Source: Candidatus Uhrbacteria bacterium
GTDB lineage: Bacteria > Patescibacteriota > Patescibacteriia > UBA9934
DNA length: 50,953 nt
Assembly (NCBI GenBank): GCA_943354605.1
Contig: CALRCK010000006.1
Span: 1 to 50,953, forward strand
Direction of reading: 5' to 3'
Part shown: piece by piece, positions 1 through 50,953 of the stretch
Numbering within the stretch: position 1 is the stretch's first letter
Layout of the letters: each line of letters opens with the position of its first letter
Translations under genes and position numbers: made by a program
The notes under the pieces: model-generated
Seen by the model: only the letters and a program-made list of their open reading frames with translations
Database searches by the model: none
What the model was told of the DNA's origin: nothing

Positions 1-4
1 GATT

Positions 5-730
5 ATGCAATCTACAAAACTCATCCTCAAAACCCTCCATCGGCTATCCGATCTCTACCCCGAGACCGGCGCGCTTCATGCTGGCACGCCGTATCACATG
101 GTGGTGATGGTGGCGTTGAGCGCGCGAACAAGGGATGAGCAGATTTTGAAACTTGCCCCGGGATTTTTTAGGGCCTTTCCAACCGTGCAGTCGCTCGCAG
201 CGGCATCGATTCAGGATATTACGGATCGGATCAACACGATTGGGATGTTTCGTCAGAAGGCGCGGAACCTTTCAAAGATGGCAAAGCTCGTTGTTTCGGA
301 ATTCCATGGGGAAATCCCGCGAACCATGGACGATCTTGTGCGTTTGCCTGGTGTTGGTCGGAAAACCGCGAGCGTGATTCTTGTTGCAGCCTTCGACACT
401 CCGGCGATTGCCGTGGACACGCACGTGCATCGCGTGGTGAACCGGCTTGGGTGGGTGAAGACGAAAACGGTTGAGGCGACGGAGCAGGCGCTTCTTCGAA
501 TTATCCCGAAATCAATGCAGCCGATCGTTAATCGCGTCTTTGTTCCGTTCGGCCGCACGATTTGCATCGCGAAGCCCCGATGCTGGGCGTGTCCGTTGGT
601 GAATGAATGTACGTTTGCGCAAAAGAATCTTATCCCTCCGCCGAATAAGGAAAAGGTTCTGAATACGATACAATCCATGCGTGACGGAATTCGTCTCCTT
701 AAAGATGCTTTACATGCTGCACTTCGATGA
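5..730 (+). CDS. nth: Endonuclease III (DNA glycosylase/AP lyase)
   Basis: HhH motif LPGVGRKTASVIL, VDTHVHRVVNRLGW, C-terminal Cys cluster CIAKPRCWACPLVNEC. Confidence 0.95.
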   Translation: MQSTKLILKTLHRLSDLYPETGALHAGTPYHMVVMVALSARTRDEQILKLAPGFFRAFPTVQSLAAASIQDITDRINTIGMFRQKARNLSKMAKLVVSEFHGEIPRTMDDLVRLPGVGRKTASVILVAAFDTPAIAVDTHVHRVVNRLGWVKTKTVEATEQALLRIIPKSMQPIVNRVFVPFGRTICIAKPRCWACPLVNECTFAQKNLIPPPNKEKVLNTIQSMRDGIRLLKDALHAALR

Positions 731-1208
731 ACATCTCACGACACAAATTCGTGAAGCAGGACGGCCCTTGCTCCCCATGTGGCGTTTCTTGGCGAGCTAC
801 GGGATTGTTGGACTTTTTGCTTTTGGCTTGGCGATGATTGCGTCTGGCACGGTGAGCTGGTTTACGTTATTGGTTCCTGTGGCGTTAACGCACGGCATTA
901 CATTGGTTCTGCAGCTCGTCATTCGCCGCCCTCGTCCTCCTATCGCGATGTCGGAAATCCGCATGTGGTATCGAACGCCTTCTTTCCCGTCTGCGCATTC
1001 CGCCGGATCCATGGCATTCGCTGTCGCGATTTCTGCGGTTCTCCTTTCGTTGCCGACGTATGGTGTCGCGCTTAGTGTTGCGTGTATTGGTTTTGCGCTA
1101 TTGATTGGCCTTTCTCGTGTTATGGTTGGTGTGCATTACCTTGGGGATGTTTTGGTTGGATTCCTTTTTGGTATTCTCGTGACTGGAGTTTTTCTTGCAG
1201 TTCTTTAG
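705..1208 (+). CDS. PAP2-family membrane phosphatase
   Basis: PSAHSAGS and SRVMVGVHYLGDVLVG phosphatase motifs, multiple TM segments; start chosen inside the longer ORF, overlaps the nth 3' end. Confidence 0.85.
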   Translation: MLYMLHFDEHLTTQIREAGRPLLPMWRFLASYGIVGLFAFGLAMIASGTVSWFTLLVPVALTHGITLVLQLVIRRPRPPIAMSEIRMWYRTPSFPSAHSAGSMAFAVAISAVLLSLPTYGVALSVACIGFALLIGLSRVMVGVHYLGDVLVGFLFGILVTGVFLAVL

Positions 1209-1307
1209 AAAAATGCTGTCTGTGTGGATAAGCGTGGCATACAATCATCATAATTGCGATATGCTTCTCGTGAATCAGGGTTCATTTTTATTCACGAAGC
1301 TCCACTT

Positions 1308-3479
1308 ATGACTGACGTTCGTACTTCATCGGTAACGATAACGCGACTGACGAAACTCGCGGCTTCGTGTCTTCTGGCAGTCGCAGGGTTCCTGGGAACT
1401 TCTCACTACGCTCATGCGCTTACGTTAACGAGTGCATCTGTTACACCGGGAAGCACAGTGGTTTCCGCTTCAAGCACGGTGACCGCAGCGTTCACGACGG
1501 CTTCGGCTCTTCCAACGAACGCAAAGATCGTTATCACATTTCCAACGGGGTTTAACATCAGCGCGATTACTCCACCGATCAACTGTACAGGTTTCACACA
1601 GGGCTTTTCATTCGGCGTTTCGAGTCAAGTTTTGACGTTGACTCTTGACGGTACCGGAAGCACGACTGGTGCCCCTGCGGCAATTTCCTGTACGTTCCCA
1701 ACAATCGTCAACCCAAACATTTCTGGAACGACGGGTACGTATACTCTCGCTACAACGCAGAACAACGGTACAGCCATCGATAGCGCGACAGTTGCTGGAA
1801 CCACCATTACCGCCGCAGATCCAAACGCATCTGTTGTAAAAGCGACTCCAACATCTGGAAGCACTGGAAACCTTACATTAACGACAGATATCGTTCGTGC
1901 TTTGGTTGTTACTGACAAGATTAACATCACGTTCCCTGCGTCATACGCTGTTGCGCAAACCGTTGCATCCATTGCTGCGGGAAGCATATCTTGTAGCTCT
2001 GGTAGCGCAACGCTTTCAATTACCGCGTCCGGACAGGTTCTGACATTGACGGTAGCAACATCGGGTACGCTTGCCGCTTCAAGTGGCTGTACCATCGTCA
2101 TCCCTGGTGCCGACGCCATCCCTCAATACGTTGACACGACGAATATTTCTACCTACACCATTCAGAATACCTCGAGCGTAGATATCTCTTCAGATTCAAC
2201 TGTTGCGTTAACGGATAGCACCGTTGGTGCTCTGTCGTCGACGAATGTCATCCCTGGAAGCTCAACGGTTGGTGTGACGAACACGGTTACGGTAAACTTC
2301 ACAAATACTACTTCGATTCCTTCTACGGGAAAGATCAAGGTTACATTTGGATCAGGATACGTCGTGACCTCAGTTGCATCAACGAGTGCGACGTGCTCCA
2401 CGATGGATGGGTCGTTTGCCGCGGCTTTCTCTGGACAAGTGGTAACAATCACGCGTAGCACGGGAAGCCCCGCGGTTGCTGGTGCGCAAACCTGTACCAT
2501 CGCGCTGATTCGTAACCCTGTCACGGCGGGAACAACGGGTACGTACACAATTCTCACAACAACCTCTGCAGACGCATCTATCGATACGGATACTGCGGTG
2601 GCCGCTGATACGATGTTCAGCGCGAGCGGTTCTTCGAACGCACAGGCAACCTCTACTCCTCTTACGTACGACATCGCGTTCTCTGCTCCAGCAGCAGCCG
2701 CTGCCTACAGCGCAGATGATTCGATTGTTATCACATGGTCCACGGCAGGTGGAACGGGAACGGTTGCTGCGGTGAACTTGGATTATTCAACCGATGGTGG
2801 ATCCACGTTCACTTCGATCGTTACTGCAACAGCAAATGATGGTTCATACACGTGGACCGCACCAGACATCAGCGCCCAGAGTGTGACTATTCGTGGTCAG
2901 GCTACGGATCTTCTCACGGTGCTCGATACTGCAACATCAAATGCATTCAGCATTGGAACAGAAGCTACAACAACCGAAGATACTTCAACCACGACCACAA
3001 CAACAACCACGACCGACACATCGTCAACGTCCACCACGCTTCTCCCAACCGGAACCTTCATGAAGGGAACGTCCTGGACCACGGTGTATTACGTGGAAGG
3101 CACAACACGCCGACCATTCTTGGATAGTCAAACATTCTTCACCTACGCCGACAACTTCGATTCGATCATCGAAACATCGGATGACTACTTGGCCAACTAC
3201 ACCATTGGAGCACCAATGGTAGCAAAGGCGGGCTCAGTGCTTGTGAAGATCCAGTCTGTAGACAAGGTATACGCTTTGACTGACGACAGCACACTTCGTT
3301 GGATTACTTCCGAGTCTCTTGCCTCAAGCCTTTATGGCAGCAACTGGGCTGATTACGTGATCGATGTCCCGGTTACGGCTTGGGGACACTTCACCATCGG
3401 CGACGACATCACATCGGTGAACGATATCACTGTTGACCGTTCAATGATGGAAACACGAACGGCTCTGAACTCAAAGTAA
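1308..3479 (+). CDS. Secreted repeat protein: three Cys-pair beta-rich repeats, Ig/Fn3-like module, Thr-rich linker, C-terminal domain shared with the next gene
   Basis: Signal peptide MTDVRTSSVTITRLTKLAASCLLAVAGFLG; repeats containing TFPTGF/TFPASY/TFGSGY; linker TTTEDTSTTTTTTTTTDTSSTSTT. Confidence 0.75.
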   Translation: MTDVRTSSVTITRLTKLAASCLLAVAGFLGTSHYAHALTLTSASVTPGSTVVSASSTVTAAFTTASALPTNAKIVITFPTGFNISAITPPINCTGFTQGFSFGVSSQVLTLTLDGTGSTTGAPAAISCTFPTIVNPNISGTTGTYTLATTQNNGTAIDSATVAGTTITAADPNASVVKATPTSGSTGNLTLTTDIVRALVVTDKINITFPASYAVAQTVASIAAGSISCSSGSATLSITASGQVLTLTVATSGTLAASSGCTIVIPGADAIPQYVDTTNISTYTIQNTSSVDISSDSTVALTDSTVGALSSTNVIPGSSTVGVTNTVTVNFTNTTSIPSTGKIKVTFGSGYVVTSVASTSATCSTMDGSFAAAFSGQVVTITRSTGSPAVAGAQTCTIALIRNPVTAGTTGTYTILTTTSADASIDTDTAVAADTMFSASGSSNAQATSTPLTYDIAFSAPAAAAAYSADDSIVITWSTAGGTGTVAAVNLDYSTDGGSTFTSIVTATANDGSYTWTAPDISAQSVTIRGQATDLLTVLDTATSNAFSIGTEATTTEDTSTTTTTTTTTDTSSTSTTLLPTGTFMKGTSWTTVYYVEGTTRRPFLDSQTFFTYADNFDSIIETSDDYLANYTIGAPMVAKAGSVLVKIQSVDKVYALTDDSTLRWITSESLASSLYGSNWADYVIDVPVTAWGHFTIGDDITSVNDITVDRSMMETRTALNSK

Positions 3480-3489
3480 GTACATACAC

Positions 3490-3520
3490 AACGTCCCGTC
3501 TTTATGGCGGGACGTTTTGT
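3490..3520 (+). terminator. Intrinsic terminator
   Basis: CGTCCCGtctttatggCGGGACG followed by TTTTGT, just after the stop at 3479. Confidence 0.75.
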
Positions 3521-3568
3521 ATTCCATCTGTGCTATCCTTTCATGGAGCGATTCTTTAGCATTTTGTT

Positions 3569-5131
3569 ATGAATTCTGCGCGATCTTGGGCGCTTGTCGT
3601 TGGATCTCTCGTCATAGTCGGATTTCTCTTTGTTCCAAAAAACGTGGTTCACGCTGCTGCGCTCTCGCCAACCTCGGCGGTGTATCAGGATCTGAATACC
3701 GATGGGCGAGTGGACAACGTAAAGATTGTCTTCGCCGATGTCTCTTCGTGTGCATACGACGCTGACGACTGGACGGTTGGTGTTGCGGGAAGTGTAGGAA
3801 TCACCGCGGTTACCGGCATCAGTAATGGTGGAACATGTACGACCGATCACTATCTCAACCTTGCGGTGACCGCAACTGCAGGAATCACTGGCGGGGAAAC
3901 GAATCCTCGAATCGATTATTCGGATGCCGGAACGGCTGGGAGCGTTGTTGCCGACTGCAATCAGGGCGGTGCGAGCTTCACCGCAACCGACGGTGCATCG
4001 CCAGTGGTGATGTCGTCCGACCCTCCAGACGGCACCTCGGAAATTGAGCGGACAACGCCAATTACTTTGGTATTTTCCGAGGTTGTCTCTTCGCTCTCCA
4101 CCACGCTTACTGGTGGAGTGGTGCTAACCAACGCGGGATTGTCGTCTCCAACGGTTGTTCTTTCTGGATCCAAAGTGTACGGAACAAACCATCTCACAGT
4201 TACCGCAGCACCAGACGCATCTGGAAATGCTTTTGCGCGCTTTGTCGCGTCGGGGAACGCAACAACGTCATTCGCGGTTGTGCTCGTTGTTTCGGCAACA
4301 GCGAGTGTCCCGTCGAGTGGCGGTACCTATGCGGTCTTGCTTTCCAGGCCAGTGGCTGGTGAAACGCATGGTGCTGGCGACGAAATACTCATCGATTGGT
4401 CTACAGAAGAAAGCACAAGGGTTGTTGGTGTGGTGAACATTGCATACTCCACCGACGGCGGCGCGACGTACACCGCCATTGCGAATGGTGCTGCGAACAC
4501 TGACCGATACGCCTGGACCGCACCGAACATTAACGCGTCGGTGATGGTTCGTGTTCAGGCGTCAGACCTTGTGAATGTTCTTGCAACGGCAACGAGCGGC
4601 GTGTTTACCATTGGCACTCCACCAGTTTCGGAAGATGAAGCGTCTTCGGCAGACACCGCAGATGTTGCCCCTGAGGACTCGGCTGTTCAGCAACCGGAAG
4701 AACAATTCATCAAGGGCGTTTCGTGGAGCACTATCTATTCGATTGATTCAGTGGGGAAGCGACGGCCGTTTCTAGACGAGCAGACTTTTTTTACGTACGA
4801 GGATACTTTCGAGAATGTTGTCGAAGTCGCGGATGCGGATTTAGCCGCGTATCCGATTGGGGAGCCAATGCTGCCGAAGGCGGGAGTTGTGTTGGCGAAG
4901 GTCGTCTCGCTGAACAACGTCTATGCGCTGGAGGCCGATAATACGCTCCGGTGGATTATGTCCGAATCTCTCGCCGCCAATATGTACGGCAGCCATTGGG
5001 CCGATTACGTGATTGATGTTCCAGTGACGGCTTGGGGACATTTCACCGTTGGCGACGATGTAACAACGTCGGCGGATATTGTCGTTGATCCATCGATCCT
5101 GGAAACCCGCGAGGAGCTCAATTCCCGGTAA
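3569..5131 (+). CDS. Secreted protein paralogous at the C-terminus to the preceding gene
   Basis: Signal peptide; shared RRPFLDxQTFFTYxDxF...WADYVIDVPVTAWGHFTxGDD domain. Confidence 0.75.
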   Translation: MNSARSWALVVGSLVIVGFLFVPKNVVHAAALSPTSAVYQDLNTDGRVDNVKIVFADVSSCAYDADDWTVGVAGSVGITAVTGISNGGTCTTDHYLNLAVTATAGITGGETNPRIDYSDAGTAGSVVADCNQGGASFTATDGASPVVMSSDPPDGTSEIERTTPITLVFSEVVSSLSTTLTGGVVLTNAGLSSPTVVLSGSKVYGTNHLTVTAAPDASGNAFARFVASGNATTSFAVVLVVSATASVPSSGGTYAVLLSRPVAGETHGAGDEILIDWSTEESTRVVGVVNIAYSTDGGATYTAIANGAANTDRYAWTAPNINASVMVRVQASDLVNVLATATSGVFTIGTPPVSEDEASSADTADVAPEDSAVQQPEEQFIKGVSWSTIYSIDSVGKRRPFLDEQTFFTYEDTFENVVEVADADLAAYPIGEPMLPKAGVVLAKVVSLNNVYALEADNTLRWIMSESLAANMYGSHWADYVIDVPVTAWGHFTVGDDVTTSADIVVDPSILETREELNSR

Positions 5132-5198
5132 ATCAATGGGCGTAGAGGCCTTAAACGGCTCGCGCTTTTGTGTTACCCTGGAATCTCAAGAAAAGCCT

Positions 5199-6272
5199 AT
5201 GCGAATTGTTATTCTTGCTGGCGGAATTGGAACGCGGCTGTGGCCGATGAGTAGAGCAACAAAACCAAAACAGTTTTTTGACGTGCTTTCGGATCAGCCC
5301 TTGCTTCGCGACACATACCATCGGATTGCAAAAGCGTATCCGGTTGAGAAGATCTATCTTTCCGTTTCTCCTGCATTCGCAGATCACGTTCGTCAAGTGC
5401 TCCCAGAAATTCCAGAGGAGAATATTATTGTCGAACCCGAACGTCGCGACACTGGCCCGGCTATGGGATTCGCGGCCGCTGTTCTGTCCCTTCGTGACGC
5501 CGATGAACCGATGATGTTCATTCCGGCGGACCATTACATTCGCGACGTTGAACGATTCTTGACGGTGCTTCGAACGGCCGACGAGCTGGTTCGCGAAAAA
5601 GGCGTTCTCGTCGACATCGCGATTCCGCCAACGTTTCCGTCAACAGCGCTGGGATACACTAAAATTGGATCGTCGATCGGCGAAAAGAATGGTGTTGCCG
5701 TGTTTGCTTTTGCGGGGCACACAGAGAAGCCGCCATATGAGATCGCGAAACAGTACCTCGAAGATGGCTCATACTTGTGGCACGCGAATTATTACACTTG
5801 GACGCCTGCGAAGTTCTTAGAGGCATTTCAGAAATACGCACCAGAAATGAGTGAAGGGCTTCTTGCTCTTTGTGAAGCGTATGCAGATGGCGATCTTGAT
5901 CGTGTCGCAGAAATTTACGCAATGCTTCCAGGAAAGTCGTTCGACTACGCTATTGCAGAAAAGATCGACCACGATCAGGTGCAAATTCTCCGTGGAGATT
6001 TTGGCTGGAGCGACATTGGTACGTGGGACGTTCTGCACGATCGACTCTCCGACCAAGGCGGGAACGTGGTGAAGGGGAATGCCATCGTGAAGAACACGAA
6101 CGGATCGTTAGTGTACGCGTCTGGTGATCGCCTCGTTGCAGCATTCGGCCTGCAAGATGTCGTTATCGTCGACACTCCCGACGCACTCCTCGTCTGCAAC
6201 AAACGCTCCGCGGAACAGCTGAAAGATTTGCTCGCCGAGATTCGGGAGAAGACAGGGGAAACGTATCTTTAA
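5199..6272 (+). CDS. manC: Mannose-1-phosphate guanylyltransferase
   Basis: MRIVILAGGIGTRLWPMSRATKPKQF nucleotidyltransferase motif, FIPADHYI, FAFAGHTEKP. Confidence 0.9.
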   Translation: MRIVILAGGIGTRLWPMSRATKPKQFFDVLSDQPLLRDTYHRIAKAYPVEKIYLSVSPAFADHVRQVLPEIPEENIIVEPERRDTGPAMGFAAAVLSLRDADEPMMFIPADHYIRDVERFLTVLRTADELVREKGVLVDIAIPPTFPSTALGYTKIGSSIGEKNGVAVFAFAGHTEKPPYEIAKQYLEDGSYLWHANYYTWTPAKFLEAFQKYAPEMSEGLLALCEAYADGDLDRVAEIYAMLPGKSFDYAIAEKIDHDQVQILRGDFGWSDIGTWDVLHDRLSDQGGNVVKGNAIVKNTNGSLVYASGDRLVAAFGLQDVVIVDTPDALLVCNKRSAEQLKDLLAEIREKTGETYL

Positions 6273-6279
6273 ATTTACG

Positions 6280-6364
6280 TGCCCCCTCCAAGCTCCCCCA
6301 TAAATAAAAAAGAGCCGCTCACTGAGTGGCTCCCCTCCATTTATGGAGGGGTCGGGGGAGGCGT
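6280..6364. repeat. Long imperfect inverted repeat with a nested hairpin
   Basis: gccccctccaagctcccccataaat ... atttatggaggggtcgggggaggc arms, enclosing GAGCCgCTCAcTGAGtGGCTC. Confidence 0.8.
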
Positions 6365-6431
6365 GCGGTGAGGGCCAGGTCTTACCCTTTGTTTCTCCAC
6401 TATGCCTACCTATTCCTGGGAACGACGATCA

Positions 6432-7463
6432 ATGAATCCATTCAAAGGAAAAGTGCAGCTGCTCGCGGTCCTCATCGGCGGCGCAGTCGTCGTGGTGGGA
6501 TTCTTTGCGGCGATGTTTGCCGGCCGTGCGTGGTTTGCACATCCGACGGGGGATAATCGCCTGGAAGCAACGGTCACTATCGATCCCGGGGAAACGGTTG
6601 GCCAGCTTGCAAGAGTTCTTGAAACCGATGCGCTCATCGATTCTTCGTTCGCGTTTCGCGTGTATGTGCGACTATTCGATTCCTCGACGCTCTACCCTGG
6701 AGAGTACACGTTGATTGGCGGATCGAGTTACCGCGACATCATGGCAACGCTTCATCAAGTCGAATCCAACGTTGTTCGCATCACCATCCCTGAAGGATTC
6801 TCTCTTGCGGATATTGGCGTTCGCATTCAGAAGTTCTTGCCGAACATTACCACCGAAGCGTGGAATGCCGCGGTCGGCGTCAACGGAACGGCGTCCGCAA
6901 ATGCGTTTGTTGTGTCGGCACAGAAACCGGCAGGAGTCGATCTTGAAGGCTATCTTTTCCCCGACACGTACGAATTCTCAAAGGACGCCACGGCGGACGA
7001 CGTTGCGAACATCATGATCGATGCCATGAAGGGCCATATCGAGGATCTGGGCGCGCCAAGCGGCGATGCGGAGGGGATGAGCATTCACGAGGTGCTCACG
7101 TTGGCGTCTATCGTGGAGAAAGAAGTTCGCAAGCCAGAAACCATGAATAACGTCGCGGATATTTTCTTGAAGCGCATCGCGATCGGCATGGCGTTGCAAT
7201 CGGACGCAACGATCAACTACATCATTAAAGGCGATAACCCAAGCCCAACATACGAGGATCTGGAAGTTGATTCACCGTACAACACATACAAGAACCCGGG
7301 CCTTCCACCGGGCCCAATCTCGTCCCCAGGCTTAAACGCCCTCACCGCCGTGTTCCATCCAGTGCACAACGACTATTACTACTTCCTCACCACGGATGAT
7401 GGCGACATCTACTACGCCAAAACCTACGACCAGCACTTAGCGAATAAGGCGAAGTATCTCTAA
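6432..7463 (+). CDS. mltG: Endolytic murein transglycosylase MltG (YceG-like)
   Basis: N-terminal TM; LEGYLFPDTYEFSKDA, ASIVEKEVRKPE, LQSDATINYI, YNTYKNPGLPPGPISSPGLNAL. Confidence 0.95.
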   Translation: MNPFKGKVQLLAVLIGGAVVVVGFFAAMFAGRAWFAHPTGDNRLEATVTIDPGETVGQLARVLETDALIDSSFAFRVYVRLFDSSTLYPGEYTLIGGSSYRDIMATLHQVESNVVRITIPEGFSLADIGVRIQKFLPNITTEAWNAAVGVNGTASANAFVVSAQKPAGVDLEGYLFPDTYEFSKDATADDVANIMIDAMKGHIEDLGAPSGDAEGMSIHEVLTLASIVEKEVRKPETMNNVADIFLKRIAIGMALQSDATINYIIKGDNPSPTYEDLEVDSPYNTYKNPGLPPGPISSPGLNALTAVFHPVHNDYYYFLTTDDGDIYYAKTYDQHLANKAKYL

Positions 7464-7514
7464 TCACGTCATCCCTCTCGCGTCATTTCGGTCATTCCCG
7501 TAACCTCACTTCAG

Positions 7515-7580
7515 TCATCCCCGCGTAGGCGGGGATCCAGACCGTTCGGAATATATGGATCCCCGCCTACGCGGGGATGA
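7515..7580. repeat. Inverted repeat with 25-bp perfect arms
   Basis: TCATCCCCGCGTAGGCGGGGATCCA (7515-7539) and TGGATCCCCGCCTACGCGGGGATGA (7556-7580). Confidence 0.95.
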
Positions 7581-7605
7581 CCAGAGGGGACTCGAATATA
7601 TTTCT

Positions 7606-8520
7606 ATGCTCACCGCCATCTTCACTATCATCGGTCTCGCGGCCTTCGAGGTCGTCTCCAGTATTGATAATGCCGTCATTAACGCCGAAGTGTTGCAAAC
7701 CATGAGCCCCAAGGGCCGAAAATGGTTCTTGCTCTGGGGCATGCTCTTCGCCGTGTTCATCGTCCGTGGATTGCTCCCATGGCTGATTGTGTGGGGCGTA
7801 GTGCCAAGCCTTGGCCCGGTCGGAGCTCTGCTCTCGACGATGAGCGGCGATCCTCTCGTGCATCTCGCCGTGGAATCCGCAGCGCCAGTCCTCTTTGCCG
7901 GCGGCGGAACATTCTTGCTGTTCCTGTTCTTCCACTGGCTGTTCCTTGAAGAAAAACACTTTGGCCTTCCGCACGAAAAATTCTTTTCGCGCCAAGGCCT
8001 GTGGTTCTACGCCGTAGTCTCCATTCTCCTCGCCGCGATTGTCTGGTTCTCCATCGACATCGCCCCAATGATGGCCTTCGGCGCCGTTGTGGGATCGACC
8101 GCGTTCTTTATTACGCATGGATTCAAAGACAACGCAGAGAAGGCGGAACAAGAACTCCTCTCCGGCAACAAAGATCGCAGCGACATCAGTAAAATTCTCT
8201 ATCTGGAAGCCATCGACACCACATTCTCCATCGACGGCGTCCTCGGCGCCTTCGCCTTCACCCTCTCCGTTCCCCTCATCCTCATCGGCAACGGCATCGG
8301 CGCCCTCGTCGTGCGCCAACTGACGGTGAGCAACGTGGAAACGATTAAGAAGTACATCTACCTGAAGAATGGCGCGATGTACTCGTTGCTGATCCTCGGC
8401 ATGATGATGCTGTTCGAAGCCTTCGGCGTTCACGTGCCACAGTGGGGCGCTCCACTGGCGACGGTACTCATCCTGATTGCGGCGGTGATGAAGTCGAGGA
8501 TGCATTTGAAGGCCATTTAG
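7606..8520 (+). CDS. TerC/DUF475-type integral membrane protein
   Basis: EVVSSIDNAVINAEVL and LEAIDTTFSIDGVLGAFAF acidic TM motifs typical of TerC-like proteins. Confidence 0.85.
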   Translation: MLTAIFTIIGLAAFEVVSSIDNAVINAEVLQTMSPKGRKWFLLWGMLFAVFIVRGLLPWLIVWGVVPSLGPVGALLSTMSGDPLVHLAVESAAPVLFAGGGTFLLFLFFHWLFLEEKHFGLPHEKFFSRQGLWFYAVVSILLAAIVWFSIDIAPMMAFGAVVGSTAFFITHGFKDNAEKAEQELLSGNKDRSDISKILYLEAIDTTFSIDGVLGAFAFTLSVPLILIGNGIGALVVRQLTVSNVETIKKYIYLKNGAMYSLLILGMMMLFEAFGVHVPQWGAPLATVLILIAAVMKSRMHLKAI

Positions 8521-8540
8521 AGGCCCACAAAATCAATACT

Positions 8541-10496
8541 ATGATTGTTCATAAAGTCTCAGTTCAGAATTTTCGGTCTATAGAGAATGAGATTCTGTTC
8601 TGCTCTGAGCTCACCGCATTGGTTGGCAGAAATGGATCGGGAAAGTCTTCATTTTTGCGGGCCCTTGAGTTATTTTATAGTCTTTCGCCAAAAGTCGATT
8701 CTGAAGATTTTTACAACCGAGATATTACACGAGAGATAGTTATTTCGGTTACATATAAAAGCTTAAACGGAGAGGCTCTCTCTTTGTTTGAAAAATACGT
8801 TGAGAATAATGAATTGACGGTCGAAAGAGTTTTTTCTTTGAAAGACGGGAAGTTTAGCTCTTCCTACCATGGCTCTTCTTTGCAGAACGACAAATGTTCA
8901 GAAGTACGGGAGGCCCTTTTATTAACAGATAGTGGGAAAACTGCAAAGGAAAAATACGCGCAACTTAAGGCTGGCCCTGAATTCAGCTCTCTCGTTCACG
9001 CGACAACTAAGGCTGCAATTTCAGAATCTCTAAAAAATTGGGAAAGAGCGAATCCAGCCAAATGTAGTAGGTCGAGAGACGACGGACAATTTTTTGGCTT
9101 CAAATCTGTGGCGAGCGGATATTTGGGTAGGTTTACAAAATTTCTGTTTATTCCCGCGATCAGAGATGCATCACAAGACGCGGCCGATGGGGCGTCATCT
9201 CCCATCGCAGAACTGATGAACTTAGTGGTCCGGAGCGTCCTTGCGGGAAAAACTGAATTGGCGGATTTGAAAAGAACAACGCAAACACAGTTTGGTGAAT
9301 TGATGGATCCATCGAAGTTGAGTGAGCTGAGTGTTTTAGCCGGAGGAATGACGCATACTCTCCAAAGTTTTGTTCCTGACGCTAGTATCGAGATGAGCTG
9401 GCAAAAGCTTCCGGATATAGATTTTCCGCTTCCCAAGGCGGATACAAAATTGAACCAAGATGGCTACGCTTCTTCTGTTGGAAGAGCGGGGCATGGTCTA
9501 CAAAGGGCATTTATCTTAACAGCCTTGCAACATCTTGCTCTAGCGCAGCAGAAAGATGGAGCTGCCGAGGGAGTCTCCTCGGCTGTTCTTCCAGTTCTTA
9601 TTTTAGCGATCGAAGAACCTGAGCTGTACCAACATCCGAATAGCCAGCATCATTTGGCGAGAATTATCCTTGAAATTGCCAAGGGAAAGACTCCGGGTGT
9701 CGCGGAAAAGACTCAAGTTATCTACGGTACTCACTCCCCGTACTTTGTCGGTATTGATCGGATAGATCAGATCAGATTACTGAGAAAACAAAAATCTGTA
9801 GTCGACTCTAACCCAAGGGTTACAAAGGTTATTCAGACTGATTTGGATAGGGTGGCGAGAAAAGTGTGGGAAGTTAATGGGTCGAACGGCCTAGCGTTTA
9901 CGCCTCTTACTTTGTTGCCAAGATTGGCTTCTATAATGACCCCTTCTTTAAATGAAGGTTTCTTCGCCGATGTTGTTGTGTTGGTCGAAGGGGAGGGTGA
10001 TGTTGCTGCGATTTGTGGCGCGTCCGGCGTGCTCGGATACGATTTAGCTAGTATGGGCGTGTCTGTTATAGCGTGTAATGGTAAAAATAGTATTGATCGT
10101 CCGGCTGTAATCTTTTCTGAATTAGGTATCTCCACTTTTATTGTTTGGGATTCGGATAAAGGACAGTCCGATTCGAAGAAGATAGCTCAGTCAGCTAAAG
10201 ATAACCAAACAATGGGGAGACTAGTCGGCGCTGTGCTAGAAGATTTTCCGGCGACTCAGGTTGCTGATAGGTACGCTTGTTTTGAAGTAAAATTAGAAGA
10301 AACATTACGAGAAGAAATTGGTGGTAACTTTGAAAAGTACTTGAAAGAGATTCAGGATAAGTTGGGAATTCCAAAGCGAGATTGGGCTATGAAGATGCCC
10401 ACGGTCTACTCTGAAGTATTGCGGATTGCGAAGGCCAACGGTGAAGGATCTGTGACGCTTGAGACTATTGTGAAGAATATTGTTGCTCTTAAATAA
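8541..10496 (+). CDS. OLD-family ATP-dependent endonuclease (AAA ATPase + TOPRIM)
   Basis: Walker A LVGRNGSGKSS, LAIEEPELYQHP, YGTHSPYFV, TOPRIM-like VVVLVEGEGD...FIVWDSDKG. Confidence 0.88.
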   Translation: MIVHKVSVQNFRSIENEILFCSELTALVGRNGSGKSSFLRALELFYSLSPKVDSEDFYNRDITREIVISVTYKSLNGEALSLFEKYVENNELTVERVFSLKDGKFSSSYHGSSLQNDKCSEVREALLLTDSGKTAKEKYAQLKAGPEFSSLVHATTKAAISESLKNWERANPAKCSRSRDDGQFFGFKSVASGYLGRFTKFLFIPAIRDASQDAADGASSPIAELMNLVVRSVLAGKTELADLKRTTQTQFGELMDPSKLSELSVLAGGMTHTLQSFVPDASIEMSWQKLPDIDFPLPKADTKLNQDGYASSVGRAGHGLQRAFILTALQHLALAQQKDGAAEGVSSAVLPVLILAIEEPELYQHPNSQHHLARIILEIAKGKTPGVAEKTQVIYGTHSPYFVGIDRIDQIRLLRKQKSVVDSNPRVTKVIQTDLDRVARKVWEVNGSNGLAFTPLTLLPRLASIMTPSLNEGFFADVVVLVEGEGDVAAICGASGVLGYDLASMGVSVIACNGKNSIDRPAVIFSELGISTFIVWDSDKGQSDSKKIAQSAKDNQTMGRLVGAVLEDFPATQVADRYACFEVKLEETLREEIGGNFEKYLKEIQDKLGIPKRDWAMKMPTVYSEVLRIAKANGEGSVTLETIVKNIVALK

Positions 10497-10640
10497 CAAC
10501 GCGCCTCCCATTCGGTTTTTTCCGCCTGGGGTTTGAATGATTTAAAAGTTTCATAATTTTGAGCCCAGAGACAAGTGCCAATCTTGTGTGGGGCGTTCAT
10601 TTAGAAAAAAATGTGGATAAACGAATTGTGGAATTGTCGT

Positions 10641-10668
10641 CATAGGTTGATAATTAAATCAACCTATG
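10641..10668. promoter_or_regulatory. Palindromic operator overlapping promoter and start codon of the HTH-methyltransferase gene
   Basis: CATAGGTTGAT-aattaa-ATCAACCTATG, 11-bp perfect arms; right arm ends on the ATG at 10666; candidate TTGTGG(10626)-N17-GATAAT(10649). Confidence 0.75.
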
Positions 10669-12054
10669 ACTCTAGCACAAGCCATACGAAGCAGGCGCGA
10701 ACGTGTGAATGTAAGTATTAAAAAACTTGCTGCAGAGTTGGATATTGACTACACGCATCTAAGTAAAATAGAGAATGATCACATTCGTCCTTCGCGTGAA
10801 TTACTTGCCCGTTTAGCAGCTTCGCTTGAGGCTGATTTGGATGAGTGGCTTATTCTTGCAGGCTTCCTTCCCGCCGATGTTGCCAGGATTGCATCCTCTA
10901 ATCCTTCTGCTTTTGTGAAATATTTGCGTAAATCAAAACTGCCTTCGACTGAGTCGCGTTCAGATAAAAAGAGGAAGCCGAAATTACCAGTTATCAGTCT
11001 TTTTACTGGTGCTGGTGGTATGGATCTTGGCTTGGAGGAGGCGGGTTTCGAGACGGTAATCTCCATCGAGTTCAACCCTGTTTTCAGAGAGACAATTCGC
11101 CTGAATAGGCCGTCTTGGGATCCTGTCGACGAGTTTAATGGTGATGTAACAAAGATATCGTCGGATTACATCTTAAAAAGATCTGGACTGCGAAAGGGTG
11201 AGGCGGCGTTAGTTGTGGGCGGCGCCCCTTGTCAGCCTTTTAGTAATTTAGGAATGAAGAAGGGCACGAAGGATGCCAGAGGAAATCTGTTTCGAGATTT
11301 TATTAGGATAGTTCGAGACACGCACCCGTGTGGTTTTATTTTTGAAAATGTCGAGGGCTTGACTCAGCAAAAACATCAGGCGGTCACCGAAACTTTGAAT
11401 GACGCTTTTAAGGACATTGGATACTCAGTGCAGTCTAAGATACTCGTTGCTGCAGATTATGGTGTTCCTCAAAAGCGAAGGCGCTTGTTTGTAATAGGCT
11501 GTAGGTCTGGTGTGACCCCCGAGTTTATGGAGTCGACTCATTCTCCAAATGGTGACTCTGGAAAAAAGAAGTGGATTTCGGTCAGACAGGCATTCGCGGC
11601 CATTCCCAAGAGCCGTTTCAAAGGGTCGGATTGTTATTCGATGAATCATTCGGACGAAATGGTAAAGAGAATTTCTTATGTTTCGCCGGGCGGTAATTAT
11701 AAGGATTTGCCAGTAGAACTCTTGCCCAATTGCTGGAAGTCCGGAAAATACCAAGGTCAAGATACTTTTGGAAGACTGAGATGGGATCATCCGTCAGTCA
11801 CCATTCGAACTTGCGCATATAATCCAACAAAAGGCAGATATATTCACCCTCGAGAGAACCGAGGGTTGAATACAATTGAAATGGCGGCGCTTCAAAGTTT
11901 CCCTCACGATTATCAATTCGTTGGCGCCATGAAGTCCATAGGGGAACAGATAGGCAATGCCGTCCCGCCGCTACTCGCACGAGCCGTCGGGCTTTCGATG
12001 AGAAAAGCTATCGCTGTACTTCGCAGAAAGGAAGCAAGAATCAAGAAGAAGTAG
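10666..12054 (+). CDS. C5-cytosine DNA methyltransferase with N-terminal XRE-type HTH domain
   Basis: HTH IKKLAAELDIDYTHLSKIENDHIRPS; MTase motifs SLFTGAGGMDLGLEEAGF, GGAPCQPFSNLG, FENVEGL, IGNAVPPLLA. Confidence 0.95.
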   Translation: MTLAQAIRSRRERVNVSIKKLAAELDIDYTHLSKIENDHIRPSRELLARLAASLEADLDEWLILAGFLPADVARIASSNPSAFVKYLRKSKLPSTESRSDKKRKPKLPVISLFTGAGGMDLGLEEAGFETVISIEFNPVFRETIRLNRPSWDPVDEFNGDVTKISSDYILKRSGLRKGEAALVVGGAPCQPFSNLGMKKGTKDARGNLFRDFIRIVRDTHPCGFIFENVEGLTQQKHQAVTETLNDAFKDIGYSVQSKILVAADYGVPQKRRRLFVIGCRSGVTPEFMESTHSPNGDSGKKKWISVRQAFAAIPKSRFKGSDCYSMNHSDEMVKRISYVSPGGNYKDLPVELLPNCWKSGKYQGQDTFGRLRWDHPSVTIRTCAYNPTKGRYIHPRENRGLNTIEMAALQSFPHDYQFVGAMKSIGEQIGNAVPPLLARAVGLSMRKAIAVLRRKEARIKKK

Positions 12055-12901
12055 TTTTTTTGAAAAAGTCCTCTACGTCTCCCATGTTTTGAATCCAAAA
12101 GATTTCGTCAACAGCTTTTACGGATTTCGCGAAAACATTCGTGATCGATGAGATTGCTGCAGTCTTCATGACTTCGTAATCGGGCTTAGTTGGCTTTTTA
12201 TTAGTTAGCGCAAAATATCCGATTGAAGTATTGGTGTCCCAGTATCTAGTTTGCAAATGGGCTGTTATTGCTTTGATGACGTTTCCTTCGTGCACGAATT
12301 GGTATCTCCGATCGGGTCGTACCGAAGTCTTTGCGGAGACAGCAAAGGCAATTGCGCCGAAGGGGCACTCGCCGATAAATAGCTTATGTAAGTTTTCCAG
12401 AAATTCTGCGGTTTCCGTATCGAACTTCGTGATCGGTGGATGATTTATTATTTCTTCAGAGATTATTCGATTAATCTTGGAGAGATCAACGCAAAGAAAA
12501 TCCGGATTGGACATCTTTAATTCGATTCCTTGGGCCAAGAGATGTTTTTCAAGTTCGCCGATGCGGGAACGAACATCTTCGGAGAAGAAGTCGATGTAGT
12601 TAACCGAGAGAACGTTGGGTATCGTAAAAACACAGAAGCGCTTTGACTCTCGTGCTAGATTGAAAAACTTCGCCGCAAGAAGCATCTCGAACCATTCGCC
12701 TCTTGCGTTATTGAAGGCATTCTGGTCAACCTTTACTTTTGCTTTTGTTGCCTCTTCTTTTATTTTTGCTTCAATCTTCTCCAGCGCCAGTTTTATATCT
12801 ATTTCTTCCGGTACGTTTGGGAAAACTGCAGAGATCGCCCTTATGCGCTTGATCTGTATTCGGCCGTCGTCATCTACGTCTATCGTTTGGAATTCTTGCA
12901 T
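12041..12901 (-). CDS. Type II restriction endonuclease, Cfr10I/Bse634I-like
   Basis: GEWFEMLLAAKFFN, NPDFLCVDL, SAKTSVRPDRRYQFVHEGN (K-x-S-x-RPDRR-x-Q motif); convergent with and overlapping the C5 MTase by 14 bp. Confidence 0.75.
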   Translation of the reverse strand: MQEFQTIDVDDDGRIQIKRIRAISAVFPNVPEEIDIKLALEKIEAKIKEEATKAKVKVDQNAFNNARGEWFEMLLAAKFFNLARESKRFCVFTIPNVLSVNYIDFFSEDVRSRIGELEKHLLAQGIELKMSNPDFLCVDLSKINRIISEEIINHPPITKFDTETAEFLENLHKLFIGECPFGAIAFAVSAKTSVRPDRRYQFVHEGNVIKAITAHLQTRYWDTNTSIGYFALTNKKPTKPDYEVMKTAAISSITNVFAKSVKAVDEIFWIQNMGDVEDFFKKTTSS

Positions 12902-12963
12902 ATGTTGTTTGATGAGAGCTTAACCCATTTAGACTAGAAGGTCGATGGTTAACTCGAGTAAGT

Positions 12964-13902
12964 TTATAGATCCCACCCACACCCCCTCCCAAAATGCCCC
13001 CACATCGCAGTCTCCGCATAGGTCACTTCATCGAGCCTTAGGAGCTCGCGAATCCCGCGGGGTGTCAGATCGTATCCGGTGATCGGGATTTCTTTTCCAT
13101 CCACAATCGCAATCGCCATTACAGGCTCCGGTACGCCAATGGCGTAGGCGAGTTTGACGAAGGCTTCTTTGGCGCCAGCGGAAATAAAGTCGACGGCGAT
13201 TTTGCGGGCCATGTAGGCGCCACTGCGATCTACTTTGGTGTAATCCTTTCCGGAGAAGGATCCGCCGCCGATGGGGATTTCGGGGCCGTAGTTGTCGACG
13301 ATGAGTTTGCGGCCGGAGAGTCCGGTGTCGGCGTCGAATCCGCCCTGATTCCATTCGCCGGCGGGGTTGATGTAATAGTTTTTGGAAGTGATGATGGATT
13401 GTACGAGGGCGGTGAGGGCTTCGGTTGGTGCGTGCTGAAAGCTGGCGACGACTGCGGAAACTTTTCCGTCGATGAGGGTTACTTGGGTTTTGCCGTCGAA
13501 GGGATAAACCTTATAAATCTCTTGGCAGAGATTCCGGGCGAGCTCGTATTCCAGTGGCGTCATGGATTGTGTTTCCGCTGTTGCATAGCCTTTCATGATT
13601 CCTTGATCACCTGCGCCACCAATATCAACGCCGCGCGCAATTTCTGGGCTTTGCGCAACGATGTTGATTTGCACGGTGTAGTCGTCGCCAACGATCGATT
13701 TCACGATCTTTTCGAGATCTGGCTTTCCAAGACTCGTCACTTCGCCGTTGATGGTGATGAGTTTATGGCCGCCCATCACTTCGATTGCGGTGCGGCTGTT
13801 TTTATCTATCGCGAGATACGCATCCAAGAGGGAATCGGCGATGAAGTCGCAAATCTTGTCTGGGTGCTTTGGGCTGACGCACTCTGCGGTTTTGATGGAC
13901 AT
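12964..13902 (-). CDS. metK: S-adenosylmethionine synthetase, compact form
   Basis: ECVSPKHPDKICDFIADSLLDA, GGAGDQGIMKGYA, GLSGRKLIVDNYG, GGGSFSGKDYTKVDRSGAYMAR; about 312 aa from 13902. Confidence 0.93.
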   Translation of the reverse strand: MSIKTAECVSPKHPDKICDFIADSLLDAYLAIDKNSRTAIEVMGGHKLITINGEVTSLGKPDLEKIVKSIVGDDYTVQINIVAQSPEIARGVDIGGAGDQGIMKGYATAETQSMTPLEYELARNLCQEIYKVYPFDGKTQVTLIDGKVSAVVASFQHAPTEALTALVQSIITSKNYYINPAGEWNQGGFDADTGLSGRKLIVDNYGPEIPIGGGSFSGKDYTKVDRSGAYMARKIAVDFISAGAKEAFVKLAYAIGVPEPVMAIAIVDGKEIPITGYDLTPRGIRELLRLDEVTYAETAMWGHFGRGCGWDL

Positions 13903-13911
13903 AAAGAAAAA

Positions 13912-13929
13912 TCTTTCCCCGATGAAAGA
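13912..13929 (-). terminator. Putative riboswitch expression-platform hairpin
   Basis: On minus strand TCTTTC-ATCGGG-GAAAGA followed by TTTTTCTTT, directly before the metK ATG; competes with GGGGAAAGAT in the aptamer 3' region. Confidence 0.6.
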
Positions 13930-13944
13930 GAAAGACATTTGTAA

Positions 13945-14039
13945 TTATCTTTCCCCTCACGGGGTTGGAATTGGCACCTTCTTAGAATAAGGGTTGCCGG
14001 TGGGTCGTAGAGCCAAAACTCTCGCCACGCTCGTGATAT
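13945..14039 (-). ncRNA. SAM-I (S-box) riboswitch aptamer
   Basis: Minus strand ATATCACGAGCGTGGCGAGAGTTTTGGCTCTACGACCCACCGGCAACCCTTATTCTAAGAAGGTGCCAATTCCAACCCCGTGAGGGGAAAGATAA: S-box signatures GGCAACC and AAGGTGCCAATTCC, upstream of metK. Confidence 0.93.
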
Positions 14040-14102
14040 GGATTGTGTTCAAAGGATAGCAGAGAATACGCGAAGCACAACGTGTACTGTGAATGTAAAA
14101 CA

Positions 14103-14128
14103 AAAGCCCACGAGAAATCGTGGGCTTT
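14103..14128 (-). terminator. Intrinsic terminator
   Basis: AAAGCCCACGA-gaaa-TCGTGGGCTTT perfect 11-bp stem; minus strand continues TGTTTT. Confidence 0.85.
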
Positions 14129-14132
14129 GTGA

Positions 14133-14315
14133 CTACGTGGTTTGAAGTTTTTCGCTTCGTTTCACGAGTTCTTGTTGATTTTTGTTCGCCATCTTTGCCG
14201 CCTTTGTGAAGAGTTTCATTTTTTCTTTGTCCGAGGCGTGACGAAGGAAATAGGAGAGCCCGTCGGTCCCTGGGGTCTTTTTCTTTTGTATTCTCAGGAA
14301 TTCTAGGATTTTCAT
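14133..14315 (-). CDS. Small hypothetical protein translationally coupled to the zeta-like kinase gene
   Basis: 60 aa, overlaps the upstream gene by 4 nt; followed by terminator. Confidence 0.6.
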   Translation of the reverse strand: MKILEFLRIQKKKTPGTDGLSYFLRHASDKEKMKLFTKAAKMANKNQQELVKRSEKLQTT

Positions 14316-15019
14316 ATGAGTTTCATCAGTGTTTCTTCAGTATACTTATCGGGAAGGAGCTCGTCTAATCCGGGGCCGTTTGCCAAGAGATATTGAAGGG
14401 ATTCCACTGCATTTGTCTTAAAATCCTTTTTCACGAGGATTATTTTCACGTCATCAGGGAATTCTTTGCGAATTCGCATAATCGTTTCTCGTGCGCCGAG
14501 AAATTGTCGAATAAATGCTTCTTTAGGAATATTTCTCCCCTCAACAATTTCTCTCGCCACAGTAAAGTTCCAGGCGACAACAGGATCCTGATAAATATAG
14601 AGGATCAGAATCTTTCGATGGTGACGGAGTGATCGTTCGATATTGTCGCGGGCCTTTTCGTAGTTCGCAAATGTCCCGTCGATAATTGCAGTCTGACGAT
14701 TCTTTAATACGTTATCGTATAGCCGTTCAACGATAAGTGATACCGCTCTTTGGACCTCCGAGGAATTGCTTCCTGTATAGCCCTTAATCTTTGGGCGAAG
14801 TTCGTCGCTGTCGATTCGAATAGGAATGGTTTCATACGTTTCCGCGATCAACGCAAGAACACTTTTTGAAAATTCCGTTTTCCCCGCACCTGGAGACCCG
14901 GCCATGAAAACGGTTTCCGGCGATGCACTCGGTGGATAGATATTTTTATCGGTGAGTTCACGAGCGATCTTGGTTCTATTTGTCTTGGCGTACTGGATTG
15001 CTTCATCTTCTAGGTTCAT
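14312..15019 (-). CDS. Zeta-toxin-like P-loop kinase
   Basis: ETVFMAGSPGAGKTEFSKSVL Walker A, RIDSDELRPKIKGY, AIIDGTFANYEKARDNIERSL. Confidence 0.85.
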   Translation of the reverse strand: MNLEDEAIQYAKTNRTKIARELTDKNIYPPSASPETVFMAGSPGAGKTEFSKSVLALIAETYETIPIRIDSDELRPKIKGYTGSNSSEVQRAVSLIVERLYDNVLKNRQTAIIDGTFANYEKARDNIERSLRHHRKILILYIYQDPVVAWNFTVAREIVEGRNIPKEAFIRQFLGARETIMRIRKEFPDDVKIILVKKDFKTNAVESLQYLLANGPGLDELLPDKYTEETLMKLI

Positions 15020-15046
15020 ACTGAGATATCATAACATCGTCTTTTT

Positions 15047-15781
15047 ATGCCCCCACGAGTCCGCAACCTCTACGACCCAAAGTCAAAAGCACCGTACAAA
15101 GTCTCGCGTTCGAAGATCGAGCTCTTTGTCGATTGCCCGAGATGCTTTTACATTGATCGTCGACTAGGCGTTGGTCGGCCGTCTGGTCCGCCGTTCAATA
15201 TCAACAAGACCGTCGATTTGTTGCTGAAGAAGGAATTCGATGTGCATCGGGCGGCGGGGACGGCGCATCCGCTTATGAGGGAATATGGATTAGATGCGAT
15301 TCCGTTTGCGCATGAGGAGATGGATGCGTGGAGGGAGAATTTTGTGGGGTGCCAGGTGGTGGATGAGCCGAGTAATTTTTTGGTGACCGGCGCCGTCGAT
15401 GATTTGTGGGTGAATCCGGCGGGGGAGATTATCGTGGTGGATTATAAGGCGACAAGTAAAAGTACGGAGGTGAATTTGGATGCGGAGTGGCAAAAGAGTT
15501 ATAAGCGGCAGATGGAAATTTATCAGTGGATTTTGCGGAGGATGGGATTTGTCGTCTCAAATACCGGGTATTTTGTGTACTGCAACGGCCGGCAAGACGT
15601 GGCAGCGTTTGATGGCAAGATTGAGTTTGACGTGAAGATTCTTCCGTACACAGGCGACGATGCGTGGATTCCCGGTGTGCTGATGCAGATGCGAAAATGC
15701 TTGCGCGCGAGCAAGGCGCCGAAGGCTGCGGTGGATTGTGAGTACTGCGCGTATATTGCCGGCGTACAGTCTGTTCAATAA
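15047..15781 (+). CDS. PD-(D/E)XK (RecB/Cas4-like) nuclease with possible Cys cluster
   Basis: SRSKIELFVDCPRCFYIDRRLG, GAVDDLWVNPAGEIIVVDYKATSK, Q-motif YKRQMEIYQWILRRMG, C-terminal CEYC. Confidence 0.85.
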   Translation: MPPRVRNLYDPKSKAPYKVSRSKIELFVDCPRCFYIDRRLGVGRPSGPPFNINKTVDLLLKKEFDVHRAAGTAHPLMREYGLDAIPFAHEEMDAWRENFVGCQVVDEPSNFLVTGAVDDLWVNPAGEIIVVDYKATSKSTEVNLDAEWQKSYKRQMEIYQWILRRMGFVVSNTGYFVYCNGRQDVAAFDGKIEFDVKILPYTGDDAWIPGVLMQMRKCLRASKAPKAAVDCEYCAYIAGVQSVQ

Positions 15782-15843
15782 TTTCGTTTCTGACGAACGC
15801 TGCACCCATCCCCTACACCCTCCGCCGAAAGCGCTTTTCGCGG

Positions 15844-16353
15844 GTGCTGAGGTTTGCGGTGCATGCGGATGGGCGATTAGTTGTGACCGCGCCAGTTTTC
15901 ATCGGGAAACGAATGATCGAGAAGATGATTACGGAAAAGAGGGAATGGATTTTGGAGAAGTTAGAGGTTGCGCGTAGAGACGGCGCGCTGCGCCGTCTCG
16001 AATCGGCGCCGAAGAGGACGAAGAAACAGGTCGCCGAGGATAAGAATCGCGCACTGGAAATCATCCGATCGCGCATTGCGCATTTCAATCTTGTCTACCG
16101 ATTATCGTGGAAGCGCATTGCGATTCGGAATCAACGGACGCGATGGGGGAGTTGTTCGAAGCGGGGGAATTTGAATTTCAATTATAAGATTGCGTTGTTG
16201 CCGCCGTACCTTGCCGATTACATCATCGTTCACGAGCTGTGCCACTTGGCGCAGATGAATCATTCAAAGAAGTTTTGGGACCTTGTGGCACAGACGATTC
16301 CGGATTGGAAGGAGCGGAGGAAAGAGATTCGGACATACGAAGTCGGGAATTGA
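15844..16353 (+). CDS. YgjP-like (M48/DUF45) metallopeptidase
   Basis: RWGSCSKRGNLNFNYKIALLPPYLADYIIVHELCHLAQMNHSKKFW; start uncertain (GTG at 15844). Confidence 0.88.
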   Translation: MLRFAVHADGRLVVTAPVFIGKRMIEKMITEKREWILEKLEVARRDGALRRLESAPKRTKKQVAEDKNRALEIIRSRIAHFNLVYRLSWKRIAIRNQRTRWGSCSKRGNLNFNYKIALLPPYLADYIIVHELCHLAQMNHSKKFWDLVAQTIPDWKERRKEIRTYEVGN

Positions 16354-16356
16354 CAC

Positions 16357-16377
16357 TAATAACGTCACGCGTTATTA
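16357..16377. promoter_or_regulatory. Candidate HigA operator
   Basis: TAATAACG-tcacg-CGTTATTA, 8-bp perfect inverted repeat upstream of the toxin ORF. Confidence 0.6.
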
Positions 16378-16405
16378 TTTGGGCATGCCGTAAGTTCTGC
16401 CGTGT

Positions 16406-16684
16406 ATGATTCAAAGTTTCGGAGATGGAGAAACGGAGAAGCTCTTCCATGGAATTCAGGTGAAGCGATTTGAAGTGTTTGAACGGATCGCTCGCCGGAA
16501 GCTTGAAATGGTGAATGCTTCAGTATCGATATCAGATTTGAAAGTGCCGCCAGGAAATCGACTAGAACGGCTGAAGGGAAGCCGATCGAAATATTACAGC
16601 ATACGGGTCAACGATCAGTGGAGGATTTGTTTCATCTGGAAGGACGGCGGAGCATACGAGGTCGAGATTGAGGATTATCACTAA
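16406..16684 (+). CDS. higB: HigB/RelE-family toxin
   Basis: MIQSFGDGETEKLFHG...LKGSRSKYYSIRVNDQWRICFIWKDGGAYEVEIEDYH. Confidence 0.92.
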   Translation: MIQSFGDGETEKLFHGIQVKRFEVFERIARRKLEMVNASVSISDLKVPPGNRLERLKGSRSKYYSIRVNDQWRICFIWKDGGAYEVEIEDYH

Positions 16685-16694
16685 CACAATACAT

Positions 16695-16994
16695 ATGGCC
16701 ATGACAAACATTCACCCTGGCGAGATTCTCGACGAAGAGTTCCTCAAGCCGCTCGCGATTACTGAGTATCGGCTTGCGAAGGATATTGGTGTTCCGGCGC
16801 GACGCATTAACGAAATCGTTCATGGTGATCGGTCAATCTCGGCTGACACTGCGCTTCGGTTTTCCGCGTATTTTGGAACATCGGCGGAGTTCTGGTTGAA
16901 TCTTCAGTCGCGATACGATCTGCTTGTTGAGCAAAAGACTTCCGGAAAGCGCATCGAAAAGGAGGTTAAGCGTTACGATCTCGTTGCCGCATAG
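16695..16994 (+). CDS. higA: HigA-family XRE antitoxin
   Basis: HPGEILDEEFLKPLAITEYRLAKDIGVPARRINEIVHGDRSISADTALRFSAYFGTSAEFWLNLQ. Confidence 0.93.
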   Translation: MAMTNIHPGEILDEEFLKPLAITEYRLAKDIGVPARRINEIVHGDRSISADTALRFSAYFGTSAEFWLNLQSRYDLLVEQKTSGKRIEKEVKRYDLVAA

Positions 16995-16998
16995 TACT

Positions 16999-17244
16999 GT
17001 GTCAACATGGTTCGTATACATGCTCCGTTGCGGTGATGGGAGTCTCTATACGGGGATCGCGATTGATGTTGCAAAGAGAGTTGCGCTGCACAACGCCGGA
17101 AAAGGAGCGAAGTACACCAGGGCGAGATTGCCGGTGGCACTGGTGTGGAGTGCGGAGATGAAGAGTGCGACTGATGCGCGAAAGGCGGAAGTCGATCTGA
17201 AGCGATTGTCGAAGAAAGAAAAGGAGGAGTTGATCGCTTCGTAA
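16999..17244 (+). CDS. GIY-YIG nuclease domain protein (UPF0213-like)
   Basis: WFVYMLRCGDGSLYTGIAIDVAKRVALHNAGKGAKYTRARLPVALVW; likely GTG start. Confidence 0.88.
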   Translation: MSTWFVYMLRCGDGSLYTGIAIDVAKRVALHNAGKGAKYTRARLPVALVWSAEMKSATDARKAEVDLKRLSKKEKEELIAS

Positions 17245-17249
17245 ACGCG

Positions 17250-17288
17250 TCACGGCCCGGAGCTCCACGTGAGGAGTTCCGGGCCGTG
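17250..17288. terminator. GC-rich hairpin
   Basis: CACGGCCCGGAgCTCCacgtgaGGAGtTCCGGGCCGTG between convergent genes. Confidence 0.75.
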
Positions 17289-17316
17289 CGTATTCGGGGC
17301 GGTGCGAAGTTCTGGA

Positions 17317-17868
17317 CTACGCGGCCCGGCGCAACGCGATGTTGAAGAGCGCGGAGTAGTCCCGTTCGTGCATCACCCCAAGCCCAGCCCAGCGGAGGCT
17401 GACGGTGTGATGCTCGAATTGGCCCATCGCGCATCCGGCGCAGACCACGGTGCTCGCATTGTCCTTGGTGGTGGTAGCCAGGTGGCGCCACCGCTCGTGG
17501 CTCGCCGCCTGCGCCAGGGCGCTGGGGACAATCTCCACCGATGCGCCCGGAGCGATGCTGCATCCGCAGGTGATGCAGACAACACTGTGCTGCAGCTCGT
17601 CCTTCCGACGACACACGTCGCACCGGTGGATGCTGCGGCCGGTGAGGAAGCCGAGGAGGCCCAGGGGGCGTGCGCGGTGCGTGTTGCGGCCGGATTCCAT
17701 CATGGCCATGCTGTCGTGGATCATTGGCCCGCTCGGGCCGGCCAGCAGCGTGTGCCGCGTGGCGATGTCGTGGCCGCAGCGGCCGCGGGCCGTGCGAGCG
17801 ATGACGCTGTTTTTGATCTGCAGCGCCAGGCCAGGGGGTCGGGTGCAGATGAGGAGATGCAGGATCAC
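17317..17868 (-). CDS. Hypothetical protein with CxxC/CxC zinc-ribbon-like motifs
   Basis: 183 aa ORF; CDVCRRKDELQHSVVCITCGC...VCAGC; GC-rich composition; own 3' hairpin. Confidence 0.6.
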   Translation of the reverse strand: MILHLLICTRPPGLALQIKNSVIARTARGRCGHDIATRHTLLAGPSGPMIHDSMAMMESGRNTHRARPLGLLGFLTGRSIHRCDVCRRKDELQHSVVCITCGCSIAPGASVEIVPSALAQAASHERWRHLATTTKDNASTVVCAGCAMGQFEHHTVSLRWAGLGVMHERDYSALFNIALRRAA

Positions 17869-17920
17869 GGAAGCTCCGGGTCGAGAGTGTTTGGACGGTG
17901 GTGTCCGGCGCAGATATTAG

Positions 17921-17938
17921 CGAAATTCCGCAATTTCG
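17921..17938. promoter_or_regulatory. Inverted repeat in a divergent intergenic region
   Basis: CGAAATT-ccgc-AATTTCG between divergent ORFs. Confidence 0.5.
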
Positions 17939-17987
17939 TCAACGATTCAATGGTGTGTTACGATCGTTGGGCACCGAAGGAGGTTGC

Positions 17988-18542
17988 ATGGATCTTTTTC
18001 CTGAGTGGGTGACGGTGGCAGACGTGGAACGCCGGTTCCTGGCCGATTGGCGGTGGTGGGCAACGCGGATCGGCATGGCCGCCTTTGGCGGGATGTTCGT
18101 GTTCTGCGCGGGATTTTTCGTGAACGAAGGTGTGTCGTCTGCTCTCGTCTCCGCGGCCTTCTCAACGCTGTTCCTGATTACGCTGATCTTCCGGAGGGAT
18201 TACCTCTTCTTCGGATGCACGTACAAGATTGGGGGTCGTTTCGACCTTGGGGAAGGGATGCAGTACTGGGTTGAACAGGAGGGCAAGCGGCCTGCGCACG
18301 AAGGATCGGTGGTTGTGCTTGTTCGTGTGGGGGGAATCTTCCGTCCGCGGCGATCCATCACGGTGAGTGATGGAAGCGACAAGGACGGCCCGTTCGGCCG
18401 GGGCATCGACTACGATGACGACGGCTTCGTGGTGTCGCGTCGGCGGTCTGGAACGGGACGCGCCAAGCACATCGAAGGATTGATGCGTATCCTGATCGAA
18501 GATACGCGGCCGCTACGCCGTGGTCCGTCGGCGATGACGTGA
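17988..18542 (+). CDS. Hypothetical protein with two predicted TM segments
   Basis: Preceded by GGAGG; MDLFPEWVTVADVERRFLADWRWWATRIGMAAFGGMFVFCAGFFV... Confidence 0.65.
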   Translation: MDLFPEWVTVADVERRFLADWRWWATRIGMAAFGGMFVFCAGFFVNEGVSSALVSAAFSTLFLITLIFRRDYLFFGCTYKIGGRFDLGEGMQYWVEQEGKRPAHEGSVVVLVRVGGIFRPRRSITVSDGSDKDGPFGRGIDYDDDGFVVSRRRSGTGRAKHIEGLMRILIEDTRPLRRGPSAMT

Positions 18543-18556
18543 CCGATGACAACACG

Positions 18557-18586
18557 AGGGCGCTGGGGAACGAAATCCCTGGCGCC
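18557..18586 (+). terminator. GC-rich hairpin after the hypothetical membrane gene
   Basis: AGGGCGCTGGGGAacgaaATCCCTGGCGCCTTGT. Confidence 0.6.
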
Positions 18587-18658
18587 TTGTGGTTTGTGGA
18601 AAGAATTGTTGCGCGCCTGACAACGTGAGGTATTCTCAAGAAGTCACAGGGAGACATC

Positions 18659-19063
18659 ATGCCAAGCCCAAATGACGGAACGTGGCTTCACGTTATCCTC
18701 GTCAAGGTTCCCTTGGCGAGTGTAAAACTGCTTCAAGAGCAAGCGCGCAAGCCAGCGGAAGATCGTGTGGCTGTGAAAACCCGGACTATTTCGGCTCCGC
18801 GATTCAGCGGCCGCGACGTGAACGGCGCCTTCGGGGTACATCGGTTGTCGGTGCAACCACACGCGGATGCGGTAAATCTCAACTGGGTGCAGCCCATGCC
18901 ATACGGCAGGGGCCATGCCCGAACAAGTTCGGCGTTCGTGGGGAGGTGCACCATCCTCGAGTTCGGCGAATATCTCGTGCTCGCACAAGCGTTCAGGAGT
19001 GAAGTCGAAGCGCGGGCGTGGGCGGAGGAACGCCACCAGCTGCTGCTTCCGAGGGCAGCATGA
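18659..19063 (+). CDS. Hypothetical protein
   Basis: 134 aa ORF with upstream AGGGAG RBS and downstream terminator. Confidence 0.6.
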   Translation: MPSPNDGTWLHVILVKVPLASVKLLQEQARKPAEDRVAVKTRTISAPRFSGRDVNGAFGVHRLSVQPHADAVNLNWVQPMPYGRGHARTSSAFVGRCTILEFGEYLVLAQAFRSEVEARAWAEERHQLLLPRAA

Positions 19064-19068
19064 AACGC

Positions 19069-19118
19069 AACGCGTGTCCGGGAACCTCGAACGGAGGCTT
19101 CCGGACACGGCGCGTTTT
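19069..19118 (+). terminator. Strong GC-rich terminator hairpin
   Basis: CGCGTGTCCGGgaaCCTCgaacGGAGGcttCCGGACACGGCGCGTTTT. Confidence 0.75.
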
Positions 19119-19133
19119 GGGGAACAGCCTGAA

Positions 19134-19485
19134 CTGAGCCTTTGAGGGGTTGTGGCGGGAAGGGGGAGGTGAGCATTGGATGGAATGAGAGCGGCGGCGA
19201 TGGCATCGGCGAGAGTGTGGGTACTCGATTTCAAAACAGATGTTTTGCTAACGCAACTGAGTTGCATTTAGGAAACACTCCTTTTGTGTGGCGGATCCGA
19301 ATGGGACCTATACGACCAATAGGACCGATGTTGAAGCGTTATGGGAAAGCTTCTTCACTTTTCATCGATTTCCGGCTCAGATCGCGTTTTGTTGCCCAGT
19401 TCTAAAACCCCAAAATTCGAAGGTATCATTTTCTGTCGCAGTACCCCATGCTCCCAGGTTTCGTCCCACCTCTTCCAAGGCTCAG
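19134..19485 (+). repeat. MITE-like repeat element, copy 1 (~352 bp, diverged TIRs CTGAGCCTT/AAGGCTCAG)
   Basis: Shares left block GTACTcGATTTCAAA..TGTTTTGC.AACGCAAC..AGTTGC and right block CTCAGATCGC..CCCAAAATTCGA.GGTA..TTTCTGTCGCAGTACCCCA with copies at 33296 and 46532. Confidence 0.8.
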
Positions 19486-19530
19486 GCCAGTTTCACGCCC
19501 GGCCCGATTTCCGCTACACTTCCATGCGCT

Positions 19531-21663
19531 ATGAAAGATTTTTTTCTCTCCCAGCAGCAGCCGTCGCCAAATCTTCATATTGACTATCAATCGGAGCTAA
19601 ACGACGAGCAATATCGGGTGGTTTCTGGTGGCGGTGGGCCGATGTTGGTGCTGGCCGGAGCAGGAAGCGGGAAGACGAGAACGATCACGTATCGCGTGGC
19701 ATGGTTACTCGAGCATGGCACGCCGGTGGAGAACATGTTGTTGCTCACGTTTACGAATAAAGCGGCGAAAGAAATGATGACGCGTGTTGAGGGATTGCTC
19801 CGCGCGTATCCAACCGGACTGTGGAGCGGAACCTTTCACTCCATTGCGAACCGCATGTTGCGGATGTACGGCGCGTACACCGGATTTGGAAGCGATTTTT
19901 CGATTTTGGACGAGGAGGATGCGAACGACTTGATGAAGATGTGCATCAAGGAGCTGAAGATCGACACGAAGGGACGACGATTTCCGAGCGTTGGGGTGTT
20001 GCGCGGATTGTTGTCCTATGCGAACAACGCACGTCGATCGTTGCAGTCGGTGCTGAACGATCGCGCAGAACACTTTGTAGGGATTCTTCACGAGGTGACT
20101 GCAGTTGCGGAGCGATACGCGTCGGCAAAGCGCATGGCGAAGGCGATGGATTTTGACGACCTCCTTCTTGAACTTTTGAAATTACTGCAGGAGAACGAGT
20201 CCGTTCGCGCGCAGCTTGCACATCGATTTCAGTTTATTCTCGTGGACGAGTTCCAGGATACAAATATTATTCAGTCCGACATCGTCGATTTGTTGTCGTC
20301 GGGTCACCGAAATCTGTTGGTGGTTGGGGACGACGCGCAGAGCATTTATTCCTTTCGTGCCGCAGAAATTCGGAACATCCTTGATTTTCAGAAACGGTAT
20401 TCGGACGCGCAGTCGTACCGACTCGTGATGAACTATCGCTCGACGCCAGAGATTCTCGCGGTGGCGAATGCCGTCATCGCAAACAACAGCGAGCAGTTCG
20501 CGAAGGAATTGGTATCGGCAAAGACTTCTGGCGAAAAGCCGAACATTGTTCCAGCGAATGATGCGCGGGAAGAGGCACAGTATGTCGTTGAACAGCTTTT
20601 GAAGCTGATCGACGAAGGAATCGAGCTCCAAGGAATCGCGGTGTTGTTTCGTGCAGCATTCCATTCGCAAGCGCTCGAATTTGAATTGATGAAGCGGGGG
20701 ATTGCATACGAATACCGCGGCGGCATGAAGTTTTTTGAGCGTGCGCATATTAAGGACGCTGTTGCGCACCTTCGATTGCTTCGCAACGGTCACGACCTTG
20801 TGGCCTGGGCTCGTGCGCTCCAAATTCAGCCAGGGCTTGGGATTACCACCAGCCAGAAGATTGCGGAAACCATGAGCCAGTACGATTCCGCCCGCGATGC
20901 CCTTGAAGCGCCAATGAAACTTTCTCCTCGCGCACAGTTAGGCTTTGCGGGAACGCGATCGATTCTTCGGATGATGCTTGCGGCACCACTGCCATCGGAA
21001 GCCGTGCGCGCGTTTGCGAATCATGAATCGTATCGGTTGTATCTTGAAGCAGAATATCCGAACGCTCGTGAGCGTGTTGAAGACTTGGATCAGCTTGCCG
21101 TGTTCGCAGAACAGTATCGCGATCTTGGTGCATTCTTGGACGCGATGACATTGGCTGGTGATTTTAGCGGAAGAATTGATGACGCCGATTCTGGTCAGCG
21201 TGAAGAAGGCGATCGAAACACATTAATCTTATCGACCATTCATCAGGCGAAAGGATTAGAATGGGACGCGGTGTTTGTACTGCATTGCGCACAAGGCATG
21301 TTCCCAAGCGACCGAAGCATGGGGCAATCGCGGGAAATTGAGGAAGAGCGACGACTGTTTTACGTTGCGGCAACACGTGCACGATCGAAACTGTACTTCA
21401 CCTACCCGCTGACGACGGGATACGAATCGGTGGAGCTTCGTCAGCAATCGATGTTCCTCGACGAGATTCCGTTCGGTATGGCGGAAACGGTTCGCCTCCG
21501 TCGTGCAATGCCAGCGTGGAGCATGTCATCGTCGTACAGCTCACCAACCGTCTCGCGTCACCACCAATCCGACGAGTTCGAAGAACCCACAATCGTTCTC
21601 GACGACATGGGGGAGAAAATGGTAAAAAAGAGTGCACCCGGATCGTTTCTTGGGGATCATTAA
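19531..21663 (+). CDS. UvrD/PcrA/Rep-family DNA helicase (SF1)
   Basis: LNDEQYRVVSGGGGPMLVLAGAGSGKTRTITYRV, ILVDEFQDTN, VGDDAQSIYSFRAAE, STIHQAKGLEWDAVFVL, EERRLFYVAATRAR. Confidence 0.95.
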   Translation: MKDFFLSQQQPSPNLHIDYQSELNDEQYRVVSGGGGPMLVLAGAGSGKTRTITYRVAWLLEHGTPVENMLLLTFTNKAAKEMMTRVEGLLRAYPTGLWSGTFHSIANRMLRMYGAYTGFGSDFSILDEEDANDLMKMCIKELKIDTKGRRFPSVGVLRGLLSYANNARRSLQSVLNDRAEHFVGILHEVTAVAERYASAKRMAKAMDFDDLLLELLKLLQENESVRAQLAHRFQFILVDEFQDTNIIQSDIVDLLSSGHRNLLVVGDDAQSIYSFRAAEIRNILDFQKRYSDAQSYRLVMNYRSTPEILAVANAVIANNSEQFAKELVSAKTSGEKPNIVPANDAREEAQYVVEQLLKLIDEGIELQGIAVLFRAAFHSQALEFELMKRGIAYEYRGGMKFFERAHIKDAVAHLRLLRNGHDLVAWARALQIQPGLGITTSQKIAETMSQYDSARDALEAPMKLSPRAQLGFAGTRSILRMMLAAPLPSEAVRAFANHESYRLYLEAEYPNARERVEDLDQLAVFAEQYRDLGAFLDAMTLAGDFSGRIDDADSGQREEGDRNTLILSTIHQAKGLEWDAVFVLHCAQGMFPSDRSMGQSREIEEERRLFYVAATRARSKLYFTYPLTTGYESVELRQQSMFLDEIPFGMAETVRLRRAMPAWSMSSSYSSPTVSRHHQSDEFEEPTIVLDDMGEKMVKKSAPGSFLGDH

Positions 21664-21852
21664 AGTCAGTACATTGTTCCATTCAGTCATTCTGAGCGAA
21701 GCGAAGAATCTCTCGTAGGTTATTGTTCCGTTCACTCATCAACGGGTCCTGTCACCGAGGACCCCGTTACGGTGCTCAGCTCGCACGTGAACGTATCCGG
21801 TAATCATCATCGACATTCTGTGCTCGTTGCGCTCCGTACGGGGGCCTCCCTC

Positions 21853-21893
21853 GGCGCCACCCGTTGAATCGCTCGCTACGCTCGGTCGGTTCA
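21853..21893. repeat. Dispersed repeat: CCTCGGCGCCACCCGTTGAATCGCTCGCTACGCTCGG
   Basis: Near-identical block at 28418-28463; both just upstream of a start codon. Confidence 0.8.
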
Positions 21894-21909
21894 TTATCTT
21901 CTCCAAACT

Positions 21910-23058
21910 ATGCCCAATCACGACTACGCGCAGCGTTCGATGGATGCACACAAGGTTCATGCGGGAAAGTGGGCCGTCACGAGCGTGATGCCGCTGGAGA
22001 CTGCGGACGATTTGAGTATTGCCTACACACCTGGTGTTGCTGCGCCGTGTTTGGCAATTGCGGCAGATCCATTGGCAGCGTATGACCTGACGATGAAGGG
22101 ACGCGCTGTTGCTGTTGTTTCCGATGGATCATCCGTACTCGGCCTTGGCAACATTGGTCCCATGGCAGGGTTGCCAGTCATGGAAGGCAAGGCGGTGTTG
22201 TATAAGAAGTACGCAAACATCGATGCCGTGCCCATTGTGCTCGCAAGTCAGAACGCCGACGAGATTGTGGAGGCGGTGCGCATGATTGCACCAACATTTG
22301 GTGGAATCCATTTGGAAGACATCGCGGCTCCTGCGTGTTTCGATATTGAACGCCGGTTAAGTGAGATGCTCGACATTCCGGTGATGCACGACGACCAGCA
22401 TGCAACGGCGATTGTTGCGCTTGCGGGTTTGATGAACGCGGCGAAGGTTGTTGGCCGACCGCTGGAATCGATGCATGTTGTGGTGAATGGCGCTGGTGCT
22501 GCGGGGGTCGCGATTACCCGATTGCTCATCGATGCCGGTGTTGCGAATGTGATTCTTGTCGATTCGAAGGGTGTCATCGGAAATCATCGAACAGATCTGA
22601 CGGGTGAGAAGGCGGTGTTGGTTTCGCTCACAAATACGGCCAACGTACAGGGCGGGCTTGCAGAAGCAATGCAAGGAGCCGATGTGTTTATTGGTGTGAG
22701 CAAGCCGAACCTTGTGTCCCAAGATATGGTGAAGTCTATGGCGCCAAGCCCCATCATCTTTGCACTCGCAAATCCTGTTCCAGAAATTGCGTACGACGAC
22801 GCAAAGGCCGCGGGTGCCGCGGTGATTGCGACCGGTCGAAGCGATTATCCAAACCAAATCAACAACGTCTTGGTGTATCCTGGCCTCTTCCGCGGATTGT
22901 TGAATCGTCGCGCAAGCAAGCTGACGAGCGTGATGAAGATTGCTGCGGCAACCGCGCTCGCTGGTATGGTCGCGGCACCAACCGCTGAAAACATTATTCC
23001 AAGGATTATCGAGATGAATCCAGCGGAGACTATCGCAAAGGCTATCGAAAGTGTATGA
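21910..23058 (+). CDS. Malic enzyme (malate dehydrogenase, decarboxylating)
   Basis: YTPGVAAPCLAIA, VVSDGSSVLGLGNIGPMAGLPVMEGKAVLYK, DIAAPACFDIE, MHDDQHATAIVALAGL, NGAGAAGVAITRLL. Confidence 0.95.
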   Translation: MPNHDYAQRSMDAHKVHAGKWAVTSVMPLETADDLSIAYTPGVAAPCLAIAADPLAAYDLTMKGRAVAVVSDGSSVLGLGNIGPMAGLPVMEGKAVLYKKYANIDAVPIVLASQNADEIVEAVRMIAPTFGGIHLEDIAAPACFDIERRLSEMLDIPVMHDDQHATAIVALAGLMNAAKVVGRPLESMHVVVNGAGAAGVAITRLLIDAGVANVILVDSKGVIGNHRTDLTGEKAVLVSLTNTANVQGGLAEAMQGADVFIGVSKPNLVSQDMVKSMAPSPIIFALANPVPEIAYDDAKAAGAAVIATGRSDYPNQINNVLVYPGLFRGLLNRRASKLTSVMKIAAATALAGMVAAPTAENIIPRIIEMNPAETIAKAIESV

Positions 23059-23591
23059 GACAACAAAGCTTCAGACATCGCGGCGGGAAAGGCTCCAGCA
23101 TTGGGGGAGGAATTTTGTTGATTGTCGCCGTGGTGGTTGGAGTGTTTGTGGTGTATCAACTTATTTTGTGGTTCCGTTCGAGTAATGCAAAAGCTATTGC
23201 AGACGACGCAGCTACTGCGGCTGTCGAGACTGCGGACGCAAAGACAACGGCAATCGCGCAATTGAATAGCACCGCGGTGCTGAAGGTATCCGATGGATCC
23301 ACCGCGGGAACGGTGGTGCGATCCGGCACAAACGAAGCGCCGTCGTACAGCCTCGTTGCAAATCTTGTCGCACTTGCTCCTGATTCGATGTACGAGGCGT
23401 GGTTAGTGAAGGATGGGCTTGCCGATGTGAAGAGTGTTGGCGCGTTGAATCCGCGTGCCGATGGAAGCTGGGCAGCAACGTTCAGCACGAAAGACCCATT
23501 GGACTATCCAACCATCGTCATCATGCTCGAACCGAACGACGGAAACCCTGAACCATCAGGGAACCGCATGGCAGAAGGTCGGTTTGAGTGA
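23055..23591 (+). CDS. Membrane-anchored protein with RskA-like anti-sigma C-terminal domain
   Basis: N-terminal TM; LVALAPDSMYEAWLVKDG...VGALNPRADGSWAATF...TIVIMLEPNDGNPEPSG. Confidence 0.65.
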   Translation: MRQQSFRHRGGKGSSIGGGILLIVAVVVGVFVVYQLILWFRSSNAKAIADDAATAAVETADAKTTAIAQLNSTAVLKVSDGSTAGTVVRSGTNEAPSYSLVANLVALAPDSMYEAWLVKDGLADVKSVGALNPRADGSWAATFSTKDPLDYPTIVIMLEPNDGNPEPSGNRMAEGRFE

Positions 23592-23675
23592 GCCTCGACT
23601 TGTCGTTTCAGTCATGCTGAGCGAAGCGACTTGTGCCCCGGAGGGGTAAGCATCTCTCGTAGGTTAAAAATCATT

Positions 23676-24884
23676 ATGACCATTGGCGTTCTTGGAGCAG
23701 GATATGTAGGACTGGCAACAGCAGCAAGCTTTGCGGCGCGTGGTTTTGCGGTGGTGTGCGCCGATATCGACGAGAAGAAAATAGTGAAACTTCAGATTGG
23801 CGAACTTCCGTTTTTTGAAGAGGGAATGAAAGAGGTGTTTGCGGCTGCATCGACTCCGGCGATGTTTACGACCGATCTCCCGAAAGCCTGTGTATGCGAC
23901 ATCGTGTTTTGTTGTGTCGGCACTCCAAGCGCAGCAGACGGATCAGCGGACCTTTCCTTCGTGCGATCGGTAGCAAAGACGTGTGCCGACGCTGCGCCGA
24001 ATGCGGTGTTCGTTTTGAAATCGACCGTTCCACCGGGAACGTCGAGATCGATCTTGGAATTTGTTCAGGGGAACTTACGCGTTGCGGCAAATCCAGAATT
24101 TTTGCGGGAAGGCCACGCTGTACAGGATGCGTTGAATCCGTCGAGAGTGGTGATTGGCGCCGACGACGAATCGGTCAAATTGATCCTACTGGACCTCTAT
24201 ACCCCAACCGGTGCCCCAATTATTTCCACAAATACGGTTACTGCCGAAATGATTAAGTACGCATCAAACAGTTTTCTTGCAACGAAGATTAGTTTCATTA
24301 ACGACATCGCAAATCTTTGTGACGTGATTGGTGCCGACGTTCGATCGGTTGCGGCTGGCATGGGATTGGACGACAGAATCGGTGCAAAGTTCTTGCAGCC
24401 AGGGCCAGGGTACGGTGGAAGCTGTTTTCCAAAAGACGTCCGTGCGCTGATGCATTTAGGGCAATCGGTGAATGTGCCGTTGCGCATTCTTGAAGCAACG
24501 ACGGCGATCAATGCGGATCGTCAATCGTTGCCGTACCGAATGCTCATCGAATCTCTTGGTAGCCTTGAGCGCAAGCGCATCGTCGTGTGGGGCCTCGCAT
24601 TTAAGCCGGGAACCGACGATATTCGGGATGCTCCAGCGCTCAGTCTCCTTCGTCGATGTATGGCCGACGACGCAAGGCTTGTGGCGTACGATCCGCTGGT
24701 TCGATCGTTGCCGTCGGAATTTGCGGAGATTGAAATGGCTGGGAGCGCAATTGATGCACTCCAGAACGCCGACGCGCTCGTGATCATGACCGATTGGCCT
24801 GAATTTGTTGATTTCGATCGTGCGGAGATTTTGAAGGCAATGCGAGGGAATTGCGTGATTGATCCGCGATACGTGCTGCGATGA
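23676..24884 (+). CDS. UDP-glucose/GDP-mannose dehydrogenase family protein
   Basis: MTIGVLGAGYVGLATAASFAARGF, FCCVGTPSAADGSADLS, KSTVPPGTS, NPEFLREGHAVQD, GPGYGGSCFPKDV, GLAFKPGTDDIRDAP. Confidence 0.95.
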   Translation: MTIGVLGAGYVGLATAASFAARGFAVVCADIDEKKIVKLQIGELPFFEEGMKEVFAAASTPAMFTTDLPKACVCDIVFCCVGTPSAADGSADLSFVRSVAKTCADAAPNAVFVLKSTVPPGTSRSILEFVQGNLRVAANPEFLREGHAVQDALNPSRVVIGADDESVKLILLDLYTPTGAPIISTNTVTAEMIKYASNSFLATKISFINDIANLCDVIGADVRSVAAGMGLDDRIGAKFLQPGPGYGGSCFPKDVRALMHLGQSVNVPLRILEATTAINADRQSLPYRMLIESLGSLERKRIVVWGLAFKPGTDDIRDAPALSLLRRCMADDARLVAYDPLVRSLPSEFAEIEMAGSAIDALQNADALVIMTDWPEFVDFDRAEILKAMRGNCVIDPRYVLR

Positions 24885-24902
24885 GGTATACTTGGTGCGT
24901 CT

Positions 24903-25643
24903 ATGGCACTGCTTCGCAAGACACCGCCAAAATCTCCAGGAGACAAATGCCGCTTTCCATTGAACGACCAAGAACGTGCACTTTGCGAACAGCAGGGCAT
25001 GGTTCCGCATGCGTCGGAAATTACGTGGCGCGTGTTTCGGATTATGGCGGAGATTGTAGAGGGCTTTCAGTTGCTGACCAAAACAACGCGAGAAGTTTCG
25101 GTGTTCGGTTCTGCGCGATGTGCGCCGTCGAGTCATTGGTATAAAGAGTCGTATGCGTTAGGGAAACTTCTTGGCAAACATGGGTTCACCGTGGTGACTG
25201 GTGGTGGCCCAGGCATTATGGAGGCCGCGAATAAGGGAGCGTTCGAAGAGGGCGCGCAGTCAGTTGGGTTGAATATCGAGCTCCCGCACGAACAGCGGCT
25301 GAACCCGTACGTGACACTTTCTCATGGGTTTCACTACTTTTTTACGCGAAAGGTGATGTTGGCTGCGGCGGCGCAGGCATATGTGTTTTTTCCTGGTGGT
25401 TTTGGCACGATGGATGAGCTTTTTGAGCTGCTAACATTGGTCCAAACCGGAAAATCGAGCCGAATGCCTATTGTGCTTGTGGGGAAGGACCATTGGGCGC
25501 CCTTGATTGCTTGGCTGGAGGGGAGCGTGTACGGTACGCAGGACGCAATTGATCCCGGCGACTTGCGGATCATCACTGTGGTAGACTCCGCCAAGGAAGC
25601 GTTTGAGATTGTTTCAACATCACCTGAACGACATCTCTTCTAG
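24903..25643 (+). CDS. LOG family protein
   Basis: TGGGPGIMEAANKGAFEEGAQSVGLNIELPHEQ, FFPGGFGTMDELFELLTLVQTGK. Confidence 0.93.
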   Translation: MALLRKTPPKSPGDKCRFPLNDQERALCEQQGMVPHASEITWRVFRIMAEIVEGFQLLTKTTREVSVFGSARCAPSSHWYKESYALGKLLGKHGFTVVTGGGPGIMEAANKGAFEEGAQSVGLNIELPHEQRLNPYVTLSHGFHYFFTRKVMLAAAAQAYVFFPGGFGTMDELFELLTLVQTGKSSRMPIVLVGKDHWAPLIAWLEGSVYGTQDAIDPGDLRIITVVDSAKEAFEIVSTSPERHLF

Positions 25644-25649
25644 ACGATT

Positions 25650-27224
25650 ATGTACGAACGATTAGCGAAACTTGCGGCAGGCCTGAAACATCGCGAAAGC
25701 GTTGTTGCGGCAACGAACGGCGAAGAAACCATCGAAGTGAGCGTTCCGGCGTCTACCGCGGCGTCCATTTACGAAAAGGTTCGGAACACGCTCGATTATC
25801 AGGAAGAGCATCTGCTTCGTCGGAATGCCATCGAACGTATTCTTCGGAGGTATCGTGGGGGAGGCGAATCGCCAGAGCGCATGGCGAGCGAGTTGTTGAA
25901 GGAATTGGTGTGGGCGAAGTATTTGCCGAACAAGACGATTCCCGTGTCGTTGGGAAACACGATTGCGATTATTTTGGGAAAATACGAACCGTTGTTCGCG
26001 GCGGTCATGGCTGTAAAGGCGAACCGCGAGCGTTTGAACACCTGGTTGCTTGATGTTGTGGCCACAGAAGTGGAGTACACGCTTGCTCCACCAATGGCGG
26101 ACGAAGCAATGGCGAGTTTTATGTACGAGGAAATGCGTTCGCGCATTGATTGGGATCCAAAGTTTGGATTGAGCGACGAAACAAAAGATTTGCGATTGTA
26201 CACCGCGATTCATCGCACGCTCCTTAAGAGTAATGCCGCAACGCTGCGGTTCCGATTATTGACGCTGTACTACCCAACATGGGCCGGTGTGCAGGCGACA
26301 TCAGCACTGAGCGATGAGCTTGCGGCGAATATTGTTCGGGTTATTGAAACGATCGAGACAGAGATTTTTCACCCGCTCACCGATCGACTTTCACGCGTGC
26401 TTCGTCGGAAGGCGGGAATTTTCCGCGTGCTTCGCGACGCATTTGTGCATGCAAAAGATTCATCCAAGCTGTTGAACGATGCTGGTGCGTTGGACGACGC
26501 GGTGAAGGAGTTACTGCATCACCGTACGGATGATTTTCGTGTCCGATTGCGCCGAACGGTGGTGCGTACGGTGTTGTTCCTTTTTATTACGAAAATGTTA
26601 CTCGCATTGATTCTTGAGGTGCCATACGATTTGTTTATCGTGCAAGACGCGTCGTGGTATCCACTGTTGGTGAATATTACGTTCCATCCGTTGTTCTTGG
26701 CGCTGATCGGTTTGACGGTGACGATTCCGGAAAAGAAGAATGTGGAAGACTATCAAGGCGCCGTTCGCGCAATTGCGGTTGGTGCGCAACACCAGCTTCT
26801 TACGGTTCGCGTGAAGCGAGAGACCCGCGGTGCGTGGTTCAATATTTTCCTCGTGTTGTACGCGGCGTTGTTCATTGTGGTGTTCGGCTTTATTGCATCT
26901 CTTTTGCATGGATTTGGTTTCCACGCATTGTCTATTGGGTTGTTTGTGTTCTTCTTGTCGCTTGTCACCTTCTTTGGAATTCGCATCCGATCATCCACCA
27001 AAGACGTTGTGGCGTCTGATGCGCGAAATGGATTTATTGGTACAGCGTTTGATATTGTTTTATTGCCGATTGTTCGCGCTGGGGCATGGTTGTCCATTCG
27101 TGTTGCGAAGATTAACGTGTTCATTTATTTCTTCGACTTTATTGTTGAGGCGCCGTTGAAAGTCGCGATTGAGTTTGTGGAAAGTTGGCTAACGTTTGTT
27201 CGCGAGAAAAAGGAAGAGATCTAA
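25650..27224 (+). CDS. Hypothetical multi-TM protein
   Basis: 524 aa intact ORF with TM segments in the C-terminal half. Confidence 0.75.
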   Translation: MYERLAKLAAGLKHRESVVAATNGEETIEVSVPASTAASIYEKVRNTLDYQEEHLLRRNAIERILRRYRGGGESPERMASELLKELVWAKYLPNKTIPVSLGNTIAIILGKYEPLFAAVMAVKANRERLNTWLLDVVATEVEYTLAPPMADEAMASFMYEEMRSRIDWDPKFGLSDETKDLRLYTAIHRTLLKSNAATLRFRLLTLYYPTWAGVQATSALSDELAANIVRVIETIETEIFHPLTDRLSRVLRRKAGIFRVLRDAFVHAKDSSKLLNDAGALDDAVKELLHHRTDDFRVRLRRTVVRTVLFLFITKMLLALILEVPYDLFIVQDASWYPLLVNITFHPLFLALIGLTVTIPEKKNVEDYQGAVRAIAVGAQHQLLTVRVKRETRGAWFNIFLVLYAALFIVVFGFIASLLHGFGFHALSIGLFVFFLSLVTFFGIRIRSSTKDVVASDARNGFIGTAFDIVLLPIVRAGAWLSIRVAKINVFIYFFDFIVEAPLKVAIEFVESWLTFVREKKEEI

Positions 27225-27246
27225 AGTGCTGTGGTAAAATACGAAC

Positions 27247-28257
27247 ATGAACGAACGGAGGCATCGTGTTCGAGGGTTACGCGAAGCTGTGGCATTTGCT
27301 GCGGTGTGTTTGATGACGTTTGCCGCGGTGGCGTGTATTGGTGTGTTGATTCTTTTTCGTCCAGGCGCAGACAAACTTGGTATCACGTTTTCAAGCTCAT
27401 ATTCACAAGATCTTGATTTGAATCCGGAGGAAGTGTTCACGGCGCTCGTCGGCGACCTTGGTGCAAGGCGCGTGCGTATTCCGGTGTACTGGAGTGATCA
27501 GGAGACGGCACCTGGCGTGTACGATTTTTCGGCGTTGGATTCGTTGATGCAGATTGCAAGCGCGCACGATGTTGAGGTAACACTTGCCATTGGCATGAAA
27601 GTCCCGCGATGGCCAGAATGTTACTTGCCGGCGTTTGTGAATGGGATGAACGAGACGGAATTGAATGCCGCGGTGTACCGGTACGATCAAGCGCTGATCG
27701 ACCATGCAAAGGTGTATCCTGCGCTGGTGCGTTGGCAAGTAGAAAATGAGCCGCTCTTTCCGTACGGCGATTGCCCAACACCGTCGCTTGAGCGATTAAC
27801 GCACGAAGTTTCCTTGGTTCGTGGGCTTGATACGGTGCATCCGGTGATGCTCACCGTGAGTGGCGAACAGGAACCGTGGCTCGATCTTTCGAGCATTGCG
27901 GACACGATCGGTGTCAGTATGTATCGGTTTGCCTACAACGACGTGCTTGGTGCGGTCGCGTTTCCGTACAGTCCGCTGTACTACCGTGTTCATGCAATCA
28001 TCACCAAACTTTTCGCAAAGGATGTCGTTATTTCTGAGCTGCAAATGGAACCGTGGTTTACGGACGATCCACAAAAGCCAGAGTCGATGGTGGTTCCGTT
28101 CACTGCGGCCGATTTTGTTGATCACATGGATTTCGTGAAGCAAACCGGCATTCACGAGGTGTTGCTTTGGGGTGCGGAGTGGTGGTATTACCAGAAGGTT
28201 CATGGCGATCCTTCGCTCTGGAACATTGCGAAACAGGTATTCTCTGAGTCGAAATAA
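27247..28257 (+). CDS. Membrane-anchored glycoside-hydrolase-like TIM-barrel protein
   Basis: GARRVRIPVYWSDQETAPGVYDFSALDSLMQIA, VRWQVENEPLFPYG, ISELQMEPW (acid/base and nucleophile-like NE and E positions). Confidence 0.75.
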   Translation: MNERRHRVRGLREAVAFAAVCLMTFAAVACIGVLILFRPGADKLGITFSSSYSQDLDLNPEEVFTALVGDLGARRVRIPVYWSDQETAPGVYDFSALDSLMQIASAHDVEVTLAIGMKVPRWPECYLPAFVNGMNETELNAAVYRYDQALIDHAKVYPALVRWQVENEPLFPYGDCPTPSLERLTHEVSLVRGLDTVHPVMLTVSGEQEPWLDLSSIADTIGVSMYRFAYNDVLGAVAFPYSPLYYRVHAIITKLFAKDVVISELQMEPWFTDDPQKPESMVVPFTAADFVDHMDFVKQTGIHEVLLWGAEWWYYQKVHGDPSLWNIAKQVFSESK

Positions 28258-28417
28258 CAAGGATCCGTCAGTGATCATCACTCGCTGGTGGCTCGGATCC
28301 ATTCTTCTACACTCCGCGCGAATCCCCTACGCTGCAACGTCTCGCTTACGCTCGACTGCAGCTGTGGGGCGCGTGCTCGTTGGAAGAATGCATCCTCGCC
28401 ACTGGCGCGAGCGATGT

Positions 28418-28463
28418 CCTCGGCGCCACCGGTTGAATCGCTCGCTACGCTGGGTTCATCTTC
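28418..28463. repeat. Dispersed repeat, second copy of the 21853 element
   Basis: CCTCGGCGCCACCGGTTGAATCGCTCGCTACGCTGGGTTCAT. Confidence 0.8.
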
Positions 28464-28475
28464 ATTCTCGCCATT

Positions 28476-29153
28476 ATGCTCACACCCGCTCAAGAAAAAT
28501 TATTGCAGCAGCTCACAACCAAGCGAGGCAGACGCGAGGCGGAGATGTTCGTGATTGAAGGCGAGAAGTTTGTTCGCGATGCTGGTGGACTGGTGGAGTT
28601 CACGTTTACGCCTGCCGACACTGTGCGGTTCGCGGAATATGTTTCCACAGAAACACCGCAAGCGTTCGCTGCAGTCGCGCGCATTCCGAAAGTCACCATG
28701 AAGCGTTTCGCGGAATCGCCGACGATTGTTGTGCTCGACGGCGTGCAAGATCCAGGAAATGTTGGAACCATTTTGCGTGCGGCACTCGGGTTTGGCGCGA
28801 GTGTGTTGTTGGTGGAATCTGCGGAGGTGACGAATCCAAAAGTGGTTCGCGCGTCGGCAAGCGCGATTTTGCGAACGCCGTGGATGACCGTGGCGCGAGA
28901 AGATGCTGGGGCAATTATCGCATCGTTTCATCGGCCGGTGTATCGGCTCGAACTGCGCGACGGCGCGGTGTTGCCGAACGAAATTCGCGCTGAGCCGTGT
29001 GTGGTGGTTGCGGGCAGTGAAGGGAAGGGTATTACGCTTCCTATCGCAGGGACATCTGTCGCAATCCCGCATAATCCTGCACTTGAATCGCTGAACGTTG
29101 GCGTTGCGACATCAATTCTTTTGTATGAACGCTCCAGACAGCTCGCCGTTTAG
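28476..29153 (+). CDS. TrmH/SpoU-family RNA 2'-O-methyltransferase
   Basis: VLDGVQDPGNVGTILRAALGFGAS, VVVAGSEGKGI, VAIPHNPALESLNVGVATSILLYE. Confidence 0.93.
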   Translation: MLTPAQEKLLQQLTTKRGRREAEMFVIEGEKFVRDAGGLVEFTFTPADTVRFAEYVSTETPQAFAAVARIPKVTMKRFAESPTIVVLDGVQDPGNVGTILRAALGFGASVLLVESAEVTNPKVVRASASAILRTPWMTVAREDAGAIIASFHRPVYRLELRDGAVLPNEIRAEPCVVVAGSEGKGITLPIAGTSVAIPHNPALESLNVGVATSILLYERSRQLAV

Positions 29154-30300
29154 CGTTCTTCAGCAGCACGGTGCGGCGCGGCGGGGAACGCTGCGCACCA
29201 TGCACGGCGTTGTGCAAACGCCGGTGTTTATGCCTATTGCGACGGCTGGCGCGCTGAAAACGCTGCTGCCAAGCGAAGTGGCGAATCTTGGTGCGTCGAT
29301 TATTCTGGGAAACACGTATCATCTTTTGCTCCGTCCGGGCGAGGAGGAGCTGAAGAAATTCGGCGGCGTTCGTCCATTTATGCATTGGGACGGCCCGTTG
29401 TTGACGGATAGCGGCGGATACCAAGTGTTTAGTTTGTCGAAGCTGAACACAACCGACGACGATGGCGTAACATTTCAATCGCACATTGATGGCAGCACAC
29501 ATCGGCTGACAGCAGAGCGCTCGATGGAAATTCAAGACGCGATCGGCTCTTCAATTCGCATGCAGTTCGACGATGTTGCGGCGGGGAACTCCATTCGCGA
29601 TCGCTACACTGTGGCGATGGAGCGATCGTTGCGTTGGGCTGCGCGATCAAAGAAACGATTTGATGAATTCGTCGTCAATCCCGCGAGTCGCCCCTTACTC
29701 TTCGGCATTGTTCAAGGTGGTACGCACCAAGATCTTCGTGCGCGATCGCTTCAGGGCCTCGTCAATATCGGCTTTGACGGGTACGCGATTGGCGGGCTTT
29801 CTGTTGGTGAATCGCGTGAGGATGCGTTTCGTATTGTTCGATCGCTCGCAAAAGACATGCCGGCTGATTGTCCGCGGTATTTTATGGGTGGGGGAATGCC
29901 GGAAGAAATTGTCGCGTACGTGTCGTTTGGCGTAGACATGTTCGATTGTGTATTGCCAACGCGCAACGCTCGGCATGGATCGTTGTTTGTGTGGAAGGGG
30001 AATCCAGCAGACGCGGTTCGTGAAGCGTTTGCCCGGGCGATGGATGGCGCTGCAGACTTTCGTATTGCCGAGGCACTGTACGAAAAGATCCAAATTACGA
30101 ATGAGCGCTTTACTGCGGACGACGCCCTCATCGACGCGTGGAACGACGCAGAAACGTCGAAAACGTTTTCTCGAGCGTATTTACGGCATCTTTTCAAAAC
30201 CGGCGAAACACTGGGGCTGCGGCTTGCAACCCTGCAAAATCTGGGCTTTTATCTGCGAATGATGGAGGAATTGCGTTTGATCACAGCGAATCCCTTGTGA
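29125..30300 (+). CDS. tgt: tRNA-guanine transglycosylase
   Basis: TPVFMPIATAGALKTL, GNTYHLLLRPG, DSGGYQVFSLSKL, GIVQGGTHQDLR, GGLSVGE, FDCVLPTRNARHG. Confidence 0.96.
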   Translation: MNAPDSSPFSVLQQHGAARRGTLRTMHGVVQTPVFMPIATAGALKTLLPSEVANLGASIILGNTYHLLLRPGEEELKKFGGVRPFMHWDGPLLTDSGGYQVFSLSKLNTTDDDGVTFQSHIDGSTHRLTAERSMEIQDAIGSSIRMQFDDVAAGNSIRDRYTVAMERSLRWAARSKKRFDEFVVNPASRPLLFGIVQGGTHQDLRARSLQGLVNIGFDGYAIGGLSVGESREDAFRIVRSLAKDMPADCPRYFMGGGMPEEIVAYVSFGVDMFDCVLPTRNARHGSLFVWKGNPADAVREAFARAMDGAADFRIAEALYEKIQITNERFTADDALIDAWNDAETSKTFSRAYLRHLFKTGETLGLRLATLQNLGFYLRMMEELRLITANPL

Positions 30301-30332
30301 AAACTCTCAATTTTGCCTAGAATGCTCGCACT

Positions 30333-32330
30333 ATGAATCGTACTGCGATTGGTGCGTTTTTCCTTGTGGTGTTCGCTGTCGGCGCCGGCATCCTCTCGTT
30401 TCCAAAAGAATGGAACGGTGCAATGGCTGCAATGAAGGACAAGGTGGGTTTTCACCTTCCGTATGTTCCAGAACATGACTTTACTCTGGGCTTGGACCTG
30501 AAAGGCGGCGCGCATTTGGTGTACGAAGCTGACATGTCGTCCATCGACGAATCCGAGCGCACCACCGCACTTGAAGGCGTTCGCGATGTGGTGGAGCGTC
30601 GTGTGAACGCATTCGGCGTTGCGGAGCCAATCGTCCAAACAAATATCGCCGATGGTCATTATCGTGTGTTGGTGGATCTTCCTGGCGTGACTGATGTGAA
30701 GGACGCTATTGCGCAAATTGGTGAAACGCCGGTGTTGGCGTTCCGCACGCCAATCACGGACGTGAGCACCACACCAACTGCTGAACAACAGCAGCAAATT
30801 GACGATGCACAGAAAGCCGAACGTGCGAATGCGCTTGACGTGATGAATAAGGCGCTTGCTGGCGACGATTTTGCCGCGCTTGCAAAACAATATTCCATCG
30901 ATTCCGCAACAAAGGACAACGGCGGATACGCTGGATTCATTGCTGCAGACGACAAGGAATACGACGGTCTCGTGACACAGCTCGAAAAGGACCGCACGAA
31001 GATTGGTGTCGTCAACGGTTTGTACGAAGGGACGAGCAAGATGCATATCGTGAAGTACATCAGCAAGAAGACGGAATCTGAACCACGTATTTCGCACATT
31101 CTTATCTGTTACGCTGGTGCATCGGGTTGCACCCAGTCGCGAACAAAGGAAGAGGCGCTCGCGCTTGCAACGCAATTACAACAGGAAGCAACAACGAAGA
31201 ACTTTGCCGACCTCGTAAAAACCAACTCCGACGACTCGGGAAGTAAGGATGCTGGTGGCGACGTAGGGTATGTTGCGCGCGGCCAAATGGTACAGCCGTT
31301 TGAAGATGCGGCGTACGCGCTTCACGACACGCGGATTTCGGAAGTCGTGGAATCGGAATTCGGATACCACATTCTCTATCGCGTTGGTTCTCGTCCATCG
31401 CGCAGCTACGAAATTGCACAAATTGAGATGCCTTGGACGACAGCGTCCGATGTTCTTACCGTTGATCCATGGAAGAACACCGAGCTTTCAGGAAAGGACG
31501 TGAAACATGCATCGGTCGCATTCAACCAGAACAGCGGCGCACCGTACATCGTTTTGGACTTCAACGAAAATGGCACCAAGCTTTTCGGTGAACTGACGAA
31601 GGATAACGTTGGCAAAGTGATTGGCATCTTCCTTGATGGCCAACCAATCACCACACCAGTCGTTCAGGAACCGATCTACGGTGGCCAGGCGTCTATCACT
31701 GGAAGTTTCACGATTGCTGAGGCAAAGCTGCTTGCTCAGCGTTTGAATGCCGGTGCATTGCCAGTGCCAATCACCGTCATCAGTCAACAGACGATTGGCC
31801 CTGCGCTCGGATCTGCGTCGCTCGATCTCAGTGTGAAGGCAGGATTGATCGGATTCTTGCTTGTGGCACTCTTCATGATTGCGTATTACCGCCTTCCTGG
31901 TGTGGTCGCCGTTGGTGCGCTTGCGGTGTATGCATTGGTGAACTTGGCGCTCTTCAAAATTCTTGGTGTGACCATTACCTTGTCTGGAATTGCTGGATTC
32001 ATCTTCTCCCTTGGCATTGCAGTGGACGCCAACGTGCTCATTTTCGAGCGCTTGAAAGAAGAGCTTCGCAACGGTCGCGATCTTCCAACCGCAATGGAGG
32101 AAGCATTCCGCCGTGCATGGCCTTCCATTCGCGACGGTAACGCAACAACGCTTATCGCCACCGGAATTCTGTATACCATGACTTCCGGTTCAGTTCGTGG
32201 ATTCGCACTCACCTTGGCGCTTGGTGTGTTTGTGTCGTTGTTCTGCGCGTTCGTGGTGTCGCGATTTGTGCTCCGCCGTCTTGCACGCATGCCAAAGTTG
32301 CGAAAGTCGTTCTTCTTCCTTGGCCTCTAA
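30333..32330 (+). CDS. secD: Protein translocase subunit SecD with inserted parvulin-type PPIase region
   Basis: LGLDLKGGAHLVYE, VVERRVNAFGVAEP, RISHILICYAG...GGDVGYVARGQMVQPFEDAAYAL...ESEFGYHILYRV (parvulin), LGIAVDANVLIFERLKEELRNG. Confidence 0.95.
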   Translation: MNRTAIGAFFLVVFAVGAGILSFPKEWNGAMAAMKDKVGFHLPYVPEHDFTLGLDLKGGAHLVYEADMSSIDESERTTALEGVRDVVERRVNAFGVAEPIVQTNIADGHYRVLVDLPGVTDVKDAIAQIGETPVLAFRTPITDVSTTPTAEQQQQIDDAQKAERANALDVMNKALAGDDFAALAKQYSIDSATKDNGGYAGFIAADDKEYDGLVTQLEKDRTKIGVVNGLYEGTSKMHIVKYISKKTESEPRISHILICYAGASGCTQSRTKEEALALATQLQQEATTKNFADLVKTNSDDSGSKDAGGDVGYVARGQMVQPFEDAAYALHDTRISEVVESEFGYHILYRVGSRPSRSYEIAQIEMPWTTASDVLTVDPWKNTELSGKDVKHASVAFNQNSGAPYIVLDFNENGTKLFGELTKDNVGKVIGIFLDGQPITTPVVQEPIYGGQASITGSFTIAEAKLLAQRLNAGALPVPITVISQQTIGPALGSASLDLSVKAGLIGFLLVALFMIAYYRLPGVVAVGALAVYALVNLALFKILGVTITLSGIAGFIFSLGIAVDANVLIFERLKEELRNGRDLPTAMEEAFRRAWPSIRDGNATTLIATGILYTMTSGSVRGFALTLALGVFVSLFCAFVVSRFVLRRLARMPKLRKSFFFLGL

Positions 32331-32334
32331 TCTT

Positions 32335-33237
32335 ATGAAACTCTCCTTCAACGTTATTGGACATTCAAAGCTCTGGCTGACGATTTCCGGGGCAATCATC
32401 GTTGCAGCATGCGTTGCGCTGTTTACGTACGGATTGAACTTCGGTATCGACTTTACCGGTGGAAGCTTGCTTCAGGTGAGCGCGCCAAGTTCGTCGGTTG
32501 AATCGTTGCGCAATGCGGTGACGACCGCTGGGTTTGAGCCTGTCGTTCAGCAGGGCGAGGGCGATGCGTACTTTGTTCGCCTTGCGCCGGTGACTGAAGA
32601 ACAACACCAGACCATTCTCACCGCAGTGAAATCGGTTTCGCCTGATGCAACGGAAATCCGTTTCGACACTGTTGGTCCGGTGATTGGCGACGAACTTGAG
32701 AACGCGTCGCTGAAAGCAACGACGCTCATGCTTCTTCTCATTACGCTTTACGTGGCGTGGGCATTCCGCAAAGTCACCCGCCCTGTTGCATCGTGGAAAT
32801 ACGGTGTGGTCACGATGATTGCGGCCTTTCACGACGTGATTATTCCGCTTGGCGTGTTCGCCGTGCTTGGCCATTACCTCGGATACCAGGTGGATATGGC
32901 ATTCGTTGCCGCAGTGCTGACGATTCTTGGATACTCTATTAACGACACCATTGTGGTTCTTGACCGAACCCGTGAGAATCTTATCCGTCATCGTCATGGC
33001 GATGCATCGTTTGGCGACATTGTGAACAAGAGCGTTTTGGAAACCATCGCGCGTTCGTTGAACACCACGTTCGCAACATTGCTCCCACTTCTCGCCGTGT
33101 TCGTCGTTGGTGGTTCCACCACGCGTCCATTCGTGCTTGCGCTCATCATCGGTATGCTTTCTGGAGCGTATTCGTCCATTTTCGTTGCCAGCCCGTTGCT
33201 CGTTGAATGGGAAAAGTGGCGCGCGCATCGTACATAA
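32335..33237 (+). CDS. secF: Protein translocase subunit SecF
   Basis: LNFGIDFTGGSLLQV, LGYSINDTIVVLDRTRENL, LNTTFATLLPLLAVFVVGGSTTRPFVLALIIGMLSGAYSSIFVASPLL. Confidence 0.96.
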   Translation: MKLSFNVIGHSKLWLTISGAIIVAACVALFTYGLNFGIDFTGGSLLQVSAPSSSVESLRNAVTTAGFEPVVQQGEGDAYFVRLAPVTEEQHQTILTAVKSVSPDATEIRFDTVGPVIGDELENASLKATTLMLLLITLYVAWAFRKVTRPVASWKYGVVTMIAAFHDVIIPLGVFAVLGHYLGYQVDMAFVAAVLTILGYSINDTIVVLDRTRENLIRHRHGDASFGDIVNKSVLETIARSLNTTFATLLPLLAVFVVGGSTTRPFVLALIIGMLSGAYSSIFVASPLLVEWEKWRAHRT

Positions 33238-33250
33238 AATATTGAGAAGC

Positions 33251-33276
33251 AAAACGAGCTCGAAAGGGCTCGTTTT
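33251..33276 (+). terminator. Intrinsic terminator after secF
   Basis: AAAACGAGCtcgaaagGGCTCGTTTT. Confidence 0.8.
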
Positions 33277-33295
33277 GGTATCTCATCACCCTGGC

Positions 33296-33630
33296 CTGAA
33301 CCTTTGAAGAGGGTGGGACGAGAGGGCATGCGGCTGGGAGTGTGGGGTACTGCGACAGAAAGAGGTACCCTCGAATTTTGTGGTTTTCAAACTGGGCAAC
33401 GGAATGTGATCTGAGCCTGAAATACACGAAATGCGAAATCGAATTCGGAAATATTCAAACCACGATCACAAACGACGCTGTCGACAACCACGCAGATCAC
33501 CAAAATCAACCAGCGTTTCCTTAATGCAAATGAGTTGCGTTAGCAAAACACCCTGTTTGAAATCAAATACCCCAGGCTCGCAAGCCCCCTCCTTACTCCC
33601 CTCCGCTCACAACCCCCCCTAAAGGTTCAG
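33296..33630 (-). repeat. MITE-like repeat element, copy 2 (~335 bp, inverted relative to copies 1 and 3)
   Basis: TIR CTGAACCTTT...AAAGGTTCAG; reverse complement aligns to the 46532-46860 element over both ends and an internal TGATTTTGGTGATCTGCGTGGTTG block. Confidence 0.85.
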
Positions 33631-33681
33631 TTCAGGACTGTACTGCTGGCGCGTGCTATAATCGCAAGGAGTTTATCGCCT

Positions 33682-35172
33682 ATGATTGGCATTGCAATCC
33701 ACCTCCCGAATGTCGTTGTTCACTACCTAAAGGTCACGCCGTTTCCGCTCATGATGACGCAAGCATTGCTTCTCGTCGGATGGGTGCCGATTCTTGGGGT
33801 GATTATTTGGGGTTTAACACACATTTGGCTCGATTATAAGCAAGGAATCTATAGTAAGGGCTTGAAATGGGTGCTTCTTGAGGTGAATGTTCCTCAGGAT
33901 GCGATCAACACCCCGAAGGGCATGGAGAACTTTTTCATGAACCTTTCTGGCGTGAAGTCTGGCATTACCTGGCGAGAAATTTGGTTGGTTGGAAAAGAAC
34001 AGGCGTCGTTTAGCTTTGAAATAGTGAGCAACGAGGGGAAGATTCAGTTTTTGATTCGTACGATCGATAAGTACCGCGATCTTGTTGAAGCCGCACTCTA
34101 CGCGCAGTACCCAGAGGCTCAGTTTACCGAAGTTCCTGACTACGTGACGCAAATTCCGAAGGAGTATCCAAACAACGAGTACGACGTATTTGGTGGCGAA
34201 TTGGCGTTGTCGAACAAATCATATTTCCCAATCCGTACGTTTGAGGATTTTGAGCACCAGGGTGAGAAAGACTTCCGTTTTAAGGATCCATTGCTTCCAA
34301 TTATCGAAATGATGGGAAAGATGCGCGAAAAGGAGCATTATTGGATTCAGTTTATTATCCGTCCGCCGGATGACCAGCATTGGACGAAAGAGGGAATCGC
34401 ATACTTGAATAAGATGATGGGGAAGGAGGAGAAACACAAACCAGGATTCATGGATTCGTTGTCGGAAAACGCGCTATGGCTTCCAAAGGGCATTGCATCT
34501 CAGCTGATTGGCTTCGGCGGTGCTGCGGACGGGCATAAGGAAGAAAAGAAGGACGACTTCCGCATGTTCCGTATGACTCCACAGGAGCGATTGATGCTCG
34601 ATGCGGTTGCAGAAAAAATCTCCAAAGTTGGATGGAAGACGAAAATTCGCTTCTTGTACGCGGGTCCAAAAACGGCATTTCGCAAAGGCTTGATGGCAAG
34701 CTCGATGAAAGGTATGTGGGCGGTATTTACCAATCAGAATTTGAATGGTCTCAGCTTGCATGGCCCCGCGGTGCCAAAGGACGACTACTTCTGGCAAGCG
34801 TGGCAGATGCCACAGAAGCAGAAAAATCTCGTTTCTCGGTATCAGCGACGCAGCGGCGGTGAAGGAGGAAGCTGGCAGATGCTGAACACGGTTGAGCTTG
34901 CGACCTTATTCCACTTCCCAGCGGCAGATGCACGTACGCCTGTGCTTTCGACGACTGGGGCGCGCCGCGCTGAAGCGCCGAGTGCGTTGCAGGTGGCAAT
35001 GCATAACGAGCCTCAGCTCCAGAACTGGAAGCTGCAAAATGCCGACGCCAAAGAGGAAGAACGTGTGCAGAGCCTTCCCGTTGCGCCACTGAGCGTGCCA
35101 ACTCCAGCTTCGCCAACAGAACACGTATTGCTGCACGAGCCGGACGACGTTCCGCCGAATCTCCCGATGTAA
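33682..35172 (+). CDS. Hypothetical membrane protein paired with the downstream T4SS-like ATPase
   Basis: 496 aa; N-terminal TM segment; adjacent to and same strand as the TraD/VirD4-like gene. Confidence 0.75.
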   Translation: MIGIAIHLPNVVVHYLKVTPFPLMMTQALLLVGWVPILGVIIWGLTHIWLDYKQGIYSKGLKWVLLEVNVPQDAINTPKGMENFFMNLSGVKSGITWREIWLVGKEQASFSFEIVSNEGKIQFLIRTIDKYRDLVEAALYAQYPEAQFTEVPDYVTQIPKEYPNNEYDVFGGELALSNKSYFPIRTFEDFEHQGEKDFRFKDPLLPIIEMMGKMREKEHYWIQFIIRPPDDQHWTKEGIAYLNKMMGKEEKHKPGFMDSLSENALWLPKGIASQLIGFGGAADGHKEEKKDDFRMFRMTPQERLMLDAVAEKISKVGWKTKIRFLYAGPKTAFRKGLMASSMKGMWAVFTNQNLNGLSLHGPAVPKDDYFWQAWQMPQKQKNLVSRYQRRSGGEGGSWQMLNTVELATLFHFPAADARTPVLSTTGARRAEAPSALQVAMHNEPQLQNWKLQNADAKEEERVQSLPVAPLSVPTPASPTEHVLLHEPDDVPPNLPM

Positions 35173-35178
35173 TTCGTT

Positions 35179-37161
35179 ATGCGATACGAACACGACCACG
35201 AGAAGGACATTGTCTACTTTGGCCAAACCAATTTCCGCAATCAAATGCGGAGGTTTGGCATTAAAACCGACGACCGTCGTCGCCACATGTACATGGTGGG
35301 AAAGACGGGTATGGGAAAGACGACGCTTCTCGAAAACATGATTCTTGCGGATATTTATGCAGGTCATGGGTGTGCGTACATCGACCCACACGGAGACACG
35401 GTGTCCAAAATTTTGGATTACATCCCATCGTGGCGTATTAACGACGTGGTGTACTTCAATCCAGCAGACGGCGATTTTCCTATCGCGTTCAACATGCTGG
35501 AGAAAACGGAAGGCTGGGAAAACGTGAAGGACTACAACGCGAAAGTGATGTACAGCCTGCTGTCGATTTTCAAAAAAGTGTGGGAGAACGTGTGGAGCGC
35601 CCGCATGGAATATATTCTGCAGTACACCATTCTGGCGTTGCTTGATACTCCGGGCACCACATTGCTTGGTATTAATCGAATGCTCTCGGACAAGGAATAT
35701 CGCACGGAAATCGTCCAGAACGTGAAGGATCCAATGGTTCAGGCCTTTTGGTTAAAGGAATTTGCGCAGTACGACGTGAAGTTCGCGGCAGAGGCTTCTG
35801 CGCCAATTCAAAATAAGGTTGGTCAATTTCTTGCGTCGACCATGATGCGAAATATCGTCGCGCAATCAAAATCGTCGTTCAATTTCCGGGAGGTGATGGA
35901 CGGGCAAAAAATCTTGCTCGTGAACTTATCGAAAGGTCAGATTGGTGAAGACGCCATGCGCATTCTTGGCGGTATGTTGATTACGAAAATCTACATGTCG
36001 GCCATGGAGCGCGTGAACATTCGCGACGAAAATGAACGACAAGATTTTTACTTGTACGTGGACGAATTCCAGAACTTTGCCACTGAATCGTTCGCGGATA
36101 TTCTTTCCGAGGCTCGTAAATATCGGTTGAATCTCATTATCGCTCATCAGTACATTGCGCAGCTCGATAGCATGACATCGACGGCAGTTCGCGATGCAGT
36201 GTTCGGTAACGTTGGAAGTTTGATCACGTTTCGTATTGGTGCAAAAGACGCGGAGTTCATGGAAAGCGAATTCATGCCGCGGTTTACACCGGAAGACCTC
36301 ATCAACCTTCCAAAATATGGCATTTATCTGAAGCTCATGATTGACGGCGTGAGTAGCCAACCGTTTTCCGCAACAACGCTTCCACCAATCGCGCAACGAA
36401 CCGGAAGCGAAGAAAAGGTTATCGAACAATCGCGTGAGCGTTTCGGTGGGAACCGAAAGATGATCGAGGAGCACGTGATGACCTGGAGTGGTTTTGATCC
36501 AAACATTGATGTTGGTGAGGCACTGGCAAAAGTTGCTGCGGAAAAGAAGGAAGCAAAGAAGGCGCGTTTTGCACACGAATACACCTGTGCACGCTGCGGA
36601 AAGCTCTTCACGTTGCCGGTGGAGCTTGATCGGAGTCGCCCAATTTATTGCGACGATTGCCATGCGCTCATGGTAGAGGAGCGAAAGAAAAAAGGTTCAT
36701 CGAAGCCACCACAAGGAAAGCAGTATCCGCCTGAGCCGCCGAAGATATCGGCGAGCGAAATGGTGGTTACTCCAACGCCCGGCGCAACATCGCTCGAATC
36801 CTTGCCGCCACGACCAGATGCTCCAGTTGTTCATCACGCCGAGCTCAAAAACACACCAGACGATGGGCATACGCATAAACTTATTCCTGTTGCTCCTCCC
36901 GCGCCCCGACCGCGGCCTGCGCCATTAGCTCCTCGACCGGTTGCTTCGGCGCCGTCATCACCGATCGCGCCTGTTGCAGAAGGCCAGCCGGCAAAGAAAA
37001 AGCGTCGTCGGAAGAAGAAGTCGTCTGGACTTGGGTCGTCGATCCCGCCGATTCCAGCGGTCGCCGCAAAGCCCGCAAAAGACCCTGTCGCTGCGGCAAT
37101 GTCTGCGGGGCCTGTTCCAACGCCAGTCGCGCCAGGCGAACGCATCAGTTTCGATTCCTAA
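35179..37161 (+). CDS. TraD/VirD4-like type IV secretion ATPase with C-terminal zinc ribbon and Pro/Ala/Lys-rich tail
   Basis: MYMVGKTGMGKTTLLENMI, CAYIDPHGDTVSKIL, FYLYVDEFQNFATESFADILSEARKYRLNLIIAHQY; CARCGKLFTLPVELDRSRPIYCDDC. Confidence 0.88.
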   Translation: MRYEHDHEKDIVYFGQTNFRNQMRRFGIKTDDRRRHMYMVGKTGMGKTTLLENMILADIYAGHGCAYIDPHGDTVSKILDYIPSWRINDVVYFNPADGDFPIAFNMLEKTEGWENVKDYNAKVMYSLLSIFKKVWENVWSARMEYILQYTILALLDTPGTTLLGINRMLSDKEYRTEIVQNVKDPMVQAFWLKEFAQYDVKFAAEASAPIQNKVGQFLASTMMRNIVAQSKSSFNFREVMDGQKILLVNLSKGQIGEDAMRILGGMLITKIYMSAMERVNIRDENERQDFYLYVDEFQNFATESFADILSEARKYRLNLIIAHQYIAQLDSMTSTAVRDAVFGNVGSLITFRIGAKDAEFMESEFMPRFTPEDLINLPKYGIYLKLMIDGVSSQPFSATTLPPIAQRTGSEEKVIEQSRERFGGNRKMIEEHVMTWSGFDPNIDVGEALAKVAAEKKEAKKARFAHEYTCARCGKLFTLPVELDRSRPIYCDDCHALMVEERKKKGSSKPPQGKQYPPEPPKISASEMVVTPTPGATSLESLPPRPDAPVVHHAELKNTPDDGHTHKLIPVAPPAPRPRPAPLAPRPVASAPSSPIAPVAEGQPAKKKRRRKKKSSGLGSSIPPIPAVAAKPAKDPVAAAMSAGPVPTPVAPGERISFDS

Positions 37162-37170
37162 TTGCATTCT

Positions 37171-37944
37171 ATGGCGGTGATTTCTGCGCTCGTGCTTGGG
37201 TTGGTTGAGGGAATCACCGAGTTTTTGCCGGTATCATCGACCGGTCATCTCATTCTCTTCAACGAATGGTTTTCGTTTACGCCAGCGTTCACAAAGACGT
37301 TCGATATCGTTATTCAATTCGGCGCGATCCTCGCGGTGGTTGTGGTTTTTGCAAAACGATTCTGGCCGCTGAACGGATCGAATCTCCAATTGTGGAAGCG
37401 CGTGGTCGTGTCCGTGTTGCCGGCGCTCGTGTTCGGTGCGCTGTTTGGTTCGAAAATTCAAGAGGCATTATTCAATCCAACGGTTGTCGCGATCGCGTTG
37501 ATTATCGGCGGCGTTATCCTTCTGATCGCTGAACGATCGCGCAGGAAAGAATCGATCACAGATGTTGCGAAAATCGGGTACGGAAAGGCTTTCGCTATTG
37601 GCTGTATTCAGTGTTTAGCCTTTATTCCCGGAACGTCCCGATCGGCCGCCACGATCATCGGCACTATGTTCCTCGGTGCTTCGCGAGCGACTGCGGCGGA
37701 ATATTCGTTCTTTCTTGCAGTGCCAACCATTGCTGCGGCATCGGCATTTTCACTGCTGAAGCATCCAGTCGCGCTTGCAGGAAACGATGCGCTCATTCTC
37801 ACAATCGGATTCGTGGTTGCGTTCCTCTCTTCACTTGTCGTGATTCGATTATTCCTCCAATACATTCGCAATAAAACCTTCACGCCATTTGCGTATTATC
37901 GGATCGTGCTCGGCATTGTCATCCTGCTATTCTTTGCTCGATAA
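37171..37944 (+). CDS. uppP: Undecaprenyl-diphosphatase UppP/BacA
   Basis: LVEGITEFLPVSSTGHLIL, QCLAFIPGTSRSAATIIGTMFLGASRATAAEYSFFLAVP. Confidence 0.95.
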   Translation: MAVISALVLGLVEGITEFLPVSSTGHLILFNEWFSFTPAFTKTFDIVIQFGAILAVVVVFAKRFWPLNGSNLQLWKRVVVSVLPALVFGALFGSKIQEALFNPTVVAIALIIGGVILLIAERSRRKESITDVAKIGYGKAFAIGCIQCLAFIPGTSRSAATIIGTMFLGASRATAAEYSFFLAVPTIAAASAFSLLKHPVALAGNDALILTIGFVVAFLSSLVVIRLFLQYIRNKTFTPFAYYRIVLGIVILLFFAR

Positions 37945-37970
37945 CGCATTTTCGAGTACCGTAAGCGCGT

Positions 37971-38831
37971 ATGTCTACCCCCGTTGTTCGCGAATCTGCA
38001 GTCTGGAGCGATATTGCGCTGCTCGATTCTGGAAATTTTGAAAAGTGCGAGCGCTACGGCGATATTGTCATGATTCGTCCAGAACCACAGGCGTTGTGGG
38101 ACGTTGGGAATCCTTCGGGTTGGCAATCTGCGCATTTGGCGTATAAGCGACAGGGCCGTGAAGGGGAATGGACCACACACAAGCCGGTTCCAGAATCGTG
38201 GAATGTTTCATGGGAAAATCTGACGTTCCGTATTCGTCCAACGTCGTTTAAGCATACGGGGCTTTTTCCTGAACAGGCGAGTAATTGGAAGTGGATTCGG
38301 GAGAATGTGAAATCGGGAATGACGGTGCTCAACCTTTTCGGTTACACCGGTGGCGCAACATTGGCTGCGGCGAGTGTTGGAGCCGATGTGACGCATTGCG
38401 ATGCGAGTAAGCCGGTGGTGACGTGGGGCAAAGAGAACGCGGAGCTTTCCGGGCTCGGCGATGCTCCGATTCGATGGATCGTCGACGATGTGCAAAAGTT
38501 TGTCTCGCGTGAAATTCGTCGGGGGAACACCTACGACGTGATCATGCTTGATCCTCCGGCATTCGGTCGTGGGCCAGAGGGGGAATTGTGGCAGTTTGAA
38601 GAGCACCTCCCGGTACTGCTCGCCGACTGTGCGAAGCTGTTGAAACCAGAATCTGGAGCACTGGTATTGAATGCATATTCTCTGGGATTCCCGGCGCTGG
38701 CTCTCGAGAACCTTGTTCGAACGACGATGCCGTTTGTGAAAATAATCGCAGCGGTGGAACTCACACTCAAAGAAGAATCTCCCCGCGCATTCGAATTGCC
38801 AACCGGCATCGTGATTCGTGCAACGTGGTAG
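37971..38831 (+). CDS. Class I SAM-dependent methyltransferase (RlmI/YccW-like)
   Basis: VLNLFGYTGGATLAAASVGADVTHCDASKPVVTWGKENAELSGL, DVIMLDPPAFGRGPEGELW. Confidence 0.88.
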   Translation: MSTPVVRESAVWSDIALLDSGNFEKCERYGDIVMIRPEPQALWDVGNPSGWQSAHLAYKRQGREGEWTTHKPVPESWNVSWENLTFRIRPTSFKHTGLFPEQASNWKWIRENVKSGMTVLNLFGYTGGATLAAASVGADVTHCDASKPVVTWGKENAELSGLGDAPIRWIVDDVQKFVSREIRRGNTYDVIMLDPPAFGRGPEGELWQFEEHLPVLLADCAKLLKPESGALVLNAYSLGFPALALENLVRTTMPFVKIIAAVELTLKEESPRAFELPTGIVIRATW

Positions 38832-38886
38832 TCGATGTTGATAATCGATGGCTTGGATTTGATTGCTTTGATACGATGAACTGACT

Positions 38887-39267
38887 ATGACTGACGAAGA
38901 AAAAAATCAGCTTGGTGCCGTCCTCGAAATCGTGCAATCCATGCAAAAAATCATGGCCACGAAGGACGATCTGAAGAGCTTCGCCACGAAGGACGATCTG
39001 AAGAGCTTCGCCACGAAGGACGATCTGAAGAGCTTCGCCACGAAGGACGATGTCGCTGCTATTCTTGAGGATATTGAGTTTATTAAGGATTCAATGGCGA
39101 CTAAGGAGGATCTTGCTGCTGTAAAATCTGAACTCATTACGCATATCGATGGTTTTGCGCAGCAGAATCAGAAATTTGACCATGAACTTGTTGCTGCACG
39201 GTCGCAATGCAACCGTATTGAGGAACGCGTGGAGGTTTTAGAATTGAAGGCGGGAATCGGGGCGTAA
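38887..39267 (+). CDS. Coiled-coil protein with tandem ATKDDLKSF repeats
   Basis: 126 aa; three perfect 9-aa repeats plus degenerate flanking units. Confidence 0.75.
   Translation: MTDEEKNQLGAVLEIVQSMQKIMATKDDLKSFATKDDLKSFATKDDLKSFATKDDVAAILEDIEFIKDSMATKEDLAAVKSELITHIDGFAQQNQKFDHELVAARSQCNRIEERVEVLELKAGIGA
38956..39054 (+). repeat. 27-bp tandem direct repeat inside CDS, 3 full copies plus a partial
   Basis: gccacgaaggacgatctgaagagcttc repeated at 38956, 38983 and 39010, partial at 39037. Confidence 0.95.
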
Positions 39268-39269
39268 AT

Positions 39270-39842
39270 ATGAACGACATTGTCTTGGACATCGAAACAC
39301 AGAACACGTTCGAGGAGGTTGGGGGATATTTCACTGATAAATTGAAGGTCTCGATCGTTGTTGCGTATTACTACGCAACCGATACGTACGAATCATATTT
39401 AGAGCACGAGCTTCCGCTCATGTTTAAGAAGCTCGAAACCGGCGGGAGAATCATTGGGTACAACTCCATTGGGTTTGACATGCCCGTGTTGAATAATTAT
39501 TACGCTGGTGACCTTCTACAATTGCCGCAACTCGATATTCTGAAAGAGATTGAGAAGTCTCTTGGCTACCGCATTAAGCTCGACGATGTTGCCGCGGCAA
39601 CGATCGGTGCCCGAAAATCAAGCCATGGATTGCAAGCCGTTGCTTGGTGGAAAGAGGGGAAAATCGATGAAATTCGGGAGTATTGTCAGCAGGACGTGAA
39701 GGTAACAAAAGAGGTGTACGAATTTGGCCTGAAAAATGGCTATGTGCTGTTCGATGACCGGTCTGGAGAGCGTCGATTGATCCCAGTGAATTTCACCCCA
39801 GTTCCCGAAAAGACCGTCGTGAATTTGACGATGGGTTTCTAG
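39270..39842 (+). CDS. Predicted 3'-5' exonuclease (RNase H-like/DnaQ fold)
   Basis: IVLDIETQNTFEEVGG, IIGYNSIGFDMPVLNNYY, EYCQQDVKVTKEVYEFG. Confidence 0.8.
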   Translation: MNDIVLDIETQNTFEEVGGYFTDKLKVSIVVAYYYATDTYESYLEHELPLMFKKLETGGRIIGYNSIGFDMPVLNNYYAGDLLQLPQLDILKEIEKSLGYRIKLDDVAAATIGARKSSHGLQAVAWWKEGKIDEIREYCQQDVKVTKEVYEFGLKNGYVLFDDRSGERRLIPVNFTPVPEKTVVNLTMGF

Positions 39843-39875
39843 GGACTTATCCCCGTGGATATGTTCTCTTGACCG

Positions 39876-39905
39876 CGCCTTGGAACACTCCAGGGCGTGT
39901 TTTTT
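39876..39905 (+). terminator. Intrinsic terminator after the exonuclease gene
   Basis: CGCCtTGGAacacTCCAgGGCGtgTTTTTT. Confidence 0.75.
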
Positions 39906-40047
39906 CTTGATTTTTTTTGGGTGAAAAATCCGCAACGGCGTTATCCACTTTTTTGGTGGACCGTCGAACTGCAGACCACTAGATGTAGTGCTATACTCGC
40001 CAATGCACCACAAGCGATTGTGTTGCGTCGTCGATAGGAGGAATCCA

Positions 40048-40074
40048 CCCAGATTCTTCTTCTGGGATTTTTTT
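40048..40074 (+). terminator. Hairpin plus T-run inside the nrdJ leader (possible attenuator)
   Basis: CCCAGAttcttctTCTGGGATTTTTTT, about 55 nt before the nrdJ ATG. Confidence 0.55.
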
Positions 40075-40129
40075 ATCCCAAATGTGATCAACGTCGTCAT
40101 TTATTTATTCCGCTAGACCTCGAAGATGT

Positions 40130-43100
40130 ATGTCCGCAGCAATTGTGAAGGAGGGCACAGTACAAACACGCGAAGCTGATGTCACGTCCGCCGTGTATGG
40201 CTACATGACGTCGGTGAAGGAGGTGGTGAAGCGCGACGGAACGCATGAGGTGTTTTCTTCGGAGAAGCTTGAGCGATCGGTGATCCAAACGTTGCTCGCT
40301 GCGGGGTTGAAAGAAAAAGATCTTCCACGCTACGTGAATCGCATCACCGGAAATATCCTTTCTCGCATTCAACGCCGTTTTGATGGTCACACCACGCCAA
40401 CATCCAGCATTATTCGGGAGATGGTTGCTGTTGCGCTGATCGACAATAACCTTGTCCATGTTGCTCGCGTGTTTTTGTCCTACCGAAAATCCGATGTCGC
40501 TCTTGCTGCGGAGCAGTACGGAAAGGGTATTTCCATGGATCGCTATTTCACCAAGGAAGGTGTTCATCCGTACGATTTGCTCACCTGGGAGAAGCGCACG
40601 GCGAGCATTACGAACGAAAAGGGTGCCGTGGTTTTTGAGCAGAAGGACATTGAGGTTCCAAGCACCTGGAGCCAAACATCGGTGAACATCGTTGCGCAGA
40701 AGTATTTCCGCGGAAAAGTCGGCACACCAGAGCGCGAAACGTCAATGAAGCAGCTCATGAGCCGTGTTGCGGTGACGATGGCGAACTGGGGCCGAAAGGA
40801 TGGCTATTTTGCAACCAAGAAAGACGCGCAGGTGTTTGAAGACGAATTGACTTGGATTTTGGTGAACCAAATGGCGGCATTTAACTCGCCAGTGTGGTTC
40901 AACGTTGGCATCAATCCACACCCACAGTGCTCGGCATGTTTCATTAATAGCGTTGAGGACGACATGCGTTCAATTCTTCACCTGACGGCTACCGAAAGCA
41001 TGTTGTTCAAGCAGGGTTCGGGAACCGGATCAAACCTTTCCAATCTCCGATCGTCCCAGGAATACCTTGGTGGAAGCAACGGCCGATCATCGGGTCCGGT
41101 GAGTTTCATGAAGGGCTTGGACTCCTTCGCGGGCATTGTGAAGTCTGGCGGAAAGACGCGCCGCGCCGCGAAGATGGTTATTCTGAACGTTGGTCACCCA
41201 GACATCATGACGTTCATCGAATGTAAGGCAAAGGAAGAGCGCAAGGCATGGACGTTGGTGGATGCTGGGTACGACAGCGGCATGGATGGTGAAGCATACG
41301 GATCCATCTACTTCCAGAACGCCAACAACTCGGTGCGTGTGACCGACGACTTTATGCGTGCGGTGGAAATGGATGGCGAGTGGGTGACGCACGAAGTAAC
41401 GACCGGCAAGCCATCCTTGACGTACAAGGCGCGAGACGTGATGCGCAGCATGGCGGAGTGCGCGTGGCAGTGCGGTGACCCTGGCATTCAGTACGATACA
41501 ACCTCGAATCGTTGGCACACGTCAAAGAACACGGGCCGAATCAATGCAAGCAACCCATGTTCGGAATACATGTTCTTGGACGACACCGCGTGTAACTTGT
41601 CGTCACTGAACTTGATGAAGTTCCGCAAGGAAGTGAATGGCGTCATGGAGTTTGATGTGCAGTCGTTCATTCGCGCAGCAAAGGTGATGATTACCGCCAT
41701 GGAAATCACCGTCGGCAACTCGAGCTACCCAACACCATCCATTGAACAGAACAGCCACGATTTCCGTCCACTCGGAATTGGCTTTGCAAACCTTGGTGCA
41801 CTCTTGATGAGCCGCGGCGTTGCGTACGACTCTGACGAAGGCCGAAACATTGCCGGCGGAATTATGTCGTTGCTTTCTGGCTGTACGTACGAACAGAGCG
41901 CGCATATTGCGGAGAAGATTGGCGCGTTCGCTGGATTCGAATTGAACAAGGAGCCATGTATGGAAGTGATGCGCATGCATCGCGACGCAACATATGCAAT
42001 GAACCTTGAATCGTTGCCAGCCGACATTGCTGCTGCCGCAAAGGCATCGTGGGACAAGGTTGTTGAGGAAGGCGAAAAACACGGTTTGCGTAATGCGCAG
42101 ATTTCCGTACTTGCTCCAACAGGAACCATCGCGTTCTTGATGGACTGCGACACCACGGGAATTGAACCAGACATCGCGATCGTCAAATATAAGTGGTTGG
42201 TTGGTGGTGGAATGCTCAAAATGGTGAACCAGACCGTTCCAGAAGCATTGACGCGCTTGGGCTACAGCGCGGATGAGCGCAAGGCGATCCTCGAATTTAT
42301 CGACAAGCAGGATACCATCGAAGGCGCACCATTCGTGAAGCCAGAACATCTTTCCGTCTTCGACTGTGCGTTTAAGGCAAAGAATGGCGTGCGGTCGATT
42401 CACTACATGGGTCACCTTCGTATGATGGCCGCAGTGCAGCCGTTTATTTCTGGTGCCATCAGCAAAACGGTGAACATGCCAAACGAGGCAACGGTTGAGG
42501 AAATCGAAAAAGTGTACATGGAAGGTTGGAAGATGGGGTTGAAAGCGATCGCCATTTACCGCGACGGCAGCAAGCGTCAGCAAGCACTCACCACCAGCAA
42601 GGAAAAGGATTCGGGAAAGATGAATGCGGATATTAAGACGGCTGCGGCTGCAACGGCTGCTGCGGAGTCGGTGCCAACCGTGAAGGTTGCGCCAATCGCG
42701 GAGAATGGTAATGCACCACGTCGTCGCCGCTTGCCAGATGAACGTCGTGCAATCAACCACAAGTTCTTGGTTGGCGGACACAAGGGCTTCATCACCGTCG
42801 GCTTGTACGACGACGGCACGCCAGGCGAGATGTTCATTACCATGGCGAAGGAAGGATCGGTCATCAGTGGTTTGATGGATGCGTTCGCAACGTCAGTTTC
42901 TATCGGCTTGCAGTACGGCGTGCCAATCCAGGTCCTCGTAAACAAGTTCGTGCACATGCGGTTTGAGCCATCCGGATTCACGAACAACCCAAACATCCGC
43001 ATTGCGAAATCGATCGTCGATTACATCTTCCGCTGGATGGCGCTCAAGTTCCTTTCGCCACAAGAACAGATTGCTGTTGGTATCAACGTGGTCCCAGCAA

Positions 43101-43366
43101 TCGGCGATTCCGTTGTTGCCGATCGTGCTGTCGACCCTGCTGTAGCTCCAGCGCAAGCCACGGAACTCCAGCCAACCATCTTCGCCACGGCATCCGAGGC
43201 AAATCCAATGATGACTCCTGGCACAGCGCCACAGAAAACAGGTCTCACGTCCACCTTCAACAACACTGCTGACGCCCCAGCCTGCGACACCTGCGGCAAC
43301 ATCATGGTGCGCAACGCAGCCTGCTACAAGTGCCTGAACTGCGGCAGCACAAGCGGATGCTCCTGA
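40130..43366 (+). CDS. nrdJ: Adenosylcobalamin-dependent (class II) ribonucleoside-diphosphate reductase with N-terminal ATP cone
   Basis: VVKRDGTHEVFSSEKLERSVIQTLLAAG (ATP cone), FNSPVWFNVGI, NPCSEYMFLDDTACNLSSLNLMKF, APTGTIAFLMDCDTTGIEPD, C-terminal CDTCGNIMVRNAACYKCLNCGSTSGCS. Confidence 0.95.
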   Translation: MSAAIVKEGTVQTREADVTSAVYGYMTSVKEVVKRDGTHEVFSSEKLERSVIQTLLAAGLKEKDLPRYVNRITGNILSRIQRRFDGHTTPTSSIIREMVAVALIDNNLVHVARVFLSYRKSDVALAAEQYGKGISMDRYFTKEGVHPYDLLTWEKRTASITNEKGAVVFEQKDIEVPSTWSQTSVNIVAQKYFRGKVGTPERETSMKQLMSRVAVTMANWGRKDGYFATKKDAQVFEDELTWILVNQMAAFNSPVWFNVGINPHPQCSACFINSVEDDMRSILHLTATESMLFKQGSGTGSNLSNLRSSQEYLGGSNGRSSGPVSFMKGLDSFAGIVKSGGKTRRAAKMVILNVGHPDIMTFIECKAKEERKAWTLVDAGYDSGMDGEAYGSIYFQNANNSVRVTDDFMRAVEMDGEWVTHEVTTGKPSLTYKARDVMRSMAECAWQCGDPGIQYDTTSNRWHTSKNTGRINASNPCSEYMFLDDTACNLSSLNLMKFRKEVNGVMEFDVQSFIRAAKVMITAMEITVGNSSYPTPSIEQNSHDFRPLGIGFANLGALLMSRGVAYDSDEGRNIAGGIMSLLSGCTYEQSAHIAEKIGAFAGFELNKEPCMEVMRMHRDATYAMNLESLPADIAAAAKASWDKVVEEGEKHGLRNAQISVLAPTGTIAFLMDCDTTGIEPDIAIVKYKWLVGGGMLKMVNQTVPEALTRLGYSADERKAILEFIDKQDTIEGAPFVKPEHLSVFDCAFKAKNGVRSIHYMGHLRMMAAVQPFISGAISKTVNMPNEATVEEIEKVYMEGWKMGLKAIAIYRDGSKRQQALTTSKEKDSGKMNADIKTAAAATAAAESVPTVKVAPIAENGNAPRRRRLPDERRAINHKFLVGGHKGFITVGLYDDGTPGEMFITMAKEGSVISGLMDAFATSVSIGLQYGVPIQVLVNKFVHMRFEPSGFTNNPNIRIAKSIVDYIFRWMALKFLSPQEQIAVGINVVPAIGDSVVADRAVDPAVAPAQATELQPTIFATASEANPMMTPGTAPQKTGLTSTFNNTADAPACDTCGNIMVRNAACYKCLNCGSTSGCS

Positions 43367-43380
43367 AGAATGTTCAAGAA

Positions 43381-43411
43381 CATAGGTCCTATTGGACCAA
43401 TAGGACCTATG
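43381..43411. promoter_or_regulatory. 31-nt perfect palindrome ending on the start codon of the adenosyltransferase gene
   Basis: CATAGGTCCTATTGG-a-CCAATAGGACCTATG, 15-bp arms. Confidence 0.85.
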
Positions 43412-43996
43412 ACTCAATTTGAAAAACCCATTCTCGACGAACGCATTAAGGGCCGACAAGGTTACGGGCTGATTCAGCTCATTCATGGCCATGGAAAAGG
43501 GAAGACGACGGCGGCGTTGGGGCAGGCGGTGCGGTGTGCGGGGGCGGGGAAGAGGGTGTTGATTGTGTATTTTGATAAAGGTGGAACGTCGCATTACAGC
43601 GAGCGGTGCATTATCGACCAGATTGAGGGAATCGATTATGTCGCCACTGGGCGAGATCGGATCGACCCTGTCACGAACCGGTTCGACTTTTCAATTACGG
43701 ATGAGGACCGAACAGAGGCCGCGAAGGGAATCGAAGTGGCGAAGGCGGCGATGATGTCGGGGGAGTACGATCTGGTGATTCTCGATGAGATTAATTCCAC
43801 GCAGAACCTTGGGATGCTTTCGGTTGAATCGGTGATCGATGCGCTGCGATCGAAGGGGGAGAATGTTGAGGTGATTCTCACGGGAAGAAACCCTGCGCAA
43901 GAGTTCCTCGACGCCGCACATCTCGTCACGGAAATGCAATTACAAAGGCATTATTTCTATTCTGGTGTTCAGGCTCGGGAGGGGCTGGACTTCTAA
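43409..43996 (+). CDS. cobO: Cob(I)alamin adenosyltransferase (CobA/BtuR/CobO type)
   Basis: GLIQLIHGHGKGKTTAALGQAVRCAGAGKRVLIVYFDKGG, YDLVILDEINSTQNLGML, VILTGRNPAQEFLDAAHLVTEM. Confidence 0.93.
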   Translation: MTQFEKPILDERIKGRQGYGLIQLIHGHGKGKTTAALGQAVRCAGAGKRVLIVYFDKGGTSHYSERCIIDQIEGIDYVATGRDRIDPVTNRFDFSITDEDRTEAAKGIEVAKAAMMSGEYDLVILDEINSTQNLGMLSVESVIDALRSKGENVEVILTGRNPAQEFLDAAHLVTEMQLQRHYFYSGVQAREGLDF

Positions 43997-44113
43997 CTGG
44001 TCGAAAATCCCATTCTCCTGTATGTTCTTTTTCTGTTGTGGATACGTACTCCCTCGGATTCTTCCGAGCCGGGTATACTGATCCCGAACATTGTTGTTCT
44101 CATCAAATTTTCT

Positions 44114-44542
44114 ATGATTATTGCCGAGATTATTTCAGCGCTTCAAAACGGGACCGATATTGTTGTTCGCGATAAAACCTTTCATCCTCGTTCGGTCGAA
44201 ACCGTTATTCTCGATTCCGGCGAGAATGTGTTTTGGGCTTACGGCGATGCTGGCATCTGGCTTTCGGTGGATCCAGGCGGAGAGGAGATTATGCAATTTG
44301 AGGATATTGATGAGGAGCTTGAGCCCGAAGACGACGTGGTGGTGTACGGCGGAAACGACTTTGAGTTCTCGTATGAGGGCTCTGCAACATTGAAGGATGA
44401 CGAAACTGCGGCGATGTACACCTTCCGCGAGTTTGAAAGCGCCGACGGCCGGCGTATTCGCCTCACAACCGACGAGGGGAACGGCGATACCACTGTGTCT
44501 TCCGGATCCGTGGTGACCGAGGAAGAAATTCAAGAAGCATAA
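44114..44542 (+). CDS. Hypothetical acidic protein
   Basis: 142 aa; MIIAEIISALQNGTDIVVRDKTFHPRSVETVILDSGENVFWAYGDAGIWLSVDPGGEEI. Confidence 0.7.
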   Translation: MIIAEIISALQNGTDIVVRDKTFHPRSVETVILDSGENVFWAYGDAGIWLSVDPGGEEIMQFEDIDEELEPEDDVVVYGGNDFEFSYEGSATLKDDETAAMYTFREFESADGRRIRLTTDEGNGDTTVSSGSVVTEEEIQEA

Positions 44543-44549
44543 ACAGAAA

Positions 44550-44573
44550 CGGACGCTTCGGCGTCCTTTTTTG
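44550..44573 (+). terminator. Intrinsic terminator
   Basis: GGACGC-ttcg-GCGTCC-TTTTTT. Confidence 0.9.
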
Positions 44574-44586
44574 TTATACTTCCCGT

Positions 44587-46512
44587 ATGGTCTCTCTCCG
44601 TGAACGTGACGCTGGAACGCATGGGAAACGCCTCCGAATGTTGCGAGGTGTTCTTTTTGCTTTTTTTGGAGTGATTTGGATTCGTCTTTTTGTGCTGCAA
44701 GTGGTTTCTGCGGAGTTTTATCAAGACATCGCCAACGGCAAATATTCTTTGTACGAGGAGCTTGTTCCAGAGCGCGGGAAGATCACGGTTCACGATTTTG
44801 ACGACCCTACGCCATACGACGTTGCAACGAACGAACCGCAAGCGGTGATAACGGCGGATCCGCGGAAAATTACCGACGCCACCGATGCTGGAAAACGCAT
44901 TGCACAGGCATTGGGATGGGAAGGCGTGGACGAATACGATCGGTACGCGCTGATTGCGAGCCTCGAATCGCAAGGAAAACAGGACGAAGCCGACTCGCTC
45001 CGAGCGTTGACCGCTTGCGCCCCGGCGACGGTTACGACCCCCTCCGACTCCCCCTTAGCAGAGGGAGAGGTGTCATCGGAGGAGGTTGAATCCGATGCGT
45101 GTCTTCAAGAAGACGCAAACGTGAAAAAGATTACGGATCTTATTGCTCGCCTTGGGAAGCACGACGATCCATACGAGCCCGTTGCAGAAGGTGTCGACGC
45201 GGAGTCGCTCGACCGATTGCTCGCGCTGAACATCGACGGTATTTCTTACGTCCTCAAGGATTCGCGATCGTATCCAGAGAAGGGATTCGGTGGCCATGTG
45301 TTGGGATTTGTCGGAAAAGATGATTCAGATAACCCAGTGGGGAACTACGGACTTGAGGGATATTTTAATGATTTTCTTGCCGGAAAGCCGGGTGAAATTT
45401 CGTCACAGCTCGCAAGCCGGGCCTATACGCCGGCGATTGACGGCGGTTCGTTGGTGCTGACGATTGACCGCACGGTGCAGTACACGGCGTGCAAGATGCT
45501 CCGCGACGGCGTGCAGCAGTATCACGCGGATACTGGTGTGCTTGTTATTGTGGAGCCGTCGACGGGCAGAATTCTTGCGATGTGTGGTAGTCCAGATTTC
45601 GATCCCGCAGAGTATTCCAACGTTGGGAGTATTTCCGACTTTAACAATCAGGCGATTTTTACGCCATACGAACCGGGCTCGATTTTTAAGCCGTTCACTC
45701 TTGCGGCTGGTATCGATACGGGTGCCATTACGCCGAACACCGTTTTTGACGACCCAGGTTTTGTAAAACTCGACGATCGAACCATCCGCAATGCGCTCGA
45801 AAAGTCGTATGGAAAAATTACCATGACACAGGGCCTTGAAGAATCGGTGAACACCGCGATGGTGTATGCCATGGAGCGCACCGGAAAAGATACATTTACG
45901 CAATATGTGAAGAATTTTGGTTTCGGAACGCTGACAGGCATTACGTTGAACACTGAAGTTGCGGGAACGGTTGCGTCGCTCGATGAACCAGGAATTGTGT
46001 ATGCCGGCACGGCAAGTTTTGGACAAGGTATTACGGTGACGCCGCTGCAGATTGTGATGGGCTATGCGGCGATCGCGAACGGGGGATCGTTGATGGTTCC
46101 ACAGATTGTGGACGAGATGCAATATTCCGACGGTACCATCGACAAAAAACTTCCCGTGAAAGTTCGGCAGGTTATTGATGCAAAAACTGCGACAACCGTT
46201 GGTGGCATGCTTGTTTCCGTGGTGGAGAACGGTCACGGAAAGCGTGCAAAAGTTCCGGGATATTGGATTGCGGGGAAGACGGGAACGGCACAGATTGCTG
46301 AGAACGGTGGATATTCGGAAACCGCGTTTAACGGATCGTTTGCGGGGTTTGGCCCAGTCGAAAACCCGAAGTTTGCGATGATCGTCAAACTTTCCAATCC
46401 AAAAACAGCATCGAACCTTGGCGTTGCGTGGGGTGAGGCGACCGCAGCACCAATCTTTGGTGAAATCGCAAAGTTCCTCATGCAGTACTACCGCATTCCA
46501 CCGACGAGGTAG
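44587..46512 (+). CDS. ftsI: Penicillin-binding protein 2/FtsI-type transpeptidase
   Basis: EPGSIFKPFTLAAGIDTGAI (SxxK), AGKTGTAQIA (KTG), FGFGTLTGITLNTEVAG. Confidence 0.93.
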   Translation: MVSLRERDAGTHGKRLRMLRGVLFAFFGVIWIRLFVLQVVSAEFYQDIANGKYSLYEELVPERGKITVHDFDDPTPYDVATNEPQAVITADPRKITDATDAGKRIAQALGWEGVDEYDRYALIASLESQGKQDEADSLRALTACAPATVTTPSDSPLAEGEVSSEEVESDACLQEDANVKKITDLIARLGKHDDPYEPVAEGVDAESLDRLLALNIDGISYVLKDSRSYPEKGFGGHVLGFVGKDDSDNPVGNYGLEGYFNDFLAGKPGEISSQLASRAYTPAIDGGSLVLTIDRTVQYTACKMLRDGVQQYHADTGVLVIVEPSTGRILAMCGSPDFDPAEYSNVGSISDFNNQAIFTPYEPGSIFKPFTLAAGIDTGAITPNTVFDDPGFVKLDDRTIRNALEKSYGKITMTQGLEESVNTAMVYAMERTGKDTFTQYVKNFGFGTLTGITLNTEVAGTVASLDEPGIVYAGTASFGQGITVTPLQIVMGYAAIANGGSLMVPQIVDEMQYSDGTIDKKLPVKVRQVIDAKTATTVGGMLVSVVENGHGKRAKVPGYWIAGKTGTAQIAENGGYSETAFNGSFAGFGPVENPKFAMIVKLSNPKTASNLGVAWGEATAAPIFGEIAKFLMQYYRIPPTR

Positions 46513-46531
46513 GTATAACATCGATCTGAAG

Positions 46532-46860
46532 CTGAACCTTTGAGGGTTGTGACGGGAGTTCGGAAGGGTCTTGCGAGAGCGGGGGTACTTGATTTCAAAC
46601 AAGGTGTTTTGCAAACGCAACCGAGTTGCGTCTTGAAAACGCTGACTGATTTTGGTGATCTGCGTGGTTGGCGATACCGCCGCTCACGATCATCGATCGC
46701 GCATTTGCGAAATTGATTTCATTCTTTCCCTCAATTCTCAGCTCAGATCGCATTATTGCCACATTTTAAAACCCCAAAATTCGAGGGTACCGTTTTCTGT
46801 CGCAATACCCCATACTCCCCGGCCGCATGCCTTCTCGTCCTCATTCTTTCAAAGGTTCAG
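46532..46860 (+). repeat. MITE-like repeat element, copy 3 (~329 bp; 12-bp perfect TIRs)
   Basis: CTGAACCTTTGA at left end, TCAAAGGTTCAG at right end; internal similarity to 19134-19485 and to the reverse complement of 33296-33630. Confidence 0.85.
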
Positions 46861-46902
46861 ACGAATTCACTTTTCCCCCATTTTCACATACACTTCTTTC
46901 AT

Positions 46903-48195
46903 ATGAAGCCCATTGTTATCCGCGTACTCCGATATCTCGCCAAGCGGCAAATTGCCAAGTTTCAGCCAATGGTGATTGCGGTCACGGGGAGTGTGGGTAA
47001 GACGAGTACCAAAAATGCTATTGCGATTGCGCTGAGTTCGACGCTCGACGTACGAACGGCGAATAAGAATTACAACAACGAATTTGGCGTGCCACTCGCC
47101 ATCATGGGAGAGATGAGTCCGGGGAAAAATGTGTGGGAATGGGTGAAGCTGTTTGCGCGTCAGTACAGCGTGAAGACGTTTCCAACACATCTTGTGCTCG
47201 AATATGGTGCCGATCGCTCTGGCGATATTCAGGCGTCGTGCGACATTGCTCGACCAGATGTTGCGGTGATCACTGCAATTTCTCCAGTACACGCATCGAA
47301 TTACAAAAACTTTGGCGCGCTTGCGGACGAGAAAGCCACACTCGGCGATAATGTAAAAGAAGACGGATTGGTCATTTTGAACGCAGACGATCAGACGGTG
47401 AATCTCATGCGCGATCGCTTTGCTGCGACAACGGCAACGTATGGAAAGTCTGGCCGACAAGCGAACATCAAAGATATTTACGTGAAGACGGTACTCGACG
47501 ATCATTACGCGCCAAACGATGTCGCGGTGCTGACGAAGGCCGCGATTGAAATTGACGGCGAAACCGTGGATCTCAAACTGCCGAATTGTTTGGGCGATAC
47601 GCCGGTGTTTGCGTGTGCCGCGGCACTGCTCGTAGCAAAACATTGTGATGTTCCGCTCAAGAAGGCCGCGAAAGCATTGAATGAATCATTTGCGCCAGCG
47701 CCAGGAAGGCTTCGACCAATCGCCGGAGTCAAAGGATCGTTAATCCTCGACGACACGTACAACGCGGCTCCAGCATCCACCATCGCTGCGCTCGACGCTC
47801 TTGCGTTGTTTACTGCCGATCGCCCGGGAAGCAGGCGCATCGCCGCTCTCGGAAAAATGGCAGAGCTCGGACAATATTCTGAAGCCGAGCACGCCGCTGT
47901 TGGTCGTAGAGTTTCCGAGGTTGCCGATATCTTTGTTGCTGCGGGAAACGAAATGCAGGGCGCGGCAGACGAAGCTGAACGCATGGGGATGAAGTCGTCA
48001 GCAGTCGTTCGTGTGCACGACGCCGTGGAAGCTGGCCGATGGCTTGATACAAACGTGAAGGAAGGCGACATCGTTCTTGTGAAGGGCTCGCAAAGCGCGC
48101 GCATGGAAAAGGCGGCGAAAGACATTATCGCCGAACCGTTGCGCGCAAAAGAATTGCTTGTTCGACAGGAAGTATATTGGTTGAAGAATGGATAG
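46903..48195 (+). CDS. murF: MurF-type UDP-N-acetylmuramoyl-tripeptide:D-Ala-D-Ala ligase
   Basis: VIAVTGSVGKTSTKNAIAIAL, NKNYNNEFGVPLAIM, ILDDTYNAAPASTIAAL, RRIAALGKMAELG. Confidence 0.93.
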   Translation: MKPIVIRVLRYLAKRQIAKFQPMVIAVTGSVGKTSTKNAIAIALSSTLDVRTANKNYNNEFGVPLAIMGEMSPGKNVWEWVKLFARQYSVKTFPTHLVLEYGADRSGDIQASCDIARPDVAVITAISPVHASNYKNFGALADEKATLGDNVKEDGLVILNADDQTVNLMRDRFAATTATYGKSGRQANIKDIYVKTVLDDHYAPNDVAVLTKAAIEIDGETVDLKLPNCLGDTPVFACAAALLVAKHCDVPLKKAAKALNESFAPAPGRLRPIAGVKGSLILDDTYNAAPASTIAALDALALFTADRPGSRRIAALGKMAELGQYSEAEHAAVGRRVSEVADIFVAAGNEMQGAADEAERMGMKSSAVVRVHDAVEAGRWLDTNVKEGDIVLVKGSQSARMEKAAKDIIAEPLRAKELLVRQEVYWLKNG

Positions 48196-48228
48196 TATCT
48201 GGATCATAAAGGCTCCATAATGATGCTG

Positions 48229-48256
48229 CATGTAAGTAGCGATCGCGACTTTTATG
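48229..48256. repeat. 28-nt near-palindrome, left bracket of the Cas2-like locus
   Basis: CATGTAAGTAGCGATCGCGACTTTTATG; 25/28 identical to 48774-48801; its last 3 nt are the ATG of the 42-aa ORF. Confidence 0.9.
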
Positions 48257-48382
48257 CCTCGTTCTCTCAAACTCCATTCAAAATCGAGTAATCTTTTTCA
48301 GGAGATAGCCGAAAGTTGCGACCTTCTTTTTTCGGTTGGGAATAATCCTTCAGGTTTTTGCGATATGGAGTTGATGGAATGA
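48254..48382 (+). CDS. Short 42-aa ORF, candidate N-terminal half of a split Cas2/PaaX-like wHTH protein
   Basis: MPRSLKLHSKSSNLFQEIAESCDLLFSVGNNPSGFCDMELME*; overlaps the next ORF by ATGA at 48379-48382. Confidence 0.45.
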   Translation: MPRSLKLHSKSSNLFQEIAESCDLLFSVGNNPSGFCDMELME

Positions 48383-48771
48383 ATCGTATTCGTAAAGCAA
48401 AAGAACACCGATACGAAAAACAGATTTTACAAAGACTCGTGAAAAAGAAACTGATTGTTATTCAAGAAGCTGGAGAAACGTTGCGCGCAGCTTTAACCCA
48501 AACGGGGGAAAATGAATTATTTCGTTTACAGATCATTCATGCACCGCGGTGTCTGGATGGTCAGATCTGTATGGTCGTTTTTGACATTCCAGAATCAAAA
48601 AAACAGTTGCGGAAAAATTTGAGAGATTTTCTGAGGTATGCGAGTTTTACGCCACTCCAAAAAAGTGTTTGGATTTCCGCGCGCGATGCAACGACGCCTC
48701 TTTCAAGGCTCTTTGCTTCGAAAAAATTATCGCGTTGGATTTCTGTCTTTCGTGCAGAGAAAATTAACTGA
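48379..48771 (+). CDS. Cas2-like/PaaX-family C-terminal domain protein
   Basis: YEKQILQRLVKKKLIVIQEAGETLRAALTQTGE (wHTH-like), MVVFDIPESKKQLRKNLRDFLRYASFTPLQKSVWISARD (Cas2-like ferredoxin fold). Confidence 0.75.
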   Translation: MNRIRKAKEHRYEKQILQRLVKKKLIVIQEAGETLRAALTQTGENELFRLQIIHAPRCLDGQICMVVFDIPESKKQLRKNLRDFLRYASFTPLQKSVWISARDATTPLSRLFASKKLSRWISVFRAEKIN

Positions 48772-48773
48772 AA

Positions 48774-48801
48774 CATAAAAGTCGCGATCGCGACTTTTAT
48801 G
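48774..48801. repeat. 28-nt perfect palindrome, right bracket of the Cas2-like locus
   Basis: CATAAAAGTCGCGATCGCGACTTTTATG is identical to its reverse complement. Confidence 0.95.
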
Positions 48802-48815
48802 TTTCATCCTTGATA

Positions 48816-50639
48816 TCAATCCACCGTCACCGCCTTTGCTAAGTTGCGAGGGCGGTCGGGGTTGATGCCTTTTAGGACGGCAAGTTCGTACGCAAGGATT
48901 TGCATCGGGATGTTCGCCACAAGGCCAGTGAGGACGCCGTTTTTTGGAACAATAATGGTTTCCGTCGCGACACGCTCGGCAAGCTTCGGATTGTCCGTAA
49001 TGATGATGGTTCGCGCGCCGCGAGCTCGCACTTCCTCGGCCGCTGTTCGCATTAGCTGACCGTGCTGGTCGTCGAAGATGCAAAGAATGACCGGTGTATT
49101 CTCGACGATGAGCGCAAACGGTCCGTGTTTCAGTGCGCCGCCAGCGTAGCCCTCGGCATGGAGATACGTAATCTCCTTAATTTTCAGCGCACCTTCGCGA
49201 GCAATACTTTCGCACGCTCCTTTGCCGAGAACGAAGCAATGTTCAGCGTCGACGAGCGTCTTTGCGATTTCTTTACACGCCTCGCGGGTGTTCAATGCGA
49301 TTTTGACGAGCGTTGGCAGGCGACGAAGTTCGTCGATGAGATGCTTACGGCGTTCAACCTCCGTTCCCCGATGCATACTAAACCACGCGGCAATCATTTC
49401 GAGCGCAACGACCTGTGTGCTGAATGCTTTTGTGGAAGCAACTGCATGTTCGCGACCAGCGTTCAGGTACACGCCGCATTTCGTCGATCGCGCAATGAGG
49501 GAACCAACCGCGTTCACCACAGAAAATGTTGGCACGCCGCGGTCTTGAGCAATGACGAGCGCACGATGCGTGTCTTTTGTTTCGCCAGATTGCGAAATGA
49601 CGAGAAGTCCGGCGCCATGCGGAGCGAAATGGTGTTCGGTAATCTCCGACGCATCAACCACCTGAACCGTGTCGAATGCCTTGAGGGCACGCATACCCAG
49701 TGCACCGTACATTCCAGCATGCAGCGATGTTCCACATGCGGCGATGACAAGGTGCTTAATACCGAGAAGAGTTTCTTTGTTCCGTTCAAGTCCGCCGAGT
49801 TTGATCTCGAGATCCGTTGGAATGCGTGCGCCATGATTCAGTGTTCGTGCCAACGCATCCGGTTGCTCCATGATTTCTTTAATCGTCCAATGATCAAATG
49901 GCGCCGGGGAGAGCTCAATGACTTCCTCGGGTGCAAGCTCTACGCGCGATGTGTCGAGTGTGGTTCCTTCTGGAGTGATGAGTGCGAACTCGCCGTTTTG
50001 TAATGCAATAAATTCGCGAGTGTGGTTATTGAACGCCGAAGGTTCGCTGGCCACGTACATCGTGCCTCGACCAACGCCAACCACAAGCGGACTGCCATTG
50101 CGTGCCGCGAGAATGGTGTTTGGCATGATGGGGGAGACGACCGCAACGCCCCACGTGCCTTCCAGTTTTGCGAGTGCGTGTTTCATGGCAACGTCGAGCG
50201 CCTCACCATCGTCCAGGTATTTACCGATGAGCTGCGCAATAACTTCCGTGTCGGTTTGGGATTTAAAGACGATGCCCGCGGCCTCGAGGCTTGCTTTCAG
50301 CGCATGAGAGTTCTCGATAACACCGTTATGGACAAGCGCGAGGCGGTTCTTCATGTCCGAATGCGGATGAGCGTTGGCATCCGTTTTTCCACCGTGCGTT
50401 GCCCAGCGGGTGTGGCCAATGCCGGATCGGTTTCCGACGTGCTCGGGCAGATGTTCTCTGAGCCGAGCAATGGCGTTTGCTGTTGCGCCGCTCGCAAACT
50501 TTGTCGTCACAATCTCGCCGGCGTCAGAAACCGTGGCAACGCCAGCGGAATCGTATCCACGACTTTCCAAGATCGAAAGCCCGTCAATAATTGTACTGAC
50601 GCTATCGGTATCACCAACAACCCCGATGATTCCACACAT
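48816..50639 (-). CDS. glmS: Glutamine-fructose-6-phosphate aminotransferase (isomerizing)
   Basis: MCGIIGVVGD, GIGHTRWATHGGKTDANAHPH, LVISQSGETKDTHRAL, KEITYLHAEGYAGGALKHGPFALI, NLAKAVTVD terminus. Confidence 0.97.
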   Translation of the reverse strand: MCGIIGVVGDTDSVSTIIDGLSILESRGYDSAGVATVSDAGEIVTTKFASGATANAIARLREHLPEHVGNRSGIGHTRWATHGGKTDANAHPHSDMKNRLALVHNGVIENSHALKASLEAAGIVFKSQTDTEVIAQLIGKYLDDGEALDVAMKHALAKLEGTWGVAVVSPIMPNTILAARNGSPLVVGVGRGTMYVASEPSAFNNHTREFIALQNGEFALITPEGTTLDTSRVELAPEEVIELSPAPFDHWTIKEIMEQPDALARTLNHGARIPTDLEIKLGGLERNKETLLGIKHLVIAACGTSLHAGMYGALGMRALKAFDTVQVVDASEITEHHFAPHGAGLLVISQSGETKDTHRALVIAQDRGVPTFSVVNAVGSLIARSTKCGVYLNAGREHAVASTKAFSTQVVALEMIAAWFSMHRGTEVERRKHLIDELRRLPTLVKIALNTREACKEIAKTLVDAEHCFVLGKGACESIAREGALKIKEITYLHAEGYAGGALKHGPFALIVENTPVILCIFDDQHGQLMRTAAEEVRARGARTIIITDNPKLAERVATETIIVPKNGVLTGLVANIPMQILAYELAVLKGINPDRPRNLAKAVTVD

Positions 50640-50729
50640 ATTCTTGTATTTAGTAGAGAACGACCATCTGACAATATCTCTGCCGAACATACCGAGCAAG
50701 TATGTCTGAGGATAAGTTGACAGACATTT

Positions 50730-50761
50730 CAACCCTTAGGGTTGAGCAACGCTAAGGGTTG
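50730..50761. repeat. Inverted repeat between glmS and the tRNA
   Basis: CAACCCTTAG-ggttgagcaacg-CTAAGGGTTG. Confidence 0.75.
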
Positions 50762-50818
50762 CAAGGGAACGTTCGTTGACCAAGGTTGAATTTTTTGGTA
50801 TTATTTTCACGCATTTTC

Positions 50819-50893
50819 GGCTCCATCGTCTAACGGTTAGGACAGAGGCTTCTCAAGCCTTTAATCGGGGTTCGATTCCCCGTGGAGTCACCA
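50819..50893 (+). tRNA. tRNA-Glu(CTC), CCA encoded
   Basis: Acceptor GGCTCCA/TGGAGTC, anticodon loop TTCTCAA, T-arm CGGGGTTCGATTCCCCG, genomic CCA at 50891-50893. Confidence 0.93.
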
Positions 50894-50917
50894 TCACCGA
50901 ATCGGTGTCCAAACAGA

Positions 50918-50938
50918 GCTCCCTGAAAGGGGAGTTTT
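50918..50938 (+). terminator. Probable terminator after the tRNA
   Basis: AGCTCCCtgaaaGGGGAGTTTTGT. Confidence 0.65.
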
Positions 50939-50953
50939 GTGTTATCTCTGCGA

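Follow-up and report, generated by a model that had tools for sequence, protein, structure and literature searches.

A parvulin-type module, apparently nested and circularly permuted, within the P1 region of SecD in a Candidatus Uhrbacteria bacterium

The only SecD of the Candidatus Uhrbacteria genome analyzed here carries, in the P1 region on the periplasmic side, a parvulin foldase or chaperone module in which a first unit appears to be circularly permuted and a second unit to be nested within it, and which would isomerize or hold the emerging chain, a reading to which we assign a probability of about 0.7. The identity, position, and fold of this module, its permutation in relatives, the conservation of its active site, and its distribution were all computed. 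Both component parts belong to known families, and it is the permuted insertion into SecD that appears to be new. A first-pass annotation of the same DNA had credited SecD with a parvulin module of its own, on the arm that deals with the chain as it emerges, and the location of the insert at the boundary between P1 base and P1 head bears this out.

In the window (the whole stretch of DNA that was analyzed, 50,953 nucleotides in length), secD is a single, intact ORF with a reading frame open throughout, set in the gene order tgt-secD-secF, with the secF start only a few bases past the secD stop. Its features and immediate neighbors are as follows:

29098-30300, + strand: tgt, queuine tRNA-ribosyltransferase, a usual neighbor of secDF
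30333-32330, + strand: secD with parvulin insert, 665 aa, sole SecD of the genome
30474-30752, + strand: first half of the P1 base, residues 48-140, including LGLDLKGG and SecD_1st
30753-31472, + strand: whole insert, about residues 141-380
30780-31061, + strand: parvulin unit 1, degenerate, alpha1 to beta4, residues 150-243, with no first strand at its N-terminal side
31080-31388, + strand: parvulin unit 2, complete, residues 250-352, predicted to be nested within the unit 1 beta4-beta1 hairpin
31095-31097, + strand: His255, catalytic His of unit 2 beta1, in 48/48 relatives
31107-31130, + strand: Cys259 and Cys266, unit 2 beta1-alpha1 loop
31233-31301, + strand: unit 2 active-site Asp301 (D/E in 48/48), Met319 (45/48), and Phe323 (48/48)
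31368-31370, + strand: His346, GYH motif of unit 2 beta4, 48/48
31404-31433 (about), + strand: residues 358-367 (SYEIAQIEMP), the putative displaced first strand of unit 1, with Gln363 at the His position
31473-31766, + strand: SecD P1 head (Pfam), residues 381-478
31770-32288, + strand: SecD transmembrane part, TM2-TM6, with the GIAVDANVL motif and invariant Asp565
32335-33237, + strand: secF, 300 aa, ATG at 32335

The protein scores 364.9 bits against the NCBIfam SecD model TIGR01129, whose equivalog-domain cut-off is 244.4, and its Pfam matches follow the order SecD_1st (82-139), P1 head (381-478), and SecD_SecF_C (480-643). The transmembrane part holds the proton-relay Asp motif VDANVL, with Asp565 invariant in 48 relatives, and the top Foldseek matches of the full-length model are Thermus SecDF structures. 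The 938-kb genome, which is 98.9% complete, has a single SecD copy; a further match of 36.9 bits at 32665-33201 corresponds to secF, not to a second SecD. Elsewhere in the window, a 496-aa protein without a Pfam match and a TraG/VirD4-like coupling ATPase with a zinc-finger-like segment lie downstream of secF (33682-37161) and possibly constitute a DNA-transfer or uptake module, and an OLD-like AAA ATPase/TOPRIM protein (8442-10496) adjoins a C-5 cytosine methyltransferase with an HTH domain (10666-12054), with which it possibly forms a defense pair.

The stretch that separates the opening half of the P1 base from the P1 head, 11-72 residues long in ordinary Patescibacteria SecDs, comprises 240 residues in the SecD of the window. 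Two Rotamase stretches fall between SecD_1st and the P1 head (PF13616, E 1.3e-34; PF00639, E 1.8e-29), and two DNA-level parvulin matches, at 30792-31058 (33.2 bits) and 31095-31382 (78 bits), exceed the parvulin gathering cut-off of 21.7 bits. Folded alone with AlphaFold, the insert reaches a pLDDT of 93.6 and a pTM of 0.77, and its HMM profile matches SurA across both units (E 2e-44); the Pfam scan of the ORF returned no SurA_N match, so the N-terminal core domain of SurA is absent from this SecD. Of the 94 SecDs examined, every one either lacks an insert or has parvulin sequence at this very site and at no other. Pfam, NCBIfam, HMMER, and Foldseek thus agree with the earlier identification of the 665-aa ORF as a SecD with an inserted parvulin region, and the profile searches and structure model that had been suggested as checks returned the Rotamase families and a parvulin fold matching PrsA, Pin1, and SurA. 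The location originally given for the insert, 30820-31400, was right, although the insert extends slightly wider. The proposal of two tandem units stands as regards their number, but the arrangement appears to be nested and circularly permuted rather than simply tandem, and a third parvulin-derived piece, the putative displaced unit 1 strand, had been missed.

Judged from its sequence, unit 2 looks catalytically complete. In Foldseek, its predicted model matches the PPIase domain of PrsA (2jzv, target TM 0.83), Pin1 (about 0.8), and also SurA (1m5y), and its active site, as counted over 48 double-parvulin SecDs, is near-invariant, in keeping with the original description of the first stretch as the more degenerate and of the second as a classic parvulin. 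On the basis of motifs and of what is generally known of Pin1, we take H255, D/E301, M319, F323, and H346 of unit 2 to be equivalent to Pin1 H59, C113, M130, F134, and H157. Cys259 and Cys266 occur together in 40 of the 48 relatives and are both missing from the other 8, never appearing singly, a pattern that points to a likely disulfide between them. In Pin1, the beta1-alpha1 loop sets substrate specificity, and the cysteine clamp in the same loop of unit 2 may shape what this unit binds.

The profile match of unit 1 begins at position 9, and the domain has no beta1 at its N-terminal side; in relatives, this strand follows unit 2. The permutation is plainly visible in single-parvulin SecDs, where an insert of 128-154 residues runs from alpha1 to beta4 (e.g., GFHIIKK), makes a turn, and ends, directly before the P1 head, in a beta1 strand with the catalytic His (YEASHILIKTKS in L106, ARHILIAAKS in L110), so that a His-Ile-Leu strand closes the domain. 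When a beta1 motif built solely from parvulins outside the Patescibacteria was scored along every SecD, the highest score along the entire protein fell on the pre-head tail in 12 of 13 single-parvulin rows (with one gene entered twice), as against 1 of 20 ordinary SecDs. The tail that follows unit 2 in double SecDs can in many cases still be recognized (EYKVSHILIKT in L120, DYKLSHILIKT in L086). The tail of the window, SYEIAQIEMPW, has decayed, as it has in the clade of the window: its beta1 motif ranks 7 within its own protein, and its His is replaced by Gln363, leaving His238 as the one His of unit 1 that corresponds to the catalytic pair.

Because the displaced strand has decayed in the window, the case for permutation there is built on homology and on the predicted model. 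In the model, two strands of near-equal length (236-258 and 344-367) each fuse beta4 from one unit with beta1 from the other, and both persist with high confidence when the insert is folded without P1 (fragment positions 96-118 and 204-227), which implies that the pairing partner of the tail strand lies in the insert itself. Since beta1 of unit 1 comes after unit 2 and before the P1 head, unit 2 would sit inside the beta4-beta1 hairpin of unit 1. A circularly permuted unit 1 with unit 2 nested in its hairpin is hence the simplest reading of the model, the pairing being read from its secondary structure. A whole-parvulin HMM applied to permuted sequences did not discriminate between arrangements, for the linker before alpha1 costs what beta1 gains, and co-loss of the displaced-strand His and the beta4 His of unit 1, considered as evidence of pairing, revealed no significant link (Fisher p 0.25).

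Relatives were found by scanning one genome per species. Nine of them, from independent assemblies (L004-L012), share the architecture at 44-91% identity over the whole protein, and three of these, also Uhrbacteria (L004-L006), carry the same fusion at 87-91%. Within the class of the window, 363 of 381 genomes match a base-insert-head profile at E<=1e-30, and an approximate split by E-value band yields 170 that look double, 156 that have a single unit or else a divergent pair, and 37 whose match covers the head, either alone or together with a degenerate unit. The assembly chimera that the first-pass annotation had raised as an alternative is excluded by the three Uhrbacteria assemblies, and an assembly or annotation artifact of any kind is extremely improbable, given the same fusion in independent assemblies, its presence in most of the sampled genomes of the class, and the uninterrupted reading frame. 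The survey of Patescibacteria that had been suggested also uncovered the trait, in longer versions, elsewhere in the phylum. Of 380 genomes sampled phylum-wide, at least 64 have a parvulin domain inside an ORF of at least 556 aa, and every such ORF that was examined proved to be a SecD. Variants at the same site comprise SecDF-length proteins of approximately 1000-1100 aa with inserts of 247-301 residues, as well as SecDs of approximately 790-930 aa, from other Patescibacteria families, with inserts of some 350 residues or more; the latter (L198:904-3384, L199:1368-3728, L200, and L201) possibly hold three parvulin-derived units. The parvulin insert is an old, class-wide trait and not a local oddity.

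Outside the Patescibacteria, no fusion was found at E<=1e-36 in 448 genomes sampled from the phyla that include G736, G732, and G735 (with loci from Algoriphagus, Romboutsia, and a gammaproteobacterium), other phyla being represented by single genomes; the only three matches in those 448 genomes were parvulin-only proteins. The extra stretch that precedes the head in the SecDF of Bacteroidota gave no parvulin match. On an unrooted tree of the SecD core, presence or absence of the insert changes at least five times, gains and losses being formally indistinguishable. Apparent losses within carrying groups, in L155 (from the order of the window) and in L150 (family f16), indicate that the insert is dispensable in some lineages. 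Three SecDs of families f4 and f16 (L147, L148, and L149) retain only one degenerate, permuted unit and, together with the insert-less L150, from the same family as L149, look like steps of a reductive loss. In another SecD (L202:800-3244, - strand), the P1 head match is broken by a stretch resembling two extra transmembrane segments, possibly a genuine insertion and possibly a misassembly.

The genome encodes one other parvulin-like protein, a membrane-anchored product of 297 aa (L002:1378-2271, - strand) that on inspection appears to have neither catalytic His motif, and also a cyclophilin lipoprotein. The SecD parvulin is hence the only intact parvulin found in this genome, but not its only possible extracytoplasmic isomerase. 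We considered whether the fusion replaces free parvulins and discarded this as a rule, since many genomes with the fusion also have a free one; in five sampled genomes (G085, G230, G248, G298, and G374), the single parvulin match lies inside SecD. Furthermore, two genomes of one genus (G177 and G294) have a second gene, at L162:1232-2668 and L203:1462-2934 (- strand), for a lipoprotein (LTGC or LSGC) that weakly matches P1 base, parvulin, and P1 head and lacks a transmembrane motor. This seems to be a free copy of the periplasmic arm of SecD, and its existence without the motor indicates that P1 and its parvulins can probably work away from it.

A chaperone or foldase acting in cis at the translocon exit is, in our analysis, the likeliest role for the module, because in E. 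coli the parvulin protein PpiD forms an in vivo crosslink with Asp359 in the P1 head of SecD and cooperates with SecDF late in export (PMC7793623). Furthermore, SurA binds the holo-translocon, and a model places both of its parvulin domains on the P1 head (PMC9987972); this head is critical for export, the conformation of P1 telling the known SecDF states apart (PMC9508474). For the SecD of the window, we infer substrate binding, catalysis, and hand-over along the following lines. The SecD polypeptide would run from the base through alpha1 to beta4 of unit 1, then through the complete unit 2, and back through the first strand of unit 1 to the head, so that unit 1 would be held by both P1 base and P1 head. 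The head would catch the emerging chain, as it does in other SecDs, the degenerate unit 1 would serve as a scaffold or binding platform, and unit 2 would bind and isomerize X-Pro bonds, or merely hold the chain as it leaves SecYEG. The module would in this manner supply in cis a function that E. coli obtains in trans from PpiD and SurA at the SecD P1 head. It is conceivable, though speculative and in our estimate unlikely, that the permutation is itself functional, with the base holding alpha1 and the head holding beta1, such that each proton-driven movement of the head exerts a pull on the parvulin fold. If so, substrate binding or isomerization would be gated by the export motor, and the module would be a foldase mechanically coupled to that motor at the exit of the translocon.

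The role of foldase has a serious competitor in that of chaperone or holdase, because in PpiD of E. coli the parvulin domain shows the fold without the catalysis, according to Weininger et al. (2010) as cited in PMC9643414. Under this alternative, the module would bind the chain, or lengthen P1 across an unusual envelope, with no isomerization of prolines, and the degeneracy of unit 1 in most relatives, together with the reduction to a lone degenerate unit in families f4 and f16, is consistent with it. However, both active-site His residues and the Phe of unit 2 are invariant in all 48 double-parvulin relatives, which a spacer would not need, and most single-unit SecDs retain both His motifs; we regard a non-catalytic module as doubtful on these grounds. 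Parvulin domains can also serve as protein-interaction modules, and the modelled docking of SurA P1/P2 on the SecD head (PMC9987972) is compatible with an insert that mainly docks a partner, be it another chaperone, YidC, or an envelope protein, rather than acting on substrates. The conserved catalytic residues speak against such a docking role, which we deem improbable, and the free lipoprotein copies of P1 and parvulins without a motor fit substrate handling better.

The cis chaperone or foldase reading bears on the question of how exported chains are handed over from SecYEG to periplasmic foldases. In E. coli, this hand-over rests on transient contacts of PpiD and SurA with SecDF. In many of the tiny Patescibacteria, a subunit of the general export machine permanently joins activities that E. 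coli keeps in separate, merely touching proteins, and a natural fusion with a parvulin in the moving part of SecD supports those contacts as a real working step. The fusion also offers single-chain constructs of fixed geometry, suited to crystallization or crosslinking, and a naturally permuted parvulin would be of interest to those who study the evolution of folds. The SecD-parvulin trait is common in the Patescibacteria, a large group of bacteria of which hardly any have been cultured, and it is hidden by domain-level annotation because each half is called separately. The open-access literature searched contained no description linking SecD, parvulin, and Patescibacteria, and no report joining parvulin and circular permutation; most subscription papers lie outside that literature, and priority is not certain.

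Compared with known systems, the SecD of the window shares with the SecDF of Thermus thermophilus (3aqp, 5xan, 5yhf) and with E. coli SecD the P1 base, the P1 head, the six-TM RND part with its Asp motif, and the operon with secF, differing from them in the parvulin insert at the base/head boundary. Unit 2 resembles in fold the PrsA PPIase domain (2jzv, 6xd8; target TM 0.83-0.84), but PrsA is a free lipoprotein foldase with the canonical strand order. PpiD, a parvulin tethered to the membrane, touches the SecD P1 head and acts jointly with SecDF (PMC7793623), yet it is a separate, unfused protein with a single TM, whose parvulin domain is inactive as reported in the citing source above. SurA (1m5y), the top profile match over both units, comes closest in layout, with two consecutive parvulin units of which the first is more divergent and the second canonical, and it too binds SecDF in E. 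coli (PMC9987972). SurA is, however, a soluble protein with a separate core domain and with beta1 of its first unit in the normal place, whereas unit 1 of the window is, on the simplest reading, permuted and the entire module is part of SecD itself.
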